DNA of 64,000 nt from NCBI RefSeq assembly GCF_004212215.1, contig NZ_QVFV01000012.1, forward strand, positions 1 through 64,000, in the 5' to 3' direction. The notes under the pieces are model-generated. The model was not told the origin of the DNA and ran no database searches. It was given only the letters and a program-made list of their open reading frames with translations. The position numbers and the translations under genes are program-made. The stretch is from Leptolyngbya iicbica LK. Lineage in GTDB: Bacteria > Cyanobacteriota > Cyanobacteriia > Phormidesmidales > Phormidesmidaceae. How positions within the stretch are numbered: position 1 is the stretch's first letter; each line of letters opens with the position of its first letter. Of this stretch, positions 1 through 64,000 are shown in pieces.

Positions 1-150
1 CTACCTCGCTATGATTCGGATTATGGTGCGACGCTTAGCCTAATTTGATACCTCGGATGAATTCTCAAACATCCTCTAAGCTGAATATGCCAATCGGCGA
101 ACCGTAGGACTGCGACTGGCAACTTTGATGGACTGCTGAAAGGAGAGGCG

Positions 151-741
151 ATGAAATACTTCGAGAAACCGGGGCCTGAGATGCGCGATCGCGTTCCTCC
201 CGGACAGCATTTAGCCAAAGGGTTTCCCGTCTTGACCTACGGCGACACCCCACAAATTGCACGCGGGGAGTGGCAGCTAAAAACCTGGGGGCTCGCGGAC
301 TCCAAGCGCTATACCTGGGACGACATGCTCGCGCTGCCCCAGCAAGATTTCACCGCCGACTTTCACTGCGTCACCACCTGGTCAAAGCTGGATGTGAAAT
401 GGACGGGCATCGCGGTGCCGGACTTTCTCGCCACACTCCAGGTCGAACCAACTGCGACCCATGTGTTGCTGCATTGCTTCGGCGACTACACCACCAACCT
501 CACCCTAGAGGATTTCAATCGTCCCGAAAATTTCTTTGCCCACACCCTCTATGGGGAACCGTTGCCCGCTGATCATGGTGGCCCCATGCGCCTCGTCGTC
601 CCCCACCTTTACGCCTGGAAGAGCGCTAAATGGCTCAACGGTATTGAGTTTTTAGCCGAAGAAAGCCTCGGCTTTTGGGAGCGTAACGGCTATCACCGTC
701 GCGGCGAACCCTTTGCCGAAGAGCGTTATGCGGGTCGCTAA
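151..741 (+). CDS. Sulfite oxidase-like molybdopterin-dependent oxidoreductase
   Basis: A 196-residue protein of the sulfite-oxidase/YedY molybdopterin fold. The Moco-ligating cysteine is C73 in the motif FHCVTTWS, followed by the family's GPMRLVVP and YAWKSAKW segments. It consists of the Moco domain alone: there is no haem b5 domain, no dimerisation domain and no Tat signal, so it is probably cytosolic. This length matches the small 'sulfite oxidase-like oxidoreductase' family, whose substrate is not generally known. The start is supported by AAGGAGAGG just upstream. It stands alone, with convergent dps downstream. The fold is seen with good confidence; the reaction is not determined. Confidence 0.88.
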   Translation: MKYFEKPGPEMRDRVPPGQHLAKGFPVLTYGDTPQIARGEWQLKTWGLADSKRYTWDDMLALPQQDFTADFHCVTTWSKLDVKWTGIAVPDFLATLQVEPTATHVLLHCFGDYTTNLTLEDFNRPENFFAHTLYGEPLPADHGGPMRLVVPHLYAWKSAKWLNGIEFLAEESLGFWERNGYHRRGEPFAEERYAGR

Positions 742-864
742 TCCGGTTGGTGAACGGCAAACTGGATACCATGCTGAGCCCCCACCGCTCCAACCCGAGT
801 CAGAGCGATAGGGGCAACTGGTCATCAAGCAGCTTCAGGCAATCACGGGGAAGGCCCGAAGACA

Positions 865-1377
865 TTATTCGCTAATGAGGTGCGCCTCTAAGAACCACAA
901 GCGCTTGTCAATGGTGCGTGACACTTCGGTGTAAAGGTCAGCTGTATCAGCATCGCCCAATTCATCCGTTGCATCGATCGCTTCACGTACATGCTTGGCA
1001 TAGGCGGCATAGCGATCGGCGAGGGCGGTGACATGGTCGGCACCACTGACTGCATCAACCGGATACTCCGGCAAAATCGATTGCTCAGCGGCCATTCTGG
1101 CAGTCCCTAAGGCCGTACCGCCCAGCGCCGTGACTCGTTCGGCCACCATATCCACGTACTCTTCCAACTCGCCAGCCATCTCATCAAAGAGTTCGTGCAG
1201 CTGGTAAAAATCTTTGCCCTTCACGTTCCAGTGCGCTTGCTTGGTCTGAGTTTTGAGATCGAGCGTTGCTGCCAAGCTCTGGTTCAAAACGGTGACTACC
1301 TGCTCTCGCACAGATGCAGACAAGTCATTACGGGTCGGATAAAAGCGGGCAGTGGGTTTAGCAGTGGTTGCAACCAT
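865..1377 (-). CDS. dps: Dps family ferritin-like DNA-binding protein
   Basis: A 170-residue Dps/mini-ferritin. Such proteins form 12-subunit shells that oxidise and store iron and protect DNA from peroxide. The inter-subunit ferroxidase ligands are all present with canonical spacing: H49, H61, D65, D76 and E80. The N-terminal tail (about 20 residues) carries several Lys/Arg and may help DNA binding. It is transcribed alone, convergent with the upstream molybdoenzyme. Cyanobacteria usually have several Dps paralogues with different roles, and I cannot tell which subtype this is. Confidence 0.92.
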   Translation of the reverse strand: MVATTAKPTARFYPTRNDLSASVREQVVTVLNQSLAATLDLKTQTKQAHWNVKGKDFYQLHELFDEMAGELEEYVDMVAERVTALGGTALGTARMAAEQSILPEYPVDAVSGADHVTALADRYAAYAKHVREAIDATDELGDADTADLYTEVSRTIDKRLWFLEAHLISE

Positions 1378-2023
1378 GAAAATTTCTCCTAATCATTCCT
1401 GAGCGGACCTATCGAGTGAAGCGAATTTCAGCGCCGCACTATCTTAACTCCTTTTATAAATCATACTCGTTATGACTTCGCATTGCAACCAGCAGGTAAA
1501 CCATGGGGCTGCAAAGGCGATCGCGATCGCTGGCTAGCTGACATTGATGCGACTAGGAAGGCAGTGACGACGCTGATTTAGCGATCGATGAATTACTTGC
1601 TCGTGTTGCCCGGCTGTCGCGCTACACAGTCCCGATTGTGACTGACATATGCGTTCTAGCCAAACAACATTTAACTAGCAGCATCCCGGTAACCAATATG
1701 GTCTGTCATCTGTACAGCGGTAGATTCAGTGGCGACCAAAGCTCAAAGTGCCAGTCAAGAATGAGATGGCGAGTTGATCGGTAAATTTGTGTGACCCAGA
1801 TAGCTAAGCCGTAGCAATTGGGGAGGAGGGTTGCCTTGCCGAGCTAAACAAATTGCTGTGCGAGGCATCTTTCCCGATGCAAGACACGCTAGAGTCTGGC
1901 GTGATTAAGATTACTAATTCTTTGGGAAAGCATTTATAAGTTTCTTGAGTCCAGATCCATTGATCCCTACAATTAATAGAATCAATTGATAAGCAAATAT
2001 GCGCAGTTTGGTTAGGAGGAACT
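1378..2023. other. Intergenic region between dps and the PRK paralogue
   Basis: About 650 bases without a convincing gene. It must hold the dps promoter (leftward) and the promoter of the PRK-like gene (rightward). An open stretch at about 1557-1790 on the plus strand has protein-like composition but no start codon or ribosome site, and I do not recognise it. No RNA gene or hairpin stands out. Confidence 0.5.
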
Positions 2024-2980
2024 ATGGCGAATCGTCCAATTATTTTGGGGATCGTGGGCGACAGCGCCGCGGGCAAGACCACCCTTACCCGTGGGATCGG
2101 TCAGATTTTAGGTGAGGATCAGGTCACGGCCATCTGTACGGACGATTACCACCGCTACGATCGCCAACAGCGCAAAGATATGGGTATCTCGGCGCTGCAT
2201 CCTGACTGCAATTATCTCGACATCATCGAACAGCATTTGCAACTACTGCGAGAAGGCAAACCTATTCTGAAGCCGATCTACAACCACACCACGGGCATGT
2301 TTGATCCGCCTGAATACATCAAGCCGACCAAGTTTGTCATTGTGGAAGGGCTGTTAGGATATTCCACCGCGATCGCCCGCAACTGCTACGACGTGATGGT
2401 GTACCTCGCGCCTCCTGAGGAAATCCGCGCCACCTGGAAAATCAAGCGCGATACTCGCAAACGCGGTTACACCGAAGAGCAAGTGCTCGATCAGCTCAAG
2501 GCGCGCGAGCCCGATTCCGAAGCCTTTATCCGGCCCCAACGGCAGTGGGCCGACGTGATTGTCAGCTTTTATCCCCCAGCTGAGGGCAACGGCGGCAAAG
2601 ATGACTTGCTGCTCGACGTGAAATTAGTGCTGCGCCCCACCATTCCCCACCCCGATTTCACCCATATTTTGGACGATACGGGCAATCACTTGGGAGATGC
2701 CATTCGCTTGGTGCTTGACCGGGACATGGGCAAGCCCGTGGATGTGCTGGAAATTGATGGTCAAGCGACCCAAGAACAGGTGCAAGAGCTGGAGCGGATT
2801 TTGTGTGGTGAAGTGCCTTACTTAGGGCAATTTTGCAGCCTCGAAGGCAATGACGAGATCGGTAAGCTGGTCGGCACAACTGGGGAAACTTTGCAAAGCT
2901 ATCCCTTAGCGTTGACGCAGCTCTTCATCACTTATCACATGTTGAAAGCCGATAAGGTGGCGGCGCAGTTAGCCGCATAG
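2024..2980 (+). CDS. Phosphoribulokinase-like P-loop kinase (second PRK paralogue)
   Basis: 318 residues, clearly homologous along its length to the canonical Prk encoded at 47347-48345. It keeps the Walker A loop (G12-T20, GDSAAGKTT), the DDYH motif (40-43), IYNH, VEGL, WKIKRD and the RGYT segment. It lacks the regulatory disulfide: the P-loop cysteine (C19 of the canonical enzyme) is A16 here and only C38 remains. The C-terminal cysteine pair is also absent. EGLHPMYD of Prk is EGLLGYST here, so the sugar-phosphate site may differ. AGGAGGA lies before the ATG. It may be a redox-independent phosphoribulokinase or a related kinase with another substrate. Confidence 0.85.
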   Translation: MANRPIILGIVGDSAAGKTTLTRGIGQILGEDQVTAICTDDYHRYDRQQRKDMGISALHPDCNYLDIIEQHLQLLREGKPILKPIYNHTTGMFDPPEYIKPTKFVIVEGLLGYSTAIARNCYDVMVYLAPPEEIRATWKIKRDTRKRGYTEEQVLDQLKAREPDSEAFIRPQRQWADVIVSFYPPAEGNGGKDDLLLDVKLVLRPTIPHPDFTHILDDTGNHLGDAIRLVLDRDMGKPVDVLEIDGQATQEQVQELERILCGEVPYLGQFCSLEGNDEIGKLVGTTGETLQSYPLALTQLFITYHMLKADKVAAQLAA

Positions 2981-3007
2981 CACGGTGGCACGATTGGACT
3001 GTTATCG

Positions 3008-3041
3008 GGGGGAGCGAGCACAATGCTCATCCCCCATTTTT
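3008..3041 (+). terminator. Rho-independent terminator after PRK-like gene
   Basis: Hairpin with GGGGG (3008-3012) pairing CCCCC (3031-3035) and inner arms GAGCA/TGCTC, followed by TTTTT at 3037-3041. It lies 28 bases past the stop codon. Confidence 0.8.
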
Positions 3042-3391
3042 GTGCCCAGGGTGATGAGCCGCCGAGCAGAGGTGTGGAATGGCGACAGGCTGGCAACCTA
3101 CCCAACCAGTGGCCTGTAGGACTGGAGTCTACAGAAAATCGCGATCGCCCTTGAGCATCACAAAGTCTCAAAGTTACGTGGCATGAGCTGTTTGCCCGAG
3201 CTGTTTGGAAAACCCGACAGGATGACTGCTGGAGGTAGGGAAATTGCCCATCCAAACATGAGGTTAAGTTCCCCAAAGGCTTGTTAAAAGAACGTTACAG
3301 TATGAACAACTGCGATCGCGCCTTCTCCTGATGGTGTACCTGTAAGAGAGAGCGCTGTATAGTTCGCGATAAAAACTGTCTGGATAGCATT
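3042..3391. other. Intergenic region upstream of DUF1517 gene
   Basis: About 350 bases with no gene seen. It contains a short direct duplication, GAGCTGTTTG repeated at about 3187-3210, and presumably the promoter of the downstream membrane-protein gene. Nothing else stands out. Confidence 0.4.
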
Positions 3392-4342
3392 ATGGGTTTC
3401 AAGCTTCACAACCTTTTTCGTCGTCTCAAGCCCCTGATTAAGCCAGTGATGGCGATCGCTCTTGTGGGCGTTTTGGTCTTTGGTCATGCGGATGGTGCCC
3501 TCGCCGCGCGGGCGGGTGGTCGCATTGGGGGCGGCAGCTTCCGGGCGCCAACCCGAGTGGCGCCGAGTCCGTCCTATCGCAGCCCCAGCGGGGGCGGTTA
3601 CTATCCCGGCGGCGGCTTTGGTTTCCCGTTCTTGTTTCCGCTGTTTGGGTTTGGCGGGGGCTTTGGCGGTCTGTTCACGATCATCCTGTTCATCGGTTTA
3701 GCCAACTTCATCATGCGCACCGTGCGTGAGATGGGCAGCGATAACGATGGCGGCATGGGTGCGGCAGATAATCCGGCGGTGTCGGTCGCTAAGCTGCAAA
3801 TTGGTCTGTTGGCTGAGGCCCGTTCTCTGCAAGAAGACCTCAACCGCATGGCATTGTCGGCAGACACGTCTTCGACCACTGGGCTGACGCAGGTGCTGCA
3901 AGAAGCGAGCCTGTCTCTGCTGCGTCACCCTGAATACTGGCAGTATGCGACTGCTCAGACCGAAGCCACCCGCTTACTGTCGGCCGAGCAAAAGTTCAAC
4001 CAACTGGCGCTAGCTGAGCGCAGCAAGTTTACGGGCGAGTCGGTGAGCAATGTGAACAACCGCTTGCAGCAGGCTGCCGCTAAGGAAGCTGAGGCCGGGG
4101 AGCTGGCGACGGCTGAACCCGGTCAATACATCGTGGCCTCAGTGATTGTGGCCACTCAGGGCAAGCTCAATCTGCCCAAGGTGTCTTCGACTCAGGATGT
4201 GCGTCAGGCGTTGAGCACGTTGGGGGCCGTGTCGAGCGATCGCCTCTTGGCCGTCGAAATTCTCTGGACTCCTCAAGCGTCGGGTGAGACGCTGACAGCT
4301 GACGAAATGATTGCTGAATATCCCGAATTGACGCTGATCTAG
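3392..4342 (+). CDS. DUF1517 family membrane protein
   Basis: 316 residues. An N-terminal hydrophobic segment (about 17-33) ends in ALAARAGGRIGGGSF, typical of DUF1517 proteins of cyanobacteria and chloroplasts. A Gly/Pro/Phe-rich stretch and a second membrane span (about 90-110) follow. The soluble C-terminal part (about 130-316) matches the family's conserved region with SVAKLQIGLLA and a final DEMIAEYPELTLI. The family's function is not established. It is a single gene with a hairpin terminator just behind it. Confidence 0.88.
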   Translation: MGFKLHNLFRRLKPLIKPVMAIALVGVLVFGHADGALAARAGGRIGGGSFRAPTRVAPSPSYRSPSGGGYYPGGGFGFPFLFPLFGFGGGFGGLFTIILFIGLANFIMRTVREMGSDNDGGMGAADNPAVSVAKLQIGLLAEARSLQEDLNRMALSADTSSTTGLTQVLQEASLSLLRHPEYWQYATAQTEATRLLSAEQKFNQLALAERSKFTGESVSNVNNRLQQAAAKEAEAGELATAEPGQYIVASVIVATQGKLNLPKVSSTQDVRQALSTLGAVSSDRLLAVEILWTPQASGETLTADEMIAEYPELTLI

Positions 4343-4375
4343 CGGGCTGTAAAGCATCACAATCGATCATTGGCT

Positions 4376-4409
4376 AACCCGCTCGAATCGTTTTTGGTTC
4401 GGGCGGGTT
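4376..4409 (+). terminator. Stem-loop terminator after DUF1517 gene
   Basis: Arms AACCCGCTCGAA (4376-4387) and TTCGGGCGGGTT (4398-4409) pair with a single G-U. A T/A-rich stretch follows. It lies 33 bases after the stop codon and before proA. Confidence 0.65.
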
Positions 4410-4452
4410 TGTTAAAATTTGAGACTGCACTCTGGTTCGGGAACTTGCAACG

Positions 4453-5787
4453 ATGACGGTATCTCAGGCGGCGACGACAAATAGCACCTCCAGCGCAGTG
4501 GATTTGTTGCCTATTGCGCAACGCACACGAGCCGCAGCCCAAGCCCTGGCCCCACTGCCCACGGCGACCAAGAACCGAGCCATTGCCGCGATCGCCGACG
4601 CCCTCGAAGCCCAGAGCGAAGCCATTTTGGCCGCCAACGCCGCTGACTGTGAAGCCGCGATCGCCGATCAACTGGCGAAACCGCTCTACAATCGCCTCAA
4701 ACTGGATGCCGTGAAGCTGGCAGGGGCGATCGCGGGCGTTCGTGATGTGGCGAAACTGCCCGATCCGGTAGGCACCGTTCAGCTCCACACCGAGTTGGAT
4801 ACTGGCTTGGAACTGCAACGCATCAGCGCCCCGTTGGGCGTATTGGGAGTGATTTTCGAATCTCGTCCCGACGCTGTCATGCAAATTTCGAGCCTGGCGG
4901 TGAAATCGGGCAACGGCGTAATTTTGAAAGGCGGCAAAGAAGCCGTCTGCTCTTGTCAGGCGCTGGTGACGGCCATTCGCGCGGGCCTGGAAGCTGCTGG
5001 CGTGAATCCGGAGGCGGTGCAACTGTTGACCACCCGCGAAGAGACCCGCGCCATGCTGGCGTTAGAAGGGTATCTGGATCTCATTATTCCGCGCGGTTCC
5101 AATTCGTTTGTGCGGTTTGTGCAAGACAACACGCGCATTCCGGTCCTGGGACACGCTGACGGTATTTGTCACCTGTATGTGGACCAAGTGGCCGATTTTG
5201 AGAAAGCCATCCAAATTGCGATCGACGCTAAGGTCGGCTATCCTTCGGCCTGCAACGCGATCGAAACCTTGCTGGTACACGAAGCGATCGCTGCCGATTT
5301 TTTACCCCAGCTAGCAACTGCCCTGCGACAACATGGGGTGGAACTGCGGGGTGATGCGTTGACCCAATCCATTCTGCCAGACGTAACGCCCGCGACGGAG
5401 GCCGATTGGGCGACGGAATATAGCGATCTGGTACTGGCTATCAAAGGGGTGGATTCCTTGTCGGCGGCGATCGCCCACATCAACACCTATGGGTCGCGCC
5501 ATACGGATGCGATTGTCACGGAAGATCCAGAAGCTGCCGCCACCTTCCGCAGTCAGGTCAATGCCGCTGGGGTCTATCACAACTGCTCTACTCGCTTTGC
5601 CGACGGCTTCCGGTACGGGTTCGGAGCCGAAGTGGGCATCAGTACCCAAACCATGCCGCCGCGCGGGCCGGTAGGGTTAGAGGGGCTTGTGACCTATAAA
5701 TATCACCTGATTGGGAATGGCCACATTGTCGCCACCTATTCTGGTGAAACCGCCAAACCCTTTACCCACAAAAACTTGCTGTCTTAA
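4453..5787 (+). CDS. proA: Glutamate-5-semialdehyde dehydrogenase (gamma-glutamyl phosphate reductase)
   Basis: 444 residues. This is the second enzyme of proline synthesis: NADPH-dependent reduction of gamma-glutamyl phosphate to glutamate-5-semialdehyde. It has the full aldehyde-dehydrogenase-like fold. The catalytic cysteine is C267 in [10 protein letters not shown]. Other family motifs are [21 protein letters not shown] and, near the end, [14 protein letters not shown]. The N-terminus (about 20 residues) is Ala/Ser/Thr-rich and slightly longer than in E. coli. No proB is adjacent, as is usual in cyanobacteria where pro genes are scattered. Confidence 0.96.
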
Positions 5788-5925
5788 GGATTAAGAATTT
5801 CACCCGTTGGCACCACTATCCTGGCGGTTCACCGTTAGACACGCATCGAGGCAACTTGCCGTCCCTAAGCAGATGCGTCATGCTAGCAAGCGAAGAGTTT
5901 TCTAAGCGATCGCGACCCATTCATC

Positions 5926-6249
5926 ATGTTTGCGCTGCTCAACCGTTTCTTTAATCGCCATTCAGCCGACGTCCAGGCTGATGTCGAGATTTACACCTGG
6001 CAGACGTGCCCCTACTGCATTCGCGCTAAGCTACTGCTTTGGTGGAAAGGGGTGGCATATCAGGAATATAAAATTGATGGTGATGGGGCTGCCCGAGTGC
6101 GCATGGCCGAACGCGCCAACGGGCGCAAGTCGGTGCCCCAAATTTTTATCAACAACGATCATATCGGCGGCTGCGATGACCTGTATGCCCTGGATCGCCA
6201 AGGTCGCTTAGATCCGCTACTCAGACAGGTGAAAACGGCAGAGCTCTAG
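5926..6249 (+). CDS. grxC: Glutaredoxin 3 (dithiol, CPYC)
   Basis: 107 residues with the dithiol active site C28-P-Y-C31, the cis-Pro segment KSVPQIFIN and the glutathione-binding GGCDDLYAL motif. It is a classic GrxC-type thiol-disulfide oxidoreductase using glutathione. The first ~18 residues form a short extension before the beta strand DVEIYTWQTCPYC. It is convergent with the regulator gene at 6277 with only 27 bases between the stops. Confidence 0.93.
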   Translation: MFALLNRFFNRHSADVQADVEIYTWQTCPYCIRAKLLLWWKGVAYQEYKIDGDGAARVRMAERANGRKSVPQIFINNDHIGGCDDLYALDRQGRLDPLLRQVKTAEL

Positions 6250-6276
6250 TAGCCGGGTCATTTCATTGCCTAACCC

Positions 6277-7920
6277 TTATCGCTCATCCTGCTGGGTGGC
6301 CGGCTCGTCAGGCACTAAATTTAGGATCGTGCGCAACAGCAATTGATCCTGAACGTTGATGCCAAAGCGGCCGCTTTCCACATCGCGCACCCAACTTTGA
6401 CTCTTGCCCAGCCGTTCGGCTAATGCCCGCTGCGAGAGTTGCTGCTCTTGTCGGGCCGACTTAATCACATCGCTAGGAATCACATCCGTCATTTTTGCCG
6501 GGGTTGGTTTCGCCGTCTGTCGACGGGTAACCGACTTTTTCTTAATGGTCTGCTGCCACTCGTCAGACAGCTCAAAGCCACAGAGCCGGGCATTCAGCAG
6601 GCGTTGCCATTTATCCCGGGGGGCGGCATCCGTGAGACTGAGATGATGATTCGCATCCTCTGTCCAAAAGGCCAACGCTTCGTCCGCTGAGTCTGGAATT
6701 TGATTCACGCGCATCCACATCGGTTGAATATCGGGGGGATACGTTTCAGCATCAAAAATTGGCGTGAGCCCATAGTGATAGACCGCCTCTAAATCCCCTT
6801 CAAAAGTTTTGAGTAATCTTTTGTGGGCTCCCCGCACGGTCGTGGCTTCGGTGAGGCGATCGGCACCATAGGCAATTTTGAGCAGTGTCCGAACAGTCAT
6901 GCGATGCTGGTCGCCCAACCGTAGCTTAAACAAGAGCCAGAGCAGTAACCGGACGGCCCCTTCGTGTTGTTGCCAGTTACTCATCACCTCTGCCAACAGA
7001 GATTGCGGCAGTGCCCCGTATTGGTAAAAGGCACGATGGCGGCGATAGTCTTGCTTATTGAGGAAATGCTTGGCCCAGACTCCGGCTTTGATCGTAAAGC
7101 TGAGACCAATTAAATGATTGTGTCCCTCGGCATCCTCTTCCCAGTAGTAGTGGGTATCGATGAGCTGCCAAACGGGGTGCTCGGTCAATAAAAAGGCGGG
7201 TACTTTGCCCTGGCGGGGCCAATCGACTGTCACGAATAGCCGACAGCATTGATAGACCAAAGACTTAATCAGGGTTAGCCGCTCAAGTTTGGTCAAATCG
7301 CGACGTTTATCAAGACCGAGATACTGCTCAAAGTGTTGGTCATTAATGACCAAGGTTTCTTGCCAAGGCTGATTTAACGTCGTAATTTGGGCGGCCAAAA
7401 TCAGGTGTACACAGGCGGCGCGAATATCAAAGTCGGCAAAAATATCCTCGGACTGGGTGGTTGACGCCGTCAGGGGAACGAGGTCCGCATCTGTCGGGTC
7501 AGCAGCCAGGCGAAACTTGAGATTGCCCCGTCCTCGATTGACCGATCGCTGATAGCACCACGCGCCCTCGTCATCGGGCTGCCAGGCAACGGCAGAACGC
7601 TGCGCCAAAATGTTGCAACTTTCCCAAATGACGATGGAAGAGGCAAAGGGATTCGTTTTGCCATTGAGAAAGATTTCAGGAATTGCGGGTGGCAGCAACG
7701 TACTCTTACAACGCCCCTTTTTGGGCTGAAGCTTAGCGACGGCATTCACCTGGCAAAATTCCGCACAAAGTGGCATCGGTTCGTTCACACAGTCGTTGCA
7801 CAAAGTCGGATCAACCCAAAAGCCGTCACCATCGGCTTGGGTCTTGATGGCTCCCTCAGGGCAAACGGATTGACAGACACTACACAGCGTACAGTTTTCG
7901 TTATTGACCGTCTGAGCCAT
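6277..7920 (-). CDS. PatB/CnfR-like transcriptional regulator: ferredoxin domain plus helix-turn-helix
   Basis: 547 residues. The N-terminus carries a ferredoxin-like domain with two [4Fe-4S] motifs: C-x2-C-x2-C-x3-CP at about 10-20, then C-x2-C-x7-C-x3-C at about 41-57. A long helical middle region follows. The C-terminus (about 485-540) holds a Cro/CI-type helix-turn-helix (LSQRALAERLGKSQSWVRDV). This order is that of PatB of Anabaena and CnfR of Leptolyngbya, regulators of nitrogen-fixation genes under low oxygen. The architecture and length are seen; the nif role is inference, because no nif gene lies in this window. It is a single gene. Confidence 0.78.
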   Translation of the reverse strand: MAQTVNNENCTLCSVCQSVCPEGAIKTQADGDGFWVDPTLCNDCVNEPMPLCAEFCQVNAVAKLQPKKGRCKSTLLPPAIPEIFLNGKTNPFASSIVIWESCNILAQRSAVAWQPDDEGAWCYQRSVNRGRGNLKFRLAADPTDADLVPLTASTTQSEDIFADFDIRAACVHLILAAQITTLNQPWQETLVINDQHFEQYLGLDKRRDLTKLERLTLIKSLVYQCCRLFVTVDWPRQGKVPAFLLTEHPVWQLIDTHYYWEEDAEGHNHLIGLSFTIKAGVWAKHFLNKQDYRRHRAFYQYGALPQSLLAEVMSNWQQHEGAVRLLLWLLFKLRLGDQHRMTVRTLLKIAYGADRLTEATTVRGAHKRLLKTFEGDLEAVYHYGLTPIFDAETYPPDIQPMWMRVNQIPDSADEALAFWTEDANHHLSLTDAAPRDKWQRLLNARLCGFELSDEWQQTIKKKSVTRRQTAKPTPAKMTDVIPSDVIKSARQEQQLSQRALAERLGKSQSWVRDVESGRFGINVQDQLLLRTILNLVPDEPATQQDER

Positions 7921-8552
7921 TTAATCTTTCCCCTGGGTCGGTGGTCTGAAATCGGTCTGAGCAACTCGCTGACAAAAATACAGAATCCGCTTTATGGGCT
8001 TCGCAAGTCACGATTTTAGGCGACGGGTCATTAATTCGAGGCTTTGAGCAGGGGCAGGAAATGCTGCAATCTCATCAGCGCGATCGCTGAATGGGATGAG
8101 CCACTGCTCGGCAATCAAAAACCTGCGACAGGGTTGAATTCGACTCACCACGACAACCCATCAAGCAAAAAATTGGCAGAAGGTTTAGTGCAATGAGAGC
8201 GATACTGACCGATTTCTGCGCCAGTATTCGCGGCTATATATACCCGTTTGACATATAGGAATAACAATACCAATCGCTTAGATCGATAACGCTTGATACC
8301 GTTTTAGCACCTATTTTTCGGCGCTCTAGTCATCGGTTCAATTTGGACAATGAAGCGTTTTCTTTTGTAGCAAAAACAACTTACTGCCATCTCAAACATA
8401 GTGATTTACTCACATCTGTTACATTGCTAGATGATCTGAGAAGAGATGCAATGCTAATAACAAGAAACTAAAAAAACACACATGATTGAGAGGAGTCGTT
8501 TACGTTCTCTAACGATTTTTGGGTGTTTGATTAGCCGCTAGATGCAGTCTAA
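7921..8552. other. Intergenic region upstream of PatB/CnfR-like gene
   Basis: About 630 bases with no open frame that I can support. The sequence is A/T-rich at 8220-8520. It would contain the promoter of the regulator gene on the minus strand. I see no tRNA or recognised RNA family. Confidence 0.4.
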
Positions 8553-8622
8553 ATAAAGCAATAGCCCAACTCAGCAAACCCTCGATAACGCTAGGGTTTG
8601 CTGAGTTGGGCTATTGCTTTAT
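8553..8622 (-). terminator. Perfect 30-bp inverted repeat, probable terminator of the M23 peptidase gene
   Basis: Arms 8553-8582 and 8593-8622 are perfectly complementary around a 10-base loop. The arm ends are A/T-rich (ATAAAGCAATAGCCC and its complement), so a transcript from either side would form a stem ending in a U-rich run. It lies 80 bases downstream of the minus-strand peptidase gene. Such long perfect stems are commonly terminators; a mobile-element remnant is an alternative. Confidence 0.65.
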
Positions 8623-8701
8623 CTAAATCGCTCTTCCAAAGGAAGCAAGGTCCGCAACCCTGACGGCATCGCGAAGACCCCTCAGGGACAGCAGCAGAAA
8701 T

Positions 8702-9970
8702 TTAGTTGGCGTTGGGTTGAGCCGGGCGATAGGGCAATTCCATGTCTGCACCGAGGCCAGCCTCGGAGGTTTCATCTGACTCTAGCCCGAGTGCTAAGAG
8801 CGGATTATTCAGCACGTCGGCCAGGTTGGTGACGGCGTAGGCAATCAATTCGTTGGGATCCAGCAAGATCCAGCCCTGTGCGGTCAATTCGCGGAGCTCA
8901 AAGTGCAAGTGCGGGCCGGTGGAGTTACCAGTGCTGCCGACCAACCCGACGACTTCGCCCTGCTGTACCCTTTCACCCGGTCGCACCAAGATGCGAGAGA
9001 GGTGGGCGTAGCGAGTTTCCAGGGTGCCTTCGGCGTGACGAAGGATGACGATCAGGCCGTAGCCCCCCATGTAGTCGGCGATGTGAACTTCGCCATCTTG
9101 GGTCGCGACAACGGGGGTGCCTTCGGGCGCGCCTAAGTCAGTCCCCGTATGGAAGCGACGATCGCCAAAAATCGGATGGGTGCGCCAGCCAAACAGTGAC
9201 GTAATGGGCGAGGGGATCGCCAGCGGAAAGACAAACTCTTGGGTGCCGCGCCGCATCACGTTCAGAGAGCGCAGCTTTTCATTGAAGTATTCGCGGCTGA
9301 TGACCGTCGTGTTGCCAATGGTGACGCCATTGCCACCGACGCTCACTGGTCCCACTGAGAACTGGGTACCTTCATTATCGGTCGCGCTGCCGTTAGCCGG
9401 GGAGTTGTTGGCTTGTGTCGAGCGATCGCAGAGGCTGCCAGCGACAGCTTGCCCTTGTCCGACCGTCAGTTGACAGCCAGTCGCGCGATCGGAAAACAGC
9501 AGAGATGGTGAATCGGGAGACCGGGTTGCCCCCAAGCTGTAATCAGTGGTGTCAATTAACGGATTGTTGAGCAGGGTTTCGGCATTGACCTCAACTGGCG
9601 GGACGCTATCCGCAACCGAGCCATCGGGCAGGGGACTCGCCTCTGCGGGGGCCGAAGATTCAAATACGGGGGTGGCAAAGGGCGGATTAGAGTCAGGAGA
9701 AGGGGCTGAGCTCAGCTGTGGCTTCAACAAAGACTCGGCTGAAGTTGCGGCGGGCGAAACGGGCGCTACGGTCTCAACCGCCGTGGGAATCTCCATCGGG
9801 CGGTCGGCCTCGGCGCGAACGGGCAGACTGCCGAGCAGTAGCGTCGCACTCATGGCCCCAACGCTGCTCAACCACAAAAGAGTGCCCCCAGATGCCAGGG
9901 ACTTTAGATGAGCGTTCGATTGGCGGGAGAGTTGCTCCGGCTGCATATTCGCTGCTCCGTCAGACACCAC
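8702..9970 (-). CDS. M23 family (LytM-type) peptidoglycan metallopeptidase
   Basis: 422 residues. A hydrophobic segment at about 30-50 ending in VRAEA looks like a signal peptide or anchor. A long Pro/Ser/Ala-rich linker (about 55-200) precedes the C-terminal M23 domain (about 250-380). Zinc and active-site residues are H274, D278 (FHTGTDLG), H323 and the H354-L-H356-F motif. Such enzymes cut peptidoglycan cross-links in the periplasm, or act as inactive amidase activators when the residues are missing; here they are intact. The gene is transcribed toward the long hairpin at 8553-8622, and birA lies 8 bases upstream. Confidence 0.93.
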   Translation of the reverse strand: MVSDGAANMQPEQLSRQSNAHLKSLASGGTLLWLSSVGAMSATLLLGSLPVRAEADRPMEIPTAVETVAPVSPAATSAESLLKPQLSSAPSPDSNPPFATPVFESSAPAEASPLPDGSVADSVPPVEVNAETLLNNPLIDTTDYSLGATRSPDSPSLLFSDRATGCQLTVGQGQAVAGSLCDRSTQANNSPANGSATDNEGTQFSVGPVSVGGNGVTIGNTTVISREYFNEKLRSLNVMRRGTQEFVFPLAIPSPITSLFGWRTHPIFGDRRFHTGTDLGAPEGTPVVATQDGEVHIADYMGGYGLIVILRHAEGTLETRYAHLSRILVRPGERVQQGEVVGLVGSTGNSTGPHLHFELRELTAQGWILLDPNELIAYAVTNLADVLNNPLLALGLESDETSEAGLGADMELPYRPAQPNAN

Positions 9971-9978
9971 GATAAACC

Positions 9979-10815
9979 TCAGTAATTGTAGCCTAGGCGA
10001 ATCTCACCTGGCTTTAAAGATCGAACGAAGTTTTTACCCTCGTGTTGCACACTCACGATCAATTCACCCTGTAAAGAGACGCCCTCGACCCTAGCAGTGT
10101 GCCCGTCCACTGTAACTGTTTTTCCTTGATGGGCCAGTTTTTGGGTGTAGGCGTTTACGAAAGCGGCGTTGCCTTGCTGCTGCCAGTAATACAGTCCTTG
10201 CAAGATGCCCCGCAGCGCGATCGCGGCCAGTGCTTCCAGCGTTTTTACCCTGGGCACGGATGGCTCAGGCCACAGCTCGCGCACAGAAATCGCGTTGTCT
10301 GGCAAGGGGTTATCCCAATTCAGGCCCACGCCGACCACGACTTGCTGCAATTGCGGGGCATCGCCCGCCGTGGGGGATTTGACTAACCGACTCTCGGTTA
10401 AAATGCCGCCCACCTTTCGCTGCTGACTCACGAGATCGTTAGGCCACTTGATTTGGATCGGCGCGCCCAAATTCGTCAAACTGGTGGCGATGCCCCAGGC
10501 ACTCGTCAACGTCAGCAGAAAACTTTGGGGTAGGGGCAACTCCGGTTCCAACACGAGAGACAGGTAAAGGCCCCCTGGCGGCGATACCCAAGTGCGGCCC
10601 CATTGCCCCCGCCCTGCTGTTTGCCTGGCGGCGATGACGACGGTGCCCGCGCCGCTGCCCTGGTCAATGAGTTGCCAGGCGGTTTCATTGGTTGAGGGCA
10701 ATTGTTCGTAAAGATGGAGCTGAAAGTCTGGCCGGAGGGAGGCGACTTCAGCCTGCAGACCCAACTCAGCGGCGGAGCCCGTGAGTGCCTGGGTTATGCG
10801 TTGAGCATCGAGCAT
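9979..10815 (-). CDS. birA: Biotin-[acetyl-CoA-carboxylase] ligase, BirA without DNA-binding domain
   Basis: 278 residues. It attaches biotin to the AccB subunit of acetyl-CoA carboxylase. The biotinyl-AMP loop is G68-R-G-Q-W-G-R74, and IKWPNDL and the VGVGLNW segment follow. A C-terminal SH3-like domain (about 225-275) is present. The N-terminus lacks the winged helix of E. coli BirA, so it should be purely enzymatic, as in most cyanobacteria. The M23 peptidase gene follows after only 8 bases, so the two are probably cotranscribed. Confidence 0.94.
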   Translation of the reverse strand: MLDAQRITQALTGSAAELGLQAEVASLRPDFQLHLYEQLPSTNETAWQLIDQGSGAGTVVIAARQTAGRGQWGRTWVSPPGGLYLSLVLEPELPLPQSFLLTLTSAWGIATSLTNLGAPIQIKWPNDLVSQQRKVGGILTESRLVKSPTAGDAPQLQQVVVGVGLNWDNPLPDNAISVRELWPEPSVPRVKTLEALAAIALRGILQGLYYWQQQGNAAFVNAYTQKLAHQGKTVTVDGHTARVEGVSLQGELIVSVQHEGKNFVRSLKPGEIRLGYNY

Positions 10816-10859
10816 ACTTGCGGGAGATAGCGGAAACTTGAACGACTTTTTAGTCTATA

Positions 10860-10972
10860 AGAGCCTATCCGACTGCTTGGATTTTATGACGGTGGGCGGT
10901 GCCCACCCTACGGTGTGTCAAGCTTTTTGGTGATCTGTGTCGATCGCTTTTTGGGGTTTCCGGATAGGCTCT
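10860..10972. repeat. MITE-like element with 12-bp terminal inverted repeats
   Basis: A 113-base segment starts with AGAGCCTATCCG (10860-10871) and ends with its exact reverse complement (10961-10972). Inside, GTGGGCGGTGCCCAC at about 10892-10906 forms a compact hairpin. The element fills much of the birA-speA intergenic region. No transposase and no clear target duplication is visible. The structure resembles a miniature inverted-repeat element. Confidence 0.5.
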
Positions 10973-11168
10973 CAGTGCAATGGTCGTGCCGAGACGTAAA
11001 ATCACCACAACATCAAGGGTTGGTAGTAGTCTATCGACAACTCCAGAGAGTGCAGCGATCGCCCTGCTACGCTTAACGGAGCGATGAACCATCTGGTGGG
11101 CCTGAGAGTCCGGAACCTTGTCTCAGTTCCCAGTTTCCCTGTGCAGTGCAAAAGAGGATAAAGCGCAT

Positions 11169-13151
11169 ATGTCACCGACTCGGCAATCTAGCGAAGCAAT
11201 GCTGCAAGCACTGCGATCTCAGGTCAATGCAGATCCCCATCATGCTCAGGCGCGGGCGCTCTGGACGATTGAAGACAGCGAAGAACTGTATCGCATTCAT
11301 GGCTGGGGCGAGCCTTACTTTTCCATTAACGCGGCAGGGCATGTGATGGTCGCACCCAAGGGAGATCGCGGCGGTTCCCTCGACCTCTACGACCTGGTGA
11401 CGGCACTCAAGCAGCGCAATCTGGGTTTGCCGATTCTGATCCGGTTTTCCGACATTTTGGAAGACCGGATTGAGCGGTTGAATGCCTGTTTTGCCAAAGC
11501 GATCGCCCGTTACCGCTACAGCGGCGTCTATCGCGGCGTCTTTCCGGTGAAATGTAACCAGCAGCGCCACCTGGTGGAAGATTTGGTGCGCTTTGGGCAG
11601 CCCCATCGCTTTGGTCTGGAAGCGGGTTCGAAGCCGGAACTGCTGATTGCTCTGGCGACGCTGGATAATCCCGGTGCTTTGCTGATCTGCAACGGCTACA
11701 AAGATCGGGAATATGTGGAAACCGCGATGCTCAGTCAACGGCTGGGGCACACCCCGATCATCGTGCTGGAGCAGTTGGAAGAAGTGCCCCTGGTGATCGA
11801 GGCTAGTCGGCGGCTGAATATTCGCCCTATTCTCGGGGTGCGGGCCAAGCTCAGCAGCAAAGGGATTGGCCGGTGGGGGGGCTCGGCGGGCGATCGCGCT
11901 AAGTTTGGCCTCGCCATTCCCGAAGTGCTCAGCGCGGTGGAGCAGCTCAAGGCCGCCGACATGCTGGACTGTCTGCAACTGCTGCACTTCCATATTGGTT
12001 CCCAGATTTCCGCCATCAGCGTGATCAAAGACGCCCTGCGGGAAGCCTGCCAAATTTATGTAGAACTGTCGGAACTCGGTGCCCAGATGGGCTATCTCGA
12101 TGTTGGTGGCGGGCTCGGGGTGGATTATGACGGTTCTAAAACCAACTTTTCGGCGTCGAAAAACTACAGCATTCAAAACTACGCCAATGATGTAGTGGCG
12201 GAAGTGCAGGAAGCCTGTTCGGCGCGCAATCTGCCTGTGCCCACGCTGATCAGCGAAAGTGGGCGGGCGATCGCCTCCCATCAATCGGTACTGGTGTTTG
12301 ACGTGTTGGGCACCAGCGATCGCCCCGGTTTAGAAGCCATTGAGCCCCCGACGGAAGACGACCACGCGCTACTGCGCGAGCTGTACGACACCTACGCCCA
12401 CGTCACCATCAAAAATTACCAAGAGGCTTACCACGACGCCGTTCAGTTCAAAGACGAGGCCATCAGTCTGTTTAACTTTGGCTACTTGAGCTTGACGGAA
12501 CGGGCCAAAGTCGAGCGGCTGTACTGGGCTTGCTGCCGCCGCATTTTAGAACTGGTGCGCCACGAAGAGTACGTGCCCGACGATTTGGAAGATCTGGACA
12601 AGAATCTGGCGTCGATTTACTACATCAATCTGTCGGTGTTTCAGTCCATGCCCGATGCGTGGGCGATCGACCAACTGTTTCCCATCATGCCCATCCATCG
12701 GTTGGATGAGGAGCCGACGAACCGGGCCACCCTGGCTGACCTCACCTGCGATAGCGACGGCAAAATCGAGCAGTTCATCGACTTGCGAGATGTGAAGTCA
12801 GTGCTGGAGTTGCATCCCTTGAAGGAGCAAGAGCCTTACTATCTCGGCCTATTTCTCGGCGGCGCGTATCAGGAAATCATGGGCAACCTGCACAATCTAT
12901 TCGGTGACACCAACACTGTCCACATTCACATGACGCCCAAGGGCTATCAAATCGAGCACGTGGTGAAAGGCGACACCATGACGGAAGTGCTCAGTTATGT
13001 ACAGTACGACTCCGAAGACCTGATCGAAAACATTCGCCGCCGTTCAGAATATGCTTTGCAAGACGGCAAAATCACCATTCAGGAGGCGCAACTGCTGCTC
13101 CAGCATTACGAGCACAGCCTGAACCATTACACTTACCTGTCTACGGATTGA
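11169..13151 (+). CDS. speA: Biosynthetic arginine decarboxylase
   Basis: 660 residues from the ATG at 11169. This is a PLP-dependent decarboxylase that converts arginine to agmatine for polyamine synthesis. It has the SpeA fold-III barrel with the PLP lysine in FPVKCNQQRHLVEDL, HFHIGSQIS, the DVGGGLGVDYDGS motif and a C-terminal FLGGAYQEIMGNLHNLFGD segment. A TTG 51 bases upstream could also start the frame. I prefer the ATG because AGAGGAT precedes it at good distance. It is a single gene in a region otherwise read leftward. Confidence 0.95.
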   Translation: MSPTRQSSEAMLQALRSQVNADPHHAQARALWTIEDSEELYRIHGWGEPYFSINAAGHVMVAPKGDRGGSLDLYDLVTALKQRNLGLPILIRFSDILEDRIERLNACFAKAIARYRYSGVYRGVFPVKCNQQRHLVEDLVRFGQPHRFGLEAGSKPELLIALATLDNPGALLICNGYKDREYVETAMLSQRLGHTPIIVLEQLEEVPLVIEASRRLNIRPILGVRAKLSSKGIGRWGGSAGDRAKFGLAIPEVLSAVEQLKAADMLDCLQLLHFHIGSQISAISVIKDALREACQIYVELSELGAQMGYLDVGGGLGVDYDGSKTNFSASKNYSIQNYANDVVAEVQEACSARNLPVPTLISESGRAIASHQSVLVFDVLGTSDRPGLEAIEPPTEDDHALLRELYDTYAHVTIKNYQEAYHDAVQFKDEAISLFNFGYLSLTERAKVERLYWACCRRILELVRHEEYVPDDLEDLDKNLASIYYINLSVFQSMPDAWAIDQLFPIMPIHRLDEEPTNRATLADLTCDSDGKIEQFIDLRDVKSVLELHPLKEQEPYYLGLFLGGAYQEIMGNLHNLFGDTNTVHIHMTPKGYQIEHVVKGDTMTEVLSYVQYDSEDLIENIRRRSEYALQDGKITIQEAQLLLQHYEHSLNHYTYLSTD

Positions 13152-13207
13152 AAGAGAGTAGCAATTGAATCTATTTCGATGAGGTTGTCCCAACCACTTA
13201 TTTGAAT

Positions 13208-16200
13208 CTATCCACTTCGATTTTGCAAAGCTTTTTGCAGTACTTGGCGGGCTTGGCGGGCTAACCGATGATCGGGAAATATCTTCAGAAAGGTCTTAAG
13301 GTCTTGAATGGCATCTTGAATGCTCTGGCGACTGGCCTGGCAGTGTAGAGCGTCTCGGTAATAGCGCTTAGCCTGCTCTTCATTTCCTGCGGCCAGATGA
13401 CACAGCGCCAGCGGGAATATGTTGTGCCCATCGCTAGGATCCTTTTCATACTCTGCTTGAGTTAATTGAATTGCTGCAGAAAAGTCTGCTTCAGCAAACT
13501 CCAACTGTTGAAGGACTTTGTATACAGTGCCTCTAATAAGTAAACAGTGAGGGTTCTTACTGTCTAATTCAAGAGCAAGATTACAATTTTCTATTGCTTC
13601 GTGATATTGCCCTGAAAGTAAGTAGGTCAGGCAGCAATTGGCGATCGCCCAGTCATATTTGGGGTCAAGTTCAATGGCCCGAGTAAAGTCTTGCAGGGCT
13701 TCGTCATATCGTTCCATTAACTGATAAGTTTTACCGCGATGGGCAATTGCCCAGTCATATTTGGGGACAAGTTCAATGGCCCGAGTAAAGTCTTGCAGAG
13801 CTTCGTCATATCGTTCCATTAACTGATAAGTTTGACCGCGATGAGCGATCGCCCAGTCATATTTGGGGACAAGTTCAATGGCGCGAGTGAAGTCCTGCAG
13901 CGCCTCCTCATACCGCTCCATTAACTGATAGGTTTGACCGCGTTGGGCAATTGCCCAGTCATATTTAGGGACAAGTTCAATGACGCGAGTGAAGTCCTGC
14001 AGCGCATCTTCATACCGCTCCATGTACCGATAAGTTTGACCGCGTTGGGCGATCGCCCATTGATATTCTGGGTTCAGTTCAATGGCGCGAGTGAAGTCCT
14101 GCAGCGACTCTTCATATCGCGCCATTAATCGATAGGTTTGACCGCGATGGGCAATCGCCCATTGATATTCTGGGTTCAGTTCAATGGCGCGAGTGAAGTC
14201 CTGCAGCGCCTCTTCATACCGCTCCATGTACCGATAAGTTTGACCGCGTTGGGCGATCGCCCATTGATATTCTGGGTTCAGTTCAATGGCGCGAGTGAAG
14301 TCCTGCAGTGCCTCTTCATACCGCTTCATCAACTGATAGGTTTTGCCTCTTTCTGCAAGAACTAATTCAAACTTGGAGTCAAGTTCAATGACGCGAGTGA
14401 AGTCTTGCAGTGCCTTTTCATACCGCTTCATCAACTGGTAAGTTTTACCTCGGTTTGCAATTGCCCAATCGTATTCAGGATTAAGCTGAATTGCCCGGTT
14501 AGAGTCTTGCAGTGCCTTTTCGTAACTCCCTGTTATCCAATGAGTGAGACTTCTTTCAGTCATTGCCCATTGATATTCTGGGTCAAGCTCAATAGCGCGA
14601 TTAAAGTCGTCTAATGCGTTCTCATACAGCTCCATCAATCGGTAAGTTTTGCCACGCCATCCAAAAGCAATTGGCTGCCATTGTGGGGCAATTTCACGAC
14701 AGTTTATTAATGCGGTAAACATTGCGAGGGTTTTGTCATAACGATCTTTACTGTAGGCTTTTAAGCCCCCAGCCAATTGGTGGCCCCAGTACTCAATTGC
14801 GGTCATCTCACTGTCTTTACCGGCCTGGACCATGACGTCAGCCCATCGCTCAGCAAATGTCCGTTTGTTCTTCAGAGCCACCAAAAACTCGTTCAGCACA
14901 ATGGGCAATTGCTTTTGTGGCGCTTGACATAGGCGGTGATACATCCCGTTCAACTGATGAACTTGCCATGTCAGATCCGTGTATCGATCGTTTTCTTCCA
15001 ATGCCAGGGCACCGCATTGCGCCTGGTAATAATCTGCCAGCTTGCCATGCAAATAAGCCCAGCTTTGGGGCGAGGTTAGTCGCTTATGGCGCAGCATTTG
15101 CGCTCTCACTACATCGTGATACGCCCAGCCATCCGTGCGTTCTCGTACAAAGGGTTTTTGCTTCAGCCAAACAAATAGTTCATCTGCTCCATCATCAGGA
15201 CGCAATTGGGCAATAATATCTTGGTTGAGTGATCGCGGCAGCGCTGCATCCAGAGCCACTTGTCGTCGTTGCGGGTCACTCTCCCACTTCAGAAACCGAG
15301 CGACTGCCGTATCGCTCGCATCACCGACCTGATCAGGGTGATCAGGGGTCCCTTCCGCCAGTGTGGCAACCAGCAGCGGTAAACATCCCGACAAATTTAA
15401 AATCATCGCCACCGTGCCGGGATCGGTGACACCCTTGCTCGCTAAATACTGCTGAGCTTCCGCCTCGGAAAACGGTTCTAGTGGCAAGCGGATCATGATG
15501 CCTTCATAAGTCGCCCAGCGATTGCGATTTAGCTCTTCTCGCCCCGCCATCACCCACAAAAAGTTGATCGGCACCTCACCATAGCTACCTTGCAACACAT
15601 CCCGCAGCCAATCATCCAAAAACTCGCCCGTGCGCTCATAGGTATCAAATATCAGCACCACATCGACTTGTGATGCTACCCGACCCCAGTCTTGCAAAAA
15701 CAGCGGCGTGAGCACCGCCACCGGGTCTCGAATCAAATGGACTTCATCCTTGTTGCCCAGTTTCTTCGCCACAAAGGTTGCCCATTCCCCCGCTTGAGTC
15801 GCGACCGCCTCTTCATCCACCAGGTCAAAGGCGACCCCCGCCCCCGGCACCTGACGTCCCAATTTCACCGCCGTTTTTGCCATGGTGCGCCCAATCAAGG
15901 CAGAAAATCCTTGGGGCGCTTCGGGATCAGCTTCTAACTCTTCCTGCTTTTGGCGATAAAGGCGATAGCGCTTGCTAAATTCTGGCAATTCATACCCCTG
16001 CTGCGCCAGATCACGGGCAAAGCGAGCCATCACTCCTGGAATATCGCGCTCCCCCTCATCGATGTAGGCCGTAATACCGCCCTGACTGCGGGCAATCTCT
16101 CGAAACTGTCTCAAGAGGGTGGTTTTGCCCACTCCCCCTTGTCCCCAAGGATTAAACACAAAGTATCGTCGGGCATCCTCCGGCGAATAGGTCAGATTTT

Positions 16201-16300
16201 GCCGGAATAAATCGAGCTGATCCTTTCGCCCTACGAAACTAGATTGCTGCCGTTGCCTGAGAATGTCTTGAAAGTTTTTTGGGGAGGGGGAGGATGGCAT
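13208..16300 (-). CDS. STAND-type NTPase with C-terminal tetratricopeptide repeats
   Basis: 1030 residues. The N-terminal NTPase (about 20-400) has Walker A G53-Q-G-G-V-G-K59-T-T, Walker B LIFDTYE (about 216-222) and a GCLPLL motif at 305-310, as in NB-ARC/NACHT signal-transducing ATPases. A helical stretch with HDVVRAQML follows. From about 530 to 960 there are some ten or more 34-residue TPRs, many nearly identical. No effector domain (TIR, caspase, nuclease) is seen at either end. STAND proteins act as ligand-triggered switches in signalling or defence; here the TPRs are the likely sensor or scaffold. It is a lone gene. Confidence 0.85.
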   Translation of the reverse strand: MPSSPSPKNFQDILRQRQQSSFVGRKDQLDLFRQNLTYSPEDARRYFVFNPWGQGGVGKTTLLRQFREIARSQGGITAYIDEGERDIPGVMARFARDLAQQGYELPEFSKRYRLYRQKQEELEADPEAPQGFSALIGRTMAKTAVKLGRQVPGAGVAFDLVDEEAVATQAGEWATFVAKKLGNKDEVHLIRDPVAVLTPLFLQDWGRVASQVDVVLIFDTYERTGEFLDDWLRDVLQGSYGEVPINFLWVMAGREELNRNRWATYEGIMIRLPLEPFSEAEAQQYLASKGVTDPGTVAMILNLSGCLPLLVATLAEGTPDHPDQVGDASDTAVARFLKWESDPQRRQVALDAALPRSLNQDIIAQLRPDDGADELFVWLKQKPFVRERTDGWAYHDVVRAQMLRHKRLTSPQSWAYLHGKLADYYQAQCGALALEENDRYTDLTWQVHQLNGMYHRLCQAPQKQLPIVLNEFLVALKNKRTFAERWADVMVQAGKDSEMTAIEYWGHQLAGGLKAYSKDRYDKTLAMFTALINCREIAPQWQPIAFGWRGKTYRLMELYENALDDFNRAIELDPEYQWAMTERSLTHWITGSYEKALQDSNRAIQLNPEYDWAIANRGKTYQLMKRYEKALQDFTRVIELDSKFELVLAERGKTYQLMKRYEEALQDFTRAIELNPEYQWAIAQRGQTYRYMERYEEALQDFTRAIELNPEYQWAIAHRGQTYRLMARYEESLQDFTRAIELNPEYQWAIAQRGQTYRYMERYEDALQDFTRVIELVPKYDWAIAQRGQTYQLMERYEEALQDFTRAIELVPKYDWAIAHRGQTYQLMERYDEALQDFTRAIELVPKYDWAIAHRGKTYQLMERYDEALQDFTRAIELDPKYDWAIANCCLTYLLSGQYHEAIENCNLALELDSKNPHCLLIRGTVYKVLQQLEFAEADFSAAIQLTQAEYEKDPSDGHNIFPLALCHLAAGNEEQAKRYYRDALHCQASRQSIQDAIQDLKTFLKIFPDHRLARQARQVLQKALQNRSG
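13620..14560 (-). repeat. Tandem 102-bp coding repeats (TPR units)
   Basis: Inside the STAND gene a 102-base unit recurs. The phrase CGAGTGAAGTCCTGCAG or a close variant appears at about 13680, 13782, 13884, 13986, 14088, 14190, 14292 and 14394. Each unit encodes one 34-residue TPR. Adjacent units differ by only a few bases, which suggests recent duplication or gene conversion within the array. Confidence 0.85.
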
Positions 16301-16726
16301 TAAAAGAAGTCAATCGGCTGCGGAACTGGACGCCTCAATTTTGGCAAATTTATGGGCGATTGCCGATCTTGTCGGGTGCTTTCTCTGCGGTAAAGCCGAC
16401 TGTCCCTCTGAATAGTTATTTGGCAGCGCACAGCCAATGCATCAATCGCCTGAAACTTACAATCTCAGTTTGAAAAAGGCAATATCAAAAGCAAGAGCAA
16501 AAAAGAAGATGTCCAATTTCCAGGTCATCCGCGCCCATCCCCAAAACGCCTGCGGTACCGTTAATTGGAATCTCCTTAACAAGCTGTTGGTAATCAGCAA
16601 TGACCATATCAACGACGAATCCTTCCACACCGATACCTGGCGGGAATGTTGGGCACGTTGCTGGAATGTGTCTGCCACAACTTTTTGGCTTGGCTGTAAA
16701 CCTCCATGGCTAGACCTGGATGAAGG
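16301..16726. other. Intergenic region upstream of the STAND gene
   Basis: About 425 bases. A plus-strand open frame at 16437-16799 runs through part of it and into the next gene, but it has no recognisable product or ribosome site and I do not call it. The STAND gene promoter should lie here, on the minus strand. Confidence 0.4.
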
Positions 16727-17494
16727 TTATAGGGATTCCAGGTGGCAGAGGAATTGGATCAGCTCTTCTTCGGAAAGCTCGTGGCGCGATCGCTTTTGAT
16801 AGGTCTGTTCTAAATATTCGCGTCCCGTTTCCACCGACCAGCCGAGGCGGCGCAACTCAATATCCGTTTGGGCAATGACATCAGACAGGTTGATCGGCGC
16901 GGGCAATGATTCAGCGGAGATGGGGGCGGCAGCAGGTTCGGGCGGCGCTTCCGATACGGGCAGTGGCTCTTCGGTTGGGGCGATCGTTTCCTCAAAGTCA
17001 TCCCCGTCGAGATGACTGTCATCGTCCTCAAAGCTGGCTAACTGAGGCTCGATCGCCTCGGGTTGGGGCTGAATTTTGGCCACCGTTTGGGAGGTGGCGA
17101 TCGCTTTTGCTGGTTTCGACGGTGACGGTTTGGGCTTGGGCGTTCGCTCGGTTGCGGTTGGCGGCGAGATCGGGGCCGCCATGGCTGACTGAGATGGGGA
17201 GGGCTCAGGGGCGCTCTCTGGGGCCGGTAGAGGAGCGGTTGATTGGGGATGAAGGGGACTGGCCGATGCCACTGGCTCGGTCGCGGCATAGCCCAGGGCG
17301 GCCATGGCTCTGAGGCGCGCTTGGTCTTCGGCGACTTCGATCGCGGTGTGGGTCGCTAACCCTGAGGCGACTCCCGATGAAGCTGTGGTAATGGTGACTT
17401 TGACGACAAAGCGTTCGCGTTCCACCAGCAGCAACTCACTGAGGATCTGAGCATCGGGGTAGCGATCGCGAAAGGCTTGAAAAGACACAGTCAT
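16727..17494 (-). CDS. Conserved cyanobacterial hypothetical protein with Pro/Ala-rich linker
   Basis: 255 residues, not recognised by name. The N-terminal part (about 1-75) is a compact alpha/beta-looking domain ending in AEDQARLRAMAALGYAA. A Pro/Ala/Ser-rich, partly acidic linker (about 76-195) follows. A helical C-terminal module (about 200-255) contains IELRRLGWSVETGREYLEQ and ends SEEELIQFLCHLESL. This two-domain layout resembles some single-strand-annealing or DNA-metabolism proteins, but I cannot support a function. The next gene downstream is the convergent-free STAND locus, while the MFS gene lies 35 bases upstream on the same strand, so the two may be cotranscribed. Confidence 0.7.
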   Translation of the reverse strand: MTVSFQAFRDRYPDAQILSELLLVERERFVVKVTITTASSGVASGLATHTAIEVAEDQARLRAMAALGYAATEPVASASPLHPQSTAPLPAPESAPEPSPSQSAMAAPISPPTATERTPKPKPSPSKPAKAIATSQTVAKIQPQPEAIEPQLASFEDDDSHLDGDDFEETIAPTEEPLPVSEAPPEPAAAPISAESLPAPINLSDVIAQTDIELRRLGWSVETGREYLEQTYQKRSRHELSEEELIQFLCHLESL

Positions 17495-17529
17495 CCTTGC
17501 TCACATTGAGCTCGATACAGAGCTACCGA

Positions 17530-18762
17530 CTAAGATTCCACCGGGTCGCTAACAGGAGCCGACAACCGCCGGGGGGCACCCATGATGCAACTGCCCGCCA
17601 GCACGAGGGCAACGATGCCGACCAGACTGGGCAAGCCGACCGGCAACGTCTTTAAAGCTGCGGCCACAGTGCCAAATAGCGACGAAGCCGCCGCCCCGCC
17701 ACTAAAAAACATGCCAGTGCCTAGCCCCGCTTTGGAGGAAGGCACCAAGGACAGCGCGAAGGGAATGGTGCCGTTGGAAACCAAGCTGAACGCCGCCCCA
17801 AACAGGATTGCCAGGGCGATCGCGGCTCCATTGTTGGGCACGGCGGCGATTGCCGCACTCACAAACGCCAAAGCGGCCAACCCCAATACCATCGCTCGCC
17901 GATTGCCCAAGCGCACCGCCAGCACTCCCGCCGGAATGGCCGTCAACGCCAGCGTGACAAAGACCGTGCCCAAAACCAAACTCGGATTGCCGTCAGGCAC
18001 TTGACCGTTGAGCACCCGGCTAAAGAGCAGCATTAACGAACGAAAGCCCAGCGTCACCCCGACGCCCGCCCCAAAGATCAAGGCCAGCCCGGCTATTGAA
18101 ATATCCTGAGTCGCAGGCTGAGCGAGATCATCTCCCACCGCTGCCGGAGCCTCAGGCGCGGTCACCCGCAAAACAAACGCCGCCACCAGCAAGACCACCG
18201 AGCCCAACGCAAACGCGGTGACTGGCCCCCAACTGAGAATTCGTTCACTCGCCAGTGGCCCCATGGCCCCCGCTACGCCCCCGACCAAGGTCAACACACT
18301 CGCCGCCTGAGGCAACCGAGTGCCAAAGGCGTAGCGCCCCAGCAGCGACATCGCCGGACTGCGAAAGATGGTCATGGTCAGCGCCCACAGCACCAGCATC
18401 AGGGGCAATATCCAGCGTGCTGCTGCTGCCCAACCCCCTAGCACCGCAATGGGCAGAGCCAGGAACGCGCCAGCGGCCAAAATTGCCCCCAAGCTAATCA
18501 GCGGAAACCGCGTCCCCAACTGCTGCTGAAAGCGATCGCTCAGGCTGCCCATCAGCGGTTCCATCACCATGGCCAGCAGATTTTCTACCACCAGCAGCGC
18601 GGTCGCCAGGGTCTGCGGTAGCCCCACCTGAGTCAGCAGTTCCACCAAGTACAGGTTGTAAATCACCCACATGAGGGCGATCGCACCCTGCACTAGACCT
18701 AGACCCACCACTTTGGCCCATAAGACTTGAGCCGACGCGGGCCTCAACTCACTGGAGGACAT
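17530..18762 (-). CDS. Major facilitator superfamily transporter
   Basis: 410 residues with about 12 hydrophobic segments and the MFS-like loop GSLSDRF after the second helix. The second half repeats the fold with VRLGNRR as the matching loop. It resembles the SLC45-like/'MFS transporter' group of cyanobacteria, and the substrate is unknown. The start is taken at ATG 18762; a TTG seven codons upstream also opens the frame. The conserved hypothetical gene follows 35 bases downstream. Confidence 0.85.
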   Translation of the reverse strand: MSSSELRPASAQVLWAKVVGLGLVQGAIALMWVIYNLYLVELLTQVGLPQTLATALLVVENLLAMVMEPLMGSLSDRFQQQLGTRFPLISLGAILAAGAFLALPIAVLGGWAAAARWILPLMLVLWALTMTIFRSPAMSLLGRYAFGTRLPQAASVLTLVGGVAGAMGPLASERILSWGPVTAFALGSVVLLVAAFVLRVTAPEAPAAVGDDLAQPATQDISIAGLALIFGAGVGVTLGFRSLMLLFSRVLNGQVPDGNPSLVLGTVFVTLALTAIPAGVLAVRLGNRRAMVLGLAALAFVSAAIAAVPNNGAAIALAILFGAAFSLVSNGTIPFALSLVPSSKAGLGTGMFFSGGAAASSLFGTVAAALKTLPVGLPSLVGIVALVLAGSCIMGAPRRLSAPVSDPVES

Positions 18763-19078
18763 AATGACAAGAACCTCATGCAACTGACCGACACCCGTCG
18801 TGGCCGTACCGAGCCAACCTGACGATGCACCTTGTTTCTAACGACACGCCCTGACCATTCGCCTCATCCAGGGCCGCCCATACTTGTTTGCGCCTGCTCA
18901 CTTTAGCAAACTGACTTGGGCAACAGTAGGACGTTAAACCGTTATTTAATCAACCGTCGCCCCGTGGCATCCGGGGCCAGAAACGAGCGATCGCGATCGC
19001 CTAATTTCGTTGATCCAGACAAAAAAAGTGGCGGGAACCCCAGCCCATGCTGATCATTCCCGCCGGAGTCGAACTGAG
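18763..19078. other. Intergenic region between MFS and DUF2811 genes
   Basis: About 315 bases holding the MFS promoter and the 3' end of the DUF2811 transcript. Two overlapping HIP1-like octamers (GCGATCGCGATCGC) sit near 18989. No gene is seen. Confidence 0.35.
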
Positions 19079-19282
19079 TTAAGCCGCGAAGTCAAACAGC
19101 GTATCGAGATAGATACGATTAACGCGGCGATCGCAGTTGCCATTCTGCATCAGGAAAAGCGATAACGCAGCGCAGAACGCCCGTTGCTGATTCCAGGCCG
19201 GATGAGAATCGAGATAACACTGAAGCGATTCGTGGAGTTCTTCTGGGACTTCCACTAACAAGCTAACCATAGGGCCGCTCAT
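19079..19282 (-). CDS. DUF2811 domain-containing protein
   Basis: 67 residues from ATG 19282. Key family segments are SLLVEVPEELHESLQ, CYLDSHPAWNQQRAF and the C-terminal VNRIYLDTLF. This small soluble family is found in cyanobacteria, and its function is unknown. AAAGGAGGA sits 5-6 bases before this ATG, so the longer frame that reaches 19360 is probably not translated. It stands alone, downstream of a 1-kb intergenic region with DnaA-box-like sites. Confidence 0.82.
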   Translation of the reverse strand: MSGPMVSLLVEVPEELHESLQCYLDSHPAWNQQRAFCAALSLFLMQNGNCDRRVNRIYLDTLFDFAA

Positions 19283-19452
19283 CCATTCCTCCTTTGACAC
19301 CATAACCAATCGGCAAACACTAGAAAACTGCACCTCCATGCACTCCAGACTTATCCCCACTCGCTGACGAGTTAGGAGTTTCAGTCGCTGAGTTCACAGG
19401 CGCTTACGTTTTCCAGTGGGCATCATTCTGCCTACTCCGCAAAACAGTGTCA

Positions 19453-19715
19453 ATGTTGAAAAAAAACGGTACATCTGCCTACAAGAGCATTCGGAAACGA
19501 AGGAATCAGGCTTTCATGCGATCAACGCTGATGATCCCCGGTTTTTTTCGGTTTTCCCCATCGTGTGGAAATTCATTTTCCCTTAATCCACAGTTTTTCA
19601 GAAAGACCTTGAAACTCGTTGCAGGCTGTGGAAAAGTCTGTGGATTTTTCTACCAAAACTGTGGATTAAATGTGAAATCCAAAAAACTTTAAAAGATCTG
19701 ACAATAAAGTTTTGC
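19453..19715. other. Cluster of DnaA-box-like sites, candidate replication origin
   Basis: Five TGTGGA/TCCACA-core nonamers lie within 105 bases: TGTGGAAAT (19564), TAATCCACA (19584), TGTGGAAAA (19627, exact complement of the TTTTCCACA box reported for cyanobacteria), TGTGGATTT (19639) and TGTGGATTA (19660). One-mismatch boxes occur at 19453 and 19552. An A/T-rich tract (about 19664-19715) adjoins. The combination resembles a bacterial oriC or another DnaA-controlled site. No dnaA or dnaN lies in the window, so this is an inference from motif density. Confidence 0.45.
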
Positions 19716-19756
19716 AACGCCAGGTCACAATCCCTTGAGCCAACCCCTTCCAACGG

Positions 19757-19788
19757 GCTCAAGCCCTTTCATAGAAAGGGTTTTGAGC
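19757..19788. other. Stem-loop in intergenic region
   Basis: GCTCAAGCCCTTTC pairs with GAAAGGGTTTTGAGC (one bulge) around a 3-base loop. It lies downstream of the DnaA-box cluster. No gene ends next to it on either strand, so a terminator role is not obvious. Confidence 0.4.
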
Positions 19789-19799
19789 TTTTGAGAAGG

Positions 19800-20341
19800 T
19801 TGCGTTTAACTCCGGACCATAAAGTATCAAGGGCGACATTTTGACTCTCTAGTTGATCTGAACTACTCAAGGGCGATCGCTGTTTGGATCCGGTCGTCTT
19901 TGGCAAAAGTGGCCCATTGTGATGGATGTCATAACGGTAATCTTGAGCCAGTCAAAAGCGAGTGGCGGCGGTGGATGTGGGAGGCTGAGCTCAAATTTAG
20001 GCCAGTGGTGATGGCTACATTGAAGATGTTTGGGATGAGAAAATATGCGGCTTATTTTGCCACTAATTAATCTCATTCATCGCGATTTTTGGTCGCTTTT
20101 TGGCAGTATCGGTTAAACCAATAAAGCCCCTCTTCTCGACCCTTGGTTGTCCCCAAAAAGGGCTTGATAAAGTTGGGGTTAGACGCAACGAAACCCAACG
20201 TCAGTCAGCTTGCCGTGAGCGACGCTGGCGCTTAGGCACAATGATGCCCGGCGGGCTGGACCCTGTCTTGCGTCCATTTGCGCTGCTTTGACGCCATTCT
20301 CGATGGAGCAAGGCCAGCTTTAAGCATTGGCCTGTGAAGGG
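19800..20341. other. Intergenic remainder between the DnaA-box cluster and the AlkD-like gene
   Basis: About 540 bases without a supportable gene. At 20172-20199 GTTGGG and CCCAAC bracket GTTAGACGCAACGAAA, resembling a dispersed cyanobacterial repeat. A short plus-strand frame (20100-20291) that runs through it looks fortuitous. Confidence 0.35.
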
Positions 20342-21022
20342 CTATTGTGCTTTTCGGTTCAGCCATTTCAGGGCTTCGCGCCGACTCAGTGGCGCGAGTT
20401 GGGTGGCTGCCACTAGCGCTTTGACGGCATCGGCATCGGTTTTGGAATATTCACGCAAGGCCCAGCCGATCGCCTTTTGAATAAAGAACTCATCGGAGGC
20501 CTGATTTTCCGCCACAATCGCCCACAGCAGCGGCACATCTGTCTCGGCTTTATAACCGAGTTGAAAGAGGATGGTCGTGCGCCGTAGCCAAATGTGGTCA
20601 GATTGTCGCCAGGGGGTGAGGGTGCGATCGCGGATTTCCGGATATTTCTGTAACAGCTTGCCCACGTTATGGTTGGCGATGGCATCCACCGTATCCCACC
20701 AGGATTTAGTCGTCACCAAATATTCCAGCAGCGGCACCCAGTCGGGCGTCAGCTGCTTCTGGTACTTATCTAAAAAGTTGAGGGCGAGGTACTGATATTC
20801 GCGTTCGGGCCAGCTCCACAGCGTTCGGACGATGGCGTCGAGTTGGTCGAGTGGGGGTAAACCGTGATTTGCCACCAACTGTTTGAAGAGCGCTTTTGTT
20901 GCCGGAGTTTTAATGCCTAAAAACTCGAATTGGTTGCGCATGTATTTTTTCATCGGCACCGCTGCTTCAGGATCCGCTTGGGCGCTATACAGGTGTTGAA
21001 TGGCGTCGAGATAGGGTGTCAT
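20342..21022 (-). CDS. AlkD-like DNA alkylation repair protein
   Basis: 226 residues of helical HEAT-like repeats matching the DNA alkylation repair enzyme family (AlkC/AlkD). Family segments are KKYMRNQFEFLGIKTP, the Trp-rich LWSWPEREYQYLAL, KSWWDTVDAIA and FIQKAIGWALREYSKT. These glycosylases remove N3/N7-alkylated purines; the Trp/Asp residues of the DNA-facing groove appear present in WWDTVD. The start is set at ATG 21022, because the upstream extension of the frame runs through a palindromic repeat and reads as non-protein. It is probably monocistronic. Confidence 0.88.
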   Translation of the reverse strand: MTPYLDAIQHLYSAQADPEAAVPMKKYMRNQFEFLGIKTPATKALFKQLVANHGLPPLDQLDAIVRTLWSWPEREYQYLALNFLDKYQKQLTPDWVPLLEYLVTTKSWWDTVDAIANHNVGKLLQKYPEIRDRTLTPWRQSDHIWLRRTTILFQLGYKAETDVPLLWAIVAENQASDEFFIQKAIGWALREYSKTDADAVKALVAATQLAPLSRREALKWLNRKAQ

Positions 21023-21185
21023 GGCATTTCTGAGGGCAGCATGGTCTGAGTAACGTGCTGGTGGGCGCTGATAGCAAGATGTCAGCCGATGGGCAGCCGA
21101 CTGCTGGGGGTACGTGTTTGGGCGATCGCCCGCAATGGAGAACTGAGTGCTCCCGTGGTTAAGGAATGGGGATTTAATGATGTGT

Positions 21186-21295
21186 GGACAGCCGTCTCGG
21201 CTGTCCAAGTGCAGACAAGATGCCTGCACAACCGTCTCGGCTGTCCAAGTGCAGACAAGATGCCTGCACAACCAAACTTGGATTTTATAAAATCC
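21186..21295. repeat. Palindromic repeat element with 40-bp tandem duplication
   Basis: Hairpin GGACAGCCG/CGGCTGTCC (21186-21206) is followed by GTGCAG/CTGCAC (21209-21229). A 40-base unit is exactly duplicated (21192-21231 and 21232-21271). The element ends with the near-palindrome GGATTTTATAAAATCC (21280-21295). The same building blocks occur in reverse order at 22981-23052. Confidence 0.7.
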
Positions 21296-21369
21296 TCATT
21301 CCTAGGTCGGTGCCAGGGGAGGGCGATCGCGGCTGATCCCAGATATCCTCCCCTAGCACGATGGCCCGC

Positions 21370-22785
<1,416 letters not shown>

Positions 22786-22980
22786 TTAGCGTGATTTATC
22801 GGTCCACAGATGTTCTCGACGATGAACAATTGAGGGGCAACCCAGCGATCGCCTGCAACGCCAACGCGATGGCCTCGTCCCCTAATGGTGGAATTGATGT
22901 GGGAATGCGATCGCGGTCTCTTCGGTCGCGATGCGGCATGGCGTGCCAGCGTCAGGCCTGGGTCATTCCCTGAGCCATCA

Positions 22981-23052
22981 GGATTGATAAAATCCCAATC
23001 TTGTCGGGCAGGCATGAAGATGCCTGCGCTTGAACAGCTGTCTCAGCTGTTC
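22981..23052. repeat. Palindromic repeat element (inverted relative to 21186-21295)
   Basis: It contains GGATTGATAAAATCC (22981-22995), hairpin GCAGGCA/TGCCTGC (23008-23027) and hairpin GAACAGCTG/CAGCTGTTC (23032-23052). These are the same blocks as in 21186-21295, in opposite order. Together the two elements bracket dgdA. The rest of the 22729-23069 gap shows no gene. Confidence 0.65.
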
Positions 23053-23069
23053 ATACCCCATTTAATTGC

Positions 23070-23432
23070 CTAAGGAATCAACATTTTGATGCCTAACAAA
23101 ATCATGGCAGTGCCAAACGCCTGTCTTAAAAACTGCTCTGGCAAGTCAACGGCAAATTTCGCGCCAATTAAGCCACCAAAGACAAACCCGAGGCAAATGA
23201 AGATCGCCGCTCGCACATCCACATATCCCTGTTGGAAGTAGGTCCACGCGCCCAGCAACCCAATCGGCGGCACTAAGAGGGCTAGCGTGGTGCCCTGGGC
23301 GTAGTGTTGCGAAAACCCAAACAGGTAAACCAGAGCGGGGGTGATCAGGACCCCACCACCGATGCCAATAAGACCACTGAGCGTCCCGACACCGAGCCCC
23401 AATAGGAGAAACAGCGCTAGTTCTAAACCCAT
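23070..23432 (-). CDS. TauE/SafE family membrane protein, half-size
   Basis: 120 residues, about four hydrophobic segments. The N-terminal GLIGIGGGVLITPALVYLFG is the TauE/SafE signature of putative sulfite/organosulfonate or anion exporters. Full-length members have about 250 residues and two such halves. This one carries a single half, so it would need to dimerise; short members are known in cyanobacteria. It begins 23 bases after phnE stops, so it is likely the last gene of the phnCDE operon. A role in exporting an anion derived from phosphonate or sulfonate uptake is inference. Confidence 0.82.
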   Translation of the reverse strand: MGLELALFLLLGLGVGTLSGLIGIGGGVLITPALVYLFGFSQHYAQGTTLALLVPPIGLLGAWTYFQQGYVDVRAAIFICLGFVFGGLIGAKFAVDLPEQFLRQAFGTAMILLGIKMLIP

Positions 23433-23455
23433 GTCAGCGATGCTCCAGCTGAGGA

Positions 23456-24289
23456 CTACACGAGGCGGTTGCGAATGCGAGAGGAGATGGTATCAATGAC
23501 GCCAACCGTCACCACTAGAATGATCAAAATCGCGCAAACGTTCTGATAATTAAAGGCGCGGAAGTTTTGATACAGAGCCACCCCGATGCCACCGGCACCC
23601 ACGATGCCGAGCACCGACGCCGATCGCACATTGGACTCAAAGCGGTACAGGGTGAATGAAGTCCATAGAGGAATGACCTGAGGAATGACGCCGAAGATCA
23701 CCTCTTGCACTTTGCTCGCCCCGGTGGCGCGAATGCCCTCAACCGGACCCGGCTCGATCGCTTCGATCGCTTCGGAAAAAAGCTTCCCCAGCGTCCCCGC
23801 CGTGTGCACAAACAGCGCCAGCACCCCCGCAAACGGCCCTAAGCCCACTGCGACGATAAAAATCAGCGCAAACACCAGCTCGTTGATGGCCCGCATGGCA
23901 TCCAGCAATCGCCGCACAGGAAACACCACCCAAGGGGGACAAACATTCTCTGAGGCCAAAATCGATAAGGGAATCGCCACAATGACCGCCAGCAGAGTGC
24001 CCCAAATGCCCATCGCAATGGTTTCAATCGTGGCCTGAAAATAATTCCACCAGCGGGTGAAATCGGGCGGAAAAAACTTGACGACCAAATCGACCATGGC
24101 CCCAATGCCATTGAACAACTCGATGAAACTCAAGTCACTCAAAATGCCCGCATAAATAAGGACAGCAATTGCGAGCACTAAGCCACCGATGCTCCAGGGG
24201 GTCCAGAATGGTTTTTCTTGCGCTAGGGCCTGACGCACTGCCGGTGAGTACGCCGCTTGAGCGGAATTCAGAGAGGAGGTATCTTGCAT
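23456..24289 (-). CDS. phnE: Phosphonate ABC transporter permease PhnE
   Basis: 277 residues with about six membrane segments. It contains the PhnE-type EAIEAIEPGPVEGIRATGAS coupling-loop region and a C-terminal SASVLGIVGAGGIGVALYQ motif. It forms the inner-membrane channel of the PhnCDE importer. Nucleotides 24313-24361, between it and upstream phnD, contain a terminator-like hairpin, so its expression may be lower than phnD. Confidence 0.95.
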   Translation of the reverse strand: MQDTSSLNSAQAAYSPAVRQALAQEKPFWTPWSIGGLVLAIAVLIYAGILSDLSFIELFNGIGAMVDLVVKFFPPDFTRWWNYFQATIETIAMGIWGTLLAVIVAIPLSILASENVCPPWVVFPVRRLLDAMRAINELVFALIFIVAVGLGPFAGVLALFVHTAGTLGKLFSEAIEAIEPGPVEGIRATGASKVQEVIFGVIPQVIPLWTSFTLYRFESNVRSASVLGIVGAGGIGVALYQNFRAFNYQNVCAILIILVVTVGVIDTISSRIRNRLV

Positions 24290-24312
24290 GGTGTTTACGA
24301 TATCAGGCGGGC

Positions 24313-24361
24313 AAAAAAACGCGCCATGAGAAGGCGTTAAAGCGGTTTCCCATGGCGCGTT
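24313..24361 (-). terminator. Intercistronic terminator/attenuator between phnD and phnE
   Basis: Arms 24318-24328 (AACGCGCCATG) and 24351-24361 are perfectly complementary. On the minus strand the stem is followed by a run of seven T (24313-24319, partly within the arm). It is positioned 23 bases after the phnD stop. Partial termination here would give more binding protein than permease, a usual pattern in ABC importer operons. Confidence 0.75.
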
Positions 24362-24383
24362 GCTGTCACAACGTGAGGTGTTT

Positions 24384-25457
24384 TTACTTCAACGCTTCCA
24401 GTTGCTTTTCGAGCTCTGCTAGCTGGGTAGTTTTATCTGCTTCGCTGATGGCAGCATCATTCTTGATCTCTTCCATCTGTTTGGCAATATCAAGCTCACG
24501 GATGGTATTCCAATCAGTATCGCCAGCGGGGTCAAAACCCGCCCAGTCCAACGGGCCGAGCACGGCCTCATCATCAAAGTTATGGAAGAAGTCTTTGAAC
24601 TCTTCTTTCAAACAGTCGGGAAGATCGGACTTGAACGCGATGGGGTCACTGGGAATCAACGGCGAAGTCCAGATGATTTGCACTTGCTCAAACGCTTCTG
24701 GATCAGTCTCTTGCAGACGCGCCATCGATTCGCTGTTGTTGGTAGCGACATCGACTTGATTGTTGGCGACAGCTTGTGCCGTCGCTTCGTGGCTGCCAGA
24801 AAACACAAGTTCGCTGAAGGCTTCATTTGGATTGACGCCATTCTGGGCGAACACGTAATAGCTCGGCACCAAGAAGCCCGAGGTCGAGTTCGGGTCATTG
24901 AAGGCGAAGGTCAAATCAGCAGAATTCTCGATGACGAACTGATCGCCATTCCCGGCTTCCACATCAATCTCGCCCACAATGGGATTCTCTATATTCGTAA
25001 TGAGGTGAGCGTAGTAGCCCTTGCTGCCGTCGCTCGCCACCGTTTGGGCAAAAGCTTCAGCCCCAGAACGTTTGGCCGCCTCGATGTAGGACTTCCCGCC
25101 GTACCAGGCCAGCTGAATTTTGCCTGCCCCCATGGCTTCAATCACGCCCGCATAGTCGGTGGCGTAAAAGCCGTTGATCTGACGCCCCATATCCTCAGAC
25201 ATGGCGGCCAAGAAGGGCTCCCAAAGCTCTTCTAAATTGGCCTGAGACTCGGTAGAGATAATGCCGAAGTCAATCTCCGCAAACTCTGGGGCACAGACTT
25301 CACCATCAGCAGGGGCAGCCGCCTCGGTCGCTGCGTCGTTACCCGCATCTGCCGTATCCGTGGTCGCGGATGGATTGCTGCAGCTCACAATCAAGGCGGT
25401 GCCAACCAAAGCAAAGGCTAAACGAGCAGACCCATTCATGAAAAAAGCAGTTTTCAT
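24384..25457 (-). CDS. phnD: Phosphonate ABC transporter substrate-binding lipoprotein PhnD
   Basis: 357 residues. The N-terminus is a lipoprotein signal with lipobox IVSC (Cys26), then an Ala/Asp-rich linker. The mature part is a PhnD/SsuA/TauA-type two-lobe binding protein with FGIISTESQANLEELWEPF, YGGKSYIEAAKRSGAEAFAQ and a NDPNSTSGFLVPSYY segment typical of phosphonate binders. The C-terminus is a charged helix ending in KQLEALK. It lies between phnC (100 bases upstream) and phnE on one strand. Confidence 0.95.
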   Translation of the reverse strand: MKTAFFMNGSARLAFALVGTALIVSCSNPSATTDTADAGNDAATEAAAPADGEVCAPEFAEIDFGIISTESQANLEELWEPFLAAMSEDMGRQINGFYATDYAGVIEAMGAGKIQLAWYGGKSYIEAAKRSGAEAFAQTVASDGSKGYYAHLITNIENPIVGEIDVEAGNGDQFVIENSADLTFAFNDPNSTSGFLVPSYYVFAQNGVNPNEAFSELVFSGSHEATAQAVANNQVDVATNNSESMARLQETDPEAFEQVQIIWTSPLIPSDPIAFKSDLPDCLKEEFKDFFHNFDDEAVLGPLDWAGFDPAGDTDWNTIRELDIAKQMEEIKNDAAISEADKTTQLAELEKQLEALK

Positions 25458-25557
25458 CGAAAAATCCTCATATTAGATGTCAACTCTGAACAACAAAAAC
25501 GAACACCTGAAAACCGTTTCAGCAACTATGTGTGAGGCACTAAAACACTGGTGGTGA

Positions 25558-26400
25558 CTAAACTTGAGACGCGGTGAAGATCTCGGCATGGCCGCTCAAT
25601 ACCAACTCTTTGGCTGCGGCGCCGTAGATATCACTCAGCCGTTGATCATTCAAATCTTGAATCGCCCCGTCAAACCGAACGACGCCATCCCGTAACGCCA
25701 CCGCTCGCTTGAAGTAGCGGCGCACCATTTGCACTTGGTGCAGGGAGGTAATGACGGTGATGCCCTCATCCTCATTGAGGTGGGTGAGCAACTCCATGAC
25801 CTTGCGGGCCGATTCTGGATCGAGGGAAGCAATCGGCTCATCGGCGAGGATGATTTGCGCTCCTTGCATCAAACAGCGAGCGATCGCCACCCGCTGCTGC
25901 TGCCCTCCTGACAGGCTAGAGGCCCGTTGGTAAGCCTGATTTAAGATGCCAACTCGCTCTAGCGCGGTCAAAGCTTTGAGCTTTTCTTGCTGACTAAAAC
26001 CGCGAATCAGCGATCGCATCATGGAGGTTTGGGACAAGTTACCAACCAACACGTTCTCCAGTGCGGTCAGGCGATTCACCAGATTGAACTGCTGAAAAAT
26101 GAAGCCCATTTGACTGCGCAATTGCCGCGCTTTGGAATGGAGCTTGCCATCGATCTGTAGCGGGCTCCCAAAGATTTCTACGGTGCCTCGCTCAGCCTGC
26201 TGCAAGCCATTCAAATTGCGCAGCAAAGTCGACTTGCCGGAGCCCGAGGCACCGACTAAAGCCACCATTTCGCCGACACCCACGGTCAGACCCACATCCT
26301 GCAGTGCTGGCTGCCCTTTGAAAGACTTAAACAGATGCTGCACGCTGACAGCAGGGATAGCAAAAGATGCTTCCAAGGCGCTCTCCGTAACTGATGGCAT
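25558..26400 (-). CDS. phnC: Phosphonate ABC transporter ATP-binding protein PhnC
   Basis: 280 residues. Walker A GASGSGKST, Q-loop FIFQQFNLVNRLTALEN, signature LSGGQQQRVAIAR, Walker B IILADEPIASLDP and the switch histidine region SLHQVQMVRRY identify the PhnC group. It energises phosphonate import by PhnE with PhnD. It is the first gene of the minus-strand phnCDE set. Upstream lie a Pho-box-like array and a PhnF-type site (see 26502 and 26551). Confidence 0.96.
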   Translation of the reverse strand: MPSVTESALEASFAIPAVSVQHLFKSFKGQPALQDVGLTVGVGEMVALVGASGSGKSTLLRNLNGLQQAERGTVEIFGSPLQIDGKLHSKARQLRSQMGFIFQQFNLVNRLTALENVLVGNLSQTSMMRSLIRGFSQQEKLKALTALERVGILNQAYQRASSLSGGQQQRVAIARCLMQGAQIILADEPIASLDPESARKVMELLTHLNEDEGITVITSLHQVQMVRRYFKRAVALRDGVVRFDGAIQDLNDQRLSDIYGAAAKELVLSGHAEIFTASQV

Positions 26401-26501
26401 GGCCGCTATTTGCCCAACTGAATATCAACATCATGGCTTAAAGCTGACATGCACCCACTCGCCAGGCGAGGCAACGGCGATCGCCTAAGACTCATGTAGA
26501 T

Positions 26502-26509
26502 GTCTAGAC
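26502..26509. promoter_or_regulatory. PhnF-type operator half (GTCTAGAC) upstream of phnC
   Basis: The 8-base palindrome GTCTAGAC lies about 100 bases before the phnC start. It is the same core as the GTATAGAC unit in the perfect palindrome at 27635-27650. Its placement suggests a PhnF binding site that represses phnCDE. Confidence 0.5.
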
Positions 26510-26550
26510 GAGCACCTCAGCAATAAACCACTACATATATTCAGATAGCG

Positions 26551-26591
26551 AGTTTAAGATTTGCCCCATCCTAGATTAAGTCAAGGGGAAG
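26551..26591 (-). promoter_or_regulatory. Pho-box-like array upstream of phnC
   Basis: On the minus strand four 8-base units follow with exact 3-base spacers: CTTCCCCT, CTTAATCT, ATGGGGCA and CTTAAACT. Two match the cyanobacterial SphR/PhoB consensus CTTAACCT well, one partly and one poorly. The 11-base period and direction point to activation of phnC under phosphate limitation. The rest of the 413-base gap between phnC and phnF holds no gene I can support. Confidence 0.5.
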
Positions 26592-26813
26592 ATTACTTAA
26601 AAAGTGTGCTCAGGCTCGATGGGGTGGCCGGAGTGCGGGCGCGGTAATGTTGATGCCGCAAGGCTGCTGGCATTCATTGAGGACGCGCCCGAAACCAATC
26701 ACTTGGCTGGGGTGGGACGGGTCGCGGCGTCGGCTGGGGAATCGGCTGGGGAATCGGTCGCCTGACCAACCTGGGTAACGTTTGTAGGGGTCACAGCGCC
26801 GCCGCAATGAAAG

Positions 26814-27542
26814 TCAGCTCGGGGACTCGTCGTTATCGAGCACGAGTTCCATGCGATCGCCTCGAAAACGGGTGACCCCATACTCAATGACGGTGTCATG
26901 TTGGTTGACGTTGATGGACTCGGATAGCAGCACCGCTCCATTCGTCGGCATTTTGAGGAGCCGGGCATCTTCATTTTGGGCCAATTGGGCTGACACCCGG
27001 GTGCTGCGGCGAAAGTGCTCACACCCATACTCTTCTTGCAACATTTTGGAAATGGAACAGTAGACTTCGCAATGCTTGACCAGGTTGGGAAATTGCTGCC
27101 CGGAAAAGTGACTGCTCGAAATGCTGAGGGGCACCCCTTCGACGGAGCTGAGGCGCTCATATAAAACGACCGGCGCGCCGATCGCAATTTCTAACCGCTG
27201 CGATAACTTGGCATCGGCCTGCAGTTCCACCACCCGCAGCACCTGCCAACTGGGCTGGAGCGACTGCGCCTTGAGATCTTTGTTGAATCGCACTCGCCGA
27301 CTGAGGTGCAAGGTAATTGGGGTGGCCGTTACAAAGGAGCCGCGTCCCCGCTCGACGCTGACAATCCCTTCGTTGCGCAGCACCTCGATCGCTCGTCGTA
27401 AAGTATGGCGATTGACCCCAAAGCGCTCACTGAGCTCCGGCTCGGTTGGCAGGCGATCGCCGACCTTATAAACCGTTTCTTCAATGTGGCGACGCAGCTC
27501 ATCAGCAATCTGCAAATACAAAGGCAGGTCTTCTCGATGCAT
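26814..27542 (-). CDS. phnF: GntR/HutC-family regulator PhnF
   Basis: 242 residues. The N-terminal winged helix (about 5-70) has RFGVNRHTLRRAIEVLRNEG and the ERGRGSFV wing typical of the HutC subfamily of GntR. The C-terminal UTRA ligand domain (about 90-240) has VLYERLSSVEGVPLSISSSHF. Orthologues in phn clusters repress uptake or lyase genes until a phosphonate-related ligand appears. It diverges from phnG. The perfect palindrome at 27635-27650 in the shared upstream region is its probable operator. Confidence 0.92.
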   Translation of the reverse strand: MHREDLPLYLQIADELRRHIEETVYKVGDRLPTEPELSERFGVNRHTLRRAIEVLRNEGIVSVERGRGSFVTATPITLHLSRRVRFNKDLKAQSLQPSWQVLRVVELQADAKLSQRLEIAIGAPVVLYERLSSVEGVPLSISSSHFSGQQFPNLVKHCEVYCSISKMLQEEYGCEHFRRSTRVSAQLAQNEDARLLKMPTNGAVLLSESINVNQHDTVIEYGVTRFRGDRMELVLDNDESPS

Positions 27543-27634
27543 GTTGGGTGGCTAAGAACAGACGGAAATCGTTAGGTCAGTATAGTATTGCCCACCAAAA
27601 GCGTTGCGTTCAGAGCCATCATGTCCGATATTTT

Positions 27635-27650
27635 GTATAGACGTCTATAC
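27635..27650. promoter_or_regulatory. PhnF operator palindrome in phnF-phnG intergenic region
   Basis: GTATAGACGTCTATAC is a perfect 16-base palindrome made of two inverted GTATAGAC units. It matches the GT-x-TAGAC core recognised by HutC-type GntR regulators, including the published mycobacterial PhnF site. It lies between phnF and phnG, where one dimer could silence both directions. Confidence 0.75.
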
Positions 27651-27652
27651 CA

Positions 27653-27682
27653 ATTTAAGAGGCGGTTAACCCTTGGTTAAGT
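27653..27682 (-). promoter_or_regulatory. Pho box (SphR/PhoB) between phnF and phnG
   Basis: On the minus strand the units ACTTAACC, GGTTAACC and TCTTAAAT follow one another with exactly 3-base spacers, an 11-base period. Two units keep TTAACC. This is the layout of cyanobacterial Pho boxes. It directly abuts the PhnF palindrome and the proposed phnG start. Its orientation suits phnF, but phnG transcription could also respond. Confidence 0.65.
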
Positions 27683-27683
27683 A

Positions 27684-28157
27684 ATGGTTGAGATGAATGA
27701 GATTCGCTCAAGATCAGGCTGGATATCGGTGCTGGCTAAGGCTCCTTTGCCTTTATTGGAGCAGGGGGTCAAGTCTTTGGGGGCGCTGCCGGATTATGGA
27801 TTTTTGCGATCGCCCGAAATTGGTCTCGCGATGGTGCGGGGGCGGGCTGAGGGCACGGGGCAGCCCTTTAATCTCGGAGAAATGACGATCACCCGCTGTG
27901 TGGTGCAGTTGGCCTTGACGAATCGGGATGGTGAGACGCTCTCGGGGTTTGGCTATGTGGCGGGGCGATCGCCGCGTCATGCCGAGCTGGCGGCGGTGTA
28001 TGATGCGCTGCTCCAGCATCCAGACTGGCAGGCTCAGGTGCAGCATCAGGTGCTTGAGCCACTGGTGGCCGCGGCCCAGGCTCAGCGCCAAGCTGAGGCC
28101 GCCGAAGTGGAATCGACTCGGGTGAATTTCTTTACCTTGTTACGAGGAGAAAGTTGA
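27684..28157 (+). CDS. phnG: Phosphonate C-P lyase subunit PhnG
   Basis: 157 residues. It is a subunit of the C-P lyase core complex PhnG2H2I2J2. Matches to PhnG include RSGWISVLAKAP, PEIGLAMVRGRAEGTGQPFNLGEMT and GFGYVAGRSPRHAELAAVYDALLQ. The assigned ATG sits immediately behind the Pho-box-like repeats; an ATG 9 bases further in is an alternative start. It is the first gene of a tight plus-strand operon; phnH starts one base after its stop codon. Confidence 0.93.
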   Translation: MVEMNEIRSRSGWISVLAKAPLPLLEQGVKSLGALPDYGFLRSPEIGLAMVRGRAEGTGQPFNLGEMTITRCVVQLALTNRDGETLSGFGYVAGRSPRHAELAAVYDALLQHPDWQAQVQHQVLEPLVAAAQAQRQAEAAEVESTRVNFFTLLRGES

Positions 28158-28158
28158 G

Positions 28159-28761
28159 ATGACCACGGCAACCGTTCAACTGCCTGGCTTCACCGATCCG
28201 GTGCATGAGGCACAGCAGACCTTTCGCGCGTTGTTGGATGCCCTGGCTCGACCGGGCTTGCCTCAAGCGATGGTTGCGGTCACGGCTCCGGCGGGTTTGA
28301 CCCCCGAATGTGCGGCGGCTTGCCTAACGTTGCTGGATTTGGAAACCACGGTGTGGCTGCAGTCCGGCCTCTCTGAAGCGGCCCGGGCCTGGCTGCTCTT
28401 TCATACGGGCTGTCGGTTTACCGAGCAGCCGCAAGCGGCTGATTTTGCCATCATTCACGATGCGGCGAACCTGCCGCCACTGGACGCCTTTGGCTGGGGC
28501 ACAGCGGAATATCCCGAAGCCTCAACGTCGTTGCTGATACAGCTCCCGGCGTTGACGGGGCCGACGACGGTCACTTTGCAGGGGCCGGGTATTCGCGAGG
28601 CGATCGCCCTGCAAACCCCACTGGGGCAACCCTTTTGGCAACAGTGGCAAGTGATGACCGCGAGCTATCCATTGGGCCTGGATGTTTGGTGTCTGGCTGA
28701 CCATCAGGTCATCGGCTTGCCGCGCACCGCTCGTGTGACCGATTCACAGGAGAATTTGTAA
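28159..28761 (+). CDS. phnH: Phosphonate C-P lyase subunit PhnH
   Basis: 200 residues. This PLP-transferase-fold subunit of the C-P lyase core complex helps assemble with PhnG, PhnI and PhnJ. Matching segments are HEAQQTFRALLDALARPG near the N-terminus, LTLLDLETTVWL, DFAIIHDA, GTAEYPEASTSLLIQ and LQGPGIREA. Its stop codon overlaps the start of the next gene (TAATG), indicating translational coupling. Confidence 0.94.
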   Translation: MTTATVQLPGFTDPVHEAQQTFRALLDALARPGLPQAMVAVTAPAGLTPECAAACLTLLDLETTVWLQSGLSEAARAWLLFHTGCRFTEQPQAADFAIIHDAANLPPLDAFGWGTAEYPEASTSLLIQLPALTGPTTVTLQGPGIREAIALQTPLGQPFWQQWQVMTASYPLGLDVWCLADHQVIGLPRTARVTDSQENL

Positions 28762-29222
28762 TGTCGGTATTAATGCGTGAGGTCACCGTGGATGACCTGC
28801 CGGCGGTGCTGCGGCTGTATGGCGAGTCCGGCGTCGATCACGAACCCTGGACTGACGTCGCGGCGGCTGAGCAGCTGTTTCAGCGCCTGCAGCACTATCC
28901 CAACTACACGATGTGGCTGGCCGTGTTGGCTGCCTCGCCGTCCCAGGCTGTCGGCACCTTTTCCCTGTTAATCATGGATGCCCTCGTCCACAGCGGCACC
29001 CCCGCGGGGGTGGTGGAGGGCGTCGCGGTGGACCCCGACTTTCAGGGACAAGGGATTGGTCGGCAAATGATGCAGCACGCGATCGCTCAGTGTCAGGCGG
29101 CAGGCTGCTACAAGATGAGCCTATCGACCAATCTCAAGCGTGAACCAGCCCATGCTTTTTATGAATCCCTGGGGTTCGAGAAGCACGGCTACTGTTTTTC
29201 GATGCCGTTAGCAGTCGGTTAA
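28761..29222 (+). CDS. GNAT N-acetyltransferase in C-P lyase operon
   Basis: 153 residues with the GNAT fold. The acetyl-CoA loop is DPDFQGQGIGRQMM, and the C-terminal NLKREPAHAFYESLGF motif is standard. It overlaps phnH by one base and is followed by phnI after 16 bases, so it is part of the operon. In E. coli and others the acetyltransferase PhnO N-acetylates aminoalkylphosphonates before C-P cleavage; this gene may do the same. The position differs from E. coli, where phnO lies later. PhnO-type function is inference. Confidence 0.85.
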   Translation: MSVLMREVTVDDLPAVLRLYGESGVDHEPWTDVAAAEQLFQRLQHYPNYTMWLAVLAASPSQAVGTFSLLIMDALVHSGTPAGVVEGVAVDPDFQGQGIGRQMMQHAIAQCQAAGCYKMSLSTNLKREPAHAFYESLGFEKHGYCFSMPLAVG

Positions 29223-29238
29223 CTCCCCGGAGATCACT

Positions 29239-30468
29239 ATGCCCTACGTTGCCGTTAAAGGCGGTGAGCACGCCATTCAAAACGCCGAAGCCTTGCTTCA
29301 GGCCAAGCGACGCGGTGATACCACCGTGCCGGAACTCTCCCTGGAACAAATCAAGCAGCAGATGCAGCTCGCGGTTAATCGAGTGATGGCCGAAGGCAGC
29401 TTATACGACCCCGACCTGGCGGCCCTCGCCATCAAGCAAGCCTGGGGTGATTTGGTGGAGGCAGCCTTTTTGCTGCGGGCTTACCGCACGACCCTGCCGC
29501 GCCTCTATTACAGCGACCCGATTGATACGGGCAGCATGTACCTGCAGCGACGCATTTCTGCCATCTTTAAAGATGCTCCAGGGGGGCAAAAGCTCGGCCC
29601 CACCTTCGACTATGTGCATCGCCTGCTGGATTTCAAACTGGCGGCTGAAAGCAACGAATTTACCGCGCCGACTCAGCCCCCGATCGCGGCGACCGAATCG
29701 GCACCTCGGGTGGTTCAGACACTGGTTCAAGAGCAGCTCGTCACCCCGCCGCCTGCAACCCCCGTGGATGCGCCGCCCTTTGATGTGACGCGCCAGCCGC
29801 TCCATACCCCTACCAATCGTGATGCGCGTCTGCAAAATCTAGCGCGGGCTGATGAGGGCTTCTTGCTGTCGATGGCTTACTCGACCCAACGGGGCTACGG
29901 CAGCAATCATCCCTTTGCGGGCGAGATTCGCATGGGCGATGTGGAGGTCGTCATCTGTCCAGAAGAACTGGGGTTTGAGGTGGCGATCGCCGACATTACT
30001 GTCACCGAAGTGCAAATGGTCAACCAGTTCACCGGCAGCAAAGACATCCCGCCCCAGTTCACCCAGGGGTATGGCCTCACCTTTGGCTACAACGAACGCA
30101 AGGCAATGGCGATGGCCCTCGTCGATCGCGCCCTCCAGGCCAAAGATTTGGGAGAGGCGATCGACGGCCCCGCCCAAGATGAAGAATTTGTCCTCTTTCA
30201 TTCCGACAATGTTGAGGCTCAGGGCTTTGTCCAGCATCTCAAACTGCCCCACTACATTGACTTCCAGGCCGAGCTGAATTTGATCCGCCAACTGCGACGG
30301 GACTATGACCAGGCCCAGCCGCATCAGGCTGAAGAAGTCCTCGTTGCAGACTCGCCCCCGTCGGCTAACGCCGAGCCGTCCTCTGCCACGGGCCAGGCCT
30401 CAGACCCCAACGTGCCCGCCAAGCATCCTGCCTCTGAGTCTCACTCTCCGTCGGAGCTGACGCCGTGA
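29239..30468 (+). CDS. phnI: Phosphonate C-P lyase subunit PhnI (nucleosidase)
   Basis: 409 residues. PhnI joins ATP and the phosphonate, releasing adenine and giving ribose-1-phosphonate-5-triphosphate, with PhnG, H and L. It has the typical start MPYVAVKGGEHAIQNAEALL, LPRLYYSDPIDTGSMYLQRR and the LARADEGFLLSMAYSTQRGYG region. The final ~50 residues (Ala/Ser/Pro-rich) are a non-conserved tail. GGAG precedes the ATG. It lies between the GNAT gene and phnJ. Confidence 0.96.
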   Translation: MPYVAVKGGEHAIQNAEALLQAKRRGDTTVPELSLEQIKQQMQLAVNRVMAEGSLYDPDLAALAIKQAWGDLVEAAFLLRAYRTTLPRLYYSDPIDTGSMYLQRRISAIFKDAPGGQKLGPTFDYVHRLLDFKLAAESNEFTAPTQPPIAATESAPRVVQTLVQEQLVTPPPATPVDAPPFDVTRQPLHTPTNRDARLQNLARADEGFLLSMAYSTQRGYGSNHPFAGEIRMGDVEVVICPEELGFEVAIADITVTEVQMVNQFTGSKDIPPQFTQGYGLTFGYNERKAMAMALVDRALQAKDLGEAIDGPAQDEEFVLFHSDNVEAQGFVQHLKLPHYIDFQAELNLIRQLRRDYDQAQPHQAEEVLVADSPPSANAEPSSATGQASDPNVPAKHPASESHSPSELTP

Positions 30469-30525
30469 ATCGGCGCTGCGTTTGTGCCAGGCACCGCTAC
30501 CGAAGTCCTCAATCGCCTTGAACCC

Positions 30526-31425
30526 ATGACCCCGCCATCTTCCCACTCCCCCATCGCCCCAGCGCTGCCCGAACCGGGCTTCAACTTCGCCTACCTCGAC
30601 GAGCAAACCAAGCGATCGATTCGGCGGGCGCTGCTCAAAGCCGTCGCCATTCCCGGTCACCAGATTCCCTTTAGCTCGCGAGAAATGCCCATGTCCTACG
30701 GTTGGGGCACGGGCGGCATTCAGGTCACGGCCTCGGTGATTGGCCAGCAGGACACCCTCAAAGTGATCGATCAGGGGGCCGACGACACCACCAATGCGGT
30801 CAATATTCGGCGATTTTTCCGCAAGGTGTGCGGTATCAACACCACCGATCGCACGGCTGAGGCGACCGTGATTCAAACCCGCCACCGCATTCCCGAAACC
30901 CCCCTGCGGGAGGGGCAGACGATGGTCTACCAGGTGCCCATGCCCGAACCGCTGTATTTCATCGAACCGTCGCGCACGGAAGCCAACAAAATGCACGCCC
31001 TGGAAGAGTATGGCCCCATGTACGTGCGACTGTACGAAGATGTCACCCGCTTTGGCCACATCGCCATGGCCTATGACTATCCGGTCATGGTGAACGATCG
31101 CTACCTGATGAAGCCCAGCCCCATTCCCCGGTTCGACAATCCCAAACTGCACATGAGTCCGGCGCTACAGCTCTTTGGGGCCGGTCGCGAAAAACGCATC
31201 TATGCGCTGCCCCCTTACACCCCAGTCAAAAGCCTCGATTTTGAGGATCATCCTTTCACGGTGGAAACGTGGGACCAGCCCTGCGAATTTTGCGGCGCGA
31301 CCGATAGCTATCTGGATGAGGTGGTGATCGATGATCGGGGCTCCCGCCTGTGGATTTGCTCGGATACGGACTATTGCCACCAGCGCCAGCAAGCCCAAGC
31401 GATCGCCCCTCAGACTTTGGGGTAA
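30526..31425 (+). CDS. phnJ: Alpha-D-ribose 1-methylphosphonate 5-phosphate C-P lyase PhnJ
   Basis: 299 residues from ATG 30526. This is the radical-SAM enzyme that cleaves the C-P bond. The catalytic cysteines have the exact E. coli spacing (C-x2-C, then 21 residues, C, then 5 residues, C): C253 and C256 in CEFCGATDSYLDEV, then C278 and C284 in ICSDTDYC. The glycine-radical loop is MSYGWGTGGIQ. A GTG at 30484 extends the frame by 14 residues, but neither start has a strong ribosome site; the shorter one begins closer to homologues. Confidence 0.96.
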   Translation: MTPPSSHSPIAPALPEPGFNFAYLDEQTKRSIRRALLKAVAIPGHQIPFSSREMPMSYGWGTGGIQVTASVIGQQDTLKVIDQGADDTTNAVNIRRFFRKVCGINTTDRTAEATVIQTRHRIPETPLREGQTMVYQVPMPEPLYFIEPSRTEANKMHALEEYGPMYVRLYEDVTRFGHIAMAYDYPVMVNDRYLMKPSPIPRFDNPKLHMSPALQLFGAGREKRIYALPPYTPVKSLDFEDHPFTVETWDQPCEFCGATDSYLDEVVIDDRGSRLWICSDTDYCHQRQQAQAIAPQTLG

Positions 31426-31480
31426 TCCGGGGTGGGCCGCTGCTACAACCCATGCGATGGAAACGAGTTGACACTGAGTT

Positions 31481-32260
31481 ATGAAAACCACTGAACCGCT
31501 ATTAAAAATTGACGGGCTGACGAAACGGTTTGGGGCTATTCGGGCCTGCGATCGCATTGCCTTTGACCTTTATCCGGGGCAGGTGCTCGGCATTATTGGG
31601 GAATCGGGTTCCGGCAAAAGTACGTTGCTGAAAGCGATCGCGGGGGAGATTCCCGTCGATGGGGGGCAGGTGTTGTATCGCGATCGCACCGCCCAGCTCA
31701 TCAACCTGCGCACCCTGCCAGAAGCCCGCCGTCGCCAACTGATGAAAACTGAATGGGGCTTTGTGCAGCAAAATCCTCGGGATGGTCTGCGGCTACAAGT
31801 CACCGCCGGGGCCAACATTGGGGAGCGCCTGCTCGACGTGGGGGAACGCCACTACGGCAATATTCGCGCCGAAGCCTTGGCTTGGCTCAACCAGGTGGAA
31901 ATTCCGGATGCCCGCATGGATGACCTGCCCAGCAACTTTTCGGGCGGGATGCAGCAGCGGCTACAGCTCGCCCGCATTTTGGTCACCCGACCCCGGCTGG
32001 TGCTAATGGATGAACCCACTGGCGGGCTGGATGTGTCGGTGCAGGCGAGGCTGCTGGATTTGTTGCGATCGCTGGTGCGCACCCTGCATCTCAGCGTCAT
32101 TTTGGTCACCCACGACATCGGCGTGGTGCGGCTGTTGGCCCACCGCCTGCTCGTGATGCAAAACGGCCAGGTCGTCGAAGCGGGACTAACCGACCAAGTG
32201 CTTGATGACCCGCATCATCCCTATACCCAGCAACTCGTCAGCGCGACCCTCGTGCCCTAA
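31481..32260 (+). CDS. phnK: C-P lyase ABC-type ATPase PhnK
   Basis: 259 residues. An ABC ATPase with Walker A GESGSGKST, signature NFSGGMQQRLQLAR, Walker B LVLMDEPTGGLDV and VTHDIGVV. PhnK binds the C-P lyase core complex rather than a membrane permease and is required in vivo. It starts 55 bases after phnJ. Its TAA overlaps the ATG of phnL. Confidence 0.95.
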   Translation: MKTTEPLLKIDGLTKRFGAIRACDRIAFDLYPGQVLGIIGESGSGKSTLLKAIAGEIPVDGGQVLYRDRTAQLINLRTLPEARRRQLMKTEWGFVQQNPRDGLRLQVTAGANIGERLLDVGERHYGNIRAEALAWLNQVEIPDARMDDLPSNFSGGMQQRLQLARILVTRPRLVLMDEPTGGLDVSVQARLLDLLRSLVRTLHLSVILVTHDIGVVRLLAHRLLVMQNGQVVEAGLTDQVLDDPHHPYTQQLVSATLVP

Positions 32261-33042
32261 TGACGACGGCTCGATCCGGCTCGGTGCTGCCCCTTCTTAA
32301 AACTCCCATGGTTATGACTTACACCCTGTTACCCACTCCCACCCGCCTCCCGACGGACTTGCCCCCGCACGCCGTCATCCATGCTGATCAACTCCACAAA
32401 ACGTTCACACTGCATCATCAAGGGGGCGCGCAGATTCCCGTGCTGGCGGGGACGACGCTGACGGTGCAAGCGGGGGAATGTGTGGCGCTGCAAGGGCCAT
32501 CAGGCTCCGGCAAGTCAACGTTTATGCGATCGCTGTATGCCAACTATCGCATCGACCAGGGGGCGATCTGGGTCAAACATCAGGGTGACTGGGTCAACTT
32601 GCCCCAACTCCCAGCCCACCAATTGCTGGCCGTGCGACAACAGACCATCGGCTATGTGAGTCAATTTCTGCGGGTCATTCCCCGAGTCCCTGCGTTGGAG
32701 GTCGCCGCTGAACCCCTGCTGGATTTGGGGGTAGAGCCGGAATCTGCCCGAGACAAGATTTGTCAGCTCTTTACCCAGTTGAATCTCCCGGAACGGCTGT
32801 GGCACCTGTCTCCGACTACCTTTTCTGGTGGCGAAAAGCAGCGGGTCAATATTGCCCGGGCCTTTGCCGTCAACTATCCGGTGATGCTGCTGGATGAACC
32901 GACCTCCGCCCTGGATGCGGCGAATCGGGAAGTCGTCATGGCGCTGATCGCCGCCCGCAAAGCCCAGGGATGCGCCATGGTCGGCATCTTTCACGATGAC
33001 GAAGTGCGCGAGCGGGTCTGCGATCGCACCCTGCATTTCTAA
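32260..33042 (+). CDS. phnL: C-P lyase ABC-type ATPase PhnL
   Basis: 260 residues. It has ABC motifs GPSGSGKST, TFSGGEKQRVNIARAFA and MLLDEPTSALD. PhnL works with PhnG, H and I in the nucleosidase step. The first ~16 residues precede another in-frame ATG at 32308 that begins MVMTYTLLP; either may be used. The proposed start overlaps the phnK stop, supporting coupling. Relative to E. coli PhnL (226 residues) the N-terminus is longer. Confidence 0.94.
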   Translation: MTTARSGSVLPLLKTPMVMTYTLLPTPTRLPTDLPPHAVIHADQLHKTFTLHHQGGAQIPVLAGTTLTVQAGECVALQGPSGSGKSTFMRSLYANYRIDQGAIWVKHQGDWVNLPQLPAHQLLAVRQQTIGYVSQFLRVIPRVPALEVAAEPLLDLGVEPESARDKICQLFTQLNLPERLWHLSPTTFSGGEKQRVNIARAFAVNYPVMLLDEPTSALDAANREVVMALIAARKAQGCAMVGIFHDDEVRERVCDRTLHF

Positions 33043-33194
33043 CTCCCCCAGTCCTACCCATCTCGTTAATGCCACCTCAACATCCCGTTAACCTCGATTT
33101 GATATCACAGGGCTAGCCTCCTTCACTGACGACTGTCACCCTCCCCCGCTGATTGCTGCTGTTCATCGTTTACGTCACCCGAGAGAGTTTATTC

Positions 33195-34331
33195 ATGATC
33201 GAGTCGATTTACACCAATTACCGTCTACAACTCCCCACCGAAGAGGTGGTGGGCACGCTGGTGGTGCGAGATGGACGCATTGCGGATATTCAGCCGGGGG
33301 TGGTTGCCCAGGGCGAAAACGGCGCTGGCGACTATTTGCTGCCCGGTTTAGTAGAGCTGCACACGGATAATTTTGAACAGCGTCTGTCGCCGCGCCCCAA
33401 GGTATGCTGGCCCATGGATATGGCCGCTGTGCATCACGATCGCGACCTGGCGGCCGCTGGCATTACGACGGTGTGTGATGCGATCGCCGTGGGCGACATC
33501 ACCCCCGACTCCATGCGGATGACCCAGTTCGACCCAATGATCAATACCATCCACGATGGCCAAACCGCTGGCCGGTTTGCCGTCGATCATCGATTGCATC
33601 TGCGCTGTGAGTTGGGCTACGAGGCTGTGCACGAAGTGACTGCGACCTATGCCGAACACCCGCTCCTCGCCCTGATTTCCTTGATGGATCACACGCCCGG
33701 TCAACGGCAGTTCGTCCAAATCGACAAATACAAAGAGTATTACCAGGGCAAGCACGGGGTCAGCAGTGCGGAGATGGAAGCCTTCATTCAAACGCGGATT
33801 GATGCCCAGCAGCGCCACGCCGAAGACAATCGCCGCAAGCTCGTTGAGCTGACCCAAGCTCACCAAATTTGTCTGGCCAGCCATGACGACGCCACCCCCG
33901 AGCATGTGCAGGAAGCGCTGCAAGATGGGGCCAAAATTGCGGAGTTTCCCACGACTTTGGACGCGGCGAAAGCGGCCCACCAACATGGCTTACAAGTGCT
34001 GATGGGGGCTCCCAATCTGATCCTGGGCGGTTCCCATTCAGGCAACGTGTCCGCGATGGAACTGATCGAACAGGACTTGGTCGATATTATCTCTTCGGAC
34101 TATGTGCCCCAGAGTCTGGTGCAGGCCATCTTCCTGATTGCGCAGCAGCAGCAAAAACCGGTGTATGAGGCGATGCGGCTGTTCACCGCCAATCCGGCGC
34201 GGGCCATTGGGCTCGATCGCGATCGCGGCAGCCTCGCAGTGGGCAAGCGCGCCGACTTCCTCACCATTCACTATGACGGCACCGTCCCCCGCCTGACCGC
34301 CGTCCACCGTCAGGGTCGCCGCATCGCCTGA
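33195..34331 (+). CDS. phnM: Alpha-D-ribose 1-methylphosphonate 5-triphosphate diphosphatase PhnM
   Basis: 378 residues. This amidohydrolase-superfamily enzyme removes pyrophosphate from the ribose-phosphonate intermediate ahead of PhnJ. It carries VELHTDNFEQRLSPRP with metal-binding His, ITTVCDAIAVGD, LMDHTPGQRQF, ICLASHDD, EFPTTLDAAKAAH and the C-terminal GLDRDRGSLAVGKRADF. The start is set at ATG 33195 (GAGAG upstream), 14 codons inside the longest frame. A 150-base gap after phnL is the longest within the operon. Confidence 0.95.
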   Translation: MIESIYTNYRLQLPTEEVVGTLVVRDGRIADIQPGVVAQGENGAGDYLLPGLVELHTDNFEQRLSPRPKVCWPMDMAAVHHDRDLAAAGITTVCDAIAVGDITPDSMRMTQFDPMINTIHDGQTAGRFAVDHRLHLRCELGYEAVHEVTATYAEHPLLALISLMDHTPGQRQFVQIDKYKEYYQGKHGVSSAEMEAFIQTRIDAQQRHAEDNRRKLVELTQAHQICLASHDDATPEHVQEALQDGAKIAEFPTTLDAAKAAHQHGLQVLMGAPNLILGGSHSGNVSAMELIEQDLVDIISSDYVPQSLVQAIFLIAQQQQKPVYEAMRLFTANPARAIGLDRDRGSLAVGKRADFLTIHYDGTVPRLTAVHRQGRRIA

Positions 34332-34394
34332 TCGGCCCCCACCGATTTGTCCGGCGCGGTCCCCGACCCACCGATCTGCTCACCCTGGATTGCT

Positions 34395-34961
34395 ATGCCA
34401 TATACCCTCTCAAGCCTGCTCGATCTTTATCGCGATCGCGGTCAAGCCCAGTACGGCAATGAAGCCGTTAGTCAGCTCGAACACGCCCTTCAGTGCGCCA
34501 CTTTAGCCGCAGCGGCAGGACAATCGGCCGAGTTGATTGCCGCTTGCTTATTCCACGACTTGGGGCACCTGCTCCACCCCCTGGGCGACGCCCCCGGATT
34601 GCGCACCATTGACGATCGCCATGAATACCGAGCCATGCCGGTTTTAGAGCAGATGTTTCCCAGCACCGTTACTAGACCCATTCAGCTGCACGTCGCCGCC
34701 AAGCGGTACCTCTGCGCCGTCGATGCCGGTTACTGGGATGCCCTATCCGCCGCCTCAAAGCGGAGTCTGGAACTCCAGGGTGGCGTATTTTCACCAACTG
34801 CGGCGGCGGCTTTCATTCAACAACCCGACGCCAAACAGGCGGTGCAACTGCGGCGTTGGGATGATTTAGCCAAAGTGCAGGGGCTAGAGACGCCCGATTT
34901 AGACCATTTCTTACCCATGCTGCAACAGGTCCATCGAGCGCCCTCCGAACCCCTCGGCTAA
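34395..34961 (+). CDS. PhnZ-type HD-domain mixed-valent di-iron oxygenase
   Basis: 188 residues from ATG 34395. It is an HD-domain protein of the phosphonate-operon group. It keeps Y20 and E23 (YGNE), H30, H54, D55, H58 and H76, each exactly four below the PhnZ residues Y24, E27, H34, H58, D59, H62 and H80. H99 and K103 are near the expected places. PhnZ oxidatively cleaves 2-amino-1-hydroxyethylphosphonate. No partner PhnY (2-oxoglutarate dioxygenase) is in the window. It follows phnM by 63 bases and likely belongs to the operon. The exact substrate is unknown. Confidence 0.82.
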   Translation: MPYTLSSLLDLYRDRGQAQYGNEAVSQLEHALQCATLAAAAGQSAELIAACLFHDLGHLLHPLGDAPGLRTIDDRHEYRAMPVLEQMFPSTVTRPIQLHVAAKRYLCAVDAGYWDALSAASKRSLELQGGVFSPTAAAAFIQQPDAKQAVQLRRWDDLAKVQGLETPDLDHFLPMLQQVHRAPSEPLG

Positions 34962-35014
34962 GGGGGCCGCTCAGCCCCAGTCGCCCAGTCTTGCCCCCAT
35001 TCGTTGTTGTGTAG

Positions 35015-35680
35015 ATGGTCAAAAATATGGAAAGCACTCATGTTCAGCCTCGGTTTGCCATGCTGCCGGATATGGCGCTGCAGCCTCGGGGCGTCGTCTC
35101 AGAACAGTATTTGCAGCGGGGACTGACAACCTTCCGCGCCGCTTGCGCCTGGACGCAGGACTTACCCTACGGTGCCAACTCCAATAACGAGGATTCTTTG
35201 ATTCTGTTTGAGGAAGGTTACGGCACTTGCACCACCAAACATGGCGCGATCGCCCGCCTCGCTGAGGAACATCACCTGCCAGTTCATAAAAATCTGGGAT
35301 TCTACCGACTGAACGATGAAATTGTCACCGGAGTCAATGCGTTGCTCGCCCCCTATCAGCTGGAGTTTATTCCCCAAATTCATTGCTTCCTGGTTTACGA
35401 AAATCATCGCATCGACCTGACTGAGGGCAACTGCAATGGCAAAAACAAAACCATTGCCGACTATGACTTTGTCGTACCAGTCGCCCCTGACCTGACCCAC
35501 GAACAGCATCACGCTTACTATTTGGAGTATCTGCGACAGTATGCAGCGCTTGCGCCTGCGCTGGCGGCCCTCAGCGAGGAAACCGTGATGGACATATTAG
35601 CGGCGTGCGATCGCCAGCTCAAATATCAGTGTTCCATCATGCTGGATGCCGCCAACCCGCTGGTTCCAGCGACCCGCTGA
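35015..35680 (+). CDS. Conserved protein of unknown function downstream of the phn operon
   Basis: 221 residues, not recognised. The protein appears soluble with a compact alpha/beta pattern. The most striking segment is NNEDSLILFEEGYGTCTTKH, where a cysteine followed by a histidine could form a cysteine-hydrolase-like pair; HKNLGFYRLNDEIVTGVN and IHCFLVYENHRIDLTEGN follow. This recalls transglutaminase-fold proteins, but the similarity is only by eye. It is on the plus strand 53 bases after the HD gene and 27 bases before arsH, so it could be cotranscribed with either. Confidence 0.72.
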   Translation: MVKNMESTHVQPRFAMLPDMALQPRGVVSEQYLQRGLTTFRAACAWTQDLPYGANSNNEDSLILFEEGYGTCTTKHGAIARLAEEHHLPVHKNLGFYRLNDEIVTGVNALLAPYQLEFIPQIHCFLVYENHRIDLTEGNCNGKNKTIADYDFVVPVAPDLTHEQHHAYYLEYLRQYAALAPALAALSEETVMDILAACDRQLKYQCSIMLDAANPLVPATR

Positions 35681-35707
35681 CTTGATTGTTGCGTCTGAGA
35701 GTTCACC

Positions 35708-36352
35708 ATGAGTTTTGACCACAAACCGCGTATCCTGTTCCTCTACGGTTCTTTAAGAGAACGTTCCTACAGCCGTTTACTGGCCGAAGAAGCCGCCCGC
35801 ATCATCGAAGACTTTGGCGCTGAGGTGCAATTCTTTGACCCCAGAGGTTTGCCATTGCACGGGGCTGAGCCTGACACCCATCCCAAAGTTCAGGAACTGC
35901 GAGAGTTATCCCTATGGTCGGAAGGCCAGGTGTGGTCTAGTCCAGAGATGCATGGCAACATTTCGGGACTGATGAAAACCCAGATTGATTGGATCCCGCT
36001 CAGCATCGGAGCGATTCGGCCAACCCAGGGCCGCACCCTGGCGGTCATGCAGGTCTCCGGCGGCTCCCAATCCTTCAACGCGGTCAATACCATGCGCTTG
36101 CTGGGACGCTGGATGCGCATGTTCACCATTCCCAATCAGTCTTCCGTAGCCAAGGCGTATCAAGAGTTCAATGAAGACGGCACCATGAAGGAATCAGCCT
36201 ATCGCGATCGCGTAGTGGACGTGATGGAGGAGCTTTATCGCTTTACCCTGCTGCTACGAGACCAGGTGGATGACCTGACCGATCGCTACAGCGAACGTAA
36301 GGCCGCAGCGGCTAAACAGATTGAGCAAGCTGCTCAGAAAGCAGTGCAGTAA
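35708..36352 (+). CDS. arsH: ArsH, NADPH-dependent FMN reductase of organoarsenical detoxification
   Basis: 214 residues with the flavodoxin-like FMN-binding loop [18 protein letters not shown] and the ArsH signatures [54 protein letters not shown] and [16 protein letters not shown]. Characterised ArsH enzymes oxidise trivalent methyl/aryl arsenicals and reduce quinones. No arsB, arsC or arsR is adjacent. It follows a gene of unknown function with 27 bases between and is on the same strand as the phn operon. Confidence 0.93.
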
Positions 36353-36453
36353 TCCCAAAGCCGTACTCTACATATCAGGGGCATGGCATCTTCTCCGGTA
36401 ATTCCCCCAGCTGACTCGGTAATCGAATGTACGAAGCTCATTCAATATTGAAC

Positions 36454-36525
<72 letters not shown>

Positions 36526-36967
36526 TAGTCGAGAGTTGCATCTTACTAGAGAACTCCACTCCATTATCTATTCTCCTGACAAATCAGCAACCACCTCAGC
36601 CGTCATCACTTGTTGATCGGGAAGGCCGATTTGTCATGCTTTCCAGGCTTACAATTCCAGCGGCAAAAACGTCTGAAAGCATTGTCAACACTGGTTTAGC
36701 ACATGTGCTGCAGGATTGACCAAACGCCCCATGTCCTGAGAGGGCAAATGGTCGGCCCAATCAGCGAATATCATATGATGCAAAGTTTCCAGTATTCATG
36801 CTGGTGAACCGACGGGATGGGCTAATGTAAGGTATCAATAACGTAGGGTTGAGAGGCCCTACGCTCTCTTAATTGAGAGGGTTGCCTGTCCGATCAGAAT
36901 GAGCTATCAGGCGCGATCGCACCTATAGTTTTCTGAGCTTGACTCCACAGACACGAATCGCTGCATC
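36526..36967. other. Intergenic region between tRNA-Arg and the Npun_F0813-like gene
   Basis: About 440 bases. At 36860-36890 there is a weak hairpin-like stretch (GTTGAGAGGCCC and TTAATTGAGAGGG) that I cannot assign. It would include the tRNA promoter and that of the next gene. No further gene is supported. Confidence 0.35.
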
Positions 36968-37633
36968 ATGTTCATTCTTAAGCGTCAGGATGTTGATATT
37001 AAAAATGTTCAGCATCCCAGTAAGGAACAGCCAATCCCAATCTTGTACTATCAGGGGCAGACTTTTCGGCTGCTGAGTGTTTTTGCGGCAGCGCAAGAAG
37101 AAGAAGCCATGGCGCTCTGGCGCGACCTGACTGACAACCGGGGCAAGGCCTGCGTGCTGTTAGAAGAGACCGAACGCTTTAGCATTTGGGGCAAGATTCG
37201 GCTGGATGCGTTAGACCAAGACAGCAGCCAAGGCAGTGGCCAACCAGCCGCCCAAGCGTTGATTCAAGGCTGCCTCTTAATTTTGCAGGCTTTATTTATT
37301 GATATTGAAGATTTGCTGGGAGCCAAGCAGGCTAACTTGTTTGAGAGCGAGATCTCGAGCGCTCTGATGCAGTGGCGGTTTCCGCAAGTCAATTCAGAAA
37401 AGGCCATTAAAAGTCTGTTGACGATGGATCCGCTGGCGACTCAGGTGCCCCCTTGGGAAGAGCACCACTTGCAGCGACTTTTAGAAGAAATGCATCGGTT
37501 GGGCAAGGATGCCTTTGGCAATGCCAACTTTACGGAGCGATCGCTCGATGCCATCGAAGATCTCTCGAATAATGAACAAAAACAGTTCATGAGTTGGCTC
37601 TCGATGTCGCCTTCTGGCAAGTTGTGGCAATAA
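36968..37633 (+). CDS. Conserved cyanobacterial protein, Npun_F0813-like family
   Basis: 221 residues. Its N-terminus (MFILKRQDVDIKNVQHPSKE, then ILYYQGQTFRLLSVF and RDLTDNRGKACVLLEE) matches what I recall of the Npun_F0813 family, restricted to cyanobacteria and of unknown function. It is predicted soluble, with alpha/beta N-terminal and helical C-terminal halves. It is a single gene, well spaced from its neighbours. Confidence 0.75.
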   Translation: MFILKRQDVDIKNVQHPSKEQPIPILYYQGQTFRLLSVFAAAQEEEAMALWRDLTDNRGKACVLLEETERFSIWGKIRLDALDQDSSQGSGQPAAQALIQGCLLILQALFIDIEDLLGAKQANLFESEISSALMQWRFPQVNSEKAIKSLLTMDPLATQVPPWEEHHLQRLLEEMHRLGKDAFGNANFTERSLDAIEDLSNNEQKQFMSWLSMSPSGKLWQ

Positions 37634-37856
37634 GGAAGCAAACGGCTTGACATCAGCTCATGCTGCAAACTAGCCGAGTTTGATGCCCCCTGCCTTACGT
37701 ATTGCTAACCCTGGATAGATTTAATGCGTCAGTTTAGCGATATTGCGGTAAAACAAGACCTACTGGGTTATTCTGCTGTGATTTGAGCGCCTCAAAAGCG
37801 ACCTCAACGGGTTGAACTTTCCCAAACTTGTTGTGTGCTCTGAGGAGAGTATTCCA

Positions 37857-38906
37857 TTGAGCAAGCAGTCTTCCTCCTCTTCTTCGCTGTTGTCAAACAA
37901 TGCCCTGATCACCCTTTCGATCATTTGGGCATTGCTGGCAATTTTCATTTTTCTGTTTTTCAGCGTGCTGCCAGAAGGGGCCGACACGCGGCCAAACTGG
38001 TATCTCAACACCATTACCATTATTGAAACTGGCGCGTTTCTCTTTGCGAGTTTTTTGTGCTTTCGTAATTGGCAAAGTAGTCAAATCGTCAGTGGACGAG
38101 GCGTCTGGCTATCGATTGGAATTGGCTTGCTACTGTATGCCGGTGGCAATATCTTCTTTTATCTGTGGAATAACGTTTTTGGTCTAGATCCGTCGGTGTC
38201 CTTTGGCGACTTCTTTTATCTGTCGTCCTATGTCTTTTTGGCTGTGGGGATGTTTAAGGCGGTGTTGCCCCGTCGCCTCAACCTGGATCCCAAGCAATGG
38301 GCAATCGTGGTTATCGTGGCCGTCTTGGGTGCAGCGCTGGCGATTTTCCCCCAATTTGGCGGCGATGAGGCCGCGATCGCTCCCCCGATGCCGCCATCGG
38401 TGTCTGCTCGGGTCACGCTGGCGTCTCCGGCTTGGGCGCAAGACCCGCCGCCTGCTGAGCCTGCTCCTGCGGAACCCGTCCCCGCTGAATCGGCCCCCGC
38501 TGAACCGACGCCTACTGAACCCGTTCCGGTGGAAGTTGACGAAGCACCGCCATCGACAGCGCCGGGGTGGGCGGTGAGCATTGACAACCTCCTCGATCCG
38601 TTTGTGGATATTGTGGGCTATCTCTACATTTTCGGCGACTGGTTATTGTTGGTCGTGGCCACGACGTTGCTCGTTGCTTTTTGGGGCGGTCGCTTTTCGC
38701 AGTCGTGGAAATTGATCGCGATCGCGGCCTTCTGCCTCTACATCGCCGATATGTTTTTCGCCTACCAAGACAACTATATCGAAGGTGCGGTGTGGGAAGT
38801 CTTTTGGACGTTCTCCGCGCTGTTCTTTGGGCTGGGGGCCGTGGTAGAAAATGCGATCTCAAGTCGTTCGCGGCGCGGTGCTCGCCGCCGTCGAGTACAG
38901 TCCTGA
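37857..38906 (+). CDS. Polytopic membrane protein with Pro/Glu/Ala-repeat loop
   Basis: 349 residues from TTG 37857, which has GAGGAGAG upstream; a TTG 45 bases earlier also opens the frame. About eight hydrophobic segments are seen. Between the N-terminal block (about 15-165) and the C-terminal block (about 260-330) lies a loop of degenerate PAEP/PTEP repeats (about 195-240), probably periplasmic. The ending is Arg-rich (SRRGARRRR). I do not recognise the family; the N-terminal half resembles the histidine-kinase-associated MASE-like or 'DUF' sensor regions only loosely. A terminator follows. Confidence 0.7.
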   Translation: MSKQSSSSSSLLSNNALITLSIIWALLAIFIFLFFSVLPEGADTRPNWYLNTITIIETGAFLFASFLCFRNWQSSQIVSGRGVWLSIGIGLLLYAGGNIFFYLWNNVFGLDPSVSFGDFFYLSSYVFLAVGMFKAVLPRRLNLDPKQWAIVVIVAVLGAALAIFPQFGGDEAAIAPPMPPSVSARVTLASPAWAQDPPPAEPAPAEPVPAESAPAEPTPTEPVPVEVDEAPPSTAPGWAVSIDNLLDPFVDIVGYLYIFGDWLLLVVATTLLVAFWGGRFSQSWKLIAIAAFCLYIADMFFAYQDNYIEGAVWEVFWTFSALFFGLGAVVENAISSRSRRGARRRRVQS

Positions 38907-38949
38907 AACCTGTCAGACTCCGTTGCGCTGTCTGCCTTGTTGACTCTCC

Positions 38950-38997
38950 AAAACTCGCGATCGCGCCTACCAATCCAAGCGGGCGATCGCGAGTTTT
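38950..38997. terminator. Bidirectional terminator with HIP1 octamers in the stem
   Basis: Perfect 15-base arms AAAACTCGCGATCGC (38950-38964) and its complement (38983-38997) are followed by GATTTTTC on the plus strand. It lies between two convergent genes and can stop both. Each arm contains a GCGATCGC octamer. Confidence 0.85.
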
Positions 38998-39034
38998 GAT
39001 TTTTCTGGCTGTGTGGCAGCAGCGATGGGGGAAA

Positions 39035-40114
39035 TCAAGCGATCGTGATTTCCTCCGACAAATACACGTCTTGAATCAGGTGAAAGAGCTTAACCCCTTC
39101 GGCAAAGTCGCGCTGAAAGGTTTTGCGACCGGAAATGAGGCCACAGCCCCCCGCCCGCTTGTTAATGACCGCCGTGCGTATCGCTGCCGCAAAATCATTT
39201 TTGCCTGAGGCTCCGCCAGAGTTGATGAGTCCGGCTCGGCCCGCATAGCAATTCAGCACTTGATAACGGGTTAAGTCGATGGGATGGTCGCTGGTCAGGT
39301 CGGAATAAACCCGGTCATCCGTGCGGCCAAACTTTTGCCCAGTGGCTTGGGCCACGGCTCGATAGCCGCCGTTATTTTCCGGCAGCTTTTGCTTGATGAT
39401 GTCGGCTCCAATGGTGGTGCCCAGGTGGTTGGCCTGTCCCGTCAAATCAGCTGATAGGTGATAATCCTGATCTTGCTTGAAGGCACTGTTGCGTAGGTAA
39501 CACCACAGAATCGTCGCCATTCCCAGTTCGTGGGCGCGGGCAAAAGCTGCTCGCACTTCTTGGAGCTGTCGGGTGGCCTGCTCGGATCCGAAGTAAATCG
39601 TCGCCCCCACGGCCACGGCTCCCAAGTTCCAAGCTTGCTCGACCGAGGCATACATGACCTGATCATTGGTGTTGGGAAAGGTCAAAAGTTCGCTGTGATT
39701 GAGCTTGGCGATAAAGGGGATGCGGTGGGCGTATTGACGTGACACACTGCCCAAGACGCCTACCGTGGTGGCAACGGCATTACAGCCTCCAGCGATCGCC
39801 AACTCGATAATATTTTCGGGATCAAAGTAAATGGGATTGGGCGCAAAAGAGGCCGCAGCGGAATGCTCGATGCCCTGATCGACAGGCAAAATCGACAAGT
39901 ACCCAGTATTCGCCAATCGGCCGCTGCCATAAAGCTGTTGCAGGCTGCGGAGGACTTGGGGATTGCGATCGCTCTGCGCAAAAATTCGTGACACCCAGTC
40001 AGAGCCTGGCAAGTGTAACAAGGCTTTTGAAACCTTCGCGGTGTGGTTCAGTAAATCGTCCGCCTCATCACCTAAATAGTCACCGATTGTGTGCGCTACG
40101 GGAGTCGCCACCAT
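39035..40114 (-). CDS. fbaB: Class I fructose-bisphosphate aldolase (FbaB/DhnA type)
   Basis: 359 residues. It is a Schiff-base aldolase of the archaeal/bacterial FbaB group, cleaving fructose-1,6-bisphosphate in glycolysis and the Calvin cycle. Matches include the N-terminal [53 protein letters not shown], the ADIIKQKLP lysine region, and [11 protein letters not shown]. It is convergent with the preceding membrane-protein gene. The 255-base gap upstream includes a hairpin near 40216-40246 between it and the divergent VOC gene. Confidence 0.92.
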
Positions 40115-40369
40115 TTCTTCTCTGTCTCCATATGCAACCTCAGCCAGTCTGACTTGCGGCCCATCCGAGGCGACCTAGCAATCTGCCAAGACTCACTGTT
40201 CATCTTTAGGCTAAGGGGCCGCTGGGGAAGCGGCTTCCCCCAGACCACAGATCTCGGCCCATAACCAGCGATAGAGACCGTCGCCCAGCCGTCGCCAGTG
40301 GAATCATCGGCAAGATGCAGCCGCCGATGGCAATCGGTAGCCTAGAGAGGCTGCCCCCAAATTTGTACA

Positions 40370-40744
40370 ATGTCACAGTCTTTTTGCCACGCGGCCTTTG
40401 TGGCTCTAGCCACCAACCGTCTCAACGAGTTGACGAAATTTTATGAGGCGCTGCTGCAAACGCCACCCAGTAGTTTGATGGCCGATCGCTATGCCGAGTT
40501 TGCGATCGCCGGTCTCAAACTGGCCCTCTTTCAACCGCAGGCCACTCACCAAAGCGAATTTGCTCAGCCCGACCACGCCGCCATGAGTTTGTGTTTAGAA
40601 GTGGCGAATCTGGAGGCGGCGATCGCCCACCTCACCCACCTCGGCTACGCCCCACCGGAAGCCATCACCACAGCTTCCCACGGTCGCGAAGTCTACGCCT
40701 ATGATCCCGACGGCAACCGCCTCATCTTGCATCAGTCGTCGTAA
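40370..40744 (+). CDS. VOC (glyoxalase/bleomycin-resistance) family protein
   Basis: 124 residues. Two beta-alpha-beta-beta-beta modules of the vicinal oxygen chelate fold; CHAAFVALATNRLNELTKFY starts the first. The C-terminal YAYDPDGNRLILHQS is the typical VOC ending with a metal-ligand Glu replaced by His/Leu context. The chemistry is unknown. The gene is divergent from fbaB and convergent with the DUF3593 gene. Confidence 0.83.
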   Translation: MSQSFCHAAFVALATNRLNELTKFYEALLQTPPSSLMADRYAEFAIAGLKLALFQPQATHQSEFAQPDHAAMSLCLEVANLEAAIAHLTHLGYAPPEAITTASHGREVYAYDPDGNRLILHQSS

Positions 40745-40784
40745 CCGTTCCCCTCGTTAAGGCGAGCTGCCATGAGAACACGCT

Positions 40785-41096
40785 CTATTTTTGGGCGGTT
40801 TCGCGTTGGCGCTGCACGACCACTTGCCGAAAGCCCAGCACCACCAAAATATTCGAAATCGTCAAAAATGACTCCGCCGAGCCATGCAGCCAATCGACAT
40901 TGGCGAGTTCGGCGCCGTAAGCCTGTTGCGCATAAATGCCAGCGGGAATCGTGATGACGACAAACACCAGTAAAAAATAAAATCCCACCAGGGCGAGACG
41001 CGGTGTTTGTCCTGACCGCGTCACAAAAAACAAAAATCCCAGATAGGGAAACAGCGACATGGCAAACAAATTTTGCTTGTCCAATAACGTTTCCAT
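40785..41096 (-). CDS. DUF3593 family small membrane protein
   Basis: 103 residues with three hydrophobic segments (about 10-28, 35-55, 72-90). Typical family sequence is LFAMSLFPYLGFLFFVTRSG and GFYFLLVFVVITIPAGIYA. It is found in cyanobacteria and plastids, and its function is unknown. It follows the DUF2499 gene 68 bases downstream on the same strand, a pairing I recognise from cyanobacterial genomes, so they are probably one operon. Confidence 0.82.
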   Translation of the reverse strand: METLLDKQNLFAMSLFPYLGFLFFVTRSGQTPRLALVGFYFLLVFVVITIPAGIYAQQAYGAELANVDWLHGSAESFLTISNILVVLGFRQVVVQRQRETAQK

Positions 41097-41164
41097 CGCC
41101 TTACTCCAAACGAATACTGCTGCTGGGGCGGGTTGCAGAGGAGGGGCTCGCCGCCGCTCTGCAA

Positions 41165-41482
41165 CTAACCTTCTACGGAATCTTGTGAGGTCTTAGCTTG
41201 CCGCCAAATCCACCAGGCGGCGAGACATGCGGTGGAATTACCCACCACTGTCATGCCCGCTTGCAGCGTCACCAGCCACGACAGAGACTCGGCATTATCA
41301 AAAAAGTGCCAGGTGCAGGCACACATCGCGCTGATCAACGAGGGCAACATGCCAAAGGAGAGCGCTCGCCAAGCCGTGTGGCCCGTCACCCCGGCAAACA
41401 CCCAAATGAACCAGATCGCGGCAATCCATTCAACAACGCTGGTGATGTGAACCACCCAGGTGGGAATTGAGAGGGCATGCAT
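41165..41482 (-). CDS. DUF2499 (Ycf49-like) membrane protein
   Basis: 105 residues from ATG 41482. It begins MHALSIPTWVVHITSVVEWI and contains ALSFGMLPSLISAMCACTWH, both characteristic of DUF2499/Ycf49. It has about three membrane spans. Its function is unknown; homologues are encoded in some algal plastids. A longer frame reaches 41551 but the family starts at this Met. It is upstream of the DUF3593 gene. Confidence 0.85.
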   Translation of the reverse strand: MHALSIPTWVVHITSVVEWIAAIWFIWVFAGVTGHTAWRALSFGMLPSLISAMCACTWHFFDNAESLSWLVTLQAGMTVVGNSTACLAAWWIWRQAKTSQDSVEG

Positions 41483-41697
41483 AGAATTTGCAACAGCAGA
41501 TAACAGCAGGGGGCAGACAAGCTCAGCACGGCCATCGTTAGCAGTCACCAACTTGTCCTTCTAGTAAAAGGGCGATCGCCCTTGCCCATCATCCCCCAAG
41601 CGGACGTGTTTCCCAACCGTTGGGTCGCTTTTTTGCTCCTTGTAGGCGGCCAATTCAGCAGTATGGTAAGAGGGGCATTTGGGGCAACGGAGTGGGG

Positions 41698-42783
41698 ATG
41701 AGAGTTGTACTGTGTGGTTATTACGGCATGGGAAACGGCGGCGATGAAGCCCTGTTGGCGGCGCTGCTGCAAATGCTGCCGCCGCACGTGACGCCGGTCG
41801 TGCTATCGGGCAATCCTGATGCTACCCGACGGGATCATGGCGTCGAGGCTTACCCCCGCAAGTCTTTAGCGGGAATTTGGGCGGCGTTTAAAGGCGCCGA
41901 GGGGTTTATCTGGGGCGGCGGTAGTTTGATGCAAGATGCCACCAGTGCCCTGAATCCGATTTACTACGGTGGGCTGATGCTGTGGGCTCAGCTGCGCGGC
42001 CTCAAAACGGTCGCCTGGGCTCAGGGCATCGGGCCGTTGCAGCGGGGCTGGGCACGACGACTGGCCTACAAAACCTATCACCAATGTACGGGGGTGACGG
42101 TGCGCGATCGCGCTTCGGCAGCCCAGGCGGCTAACTGGGGGGTACGGGCTTGGCTTTCTCCCGATCCGGTCTGGGCGTTGAGTTCCACCCCTGTGCCCGG
42201 ACTGGCGGATTTTCCAGCCCCGCGCGTCGCGGTCTCATTGCGGAGTCACCCCTGGCTAACGCCCGATCGCCTAGCTAATTTTGGCGAAGCCCTGGCGAAC
42301 TTTCAAACCGCTACAGATGCCAGCATTTTGTTAGTCCCGTTTCAAGCCAGTAATGATCTGGCCATTGCCGAGGCGATCGCGCCGCAACTCCCCGGCCCGC
42401 ATCAGATCCTGTCGTTGACCGATCCCCGCCAGCTCAAAGGCGTATTTCGCGGAGTGGAAATGGCGATCGCCATGCGACTCCATGCGCTGATCATGGCCGC
42501 TGCCGAGGGCTGCCGCTGCTTTGCCCTGAGCTATGACCCCAAAGTGACCTATCTGGCCGAAGACCTCGCCATGCCCGGTTGGGAAATGGCTCCCGTCACT
42601 GATCCGGTCATGCCGACTGACTTTGCGCTGGCGGCGTGGCCCGACAGTGCCGCCGCGATGACCCAGACCTGGTTAAAACATTATGCGAATGGACTGCCCG
42701 CTTCACCAGAACAGATTCAGTCACGGGTCGATCGCGCCCTCATCCATCAAGAAATGCTGCAGCGATTTCTCGCCGACTCATAG
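41698..42783 (+). CDS. csaB: Polysaccharide pyruvyl transferase CsaB
   Basis: 361 residues from ATG 41698 (an upstream start at 41620 is possible but unsupported). CsaB adds pyruvyl ketals to cell-wall polysaccharide so that S-layer or SLH-domain proteins can bind. Matching motifs are LCGYYGMGNGGDEALLAALL, IWGGGSLMQDATS, AQGIGPL and the C-terminal AMRLHALIMAAAEGCRCFAL. The last 40 residues are less conserved. It reads toward the convergent prmC, 28 bases away. Confidence 0.93.
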   Translation: MRVVLCGYYGMGNGGDEALLAALLQMLPPHVTPVVLSGNPDATRRDHGVEAYPRKSLAGIWAAFKGAEGFIWGGGSLMQDATSALNPIYYGGLMLWAQLRGLKTVAWAQGIGPLQRGWARRLAYKTYHQCTGVTVRDRASAAQAANWGVRAWLSPDPVWALSSTPVPGLADFPAPRVAVSLRSHPWLTPDRLANFGEALANFQTATDASILLVPFQASNDLAIAEAIAPQLPGPHQILSLTDPRQLKGVFRGVEMAIAMRLHALIMAAAEGCRCFALSYDPKVTYLAEDLAMPGWEMAPVTDPVMPTDFALAAWPDSAAAMTQTWLKHYANGLPASPEQIQSRVDRALIHQEMLQRFLADS

Positions 42784-42811
42784 CTCAGCCTGCAGGTAGG
42801 GACAACTGGGA

Positions 42812-43729
42812 TCAACGTCGCACGGCCTGGACAAAGCGATCGCACCTGGCCAAATCGGCCACGGGCTGGATCTCTCGATATTGTTGGGTCGCCTTTAACA
42901 GTTCCCTAATCGCTGCCGATTGTCCCTGCATATGCTCCACCAGCCACAGGCCACCCGCGACCAAATAGTCCGGCGCCGTGATGACCAAGTGCCGGATTGC
43001 TGCCAAGCCATCATCACCCCCGTCTAAAGCCAGATGCGGTTCATGGTGGGCGACTTCGGGTTCCAGCGTTGAGACCACCGCCGTGGGAATATACGGTGGG
43101 TTGGAGACGATGCCAGCTAATTGGCCGTGCCACTTTGACAAAGGCTCAAACCATTCTCCTTGTAAAAACTGGATGCGATCGCTCAGGCCATGGTCCACTG
43201 CATTTTGTTGGGCGATCGCTAACGCCGCACCACTCACATCCACCGCGAGAATCTTGGCTTTTGGCAACGCCTGCGCGAGGCCCAGGGCGATCGCGCCGCT
43301 GCCAGTGCCCAAATCTACCCAAGTACCCTGGCTGAGAGCTGTCGCTTGGGGGTTTTGTGCCAGCCAGTCCATGACTACATCAATGACCAATTCCGTTTCG
43401 GGCCGGGGAATCAAGACGGCTGGCGACACCCGTAAGGACAAATCGCGCCAAGCCACCTCCCCCACCAAATGTTGAATGGGTACGCGATCACTCAGACGTT
43501 TTTGCCAGCGAGCCTCAAGTTCCGCCAGGAGAACCCGCGAGGGCACTTGGGTAACTTGCGCTAAAGTCCCGAGCCGCAGCGCCAGACTATCGACTTGGCA
43601 CAACCCGCGCAGCAACCAATCCACTTCGGTCAGGTCAATTTGGTGGATTTGAGCTTGCGCCCGCGCCTGCGATCGCCAGGCCCACAAGTCCTGACCGCTC
43701 AGCCGATAGGGAAACGCCGCCACCCTCAC
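42812..43729 (-). CDS. prmC: Peptide chain release factor N5-glutamine methyltransferase
   Basis: 305 residues. PrmC/HemK methylates the Gln of the GGQ motif in RF1/RF2. It has an N-terminal helical domain (about 1-90), then the SAM-binding VDLGTGSGAIALGLA and the catalytic GIVSNPPYIP. The C-terminus ends VADLARCDRFVQAVRR. The start is uncertain: several GTG codons occur in the CACCCTCACA-type repeat at the beginning, and I take 43729. Hom lies 45 bases upstream on the same strand. Confidence 0.93.
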   Translation of the reverse strand: MRVAAFPYRLSGQDLWAWRSQARAQAQIHQIDLTEVDWLLRGLCQVDSLALRLGTLAQVTQVPSRVLLAELEARWQKRLSDRVPIQHLVGEVAWRDLSLRVSPAVLIPRPETELVIDVVMDWLAQNPQATALSQGTWVDLGTGSGAIALGLAQALPKAKILAVDVSGAALAIAQQNAVDHGLSDRIQFLQGEWFEPLSKWHGQLAGIVSNPPYIPTAVVSTLEPEVAHHEPHLALDGGDDGLAAIRHLVITAPDYLVAGGLWLVEHMQGQSAAIRELLKATQQYREIQPVADLARCDRFVQAVRR

Positions 43730-43773
43730 ACCCTGTGACTCTCATACCCTGCCACCTTCATACCCTGCCACCC
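43730..43773. repeat. STRR-like degenerate short repeats
   Basis: The stretch between prmC and hom is built of variants of CATACCCTGCCACC and CCCTCACA. Similar repeats lie at 57958-58020. It looks like the short tandemly repeated sequences of cyanobacteria. Confidence 0.45.
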
Positions 43774-45093
43774 TCACAGCACCCGCAATACGCTCGGCAC
43801 CTGTTGAATATTGGCAAACTCCCGCAGTTCGGCCAACGCCGCTTGAAAGTTGCTCTCTTTCACTTCATGGGTGACCACGACCACCTCGGCCGTCTCCCCA
43901 TGCACGTCAATTTGCACCACCGATTCAATGCTGACCTCGTGATTGCCAAAGCAGGTGCCGATGCGGCCAATGACGCCAGCCTGATCTTTCGCCAACAGTC
44001 GCACATAAAAGCGACTCACGATGTCCGCCATGGGACTCACCTGGCAATAATGCTGGTGCGTGCAGGCCAAGAGCGGATTTTGCGGCTCAGAGGCGGCGGC
44101 TACACTTTGCGATTGCAGCGTGCCCACAATATTCAAAATGTCGGACACCACCGCACTCGCGGTGGGCCCTTCCCCAGCCCCCGGCCCAAAGAACATCACC
44201 TGACCAATGGGATCACCTTCCACCAAGATGGCGTTGTAGACATCGTTGACGCTAGCCAGGGGATGATGCTTGGGCACCAATGTTGGATGCACCCGTAGTT
44301 GTAGCTGCTCCAGCGCTTCATTCGACATTGGGCAGGTATCCCGGCGGGCGATCGCCAGCAGCTTAATCACAAAGCCTAAGCGATCGGCATAGGCAATATC
44401 CGAGGCGCTCACATGCCGAATGCCTTCGCAAAACACGTCCTCTAGCTTGATGCGTCCGCCAAAGGCCAGCGATGCCAGAATGGCAATCTTGTCGGCAGCA
44501 TCGAGACCGTCCACATCTGCCGTCGGGTCGGCTTCGGCATAGCCCAGCTTTTGCGCATCGGCCAGAATGGCCTCAAAGTCGCCACCCTCCTCCTGCATCC
44601 GGGTCAAAATATAGTTGGTCGTGCCGTTCACAATGCCCGTCACCGCTTGAATGCGGTTGACTCCCAGCGCTTGCTTCAACGGCTGAATTACCGGAATGCC
44701 GCCCCCGACTGCCGCCTCCAGCAACACATAGACGCCCGCTTCGTTCGCTGCTGTAAAAATTTCGTCGCCATAGCGGGCAATCACGGCCTTGTTGGCGGTC
44801 ACCACATGCTTGCCTTGGCGAATGGCTTCTAAAATCAGCGATCGCGCTGGCTCTAAGCCCCCAATCAGCTCCACCACCACATCCACATTGGGGTCCGTGA
44901 CAATCGCTTGTAAGTCGGTCGTTAAACGGTCTCTCGGCAACTCAATCGCGCGGGGTTTATCGAGCGATCGCACCCCCACCCGATAAATTTCCACGGCTTT
45001 CACTAGCGGGTGCCGCTCTGCCGGATCGAGCAAAATTTTTGCCGTGCCGATCCCGACTGTCCCTAAACCCAATAGACCTACTTTTACCGTCAC
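43774..45093 (-). CDS. hom: Homoserine dehydrogenase
   Basis: 439 residues. It reduces aspartate semialdehyde to homoserine on the path to threonine and methionine. The NAD(P) loop is GLLGLGTVGIGTAKILL; ELIGGLEPARSLI, TANKAVIARYGDEI, GIVNGTTNYILTRM and PTADVDGLDAADKIAILASLAFGG follow. A C-terminal ACT domain (about 350-430) suggests feedback control by threonine. The enzyme is monofunctional, with no aspartokinase domain. Prmc follows 45 bases downstream. Confidence 0.96.
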   Translation of the reverse strand: MTVKVGLLGLGTVGIGTAKILLDPAERHPLVKAVEIYRVGVRSLDKPRAIELPRDRLTTDLQAIVTDPNVDVVVELIGGLEPARSLILEAIRQGKHVVTANKAVIARYGDEIFTAANEAGVYVLLEAAVGGGIPVIQPLKQALGVNRIQAVTGIVNGTTNYILTRMQEEGGDFEAILADAQKLGYAEADPTADVDGLDAADKIAILASLAFGGRIKLEDVFCEGIRHVSASDIAYADRLGFVIKLLAIARRDTCPMSNEALEQLQLRVHPTLVPKHHPLASVNDVYNAILVEGDPIGQVMFFGPGAGEGPTASAVVSDILNIVGTLQSQSVAAASEPQNPLLACTHQHYCQVSPMADIVSRFYVRLLAKDQAGVIGRIGTCFGNHEVSIESVVQIDVHGETAEVVVVTHEVKESNFQAALAELREFANIQQVPSVLRVL

Positions 45094-45154
45094 CGTTAGC
45101 TGATTCCTTTTTGAAAGCCTTTACCAATGGTAGGGGATGCCGTTACGAACAAAA

Positions 45155-45182
45155 ACCGGAGAGGCCCAAAAACCTCCCCGGT
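45155..45182 (-). terminator. Terminator of petH
   Basis: On the minus strand the stem ACCGGGGAGG/CCTCTCCGGT (one A-C mismatch) is followed by TTTTTGTT. It lies about 70 bases after the petH stop. Confidence 0.7.
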
Positions 45183-45250
45183 CCAAACAAAAGAGCGAAT
45201 TGACTAACAACATGCCTCAGTTAAAGGCCGTAGTCGAACGGTGGATAGAC

Positions 45251-47346
<2,096 letters not shown>

Positions 47347-48345
47347 ATGACAAGTATGCCGGATCGCGTGGTTTTGATTGGGGTTGCTGGCGACTCTGGA
47401 TGTGGTAAGTCCACGTTTTTGAGACGACTTGCCGACCTGTTTGGTGAGGAATTTATTACCGTCATCTGTCTGGATGACTATCACAGCCTTGATCGAAAGC
47501 AGCGCAAAGCGGCTGGTGTTACGGCTTTGAATCCGAAGGCCAACAACTTCGATTTGATGTACGAGCAAATCAAGTCGCTGAAAGCGGGCAACTCTATTGA
47601 TAAGCCAATTTATAACCACGAGACGGGTGAAATTGACCCTCCTGAGCGCGTCGATCCCAATCACATTGTGGTCGTCGAAGGGTTACACCCCATGTATGAT
47701 GAGCGGGTGCGTGAGCTCCTCGACTTTAGCGTGTATCTCGATATTCACGACGATGTCAAGATTGCTTGGAAGATCAAGCGTGACATGGCTGAGCGGGGTC
47801 ATACCTACGAGGACGTTCTTGCTTCCATCAATGCTCGCCGCCCTGACTTCGAAGCCTATATCGACATCCAAAAGCAGTATGCCGATGTGGTGATTCAGAT
47901 TTTGCCGACGCAACTGATTCCCAACGACGAAGAGAAGAAGATTTTGCGCGTGCGTCTGTTGCAGAAAGAAGGCATTGAGGGCTTCGACCCGGTATACCTG
48001 TTTGACGAAGGCTCCACGATTGACTGGATTCCTTGCGGTCGTAAGTTGACCTGTTCCTATCCCGGCATTCGGATGCACTATGGTCCGGATAGCTACTACG
48101 GTAACGAAGTGTCGGTGCTTGAAATTGACGGTCAGTTTGAGCGTTTGGAAGAACTGATTTATGTCGAAAGCCACCTCAGCAATACGTCCACTAAGTATTA
48201 CGGTGAGATGACTGAGTTGCTGCTTAAGCACCGTGAGTATCCAGGTTCCAACAATGGCAGTGGTTTGTTCCAAGTCTTGGTGGGTCTGAAGATGCGCGAG
48301 AGCTATGAAAAGATCATTGCGAAAACGCCCCAAGCGGTGGGTTAA
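47347..48345 (+). CDS. prk: Phosphoribulokinase (canonical, redox-regulated)
   Basis: 332 residues. It phosphorylates ribulose-5-phosphate to ribulose-1,5-bisphosphate, a committed Calvin-cycle step. Walker A is GDSGCGKST. Regulatory cysteines C19 and C41 and the second pair C230/C236 are in place, so thioredoxin and CP12/GAPDH control should apply. Motifs DDYH, YNHETGEIDPPE, VEGLHPMYDERV and WKIKRDMAERG follow. The long upstream region and terminator behind show it is a single transcript. A paralogue without these cysteines lies at 2024-2980. Confidence 0.97.
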   Translation: MTSMPDRVVLIGVAGDSGCGKSTFLRRLADLFGEEFITVICLDDYHSLDRKQRKAAGVTALNPKANNFDLMYEQIKSLKAGNSIDKPIYNHETGEIDPPERVDPNHIVVVEGLHPMYDERVRELLDFSVYLDIHDDVKIAWKIKRDMAERGHTYEDVLASINARRPDFEAYIDIQKQYADVVIQILPTQLIPNDEEKKILRVRLLQKEGIEGFDPVYLFDEGSTIDWIPCGRKLTCSYPGIRMHYGPDSYYGNEVSVLEIDGQFERLEELIYVESHLSNTSTKYYGEMTELLLKHREYPGSNNGSGLFQVLVGLKMRESYEKIIAKTPQAVG

Positions 48346-48384
48346 ACCCAGCAATTGAGCGATCGCGCTAATTCAATAGAAATT

Positions 48385-48426
48385 AAACGGGCGGTGAGGA
48401 GCACTCATCGCCCGTTTTGTTTTTGT
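48385..48426 (+). terminator. Rho-independent terminator of prk
   Basis: AAACGGGCGGTGAG (48385-48398) pairs with CTCATCGCCCGTTT with one mismatch, followed by the T-rich TTTGTTTTTG. It is 40 bases after the prk stop. Confidence 0.85.
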
Positions 48427-48500
48427 GCGGGGTGAGAAACCTGGCCAGCACACACTGATCTACTACGGTTGCGGCTTGGCCAAAGCACGGTAGTTGCGGT

Positions 48501-49286
48501 CTAGTCAGCGGTCTCGGGCTCCGTTGGCAAGACCCTGACTGTGCCCGACAGTTTGAGTTTCTGATCGGCGACCTGACAATCGATCAGGGTCACTTCATCC
48601 CCCAGGTCAATTTCAAAGCCGTGCAGGTCAGACAAGGGGATGCTGGTGGGGGCGGTGCTGGTCTCGTCGGCGAGCCAGTGGGGATTATCGAGACAGAGTC
48701 GATGACCGTCGCGAATCGACAGTTGCGTGCTGATGGCGATCGCGGCCACCGTCGGGACCTTGGGCTGTAGCCGTAGAATAACTTGGTCAGCTTGGATGGC
48801 AGCCTCGGCCTGGTAGTGAGTATGCACGGTGCGATCGGGCAGCGAGTCGAGGACTGCTTGCAGTGGGGCAGCTTCTGGCTGAGAACGAGCCAGTAGCTGC
48901 AAAAAGTCATAGAGTCCTTCCCCCAAGAGGGGGGATTGCAGCGAGTCATTGAAATCAGCTTCGGTCAGCTCGACGGCTCCATGAATGGGGAAGGGGGCCA
49001 ACAAGCGCAAAGGTTTACGGCGTATCACCTGGCCTAAATTGACGCGAATGCCAGAAGCGGTGACGGTGGCTTGGCTGAGATGAATGCCTTGATAAATCGC
49101 CTTTTGGGCGGAGAGGGCGATTTCAGGGATGTGGCCGGATAGAATTTCGCGATCGCGCCCCTGCACCTCAAATTGCAGATTTTCCACATGGTCAAGCTGT
49201 GTTGTGAGCCAGAACCGAATGGCTGGGGGCAGCACCCGACTAATCATCCGACTGCCACGGGGTTGGGTCGAAGACGCTTTTTCCAC
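48501..49286 (-). CDS. DUF2993 domain-containing protein
   Basis: 261 residues. The family pattern is seen in LEFEVQGRDREILSG-like spacing at about 38-52, GIHLSQATVTASGIRVNLGQ and PLRLLAPFPIHGAVELTEAD. DUF2993 (LmeA-like) proteins resemble lipid-binding TULIP-fold proteins and are common in cyanobacteria and actinobacteria; the function here is unknown. No signal peptide is obvious. It is convergent with prk. Confidence 0.85.
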   Translation of the reverse strand: MEKASSTQPRGSRMISRVLPPAIRFWLTTQLDHVENLQFEVQGRDREILSGHIPEIALSAQKAIYQGIHLSQATVTASGIRVNLGQVIRRKPLRLLAPFPIHGAVELTEADFNDSLQSPLLGEGLYDFLQLLARSQPEAAPLQAVLDSLPDRTVHTHYQAEAAIQADQVILRLQPKVPTVAAIAISTQLSIRDGHRLCLDNPHWLADETSTAPTSIPLSDLHGFEIDLGDEVTLIDCQVADQKLKLSGTVRVLPTEPETAD

Positions 49287-49641
49287 CGCTATGATGCCTC
49301 ACTCACACACTGTATCCATCGTCATTCAACCACGTTGTTGGGGAGGCTGTGACGGGCAAAAATTGCGATCGCACGAGCGGGCGAGATCAAAATGTCAGGA
49401 AACATAGACATACAAAAGGGATTGATCCTAGAATGTCATGAAAATATGACATAACGATCCCCGAAACTGCCTTGCTTTCATGGAGACGCCATTAGTCAAG
49501 GCTTTCAAGGGTTGATTTGATTCTGCTGGATCTGTCATAGTGTCACCAAATTTCGATCCCCGCATCGTGATTTTGATCCCCGCTGAATGTTGACGGCAAT
49601 ATTGAGGCGGCAGTCCTACAAATTTAGGAGGAGTGAATCTT
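49287..49641. promoter_or_regulatory. Upstream region of DUF4912 gene with direct and inverted repeats
   Basis: About 355 bases. ATGTCAT/ATGACAT (49433-49452) is an inverted repeat with a 6-base spacer. GATCCCCG occurs at 49456, 49555 and 49575, the last two exactly 20 bases (about two helical turns) apart. The sites look like regulator binding positions, but I cannot name the regulator. Confidence 0.4.
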
Positions 49642-50922
49642 ATGTCCGAGTCGATTCCAGCACTTGAGGATATGACCCTTCGACAGCTCCGCAAGGTGGC
49701 TAGCGAATACGAAGTTTCTCGCTATAGCCGCATGCGTAAATCTGAGCTGATCGAAGCCATCATGGCCGCTCAGACCCGCCGGACCTCCTCGATGCCGACC
49801 CCAACGGCAGCAGTAGAAGGCCAGACCGAGGTTGAGGCATCGAAGTTTGCGCCGGCGACGGAGCCAATTCCGGCTGAAGCCTTGGCTTCCGTGGATGAAG
49901 GGCTGCCTGACCTGCCTAGCGGCTATGGCGAGAGTCGCATCGTCTTGATGCCCCGTGATCCGCAATGGGCTTATGCCTATTGGGATATTCCCAACGATCA
50001 CAAAGAGGAACTGCGCCGCCAAGGGGGGGCACGTTTAGCATTGCGCTTTTACGATGTGACCGACATTGATATGGGCTACCAAGCGCCCCATAGCTTGCAG
50101 CAGTACGAGTGTGACGAGATGGCGCGGGAGTGGTATTTGCCCATTCCGGTGAGCGATCGCGACTACGCCATTGAAATTGGCTACCTTTGCAACGACGGTC
50201 GCTGGCTGCTGCTGGCCCGTTCTGCCCCGGTTCACATTCCCCCGGTATACCCCTCCGACTGGATCGAAGATCACTTTGCCACCGTGGGCTGGGATCAAGA
50301 TCTGCGGGGCGGCCAGATTGCGACCCTGACCCATCCGAATCGTCGGGTCGAGACGGGTGCGGGCAACCAAATTTATGATGAAATCTTCGGCATGGCCGAG
50401 TCCGCCGAAGCCCAGCGGGTGGCGGGTTCTCTCTTTGGCTCGATGCAGCATGTTCCTGGCTCGATGATCAGCTCGTTTGCGCTGCCGACCAGCTCTTACG
50501 TGTTGGCCTCAGGGATGGGCATGTGGGGCGGCGAAGTGCCCACCACAGCGCTGCCAACCACTTCGGGCATTGGTCTCAATATGTCAGGCATTGGCCTCAA
50601 CATGTCGGGCGTCGGTTTCTCTGCTTCGGCACCGCCGATTCGTCCCCGTCAGTTCTGGTTGGTCGCGGATGCTGAGCTGATTGTGTACGGCGCAACTGAG
50701 CCCGATGCGACCGTCACCATTGGCGGTAAGCCGATCAAACTCAATCCTGACGGCACGTTCCGGTTCCAAATGTCCTTCCAGGATGGCTTGATTGACTACC
50801 CCATCTTTGCGGTCGCCGCTGATGGTGAGCAAAACCGCGCCATTCACATGAAGTTCAACCGGGAGACGCCCTACCGCCGCACCAACACGAAGGAAGAAGC
50901 GGTGCAAGAGTGGATGAGCTAG
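49642..50922 (+). CDS. Rho-N / DUF4912 domain protein
   Basis: 426 residues. The N-terminal Rho-N/SAP-like helical domain (about 8-45, LRQLRKVASEYEVSRYSRMR) suggests nucleic-acid binding. DUF4912 (about 95-220) follows, with DPQWAYAYWDIP, LRFYDV and IEIGYL. A Gly/Met/Thr-rich stretch (about 275-340) includes short repeats GIGLNMS. The C-terminal part (about 345-410) is a small beta domain with GATEPDATVTIGGKPIKL, resembling the CARDB/OmpL-like adhesion folds. AGGAGG sits upstream of ATG 49642. Its function is unknown; expression is probably substantial given the strong ribosome site. Confidence 0.85.
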   Translation: MSESIPALEDMTLRQLRKVASEYEVSRYSRMRKSELIEAIMAAQTRRTSSMPTPTAAVEGQTEVEASKFAPATEPIPAEALASVDEGLPDLPSGYGESRIVLMPRDPQWAYAYWDIPNDHKEELRRQGGARLALRFYDVTDIDMGYQAPHSLQQYECDEMAREWYLPIPVSDRDYAIEIGYLCNDGRWLLLARSAPVHIPPVYPSDWIEDHFATVGWDQDLRGGQIATLTHPNRRVETGAGNQIYDEIFGMAESAEAQRVAGSLFGSMQHVPGSMISSFALPTSSYVLASGMGMWGGEVPTTALPTTSGIGLNMSGIGLNMSGVGFSASAPPIRPRQFWLVADAELIVYGATEPDATVTIGGKPIKLNPDGTFRFQMSFQDGLIDYPIFAVAADGEQNRAIHMKFNRETPYRRTNTKEEAVQEWMS

Positions 50923-50962
50923 CTCGCTGGCTCAAACCCGTTAACCAAATTAGTTGAATCCT

Positions 50963-50992
50963 GAGAGCGTTGCTAAGCAGCGCTCTTTTTTT
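50963..50992 (+). terminator. Rho-independent terminator after DUF4912 gene
   Basis: Stem AGAGCGTTGC/GCAGCGCTCT around a short TAA loop, then a run of seven T. It lies about 40 bases past the stop. Confidence 0.88.
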
Positions 50993-51157
50993 GTGGCTGA
51001 TATTGTGGCTGGTCGCAGGCGGCGAGGGGAGCGCTGAACTTCAACGAAACGCAACGATCGCGTGTCGCTGTTGCTCTCGGGGCAACCTGAACAGTATCAG
51101 GGGTGTGTTTCGTCGGGATGCATGCCTGAAGCATCATCTACCCGCAGTGTCCACATT

Positions 51158-54100
51158 ATGAATCCGCTACAAGATGTCTTCATTTCCTATGGACGGGCCG
51201 ATAGTAAGCAGTTTGCCAAGCGGTTGAACGATCGCCTCGTTGCCGAGGGGTTGGAGGTGTGGTTTGATTTTGACGACATTCCATTAGGGGTGGACTATCA
51301 AAAGCAAATTGATGACGGCATTGAAAAGGCGGACAACTTTCTCTTCATTATTTCGCCCCATGCCATTAACTCACCCTATTGCCGCTTAGAAGTGGAACTG
51401 GCCCTGCAACGGGGCAAGCGCATCATTCCGGTATTGCATGTCGAAGCGATTGACCGAGAGCTGTGGCAGCAGCGATATCCCACGGGCACGGATGCCGAAT
51501 GGGATGAGTACACCGCTGCAGGCAAACACGCCAGCTTTCCCAACATGCCGCCAGAGATTGGCAAAATTAATTGGGTGTACATGCGGGAAGACCTGGATGA
51601 TTTTGAGGCCTCTTTTCAGGGACTGCTGGCGATTTTTGCCCGCGATCGCGACTACGTCCATCACCACACGATGCTGCTGCAAGCGGCTCTGACCTGGGAA
51701 GCGCACCAGCGGCAGACCCCGTTTTTGCTGACTTCGGAGCAGCGATCGCAGGCTGAAAGCTGGCTACATCAGCGCTTTTCTGACCGCCAGCCCCCTTGTG
51801 AGCCAACGGTGTTGCATTGCGAATACATCACCGCCAGCATTAAACAGGCGCAGGGCGGCATGACAGCGGCCTTTTTGTCCTATGCAGACGAAGACAAAGC
51901 GGTGACGGAGCAGGTCCGGCAGTTGTTGATGCGGGAAGGCTTGACCGTCTGGACTAACTACACCGACTTGACGACGGGGGAAGACTTTCAAAGCGCGATT
52001 GATCGAGGCATCGAAGCCACGGACACCCTGGTGTTGGTGGTGTCGCCTGCGGCGATCGCCTCCGCTTATTGTTACCACGAAGTGCAATATGCTCTGAGCT
52101 TGCACAAACGGATTGTGCCGCTGCTGTATCAACCCGTGGCGGGGGAACCGTTGGTCGAGGACTGGGCAGCGATCCAGTCGTTGCAATATATCGATGTGAC
52201 GCACTGGAGCGCCGCGACGCCGGTGCCGCAACGGGATGAACCGGCGGTCAGCCAGTTGCTCAACATTCTGCAAACGGATGCGGGCTATTACCAACGCCAC
52301 AAAGTTGCCCTGACCCAAGCGCTCAAGTGGGATCGCCAGAGCCGTCCCCCCGGCCTCTTGCTGCGGGGCAATACTCTCCGTCAATTTGAGGGATGGTTGG
52401 CGGTCGCCCAGGAGCGATCGCAGTCCCCCGCCCTCAGCTTGCAAACGGAGTTCATCGAGGCGAGCCGCAATCAGCCTGAAGATCTCACCCTGGATGTCTT
52501 TTTGGCCTATGCGGATGAGGATGTCGAGTTTGCGGCTCAACTCAATGCGGCGCTACAAAATCAGGGAAAAAGTACCTGGTTTGATGAGGAAAGTATCGAC
52601 GCGGCAGCCGACTACCAAGCGGAACTGAACGAGGGCATTGAGCAGGCAGACAACATTGTCTTCATTGTTTCCCCAGCGGCGATCGCCCTCACGAGCTGCC
52701 TAAAGTCGCTGAGTTATGCTGCCAGCCTGGACAAACGGATCATTCCCGTACAGCTCCAGCCGGTGGAGGTGACGAGTTTGCCCCCGGCCATCCAAGCGCT
52801 AAAAGCGATTGATTTTCAGACGTATCGGAGTGACTTTTACGAAAAATACAGTGAATTAGTGCGCACCTTAGACCGCGATCGCGACCATATCCGGGGGCAC
52901 ACAAAATGGCTAAACCGCTCCCTGGAATGGGAGGCCGAGGGCCGCCCCAACGATATGCTGCTGCGGGGCAATGAATTGGCCGTGGCGGAGGGGTGGTTGC
53001 AGCAGGCGATCGCACTCCACAAGCTCCCGGTTCCTAGTGCACTCCAAAAAACTTTTTGTCAGGAAAGCCGGGCCGTGGTGGCAGCGGCAGAGCAGGCCGA
53101 AAAAGAGCGTCAGGAAAAAATATTGCGCCTCCAGCAAGAACGGGCTCAGGAAGCGGAGGCCCGGCTGAGCGCCGAACAGCGCAGTGCACGGGTGCAAAAA
53201 TTCTTTTTGGGGGCGGTGAGTGTCGGGTTTGCGATCGCCTGTGGGCTCAGTTTCTCGACCTGGAGGCAGTATCACCGTTCGTTAATCAACGAACTCGTTG
53301 CCACCACCAAATCCAGCGCCGCTTTATTTGCCTCCAATCGCAAACTGCAAGCGATCGTTGAAGCCATTCGCGCCCAAAACCAGCTCAGCCAACTGCGGGG
53401 TGAGCATCCCGACTTGGCCGCTGCCGCCGATGAAGTGCTGCAACAAGCCATCTACGGTGTGCGAGCCACCAACCAACTGGTCGGCCACGAAGACTGGGTG
53501 GTCGCCACCGCTTTTAGTCCCAACGGACAACAGTTGGCCAGTGGCGACAAAGCGGGAGTGATCAAAATTTGGCAAGCCGACGGCAAACTGCTGCATACCC
53601 TGGCCGCCCATGACCGGGGCGTCTGGGGCTTGGCCTTTAGCCCCGATGAGCAGCACCTCGTGTCCGGTGGGGCCGATCACCAAGTCCGCATTTGGGATAC
53701 CGACGGCACCCTGGTGCGCACCCTGAGCGGTCATGAAGATATTGTGGCGGGGGTAGCCTACAGTCCCGATGGTCGGGTCATTGCGTCCGTCAGTGTGGAT
53801 CAAACTCTGCGTTTGTGGACGGCAGCGGGTGAGCCCATGGGCGTGTTTGATCAAAATAAAGGCTACGTCGTCTCAGTGGCCTTTAGTCCTGACAGTCGCC
53901 AGGTGGCGGCCACCACCACCGATGGCCTGGTGACCATCTGGAACCGGACGGGAGAAAAAGTGGCCGTTTTGAAGGGGCATACTGGCCCAGTGTGGAATGT
54001 CGCCTTTAGCCCTGATGGTCAAACGATCGCGTCCGTGGGCGCCGATGGCACCATCAAACTGTGGAGCCTCGACGGCACCCTGATCAAAACCATGGAGGGC

Positions 54101-55300
54101 CATCGCGATGATGTGGAAGGGATCGCTTTCAGCCCTGATGGGCAGTACATCGTATCGGGTGGGGCCGACCATACCGTGCGGCTGTGGCGGCGGGATGGTA
54201 CCCCCATCGCCATCTTTCGCGGTCACGAAGATTGGGTCTGGTCGGTCAGCATGAGTCCCGATGGCCAAACCATTGCTTCCGGGGGGGGCGATAACTTGGT
54301 CACCCTCTGGCGCTTGAGCGACTTATTCACCACCTTAGAGGGCCATTCGACCGAGGTGTGGGATGTGGCGATGAGCCCTAACAACCAATTAATTGCCTCC
54401 GCCGTAGGAGATGGCACCGTCTGGCTGTGGGAGCGCGATGGCAGCTTGCGCCAGCAAATTAAAGCCCACACCAGCGGGATTGAACAGGTGGCCTTTAGTC
54501 CCGATAGTCAGGCGATCGCCACCGCCAGCTGGGATACGACGATCAAGCTCTGGGATTTAGCTGGCAACTTGCAGCAAACCTTTGAGGGCCACGACAACTG
54601 GGTACTGGGGGTGCGTTTCAGTCCCGATGGCCAATTGCTGGCCTCTTGCAGTGAAGACGGCACCGTGCGCATCTGGCAGCGTACCGGCGAAAGCGTGGCG
54701 GTGATGGGGGTGGGCGAAAACTATGGCGCGGCGGATGGGCTCAGCTTTAGCCCCGACGGCCAATTCATTGCCGTGGCGTTTGAAGATCACGTCGTCCGCA
54801 TTTGGGATCGCGCGGGCAACTTGGTGCAAGAACTGATCGGCCATGAGGGACCGGTCTACAGCACCGCATTTAGTCCCGATGGTCAGATGCTGGCTTCTGC
54901 CGGGGCCGATCGCACCATTCGTCTGTGGAATCGGGACGGTGAATTACTACAAACGCTCACTGGGCATGAAGACTGGGTGTGGCGAGTCGCCTTTAGCCCG
55001 GATGGGCAGACCTTAGCCTCAGGGGGCAACGATCGCACGGTTCGCCTCTGGTCGGTGGACGGCATGTTATTAAAAACTTTCCGGGGACACCAGGCGGCCG
55101 TCGAGGGGATTCAGTTCAGTCCCGATGGTCAGACCCTCGCCTCCGCCAGTTGGGACACCCGTGTCATTTTATGGAATCTGGAGGAAGCGGGGGATATTGA
55201 TCCCCTGACCTATGGCTGCGATTGGATTCGGGGATACTTAGCCCACAGTGCCGATGTAGACGATCAAGATCGGACGTTATGCGATCGGGCCGCGCCTTAA
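51158..55300 (+). CDS. Triple-TIR, membrane-anchored WD40 protein
   Basis: 1380 residues from ATG 51158. Three TIR domains lie at about 5-145, 235-350 and 443-555. Each is followed by a similar helical linker ending in a Trp-rich RGN-x-L segment. The catalytic Glu is present in TIR1 (E78) and TIR2 (E308) but is S517 in TIR3. A charged coiled coil (about 640-680) leads to one membrane span (about 682-700). Then come 14 WD40 repeats (about 774-1345), enough for two seven-bladed propellers. TIR domains can hydrolyse NAD+ or bind partners; the WD40s may sense or scaffold. The role is unknown; defence, cell death or signalling is possible. Confidence 0.9.
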   Translation: MNPLQDVFISYGRADSKQFAKRLNDRLVAEGLEVWFDFDDIPLGVDYQKQIDDGIEKADNFLFIISPHAINSPYCRLEVELALQRGKRIIPVLHVEAIDRELWQQRYPTGTDAEWDEYTAAGKHASFPNMPPEIGKINWVYMREDLDDFEASFQGLLAIFARDRDYVHHHTMLLQAALTWEAHQRQTPFLLTSEQRSQAESWLHQRFSDRQPPCEPTVLHCEYITASIKQAQGGMTAAFLSYADEDKAVTEQVRQLLMREGLTVWTNYTDLTTGEDFQSAIDRGIEATDTLVLVVSPAAIASAYCYHEVQYALSLHKRIVPLLYQPVAGEPLVEDWAAIQSLQYIDVTHWSAATPVPQRDEPAVSQLLNILQTDAGYYQRHKVALTQALKWDRQSRPPGLLLRGNTLRQFEGWLAVAQERSQSPALSLQTEFIEASRNQPEDLTLDVFLAYADEDVEFAAQLNAALQNQGKSTWFDEESIDAAADYQAELNEGIEQADNIVFIVSPAAIALTSCLKSLSYAASLDKRIIPVQLQPVEVTSLPPAIQALKAIDFQTYRSDFYEKYSELVRTLDRDRDHIRGHTKWLNRSLEWEAEGRPNDMLLRGNELAVAEGWLQQAIALHKLPVPSALQKTFCQESRAVVAAAEQAEKERQEKILRLQQERAQEAEARLSAEQRSARVQKFFLGAVSVGFAIACGLSFSTWRQYHRSLINELVATTKSSAALFASNRKLQAIVEAIRAQNQLSQLRGEHPDLAAAADEVLQQAIYGVRATNQLVGHEDWVVATAFSPNGQQLASGDKAGVIKIWQADGKLLHTLAAHDRGVWGLAFSPDEQHLVSGGADHQVRIWDTDGTLVRTLSGHEDIVAGVAYSPDGRVIASVSVDQTLRLWTAAGEPMGVFDQNKGYVVSVAFSPDSRQVAATTTDGLVTIWNRTGEKVAVLKGHTGPVWNVAFSPDGQTIASVGADGTIKLWSLDGTLIKTMEGHRDDVEGIAFSPDGQYIVSGGADHTVRLWRRDGTPIAIFRGHEDWVWSVSMSPDGQTIASGGGDNLVTLWRLSDLFTTLEGHSTEVWDVAMSPNNQLIASAVGDGTVWLWERDGSLRQQIKAHTSGIEQVAFSPDSQAIATASWDTTIKLWDLAGNLQQTFEGHDNWVLGVRFSPDGQLLASCSEDGTVRIWQRTGESVAVMGVGENYGAADGLSFSPDGQFIAVAFEDHVVRIWDRAGNLVQELIGHEGPVYSTAFSPDGQMLASAGADRTIRLWNRDGELLQTLTGHEDWVWRVAFSPDGQTLASGGNDRTVRLWSVDGMLLKTFRGHQAAVEGIQFSPDGQTLASASWDTRVILWNLEEAGDIDPLTYGCDWIRGYLAHSADVDDQDRTLCDRAAP

Positions 55301-55479
55301 CTTAGCAGGCCGGGATTGCTCAGTCGCCAACCCGGTCATCCTGTATCCGCACTCAGCCCGTCGAACCAATCCAGGCAATGTTTAAGGGGGAACAGGTTTT
55401 GCTAACCAAACTGGGTATCAGTCAGCGGCTCGATGGCCTTCTCGGTAAAATCTCGCCAACCGATTGCAGGCGAGCCTGA

Positions 55480-56025
55480 TCAGATCCCCGGTTCCGTATC
55501 TCGCAGGCGACGCATCAACCAATCAAACCGAATACCACCGAGCTTCATGTTGTCTGCCATATCCGACGACAGCAGCGCTTGATTGAGTTCGGTGGGCTCC
55601 CAAAATTCCGCCTCCAAATGCTTGACCGTGCCCCTCAGACGAATCGACAACAGGGTTGCTAGAGATTGATACCAGCGTTTCGCAAAGCCAATATCCTGAT
55701 CAAGCTTGCGGTTTAGCACCGATCGCTCCACCATGAGCACCACCGACGGTTCACTCGCAGTCACCGTCGCCGACGGTGGCAAATGATCGACAAATGACAT
55801 TTCGCCCATCACCTCACCGCTCGACAGACGCGCGATGTAAGCCTTGGGAGAATGGTCTAGCGACACCAAAAACTGCCCTGTCAAGATCAGGTAGATCGCG
55901 TCAATCAATTCCCCTTCACGAATCAAGACTTCACCATCGGCGAGTTCACGTCGGGTTCCTGCAGTCACTAGCCAATCCACATCTTCGTCTTCCAAGATGC
56001 CTAATATAAATAGAATGCGTTCCAT
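55480..56025 (-). CDS. Cyclic-nucleotide-binding-fold protein, lacking the usual phosphate-binding Arg
   Basis: 181 residues. The cNMP-binding beta roll (about 20-120) is clear: DGEVLIREGELIDAIYLILTGQ, then GEVMGEMSFVDHLPPSATVTA. The Arg that contacts the phosphate in the usual RSA motif is Pro here, so canonical cAMP binding is doubtful. The C-terminal 60 residues are helical without a recognisable helix-turn-helix. It is probably a signalling scaffold rather than a transcription factor. It is the only gene between the TIR-WD40 gene and the divergent DUF155 gene. Confidence 0.82.
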   Translation of the reverse strand: MERILFILGILEDEDVDWLVTAGTRRELADGEVLIREGELIDAIYLILTGQFLVSLDHSPKAYIARLSSGEVMGEMSFVDHLPPSATVTASEPSVVLMVERSVLNRKLDQDIGFAKRWYQSLATLLSIRLRGTVKHLEAEFWEPTELNQALLSSDMADNMKLGGIRFDWLMRRLRDTEPGI

Positions 56026-56132
56026 GGCTTAAATCTGTCCTAAGTGGATTGATCGTCGCTTAACGGCTAATTGCTTCGCAGCAGCAGGTACAAGATGTGG
56101 GACGAGATACTTACGGTTAATAACGAGTTGCA

Positions 56133-56942
56133 GTGTTGTTTACAGATATCGATGCGGTAGAAGTCCGAGCCTATTTCCTTGGGCAAAAAGTTGACTTACA
56201 ACCCTTTACTCAAACGGCCCCGCTGGCGGTAGATCCCCTGACAATTCATAGTGGTGACGACAATTGTGTCGTCTTATTTGATTATGGAGTGGCGGTCTTA
56301 TTCGGCTTTTCTGGCATTGAGGAAGCTAAGTTTTTGAACGATATTCAAGGACTGATTGTAAGCCCGTTTGACAAACCTGAGACAGAAGACGTGCTAATTC
56401 GTCAGGCCCCGGTTAATGAAGGCAAAGTCGAAGGCGGGGTGATTTTGGTGCCGCAGTTTGATGTTCCCGTATTGCAACTGGTGGCTCATGTCTTAGCCAA
56501 GAGCGTGGTGCTGGATCAGTATGAGGCCGAAACGGCGCAAGTCTTTGATTTGATTGAACCCTTTGCGGCTAGCCTCCAGCAGCCCAAGTCGCCCCGCCAC
56601 GGGGCCAAGATTTTGCTCAATCAAATTGGCAACTCATTGCTCATCCATCACAAAATTGTGGGTCGGGTGGAAATCGTCGATAAGCCGGAACTGCTGTGGG
56701 AATATCCCGAACTGGATCGGTTTTATGCCCGAGTTGAGGATGAGTATGAAATTCGGGAACGGCACTCATCTCTAGACCGCAAGCTGGATCTGGTGTCGCG
56801 TACGGCTGAGACCGCGCTGGACATTCAGCAACAAAATACGGGCCTGCGGCTGGAATGGTATGTCGTGATCTTAATTGTGATTGAAGTTCTGTTATCGGTT
56901 TATGAGCTGATAATGATGAATAAATCCCTGACAGGAGGATAA
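56133..56942 (+). CDS. RMD1/DUF155 family protein
   Basis: 269 residues from GTG 56133. Family segments are FLGQKVDLQPF, VLFDYGVAVLFGF, HVLAKSVVLDQYE, and the C-terminal TAETALDIQQQNTGLRLEWYVVILI, which is a membrane span (about 240-262). RMD1-type proteins in yeast are linked to mitochondrial and meiotic nuclear division; the bacterial role is unknown. The next gene begins 2 bases after its stop, with AGGAGG straddling the junction, so the two are an operon. Confidence 0.86.
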   Translation: MLFTDIDAVEVRAYFLGQKVDLQPFTQTAPLAVDPLTIHSGDDNCVVLFDYGVAVLFGFSGIEEAKFLNDIQGLIVSPFDKPETEDVLIRQAPVNEGKVEGGVILVPQFDVPVLQLVAHVLAKSVVLDQYEAETAQVFDLIEPFAASLQQPKSPRHGAKILLNQIGNSLLIHHKIVGRVEIVDKPELLWEYPELDRFYARVEDEYEIRERHSSLDRKLDLVSRTAETALDIQQQNTGLRLEWYVVILIVIEVLLSVYELIMMNKSLTGG

Positions 56943-56944
56943 CT

Positions 56945-57766
56945 ATGGGGGCCATTGTCGAAGTGACGAGCCCGACCTTTGAAGAGGCGGTGCTAGAGCA
57001 GTCGTATCAAATGCCAGTGGTGATCGATTTTTATGCCCAGTGGTGTGGCCCCTGCCAAATGTTGAAACCTTTGTTGGAAAAGCTGACTCAGGAGTACGAG
57101 TTTACGCTGGCGAAGGTGGATATTGACCAAAGTCCCGAGCTGGCGCGGATTTATCACGTGGAGGGAGTGCCTGATGTCAAGGTGGCGGTGAAGGGAGAGA
57201 TGTTCAACGGATTTGTTGGCATGTTGGACGAGGGCCAACTGCGATCGTTTTTAGAACAGCTCAATCTCAAGTCCCAGTTTGAGGAAGCGTTGGCCGAGTT
57301 GGCGACGATTCGCACGACCGGAGATCGGAGGCAACTACAAGAGAAATACGCGGAGCTGTTGCGACAGTATCCCGATCGCCCTCAATTGCTGCTCGATGCC
57401 GCACAGTTTTACCTCAGCCAAAAGGAGTTTGACGAAGCGATCGCCCTGCTAGACCGTATCGACCCGCTACAAAAGCCCTATGGTGACCAAGCCCAAGCCG
57501 TGCGATCGCTGATGGAATTTCATCAAACGGTGGCGGAGCTAAGCCCTGACAGTGAAGCGGATGAGCTGTATCTGGCCGGAGCAAAAGCGGCGATCGCGGG
57601 TGACTATGAAGCGGGGCTGGCGCAATTTTTGGCGCTGGTGCAGTGCGATCGCAAATATCGCGCCGATGCTGGCCGCAAATCCATGCTGACCTTATTCAAC
57701 CTGTTGGGCAACGACCACCCCTTGACCCAGACCTACCGCAAACAACTGATGCAGACCCTTTATTAG
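56945..57766 (+). CDS. Thioredoxin-TPR protein (CnoX/YbbN-like)
   Basis: 273 residues. The N-terminal thioredoxin domain (about 1-110) has the active site W33-C34-G-P-C37 and a GVPDVKVAV cis-Pro loop. The C-terminal half (about 115-273) consists of TPR-like helices (QFYLSQKEFDEAIALLDRID). It resembles CnoX/YbbN chaperedoxins, which hold unfolding proteins and work with GroEL. An intact CGPC suggests real thiol-disulfide activity, unlike E. coli CnoX. Its cotranscription with the DUF155 gene is noteworthy. Confidence 0.9.
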   Translation: MGAIVEVTSPTFEEAVLEQSYQMPVVIDFYAQWCGPCQMLKPLLEKLTQEYEFTLAKVDIDQSPELARIYHVEGVPDVKVAVKGEMFNGFVGMLDEGQLRSFLEQLNLKSQFEEALAELATIRTTGDRRQLQEKYAELLRQYPDRPQLLLDAAQFYLSQKEFDEAIALLDRIDPLQKPYGDQAQAVRSLMEFHQTVAELSPDSEADELYLAGAKAAIAGDYEAGLAQFLALVQCDRKYRADAGRKSMLTLFNLLGNDHPLTQTYRKQLMQTLY

Positions 57767-57957
57767 CCGTGGTTGGGCGGCTGGGTCAGAGGGTGATTGG
57801 GTCGCTGGGTGCCTGGAACCGCTGCAAGTCAGCGAAAGAGACTGCTGTTAGCAGCGTAGCCCTTACGGCGGCAACCCTGAGAATGCTAAATCGCTGAGAC
57901 CTAAGGTTTAGAGGCTGCCAGCTCTGCCGACTTCTAACTCAATCCTTCTTTACCGCT

Positions 57958-58015
57958 ATGCCCCTGCCGCGCTCACACCCACTCACCCACTTCACCCTGC
58001 CACCCTCACACTCTG
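57958..58015. repeat. STRR-like CACCC-rich short repeats
   Basis: Repeats of CACCCACTCACCCA and CCCTGCCACCCTCACA lie just beyond the tenA stop. They resemble the stretch at 43730-43773. Confidence 0.4.
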
Positions 58016-58642
58016 CTACTCCCCCACTTGCCACGCCGCATCAAAAAAGTCATATTCACACTGCATCGCATAGCGAAACGTTTCTGCTGCGAGCTCATTG
58101 TCGGGACTGTATTGATCAACCAAAGTCTCGAGCTGCGCTGCCAGGGGCTCAAAGTCTTGGCTGCTATAGGTCCGGACCCAGTCACCATACTCATGAGTCG
58201 GAATGCCCTGACTGGCGAGCGATTGGCCGATGAACGCATATAAACGCATACAGGGCGACATCGCGATCGCCGTGAGACCCGCTGTTTGCTGCCAAGCCGT
58301 CGCTAACAAAAAGTCGGTATAGCGCCGTGTCGCGCCGCCAGGGTGCACTGCGGACAAATCCACCCCCCACGCTTTGGCATAGTGGCCGTGCAGTTTGAGC
58401 TCATGCAATACGCCTCCAGCTAGCTCATGAAAGGTCATGAATCCTGGCCAATCCGGTGCCTTAGCCGCCGCCACGCTGTAGGCCCGCGCAAACGCTTCGA
58501 GAAAGAAGGCATCTTGCCCCACGTAATAGGCAAAGGTGTCTCGTGGCAAGGTGCCGTCATAGATTCCCTGGACAAAGGGATGAGTCAGGCAAGCCTGGGC
58601 TAAATCTTGGTTGGCTTGCCAAAGGCGCTGAGACAAAGTCAT
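58016..58642 (-). CDS. tenA: TenA family protein (aminopyrimidine aminohydrolase)
   Basis: 208 residues. An all-helical TenA fold with YVGQDAFFLEAFARAYSVAA, the active-site cysteine in MSPCMRLY (C131) and a C-terminal EYDFFDAAW motif. TenA enzymes salvage thiamine by hydrolysing aminopyrimidine breakdown products. No other thi gene is adjacent. It is probably a single gene, with the STRR-like repeat behind it. Confidence 0.92.
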   Translation of the reverse strand: MTLSQRLWQANQDLAQACLTHPFVQGIYDGTLPRDTFAYYVGQDAFFLEAFARAYSVAAAKAPDWPGFMTFHELAGGVLHELKLHGHYAKAWGVDLSAVHPGGATRRYTDFLLATAWQQTAGLTAIAMSPCMRLYAFIGQSLASQGIPTHEYGDWVRTYSSQDFEPLAAQLETLVDQYSPDNELAAETFRYAMQCEYDFFDAAWQVGE

Positions 58643-58740
58643 TACAAAGTCAATGTAAGCAACCTCTCTCTTGTAACCGAAGTGGGGGCATGAGCTCTAC
58701 CCAAATCTGCTTCAACAGAGCGATTACCAACGCGATCGCG

Positions 58741-59325
58741 TTAATGCGGAAAGCTGCCGTAGGGAAAGCCCGCATTCTCATCCACCAGGGCATATGCGCC
58801 ATTGTCGGCCATCGCCGCAGCGGATAACGGCATATCCTGCGCTTCACTGCCATACATAAAGTCTGGTTGGCGAGGGGGTTCCTGCGCCGCCTGTCGTTTG
58901 TCTTGCAGGTCTTTGTTCAATTCACGAATGCGGCGAGATAGCAAGCGAATGATATTGATGGCGATCCCCGGTGTTTCATCGATCGCTTCGTAAAGTTGGT
59001 TCTGCGTGAGAATCAGGCAATCACATTCTTCTAACGTGGTGACCGAGGCTGATCGCGGCTCCGCATCAAATAGCGACATTTCCCCAAAACACGCGCCCGC
59101 ATCTAGCTCAGCTAAGGTTTGACCATCTTTGCGATGCACTTTGACCTGTCCTTTCACCACAATGTAGAGCGCCCGTCCTTCATGGCCCTCAGTCAAAATG
59201 GTGTGTCGCTCAGGAAACGAGATCTCATCCATGATCGACACCAGTCTGATCAAAAAGTCATCCCTTAACTCGTTGAAGATCGGGACTTCTCGAACAAACA
59301 GTAAGCGGTCAACACTCGTCAGCAT
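58741..59325 (-). CDS. Cyclic-nucleotide-binding domain protein (Crp-like effector without HTH)
   Basis: 194 residues. The cNMP beta roll (about 15-125) has GRALYIVVKGQVKV and the intact phosphate-binding cassette FGEMSLFDAEPRSASVTT with Arg and Ser. A helix (about 130-160) and a disordered C-terminal tail follow, with no helix-turn-helix. It could be a cAMP- or cGMP-responsive scaffold. It is convergent-free and lies next to tenA on the same strand, 98 bases upstream. Confidence 0.87.
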   Translation of the reverse strand: MLTSVDRLLFVREVPIFNELRDDFLIRLVSIMDEISFPERHTILTEGHEGRALYIVVKGQVKVHRKDGQTLAELDAGACFGEMSLFDAEPRSASVTTLEECDCLILTQNQLYEAIDETPGIAINIIRLLSRRIRELNKDLQDKRQAAQEPPRQPDFMYGSEAQDMPLSAAAMADNGAYALVDENAGFPYGSFPH

Positions 59326-59575
59326 ACAAAGTCAAACATTCACCCCAAGCATAACAACGGTTACTCAGCCGACCTTGGCGCCGGGGAGAATCTTTAAGGA
59401 ACCGGCATTTGACCATCAAGGATACGTCAGAATCCTGAACTCTGTGGCGAAATTTGTCTGCGGTGCCAAACATTGGTCAAGATGGCCTGCATTGCCTGAA
59501 GTTGGCGACTTTGCGCTTCAGGGAGCTCTACTCTGGAGAACGAGCGATCGCGGCCCACTCTCTGATCGATCTAGC

Positions 59576-60043
59576 TTACTGGCGTTGCAGCACGGCTTGT
59601 CTTTCGGCAACTTGCTTCAACCGCCGCAATTGAGCCTCCATATCTTGCTTAGTCAGCTTGGCCGCAAACGTATTGAAACCAAAGGCGACGATGGGATTGG
59701 GTACGGCAAACTGAAACCGATTTAGCAGCAAGGTGCCGCGCTCATTGGGCTGACATTCCCAGCGATCGCGCCCCTCAAAAAAGCCCTCAAACTCCCACAC
59801 AATCAATCCCGGTGCGCGTTCTACCACCGTGCTGATGAGCGTTGGCTGCCACACAGGCAATTGAATGATGAACTGACTCTTGCCGCCCAATTCAGTATCC
59901 CAAGTGTCGCCCATCGGCTCGCAACGCAGGGCCGGATTGAGCCACTGATGCATGAGGGCGAGATCGGTCACACAGTGCTCAACTAGCGTCGCATTCGTCG
60001 CCACTTGAATGGATTGCTCAAAAACTTGTTCTGAATGTGCCAT
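59576..60043 (-). CDS. SRPBCC (START-like) family protein
   Basis: 155 residues with the START/Bet v 1-like lipid-cavity fold: QVATNATLVEHCVTDLALMHQWLNP at the start (polyketide-cyclase-like), then a long C-terminal helix (about 125-155). No catalytic residues are assignable. Many SRPBCC proteins bind hydrophobic ligands. It stands alone. Confidence 0.8.
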   Translation of the reverse strand: MAHSEQVFEQSIQVATNATLVEHCVTDLALMHQWLNPALRCEPMGDTWDTELGGKSQFIIQLPVWQPTLISTVVERAPGLIVWEFEGFFEGRDRWECQPNERGTLLLNRFQFAVPNPIVAFGFNTFAAKLTKQDMEAQLRRLKQVAERQAVLQRQ

Positions 60044-60495
60044 AAAGACCCAGTAAACCTCATCAATTCAGCATGTTTAGCCCTCTCCTGACCGGTGGCT
60101 TAGCCCCAACAACACGAGCGTAGCCGCATCCTACATTTGGCTGACGAGGTAGGCGAGTGAGTATCGATCAAGTTTCTTCGAAGAAATGCCAAATTTTGGC
60201 TGACCGATACTGCAAAAGCGCCTGCTGAGCATCCCAGACAATCGGCATCAAAGTCGCTGTTGCTCTAAGATGCCGTTTCTGCCACGCCGAATTTGAGGAT
60301 TGCACTATGACTTCCGATAGGTTTTTCGAAAGTTGATAGCCTCTCATTATAAAAAAAACGATCTTGACTTGTGTTTATCGTAGTTTCACGTAAATATAGC
60401 TCCATAAGTAAGCTCAATGGAGTATATGGGGGCGTAATTCCGTGTTATGTCGCCCTAAGCAGAACGAATAAGCGAAAAATCGTATCTCAGGAACC
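60044..60495. other. Intergenic region upstream of the MscS-related gene
   Basis: About 450 bases. A/T-rich near 60340-60420, where promoter elements for the rightward gene probably lie. No gene, RNA or clear repeat was identified. Confidence 0.35.
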
Positions 60496-62199
60496 ATGAC
60501 AGTCAGTCTTAATTTCTCACCTGTACATGGGGCATCTCCCCCCCTGGAGATACCCACCGCCATTGCCCAAGTGGACATGGCTCCCTTCGAAGCTTTCATT
60601 AGCGAGATGAGCACGACCCTCGGCTCATTCTTACCTAGCTTGATTTGGGCAATCATTATTTTGATTGCCGGTTGGATTGTGGCCACGATCGCCGCCTCGA
60701 TCACCAAGGGAATTCTAAATCGAACCACGCTGGATGATCGCCTCACCAACATGGTGATGGGGCAAGATCCCAATCGGGATGTGCCGATCGAAGCGTGGGC
60801 GGCAACTGCCGTTTACTGGATCATCCTGACCTTTACGTTGGTGGCCTTCCTCAATGCTCTAGAGCTTGAGGTGGTGTCAGAACCGCTCAACGACTTTTTG
60901 CAACAGATCTTTCAGTACCTGCCTCGCATTGGCGGTGCTGCCGTGTTGTTGGCAGTCGCCTGGGCGACGGCCACCATTGTTAAAGTGCTCGTGACTCAAG
61001 GGTTGTCACGGTTCAACCTCGACGATCGCTTATCCGAAGAGATGGGCCAGGATGGTAGCCCCATCGTTGTCAATGAGTCCGTTGGCAGCATTCTTTACTG
61101 GTTCATTTTCTTGTTGTTTGTGCCGCTCATTTTGAGTGCGCTGAACTTGCCGGGTCTGCTCGCCCCCGTCGAAGAGCTGATCAACGACTTCCTGCAAGCG
61201 ATTCCCCGTATTTTGACCGCTGGTGTCATCTTGGTGGTGGGCTGGTTTATTGCCCGCATCGTGCGCAAGATTGTGACCAACCTGTTGCAGGCGACCCAAG
61301 CTGACCAAATTGGTGCCCGGTTTGGCCTATCGGGTGGGGCGGCTCCCACAACGTCAGCCCCTGGCACACCGCCCCCGCCTCCCTCTGCCATGGGCAGCGC
61401 TGAAGAAGGGCTCTCCTTGTCTCAGCTGGCTGGCACCATTGTGTTTGTGCTGATTTTGATCCCAGCGGTTGTTGCGGCGCTGAATGAGCTCAACATTGAT
61501 GCCATCTCTGGGCCAGCCATTTCCATGCTGGAACTGATCTTGGATTCCATTCCGCGGATCATCATGGCAGGCGTCGTATTGGCAGTGGCCTATGTGGTCG
61601 GTCAATTTGTCTCTGATTTAGTGGTGGGTCTACTCCGCAGTGCTGGGTTTGACAATATTCTCGGTATTTTGGGTCTGCCCGAGCTGAATACCCCGCAGTC
61701 TCGTGTGGACAACATTGATGCTGAAGGTCAACCGGCGACTCGCGTCCAGACCGCTACGACTTCGCCTTCTGAAGTGGTTGGTCTGATTGCGCTGGTGGCG
61801 ATCGTGCTCTTTGGCGCGATTACGGCAACCGAAATTCTCGGGTTTGAGACTTTGTCCACAATCGTCCGAGCCATCTTGCGGATCTCGGCGAGAGTGCTGA
61901 GTGGCGTAGTGGTGTTTGCTGTGGGGCTTTACTTTGCCAACCTGGCGTTCCGGCTCATTCGTAACATGGGCGGTGCTCAGGCCAATATTTTGGCGCAGTC
62001 GGCGCGCATTGCGTTGATTGCTCTGGTCACGGCGATGGGTCTCCAGCAAATGGGGGTCGCTACTGACATTGTGAATCTGGCGTTTGGTTTGCTGTTGGGC
62101 GCTGTGGCTGTGGCGATCGCGATCGCCTTTGGTCTCGGTGGCCGCGACATTGCCTCTGAGCAGATTCGCGAATGGTTGAACGCCTTTAAACAGCGTTAA
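60496..62199 (+). CDS. MscS-related membrane protein with repeated conserved TM helices
   Basis: 567 residues with about ten hydrophobic segments in five similar pairs, the repeat type of the 'conserved TM helix' (Pfam PF05552) found near mechanosensitive channels. Each repeat ends with a helix rich in Val/Ile/Gly, for instance RIGGAAVLLAVAWA, RILTAGVILVVGWFIAR and RIIMAGVVLAVAYVV. The C-terminus has VAIAIAFGLGGRDIASEQI, as in MscS. The first ~30 residues before the repeats may not be essential; ATG 60580 is an alternative start. It probably senses membrane tension or osmotic change. Confidence 0.86.
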   Translation: MTVSLNFSPVHGASPPLEIPTAIAQVDMAPFEAFISEMSTTLGSFLPSLIWAIIILIAGWIVATIAASITKGILNRTTLDDRLTNMVMGQDPNRDVPIEAWAATAVYWIILTFTLVAFLNALELEVVSEPLNDFLQQIFQYLPRIGGAAVLLAVAWATATIVKVLVTQGLSRFNLDDRLSEEMGQDGSPIVVNESVGSILYWFIFLLFVPLILSALNLPGLLAPVEELINDFLQAIPRILTAGVILVVGWFIARIVRKIVTNLLQATQADQIGARFGLSGGAAPTTSAPGTPPPPPSAMGSAEEGLSLSQLAGTIVFVLILIPAVVAALNELNIDAISGPAISMLELILDSIPRIIMAGVVLAVAYVVGQFVSDLVVGLLRSAGFDNILGILGLPELNTPQSRVDNIDAEGQPATRVQTATTSPSEVVGLIALVAIVLFGAITATEILGFETLSTIVRAILRISARVLSGVVVFAVGLYFANLAFRLIRNMGGAQANILAQSARIALIALVTAMGLQQMGVATDIVNLAFGLLLGAVAVAIAIAFGLGGRDIASEQIREWLNAFKQR

Positions 62200-62230
62200 T
62201 TCTGCTGATCCGTTCAAGTTTGTGCTGCTC

Positions 62231-62262
62231 TGCACCCCGGTTGGTATACCAGCCGGGGTGCA
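62231..62262 (+). terminator. Stem-loop after the MscS-related gene
   Basis: A 16-base arm (62231-62246) pairs with 62247-62262 with one G-U mismatch (TGCACCCCGG/CCGGGGTGCA at the ends) and almost no loop. No T-run follows, so it may slow or protect the transcript rather than terminate it. Confidence 0.5.
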
Positions 62263-62284
62263 TTGTCTAAAGGGGGCCGCTATA

Positions 62285-62533
62285 GTGAACAACACATTGA
62301 TTCGAGATCGCACACCCGCTGGGCCGATGGATAGTAGTGAAATTGCTCGATATATTGAACACACCGACGGCATCTCGAAGCCGTGGCTGTTGATTCAGTG
62401 GCGGTTACAAAAGCTCAAAGAACGCCAAACTGAGATGCCGCCGGACATATATTTGCAAGAACTGACCGGGTTACACCAGGCGCTGATGGATTTGGGAGAA
62501 TGGTGGGTCGGTCGCGAAGATGAGGTATTTTGA
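62285..62533 (+). CDS. Small conserved protein preceding and overlapping the PPK1-like gene
   Basis: 82 residues from GTG 62285, preceded by AGGGGG at good distance; ATG 62327 is an alternative start. It is soluble and helical: SSEIARYIEHTDGISKPWLL, then QWRLQKLKERQTEMP and LTGLHQALMDLGEWW. I do not recognise the family. Its last 14 bases overlap the start of the PPK1-like gene in another frame, which points to translational coupling. Confidence 0.68.
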   Translation: MNNTLIRDRTPAGPMDSSEIARYIEHTDGISKPWLLIQWRLQKLKERQTEMPPDIYLQELTGLHQALMDLGEWWVGREDEVF

Positions 62534-64000
62534 CAGCCTGGTGACTGATTCCACCCTGTTACCTGTCGGGCCGACTTTGCTCAACGGCCATCAGCCGCGA
62601 TTGTTTGATCGCGAACTGAGTTGGCTGGCCTTTAACCGTCGTTTGACCTATGAAGCTGGGCAGCCGCATCAACCCACGTTGGTGCGACTGCTTAAGTTAG
62701 CCCAAGCGGCGACCTCGCTCGATGAGTACTTTATGGTGCGAATGCCGTTGCTCAAGGGCATTGTGCAGGGCAAAGAGGCGATCGCGTTGCGAGGCGATCG
62801 CTTAATCCGGTTACAAACTTATCTCAAGGCGTTGATTGACCGTCAGCAAGCTCATTTTGCGTACAATCTCCGCCCCACTTTGACCCATCAAGGCATTCAC
62901 CTGCTGGATTACGCTGCCCTCGATGCGGGGCAACAGCGTCACTATGAGGCCCGCGTCGCCGATGAAGTGATGCCCGTCTTGGCGGCGTTGGTGACGCCAC
63001 CCGGGGGCACTATGCCAGATTTTTCTAATCTGAGTTTGAATTTAGCGGTTTGGTTAGAGCAGGCGGGTAAGAAGCAACTGGCCTGGGTGAAGCTGCCCCG
63101 GGTGTTGCCGCGATTTTTGCTGCAACGAGAGGAGGCGTCCCCCGCTGCGTGGATAGCCGTACCGTTAGAACAGGTCATCATCGCCTACCTGTCGGACCTA
63201 TTTCCTGACTCCGTGGTGCGCGGTGGGTATCCCTTTCGGGTCACGCGCAGCACCGATCTGGGCGTCCTCGATTCCGAAACCGCGAATTTGATCGACCTGA
63301 TTGAAGAGGGGGTGCAGCAGCGCCGGCAGCAAGGCCATCCCGTACGGCTGGAGGTGAGTGCCACCATGCCCCCGTGGTTGCGATCTCACATGGCCCGTCA
63401 ACTCGGCCTCGCGCCGTCGGATGTCTATGCGCTTAGTGGGTGGCTTGGGCTCAACGATTTGCACGAACTGACGCGGTTGCCGCGCCCCGATTTGCGAGCC
63501 ACCCCCTGGCAATCGGGATTGCCCTCGGCGCTCAAGCCCCAACCGCCGCCATCGATGTTGTCGTTTGTACCGTTATCAGCGGCTTCTGAGGCAGATTTGT
63601 TTCGGGCGATTGCCCAACAAGACATCCTGCTGCATTTTCCTTACCACTCGTTTGCAGAGACGGTCGAACGGTTTGTGGCCCAGGCGGCGACCGACCCGCA
63701 GGTGCTGACCATCAAGATGACCTTGTACCGCACCGCTGTGGATGCCCCCATGGTGCGATCGCTGATGGCGGCGGCCAGAGCCGGTAAGCAGGTGGTCGTG
63801 CTGGTAGAACTGACCGCCCCCCTGGATGAAGCCATTAACATCCACTGGGCCAAACGGTTGGAACAGGCGGGAGCGCATGTGGTGTACGGGGTCGTCGGGT
63901 TTCGTACCCACACCAACCTCGTGCTGGTGGCCCGCCGAGAGGCCGCCCAAATTCAGCAATATGCCTATCTCGGCACGGGTGACTATTTGCCTGATCGCCC
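62520..64000 (+). CDS. Divergent polyphosphate kinase 1-like protein (partial, 3' end outside window)
   Basis: 493 codons are visible from ATG 62520, in a frame that stays open to the window end. It has PPK1 order: LFDRELSWLAFNRR at the start, SLDEYFMVR, FPYHSFAETVERFVAQAA, IKMTLYRTAVDAPMV, AAARAGKQVVVLVEL and YAYLGTG. Two key positions are changed. The ATP-site Asn before LDE is Ser, and the H-x-K motif of the phosphorylated histidine (His435 in E. coli) reads THTN here. PPK1 makes polyphosphate from ATP; this copy may be altered or inactive. The small gene upstream overlaps by 14 bases. Confidence 0.83.
   Translation, partial: MRYFDSLVTDSTLLPVGPTLLNGHQPRLFDRELSWLAFNRRLTYEAGQPHQPTLVRLLKLAQAATSLDEYFMVRMPLLKGIVQGKEAIALRGDRLIRLQTYLKALIDRQQAHFAYNLRPTLTHQGIHLLDYAALDAGQQRHYEARVADEVMPVLAALVTPPGGTMPDFSNLSLNLAVWLEQAGKKQLAWVKLPRVLPRFLLQREEASPAAWIAVPLEQVIIAYLSDLFPDSVVRGGYPFRVTRSTDLGVLDSETANLIDLIEEGVQQRRQQGHPVRLEVSATMPPWLRSHMARQLGLAPSDVYALSGWLGLNDLHELTRLPRPDLRATPWQSGLPSALKPQPPPSMLSFVPLSAASEADLFRAIAQQDILLHFPYHSFAETVERFVAQAATDPQVLTIKMTLYRTAVDAPMVRSLMAAARAGKQVVVLVELTAPLDEAINIHWAKRLEQAGAHVVYGVVGFRTHTNLVLVARREAAQIQQYAYLGTGDYLPDR

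What the first reader, a model, noticed from the sequence alone, without database searches (positions are those of the whole stretch)
51158..55300. Three tandem TIR modules joined to a membrane helix and 14 WD40 repeats in one protein
Visible in the sequence: three TIR domains, a charged coiled coil, one membrane span and exactly 14 WD40 repeats (two propellers). TIR-WD40 proteins exist in cyanobacteria, but three TIRs on one chain are unusual. TIRs are known NADases or partner-binding domains in antiphage defence and cell death; WD40 arrays may sense or assemble. A tethered, possibly oligomerising NAD-consuming switch is an inference.
Basis: partly seen in the sequence, partly recalled or inferred. 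Interest (0 to 1): 0.7.

Follow-up and report, generated by a model that had tools for sequence, protein, structure and literature searches.

The report
Cyanobacterial triple-TIR membrane receptor with WD40 sensor
This cyanobacterial gene encodes a membrane protein with three immune-type TIR domains, most likely inside the cell, and a double ring-shaped WD40 domain, most likely outside it; it belongs to a widespread family, which I could not find described, that looks like a bacterial counterpart of animal Toll-like receptors.

Summary
In detail: window 51158-55300 (+) encodes 1380 aa with three TIR domains, a coiled coil, one membrane helix and 14 WD40 repeats. It is not a one-off. The triple-TIR module (spacing ~1/232/436, three distinct TIR clades) recurs across cyanobacteria, joined after the membrane helix to WD40 arrays (usually 14 blades) or to a CHASE2 sensor; five-TIR versions and one Bacteroidota member also exist. 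Positive charges before the helix, near-absence of cysteine after it except one conserved tail pair, and exchange with CHASE2 indicate TIRs inside and sensor outside: a Toll-receptor-like layout in reverse order. In some close pairs the TIR module is ~85-90% identical while helix plus WD40 is only ~40-45%, with a breakpoint before the helix, so the sensor turns over. The NADase glutamate is kept in TIR1 (89/89) and TIR2 (87/89) but lost in this protein's TIR3. Some WD40-type genes lie beside LSDAT/SLOG, DUF4231/SLATT or patatin genes; most CHASE2-type genes lie beside DUF928. The window gene sits among housekeeping genes. Best reading: a membrane receptor with an NAD-cleaving output. Activity, topology and ligand are untested. 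I found no description in the papers searched.

The parts
51158..55300 (+). Whole gene: TIR-TIR-TIR-coiled coil-TM-(7+7) WD40, 1380 aa
51170..51445 (+). TIR1 (res. 5-96); catalytic-type Glu E78 at 51389-51391; most conserved of the three
   Evidence: Pfam PF13676; aligns with SARM1 and AbTir; E78 in 89/89 relatives
51446..51607 (+). Conserved insertion found only after TIR1 (res. 97-150)
   Evidence: alignments
51644..51850 (+). Helical module 1
   Evidence: helices
51863..52147 (+). TIR2 (res. 236-330); Glu E308 at 52079-52081
   Evidence: Z 18.0 to the IL-1RAcPb TIR; Glu in 87/89
52280..52483 (+). Helical module 2
52490..52777 (+). TIR3 (res. 445-540); catalytic position is Ser517 (52706-52708)
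   Evidence: Z 19.8 to a TIR domain; Glu in 78/89 relatives but not here
52880..53083 (+). Helical module 3
53075..53197 (+). Charged coiled coil (res. 640-680)
   Evidence: sequence; one long helix
53201..53263 (+). Membrane helix (res. 682-702)
   Evidence: hydropathy 1.89; same place across the family
53264..53461 (+). Helical linker between membrane helix and propellers
53462..55180 (+). 14 WD40 repeats, expected to form two 7-bladed propellers (res. 769-1341)
55181..55297 (+). C-terminal tail with invariant Cys1354 and Cys1375 (GCDWIRGYL...LC)
   Evidence: both Cys invariant in 25 aligned relatives

Best explanation
A single-pass membrane receptor. Residues 1-680 lie in the cytoplasm: a rigid array of three TIR domains with helical spacers. 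After one membrane helix, two 7-bladed WD40 propellers lie outside the cytoplasm (periplasm or thylakoid lumen) and bind a ligand or partner. Binding rearranges or clusters receptors through the membrane helix and coiled coil and brings TIR domains into an active assembly in which TIR1 and TIR2 cleave NAD+ or make an NAD-derived messenger; TIR3 in this copy has lost the catalytic residue and would serve as scaffold. In some relatives the signal probably runs to neighbouring effector genes (LSDAT/SLOG, DUF4231/SLATT pore, patatin phospholipase). Shown by computation: domain order, fold, family, orthologous TIR positions, sensor swap. Inferred: topology (well supported), NAD cleavage (residue conservation only), defence or danger-sensing role (neighbours and sensor turnover only).
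For: Fold and order. Topology: Lys+Arg in the 15 residues before versus after the helix 5.05 vs 3.15 in 61 WD40-type (51 more before, 10 equal, 0 fewer) and 4.76 vs 1.92 in 25 CHASE2-type; Cys 1.10 per 100 aa on the TIR side, 0.32 on the WD40 side, exactly 2 Cys after the helix in 46 of 61. In this genome, six of eight WD40 proteins with a membrane helix before the array have no Cys in it (the others 1 and 2), while four without one have 1-11. CHASE2, an extracytoplasmic sensor domain, replaces the WD40 array behind the same helix. Precedent: kinase-TM-WD40 proteins of Planctomycetota are predicted with WD40 in the periplasm (PMC11032199). Catalysis: Glu aligned with SARM1 E642 in TIR1 89/89, TIR2 87/89. 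Sensor turnover: L100_751/L122_9995 TIRs 88-94% but WD40 41%, with the drop between residues ~600 and 660; 21 of 61 arrays at least 60% internally identical. Neighbours: LSDAT_prok, DUF4231 or patatin near 11 of 49 WD40-only loci; this genome's only LSDAT_prok gene lies next to its single-TIR-TM-WD40 gene.
Against: No experiment on any member. AF2 has low confidence at the membrane helix. Most WD40-type loci (38 of 49) show none of these neighbours, and this gene sits among housekeeping genes. LSDAT and DUF4231 also occur near CHASE2-type genes (8 of 21), so they are not specific to the WD40 type. The flanking-charge difference is modest in the WD40 type. The named loci are the best 80 of 236, so counts are biased towards good matches. 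TIR similarity between tandem copies could also come from gene conversion of the TIR part.
Confidence: 0.55

Rival explanations
1. The WD40 propellers are cytoplasmic: the helix only anchors the protein, and the double propeller works like that of Apaf-1, as an internal sensor and assembly platform for the TIRs.
For: Apaf-1 is among the closest solved double propellers; the cyanobacterial WRAP double propeller belongs to a STAND NTPase protein linked to innate-immunity-like systems (PMC9218822); AF2 is not confident at the helix.
Against: Flanking charges, cysteine pattern and CHASE2 exchange all point to the outside. No NTPase domain, the motor of Apaf-1-type assembly, is seen.
Confidence: 0.2
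2. The TIR array is not an enzyme but an adaptor: TIR1-3 recruit other TIR proteins (26 TIR matches in this genome) and signal by assembly.
For: 26 TIR stretches in the genome; TIR3 here lacks the Glu; in five-TIR proteins the last TIR has Gln in 5 of 6; many TIR domains act as scaffolds (PMC7075850).
Against: The catalytic-type Glu is invariant in TIR1 (89/89) and nearly so in TIR2 (87/89), beyond what a scaffold needs.
Confidence: 0.2
3. The role is not antiviral but stress, surface or kin sensing (for example cell-envelope state or neighbour recognition in filaments), with cell death or a regulated NAD signal as output.
For: CHASE2-type relatives lie with DUF928 (17 of 21 loci) and ShlB/FhaC two-partner secretion genes (12 of 21); one sits on a plasmid with DUF928; no phage homologue; the window gene is not in a defence island.
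Against: LSDAT, DUF4231/SLATT and patatin neighbours are typical of conflict systems; fast sensor turnover fits recognition of changing targets, though kin recognition would fit as well.
Confidence: 0.35

Closest known systems
Toll-like / IL-1 receptors (animals)
   Same: One membrane helix between a sensor and cytoplasmic TIR domains (predicted here); the sensor evolves faster than the TIR part.
   Different: Reverse order (TIR at the N-terminus), three TIRs per chain, WD40 or CHASE2 instead of LRR or Ig domains, NADase-type glutamate kept. No common descent of the architecture is claimed.
SARM1, AbTir and other NADase TIR proteins
   Same: TIR1 matches them in sequence and keeps the glutamate aligned with SARM1 E642.
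   Different: No ARM/SAM control domains; membrane-bound; three TIRs in one chain. Activity untested.
Cyanobacterial STAND-WD40 'WRAP' proteins (Npun_R6612, PDB 2ymu) and nSTAND1-TM-WD40 proteins
   Same: The 14-blade double propeller; this genome's nSTAND1-TM-WD40 protein (L180:4960-8982) has the same C-terminal Cys-pair tail.
   Different: Triple TIR replaces the STAND NTPase.
Bacterial receptor kinases with kinase-TM-WD40 order (Planctomycetota STKs)
   Same: N-terminal cytoplasmic signalling domain, one helix, C-terminal WD40 predicted in the periplasm (PMC11032199).
   Different: TIR array instead of a kinase.
LSDAT/SLOG-SLATT conflict systems
   Same: LSDAT_prok, DUF4231/SLATT_3 and patatin genes lie beside part of the family.
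   Different: Association is partial (11 of 49 WD40-only loci) and absent at the window gene.

Membership tests
TIR domain (PF13676) | Sequence match above cut-off and TIR fold for each copy | tested here: met
   Three stretches, 243.6 bits against cut-off 28; predicted TIR strand/helix order in all three; Z 18-20 for TIR2 and TIR3. TIR1 was not among the listed structural rows but has the strongest sequence matches.
NADase TIR proteins (SARM1/AbTir type) | Catalytic glutamate | tested here: met
   TIR1 E78 (89/89 in family) and TIR2 E308 (87/89); not met in TIR3 of this protein, S517.
NADase TIR proteins (SARM1/AbTir type) | NAD+ cleavage | not testable with these tools
   Needs an enzyme assay.
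Toll-like receptor | Ectodomain - membrane helix - C-terminal cytoplasmic TIR, in that order, with LRRs | tested here: not met
   TIRs are N-terminal and the sensor is WD40. It may work like one; it is not a member.
Type II membrane protein with outside WD40 | More Lys/Arg before than after the helix; exported-type cysteine pattern | tested here: met
   indirect evidence only.
Thoeris (ThsB) | Match above the curated cut-off, and a ThsA partner gene | tested here: not met
   ThcB4 model 87 bits against cut-off 220; PADLOC ThsB models match only single TIR domains; no ThsA-type gene among ten neighbours scanned.
STAND / NLR-type proteins | STAND NTPase domain | tested here: not met
   Residues 1-647 fold as TIRs and helical modules only, 682-702 is the helix, and the rest is WD40; no stretch is left for an NTPase.
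WRAP-type double WD40 propeller | 14 blades forming two 7-bladed propellers | tested here: met
   14 repeats, 14 blades predicted, best match 2ymu by sequence and fold; the 7+7 split is taken from 2ymu, not measured on the model.
Type of system: LSDAT/SLATT conflict locus | LSDAT/SLOG and SLATT genes next to the TIR gene | tested here: not met
   Absent at the window gene; present at part of the relatives.

The most novel reading that the evidence does not exclude
A bacterial class of transmembrane pattern- or self-recognition receptors: exchangeable outside sensors (WD40 double propellers that are swapped and re-amplified, or CHASE2) drive a conserved three-TIR NAD-cleaving engine inside the cell. 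It would be a prokaryotic functional counterpart of Toll-like receptors that senses outside the cytoplasm, whereas the characterised bacterial TIR defences that I know of sense inside it.
Probability: 0.35. Interest if true: 0.85.

Novelty: new variant of a known kind. Interest (0 to 1): 0.62.

Why it matters
Characterised bacterial TIR defence proteins (Thoeris, TIR-SAVED, SPARTA, Cat1, SpbK) act on signals inside the cell (established knowledge). If the layout proposed here is right, bacteria also have TIR receptors that sense outside the cytoplasm through one membrane helix, the logic of Toll-like receptors, and change the sensor while keeping the engine. That makes a clear question testable: can a bacterial TIR be switched on across a membrane? 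The family also offers natural variants (WD40, CHASE2, coiled coil, five TIRs) for asking why several TIRs are joined on one chain.

Tried and rejected
(1) Link of the helical module to nSTAND1 proteins: it looked like the helical stretch of nSTAND1-WD40 proteins, but a profile of it finds only TIR proteins in this genome (the best other match is a 24-residue piece at E 0.0017). Not supported. (2) 'Only TIR1 is catalytic': first counts (TIR2 33/37, TIR3 28/37) suggested decay of TIR2 and TIR3, but the larger set gives 87/89 and 78/89 with all three intact in 76 of 89, so loss in TIR3 is a minority state shared by this protein. (3) Defence island around the gene: neighbours are housekeeping genes such as PRK, petH-like, homoserine dehydrogenase. 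(4) Empty-site test in genus mates: the two flanking genes are far apart or on other contigs in relatives, so no clean empty site could be shown. (5) Phage homologues: none. (6) Known structures with a TIR array: Foldseek and VIA-align return single TIR domains only (TMq at most 0.19); absence from these lists is not proof. (7) Literature: no paper found on triple TIR, TIR-CHASE2 or TIR-TM-WD40; Dunin-Horkawicz 2014 and other subscription papers were not readable, so an earlier mention cannot be excluded. (8) One tree run failed on group names and was redone with FastTree.
Full report
WHAT IS THERE. The ORF at 51158-55300 (+) encodes 1380 residues. Pfam gives three TIR_2 stretches and 14 WD40 stretches. 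AlphaFold2 with 32 relatives gives three TIR-type domains, each followed by a helical module, with mean pLDDT 89.2 and pTM 0.83; the WD40 half gives 14 four-stranded blades. The nearest solved chain is 2ymu, the Nostoc WRAP domain, whose 14 blades form two 7-bladed propellers (PMC6805158). A 21-residue hydrophobic helix (682-702) follows a charged coiled coil.

A FAMILY, NOT A CURIOSITY. The genome carries 26 TIR matches. Two other genes share the triple-TIR module at 53% identity: L011:4125-8528 (-), with 15 WD40 repeats, and L012:3119-6373 (-), in which a CHASE2 sensor replaces the WD40 array. Of 39 related genomes, 23 have a match at E <= 1e-30, some of them to single-TIR proteins only. In an even sample of the phylum 11 of 386 genomes match at E <= 1e-100, so the family is patchy. 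A scan of 84,980 species found 236 relatives; the best 79 loci are all labelled as cyanobacteria. Among complete genes there, 57 are triple-TIR with WD40, 20 triple-TIR with CHASE2, 3 other, and 2 five-TIR with CHASE2. TIR starts fall near residues 1, 232 and 436 almost throughout. Of 61 WD40-type proteins, 45 have exactly 14 repeats. One more distant member with triple TIR, a membrane helix and a coiled coil lies on a plasmid of Bernardetia, a Bacteroidota (38% identity), so the module is not confined to cyanobacteria.

ORIGIN OF THE THREE TIRS. In a tree of TIR-plus-helix modules, first, second and third TIRs form three clades (18/18, support 0.999; 18/18, 1.0; 16/16, 0.73), and single-TIR proteins form another. 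The triplication is thus old and kept in order. Five-TIR proteins read T1-T2-T1-T2-T3, a duplication of the first pair.

CATALYTIC POSITION. E78 of TIR1 aligns with SARM1 E642 (numbering of SARM1 from established knowledge). Over 89 triple-TIR proteins the glutamate is present in TIR1 89/89, TIR2 87/89, TIR3 78/89; all three in 76. The window protein is one of 11 that lost only the third (S517). TIR1 is also the most constrained: 41 of 91 core columns are at least 95% identical, against 14 and 24. So TIR1 and TIR2 look enzymatically competent. This is inference from residues, not activity.

TOPOLOGY. Three independent lines place the TIRs inside and the sensor outside. First, Lys+Arg before the helix exceed those after it in 51 of 61 WD40-type proteins (10 equal, none fewer) and 24 of 25 CHASE2-type. 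Second, cysteine is 1.10 per 100 aa on the TIR side but 0.32 on the WD40 side, and 46 of 61 proteins have exactly two after the helix; in the window protein and in the 25 aligned relatives two invariant cysteines lie in the C-terminal tail. In the same genome, of eight WD40 proteins with a membrane helix before the array, six have no Cys in the array and the other two have 1 and 2; four WD40 proteins without a helix have 1 to 11. Third, CHASE2, an extracytoplasmic sensor domain (Kaur et al., PMC8195603), takes the WD40 position behind the same helix. Kinase-TM-WD40 proteins of Planctomycetota were likewise predicted with WD40 in the periplasm (PMC11032199). Limits: AF2 confidence is low at the helix and no fusion data exist.

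THE SENSOR TURNS OVER. In 17 close pairs the TIR modules average 86-88% identity but the WD40 arrays 67%, in two modes. For L100_751/L122_9995 the TIRs are 88-94% identical and the WD40 arrays 41%; identity falls from 95% to 23% between residues ~600 and 660, at the end of helical module 3. L100_5603/L122_14425 shows the same. These genes occur as tandem copies, so gene conversion of the TIR part is possible; either way the sensor differs while the engine stays. Of 61 arrays, 21 are at least 60% internally identical, a sign of recent amplification (threshold as in PMC9218822); the window array is old (42%).

NEIGHBOURS. The window gene is flanked by DUF4912 and cNMP-binding genes among housekeeping genes, which are far apart or on different contigs in relatives. 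Elsewhere, WD40-type genes lie near LSDAT_prok (6 of 49), DUF4231/SLATT-like (7) or patatin (5), any of them in 11 of 49; L107 has LSDAT-patatin-3TIR-WD40-DUF4231. In the own genome the sole LSDAT_prok gene is next to the single-TIR-TM-WD40 gene. CHASE2-type genes lie near DUF928 (17 of 21) and ShlB/FhaC (12 of 21), with CHAT-TPR genes; LSDAT or DUF4231 also in 8 of 21. The own CHASE2-type gene has DUF928 beside it too.

MECHANISM. Most likely (0.55): ligand binding or clustering outside the cytoplasm rearranges the triple-TIR array inside, and TIR1/TIR2 cleave NAD+ or make an NAD-derived messenger. Rivals are a cytoplasmic WD40 platform (0.2), a non-enzymatic TIR adaptor (0.2) and a stress or kin sensor rather than antiviral defence (0.35; overlaps with the main model, since it concerns the trigger).

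COMPARISON. It works like a Toll-like receptor but is not one (order and sensor differ). It is not STAND (no NTPase) and not Thoeris (ThcB4 model 87 bits against 220; no partner). The propeller is of the WRAP kind. The architecture was not found in the literature searched, which lacks most subscription journals.

VERDICT. Observation confirmed; interpretation partly supported; a new variant of a known kind (TIR signalling proteins), with a testable and unusual claim about membrane topology and sensor exchange.

Noticed in passing
L087:13068-17582, L090:11520-16061, L091:2437-7251, L092:2959-7488, L093:2687-7249: Five-TIR proteins with CHASE2 (order T1-T2-T1-T2-T3); the fifth TIR has Gln at the catalytic position in 5 of 6.
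   Followed up: partly
L013:1124-4330 and L013:4437-5213 (G000:C1 ~323-327 kb): Single-TIR-TM-WD40 gene directly next to the genome's only LSDAT_prok (SLOG in TRPM) gene; relatives of this single-TIR form occur in all genus mates searched.
   Followed up: partly
L109:4444-6756: DUF4231 (SLATT-like) fused to a C39-type peptidase and a chitinase-like domain, beside a triple-TIR-WD40 gene.
   Followed up: no
L193:5995-8502 (Bernardetia plasmid): Triple-TIR-TM-coiled-coil protein in Bacteroidota, near several transposase genes; possible horizontal transfer.
   Followed up: partly
L070:4163-9130 (G001:C482): A genus mate's copy has an in-frame TAA inside the first TIR-helix region: a broken gene or an assembly error.
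   Followed up: no
L133:7155-9362, L136, L163, L168: A cluster of proteins (one with TPR-S, some shorter with no Pfam match) lies between triple-TIR-WD40 and DUF4231 genes in Microcystis and Xenococcaceae.
   Followed up: no
L018:59-2010 (G000:C14): Two adjacent separate TIR genes on a 41-kb contig.
   Followed up: no
L180:4960-8982, L184, L186, L188 (own genome): Other TM-WD40 proteins, including nSTAND1-TM-WD40, share the cysteine-pair tail motif (C.W..DYL...C) and lack Cys in the array: the outside-WD40 layout may be general in this genome.
   Followed up: partly
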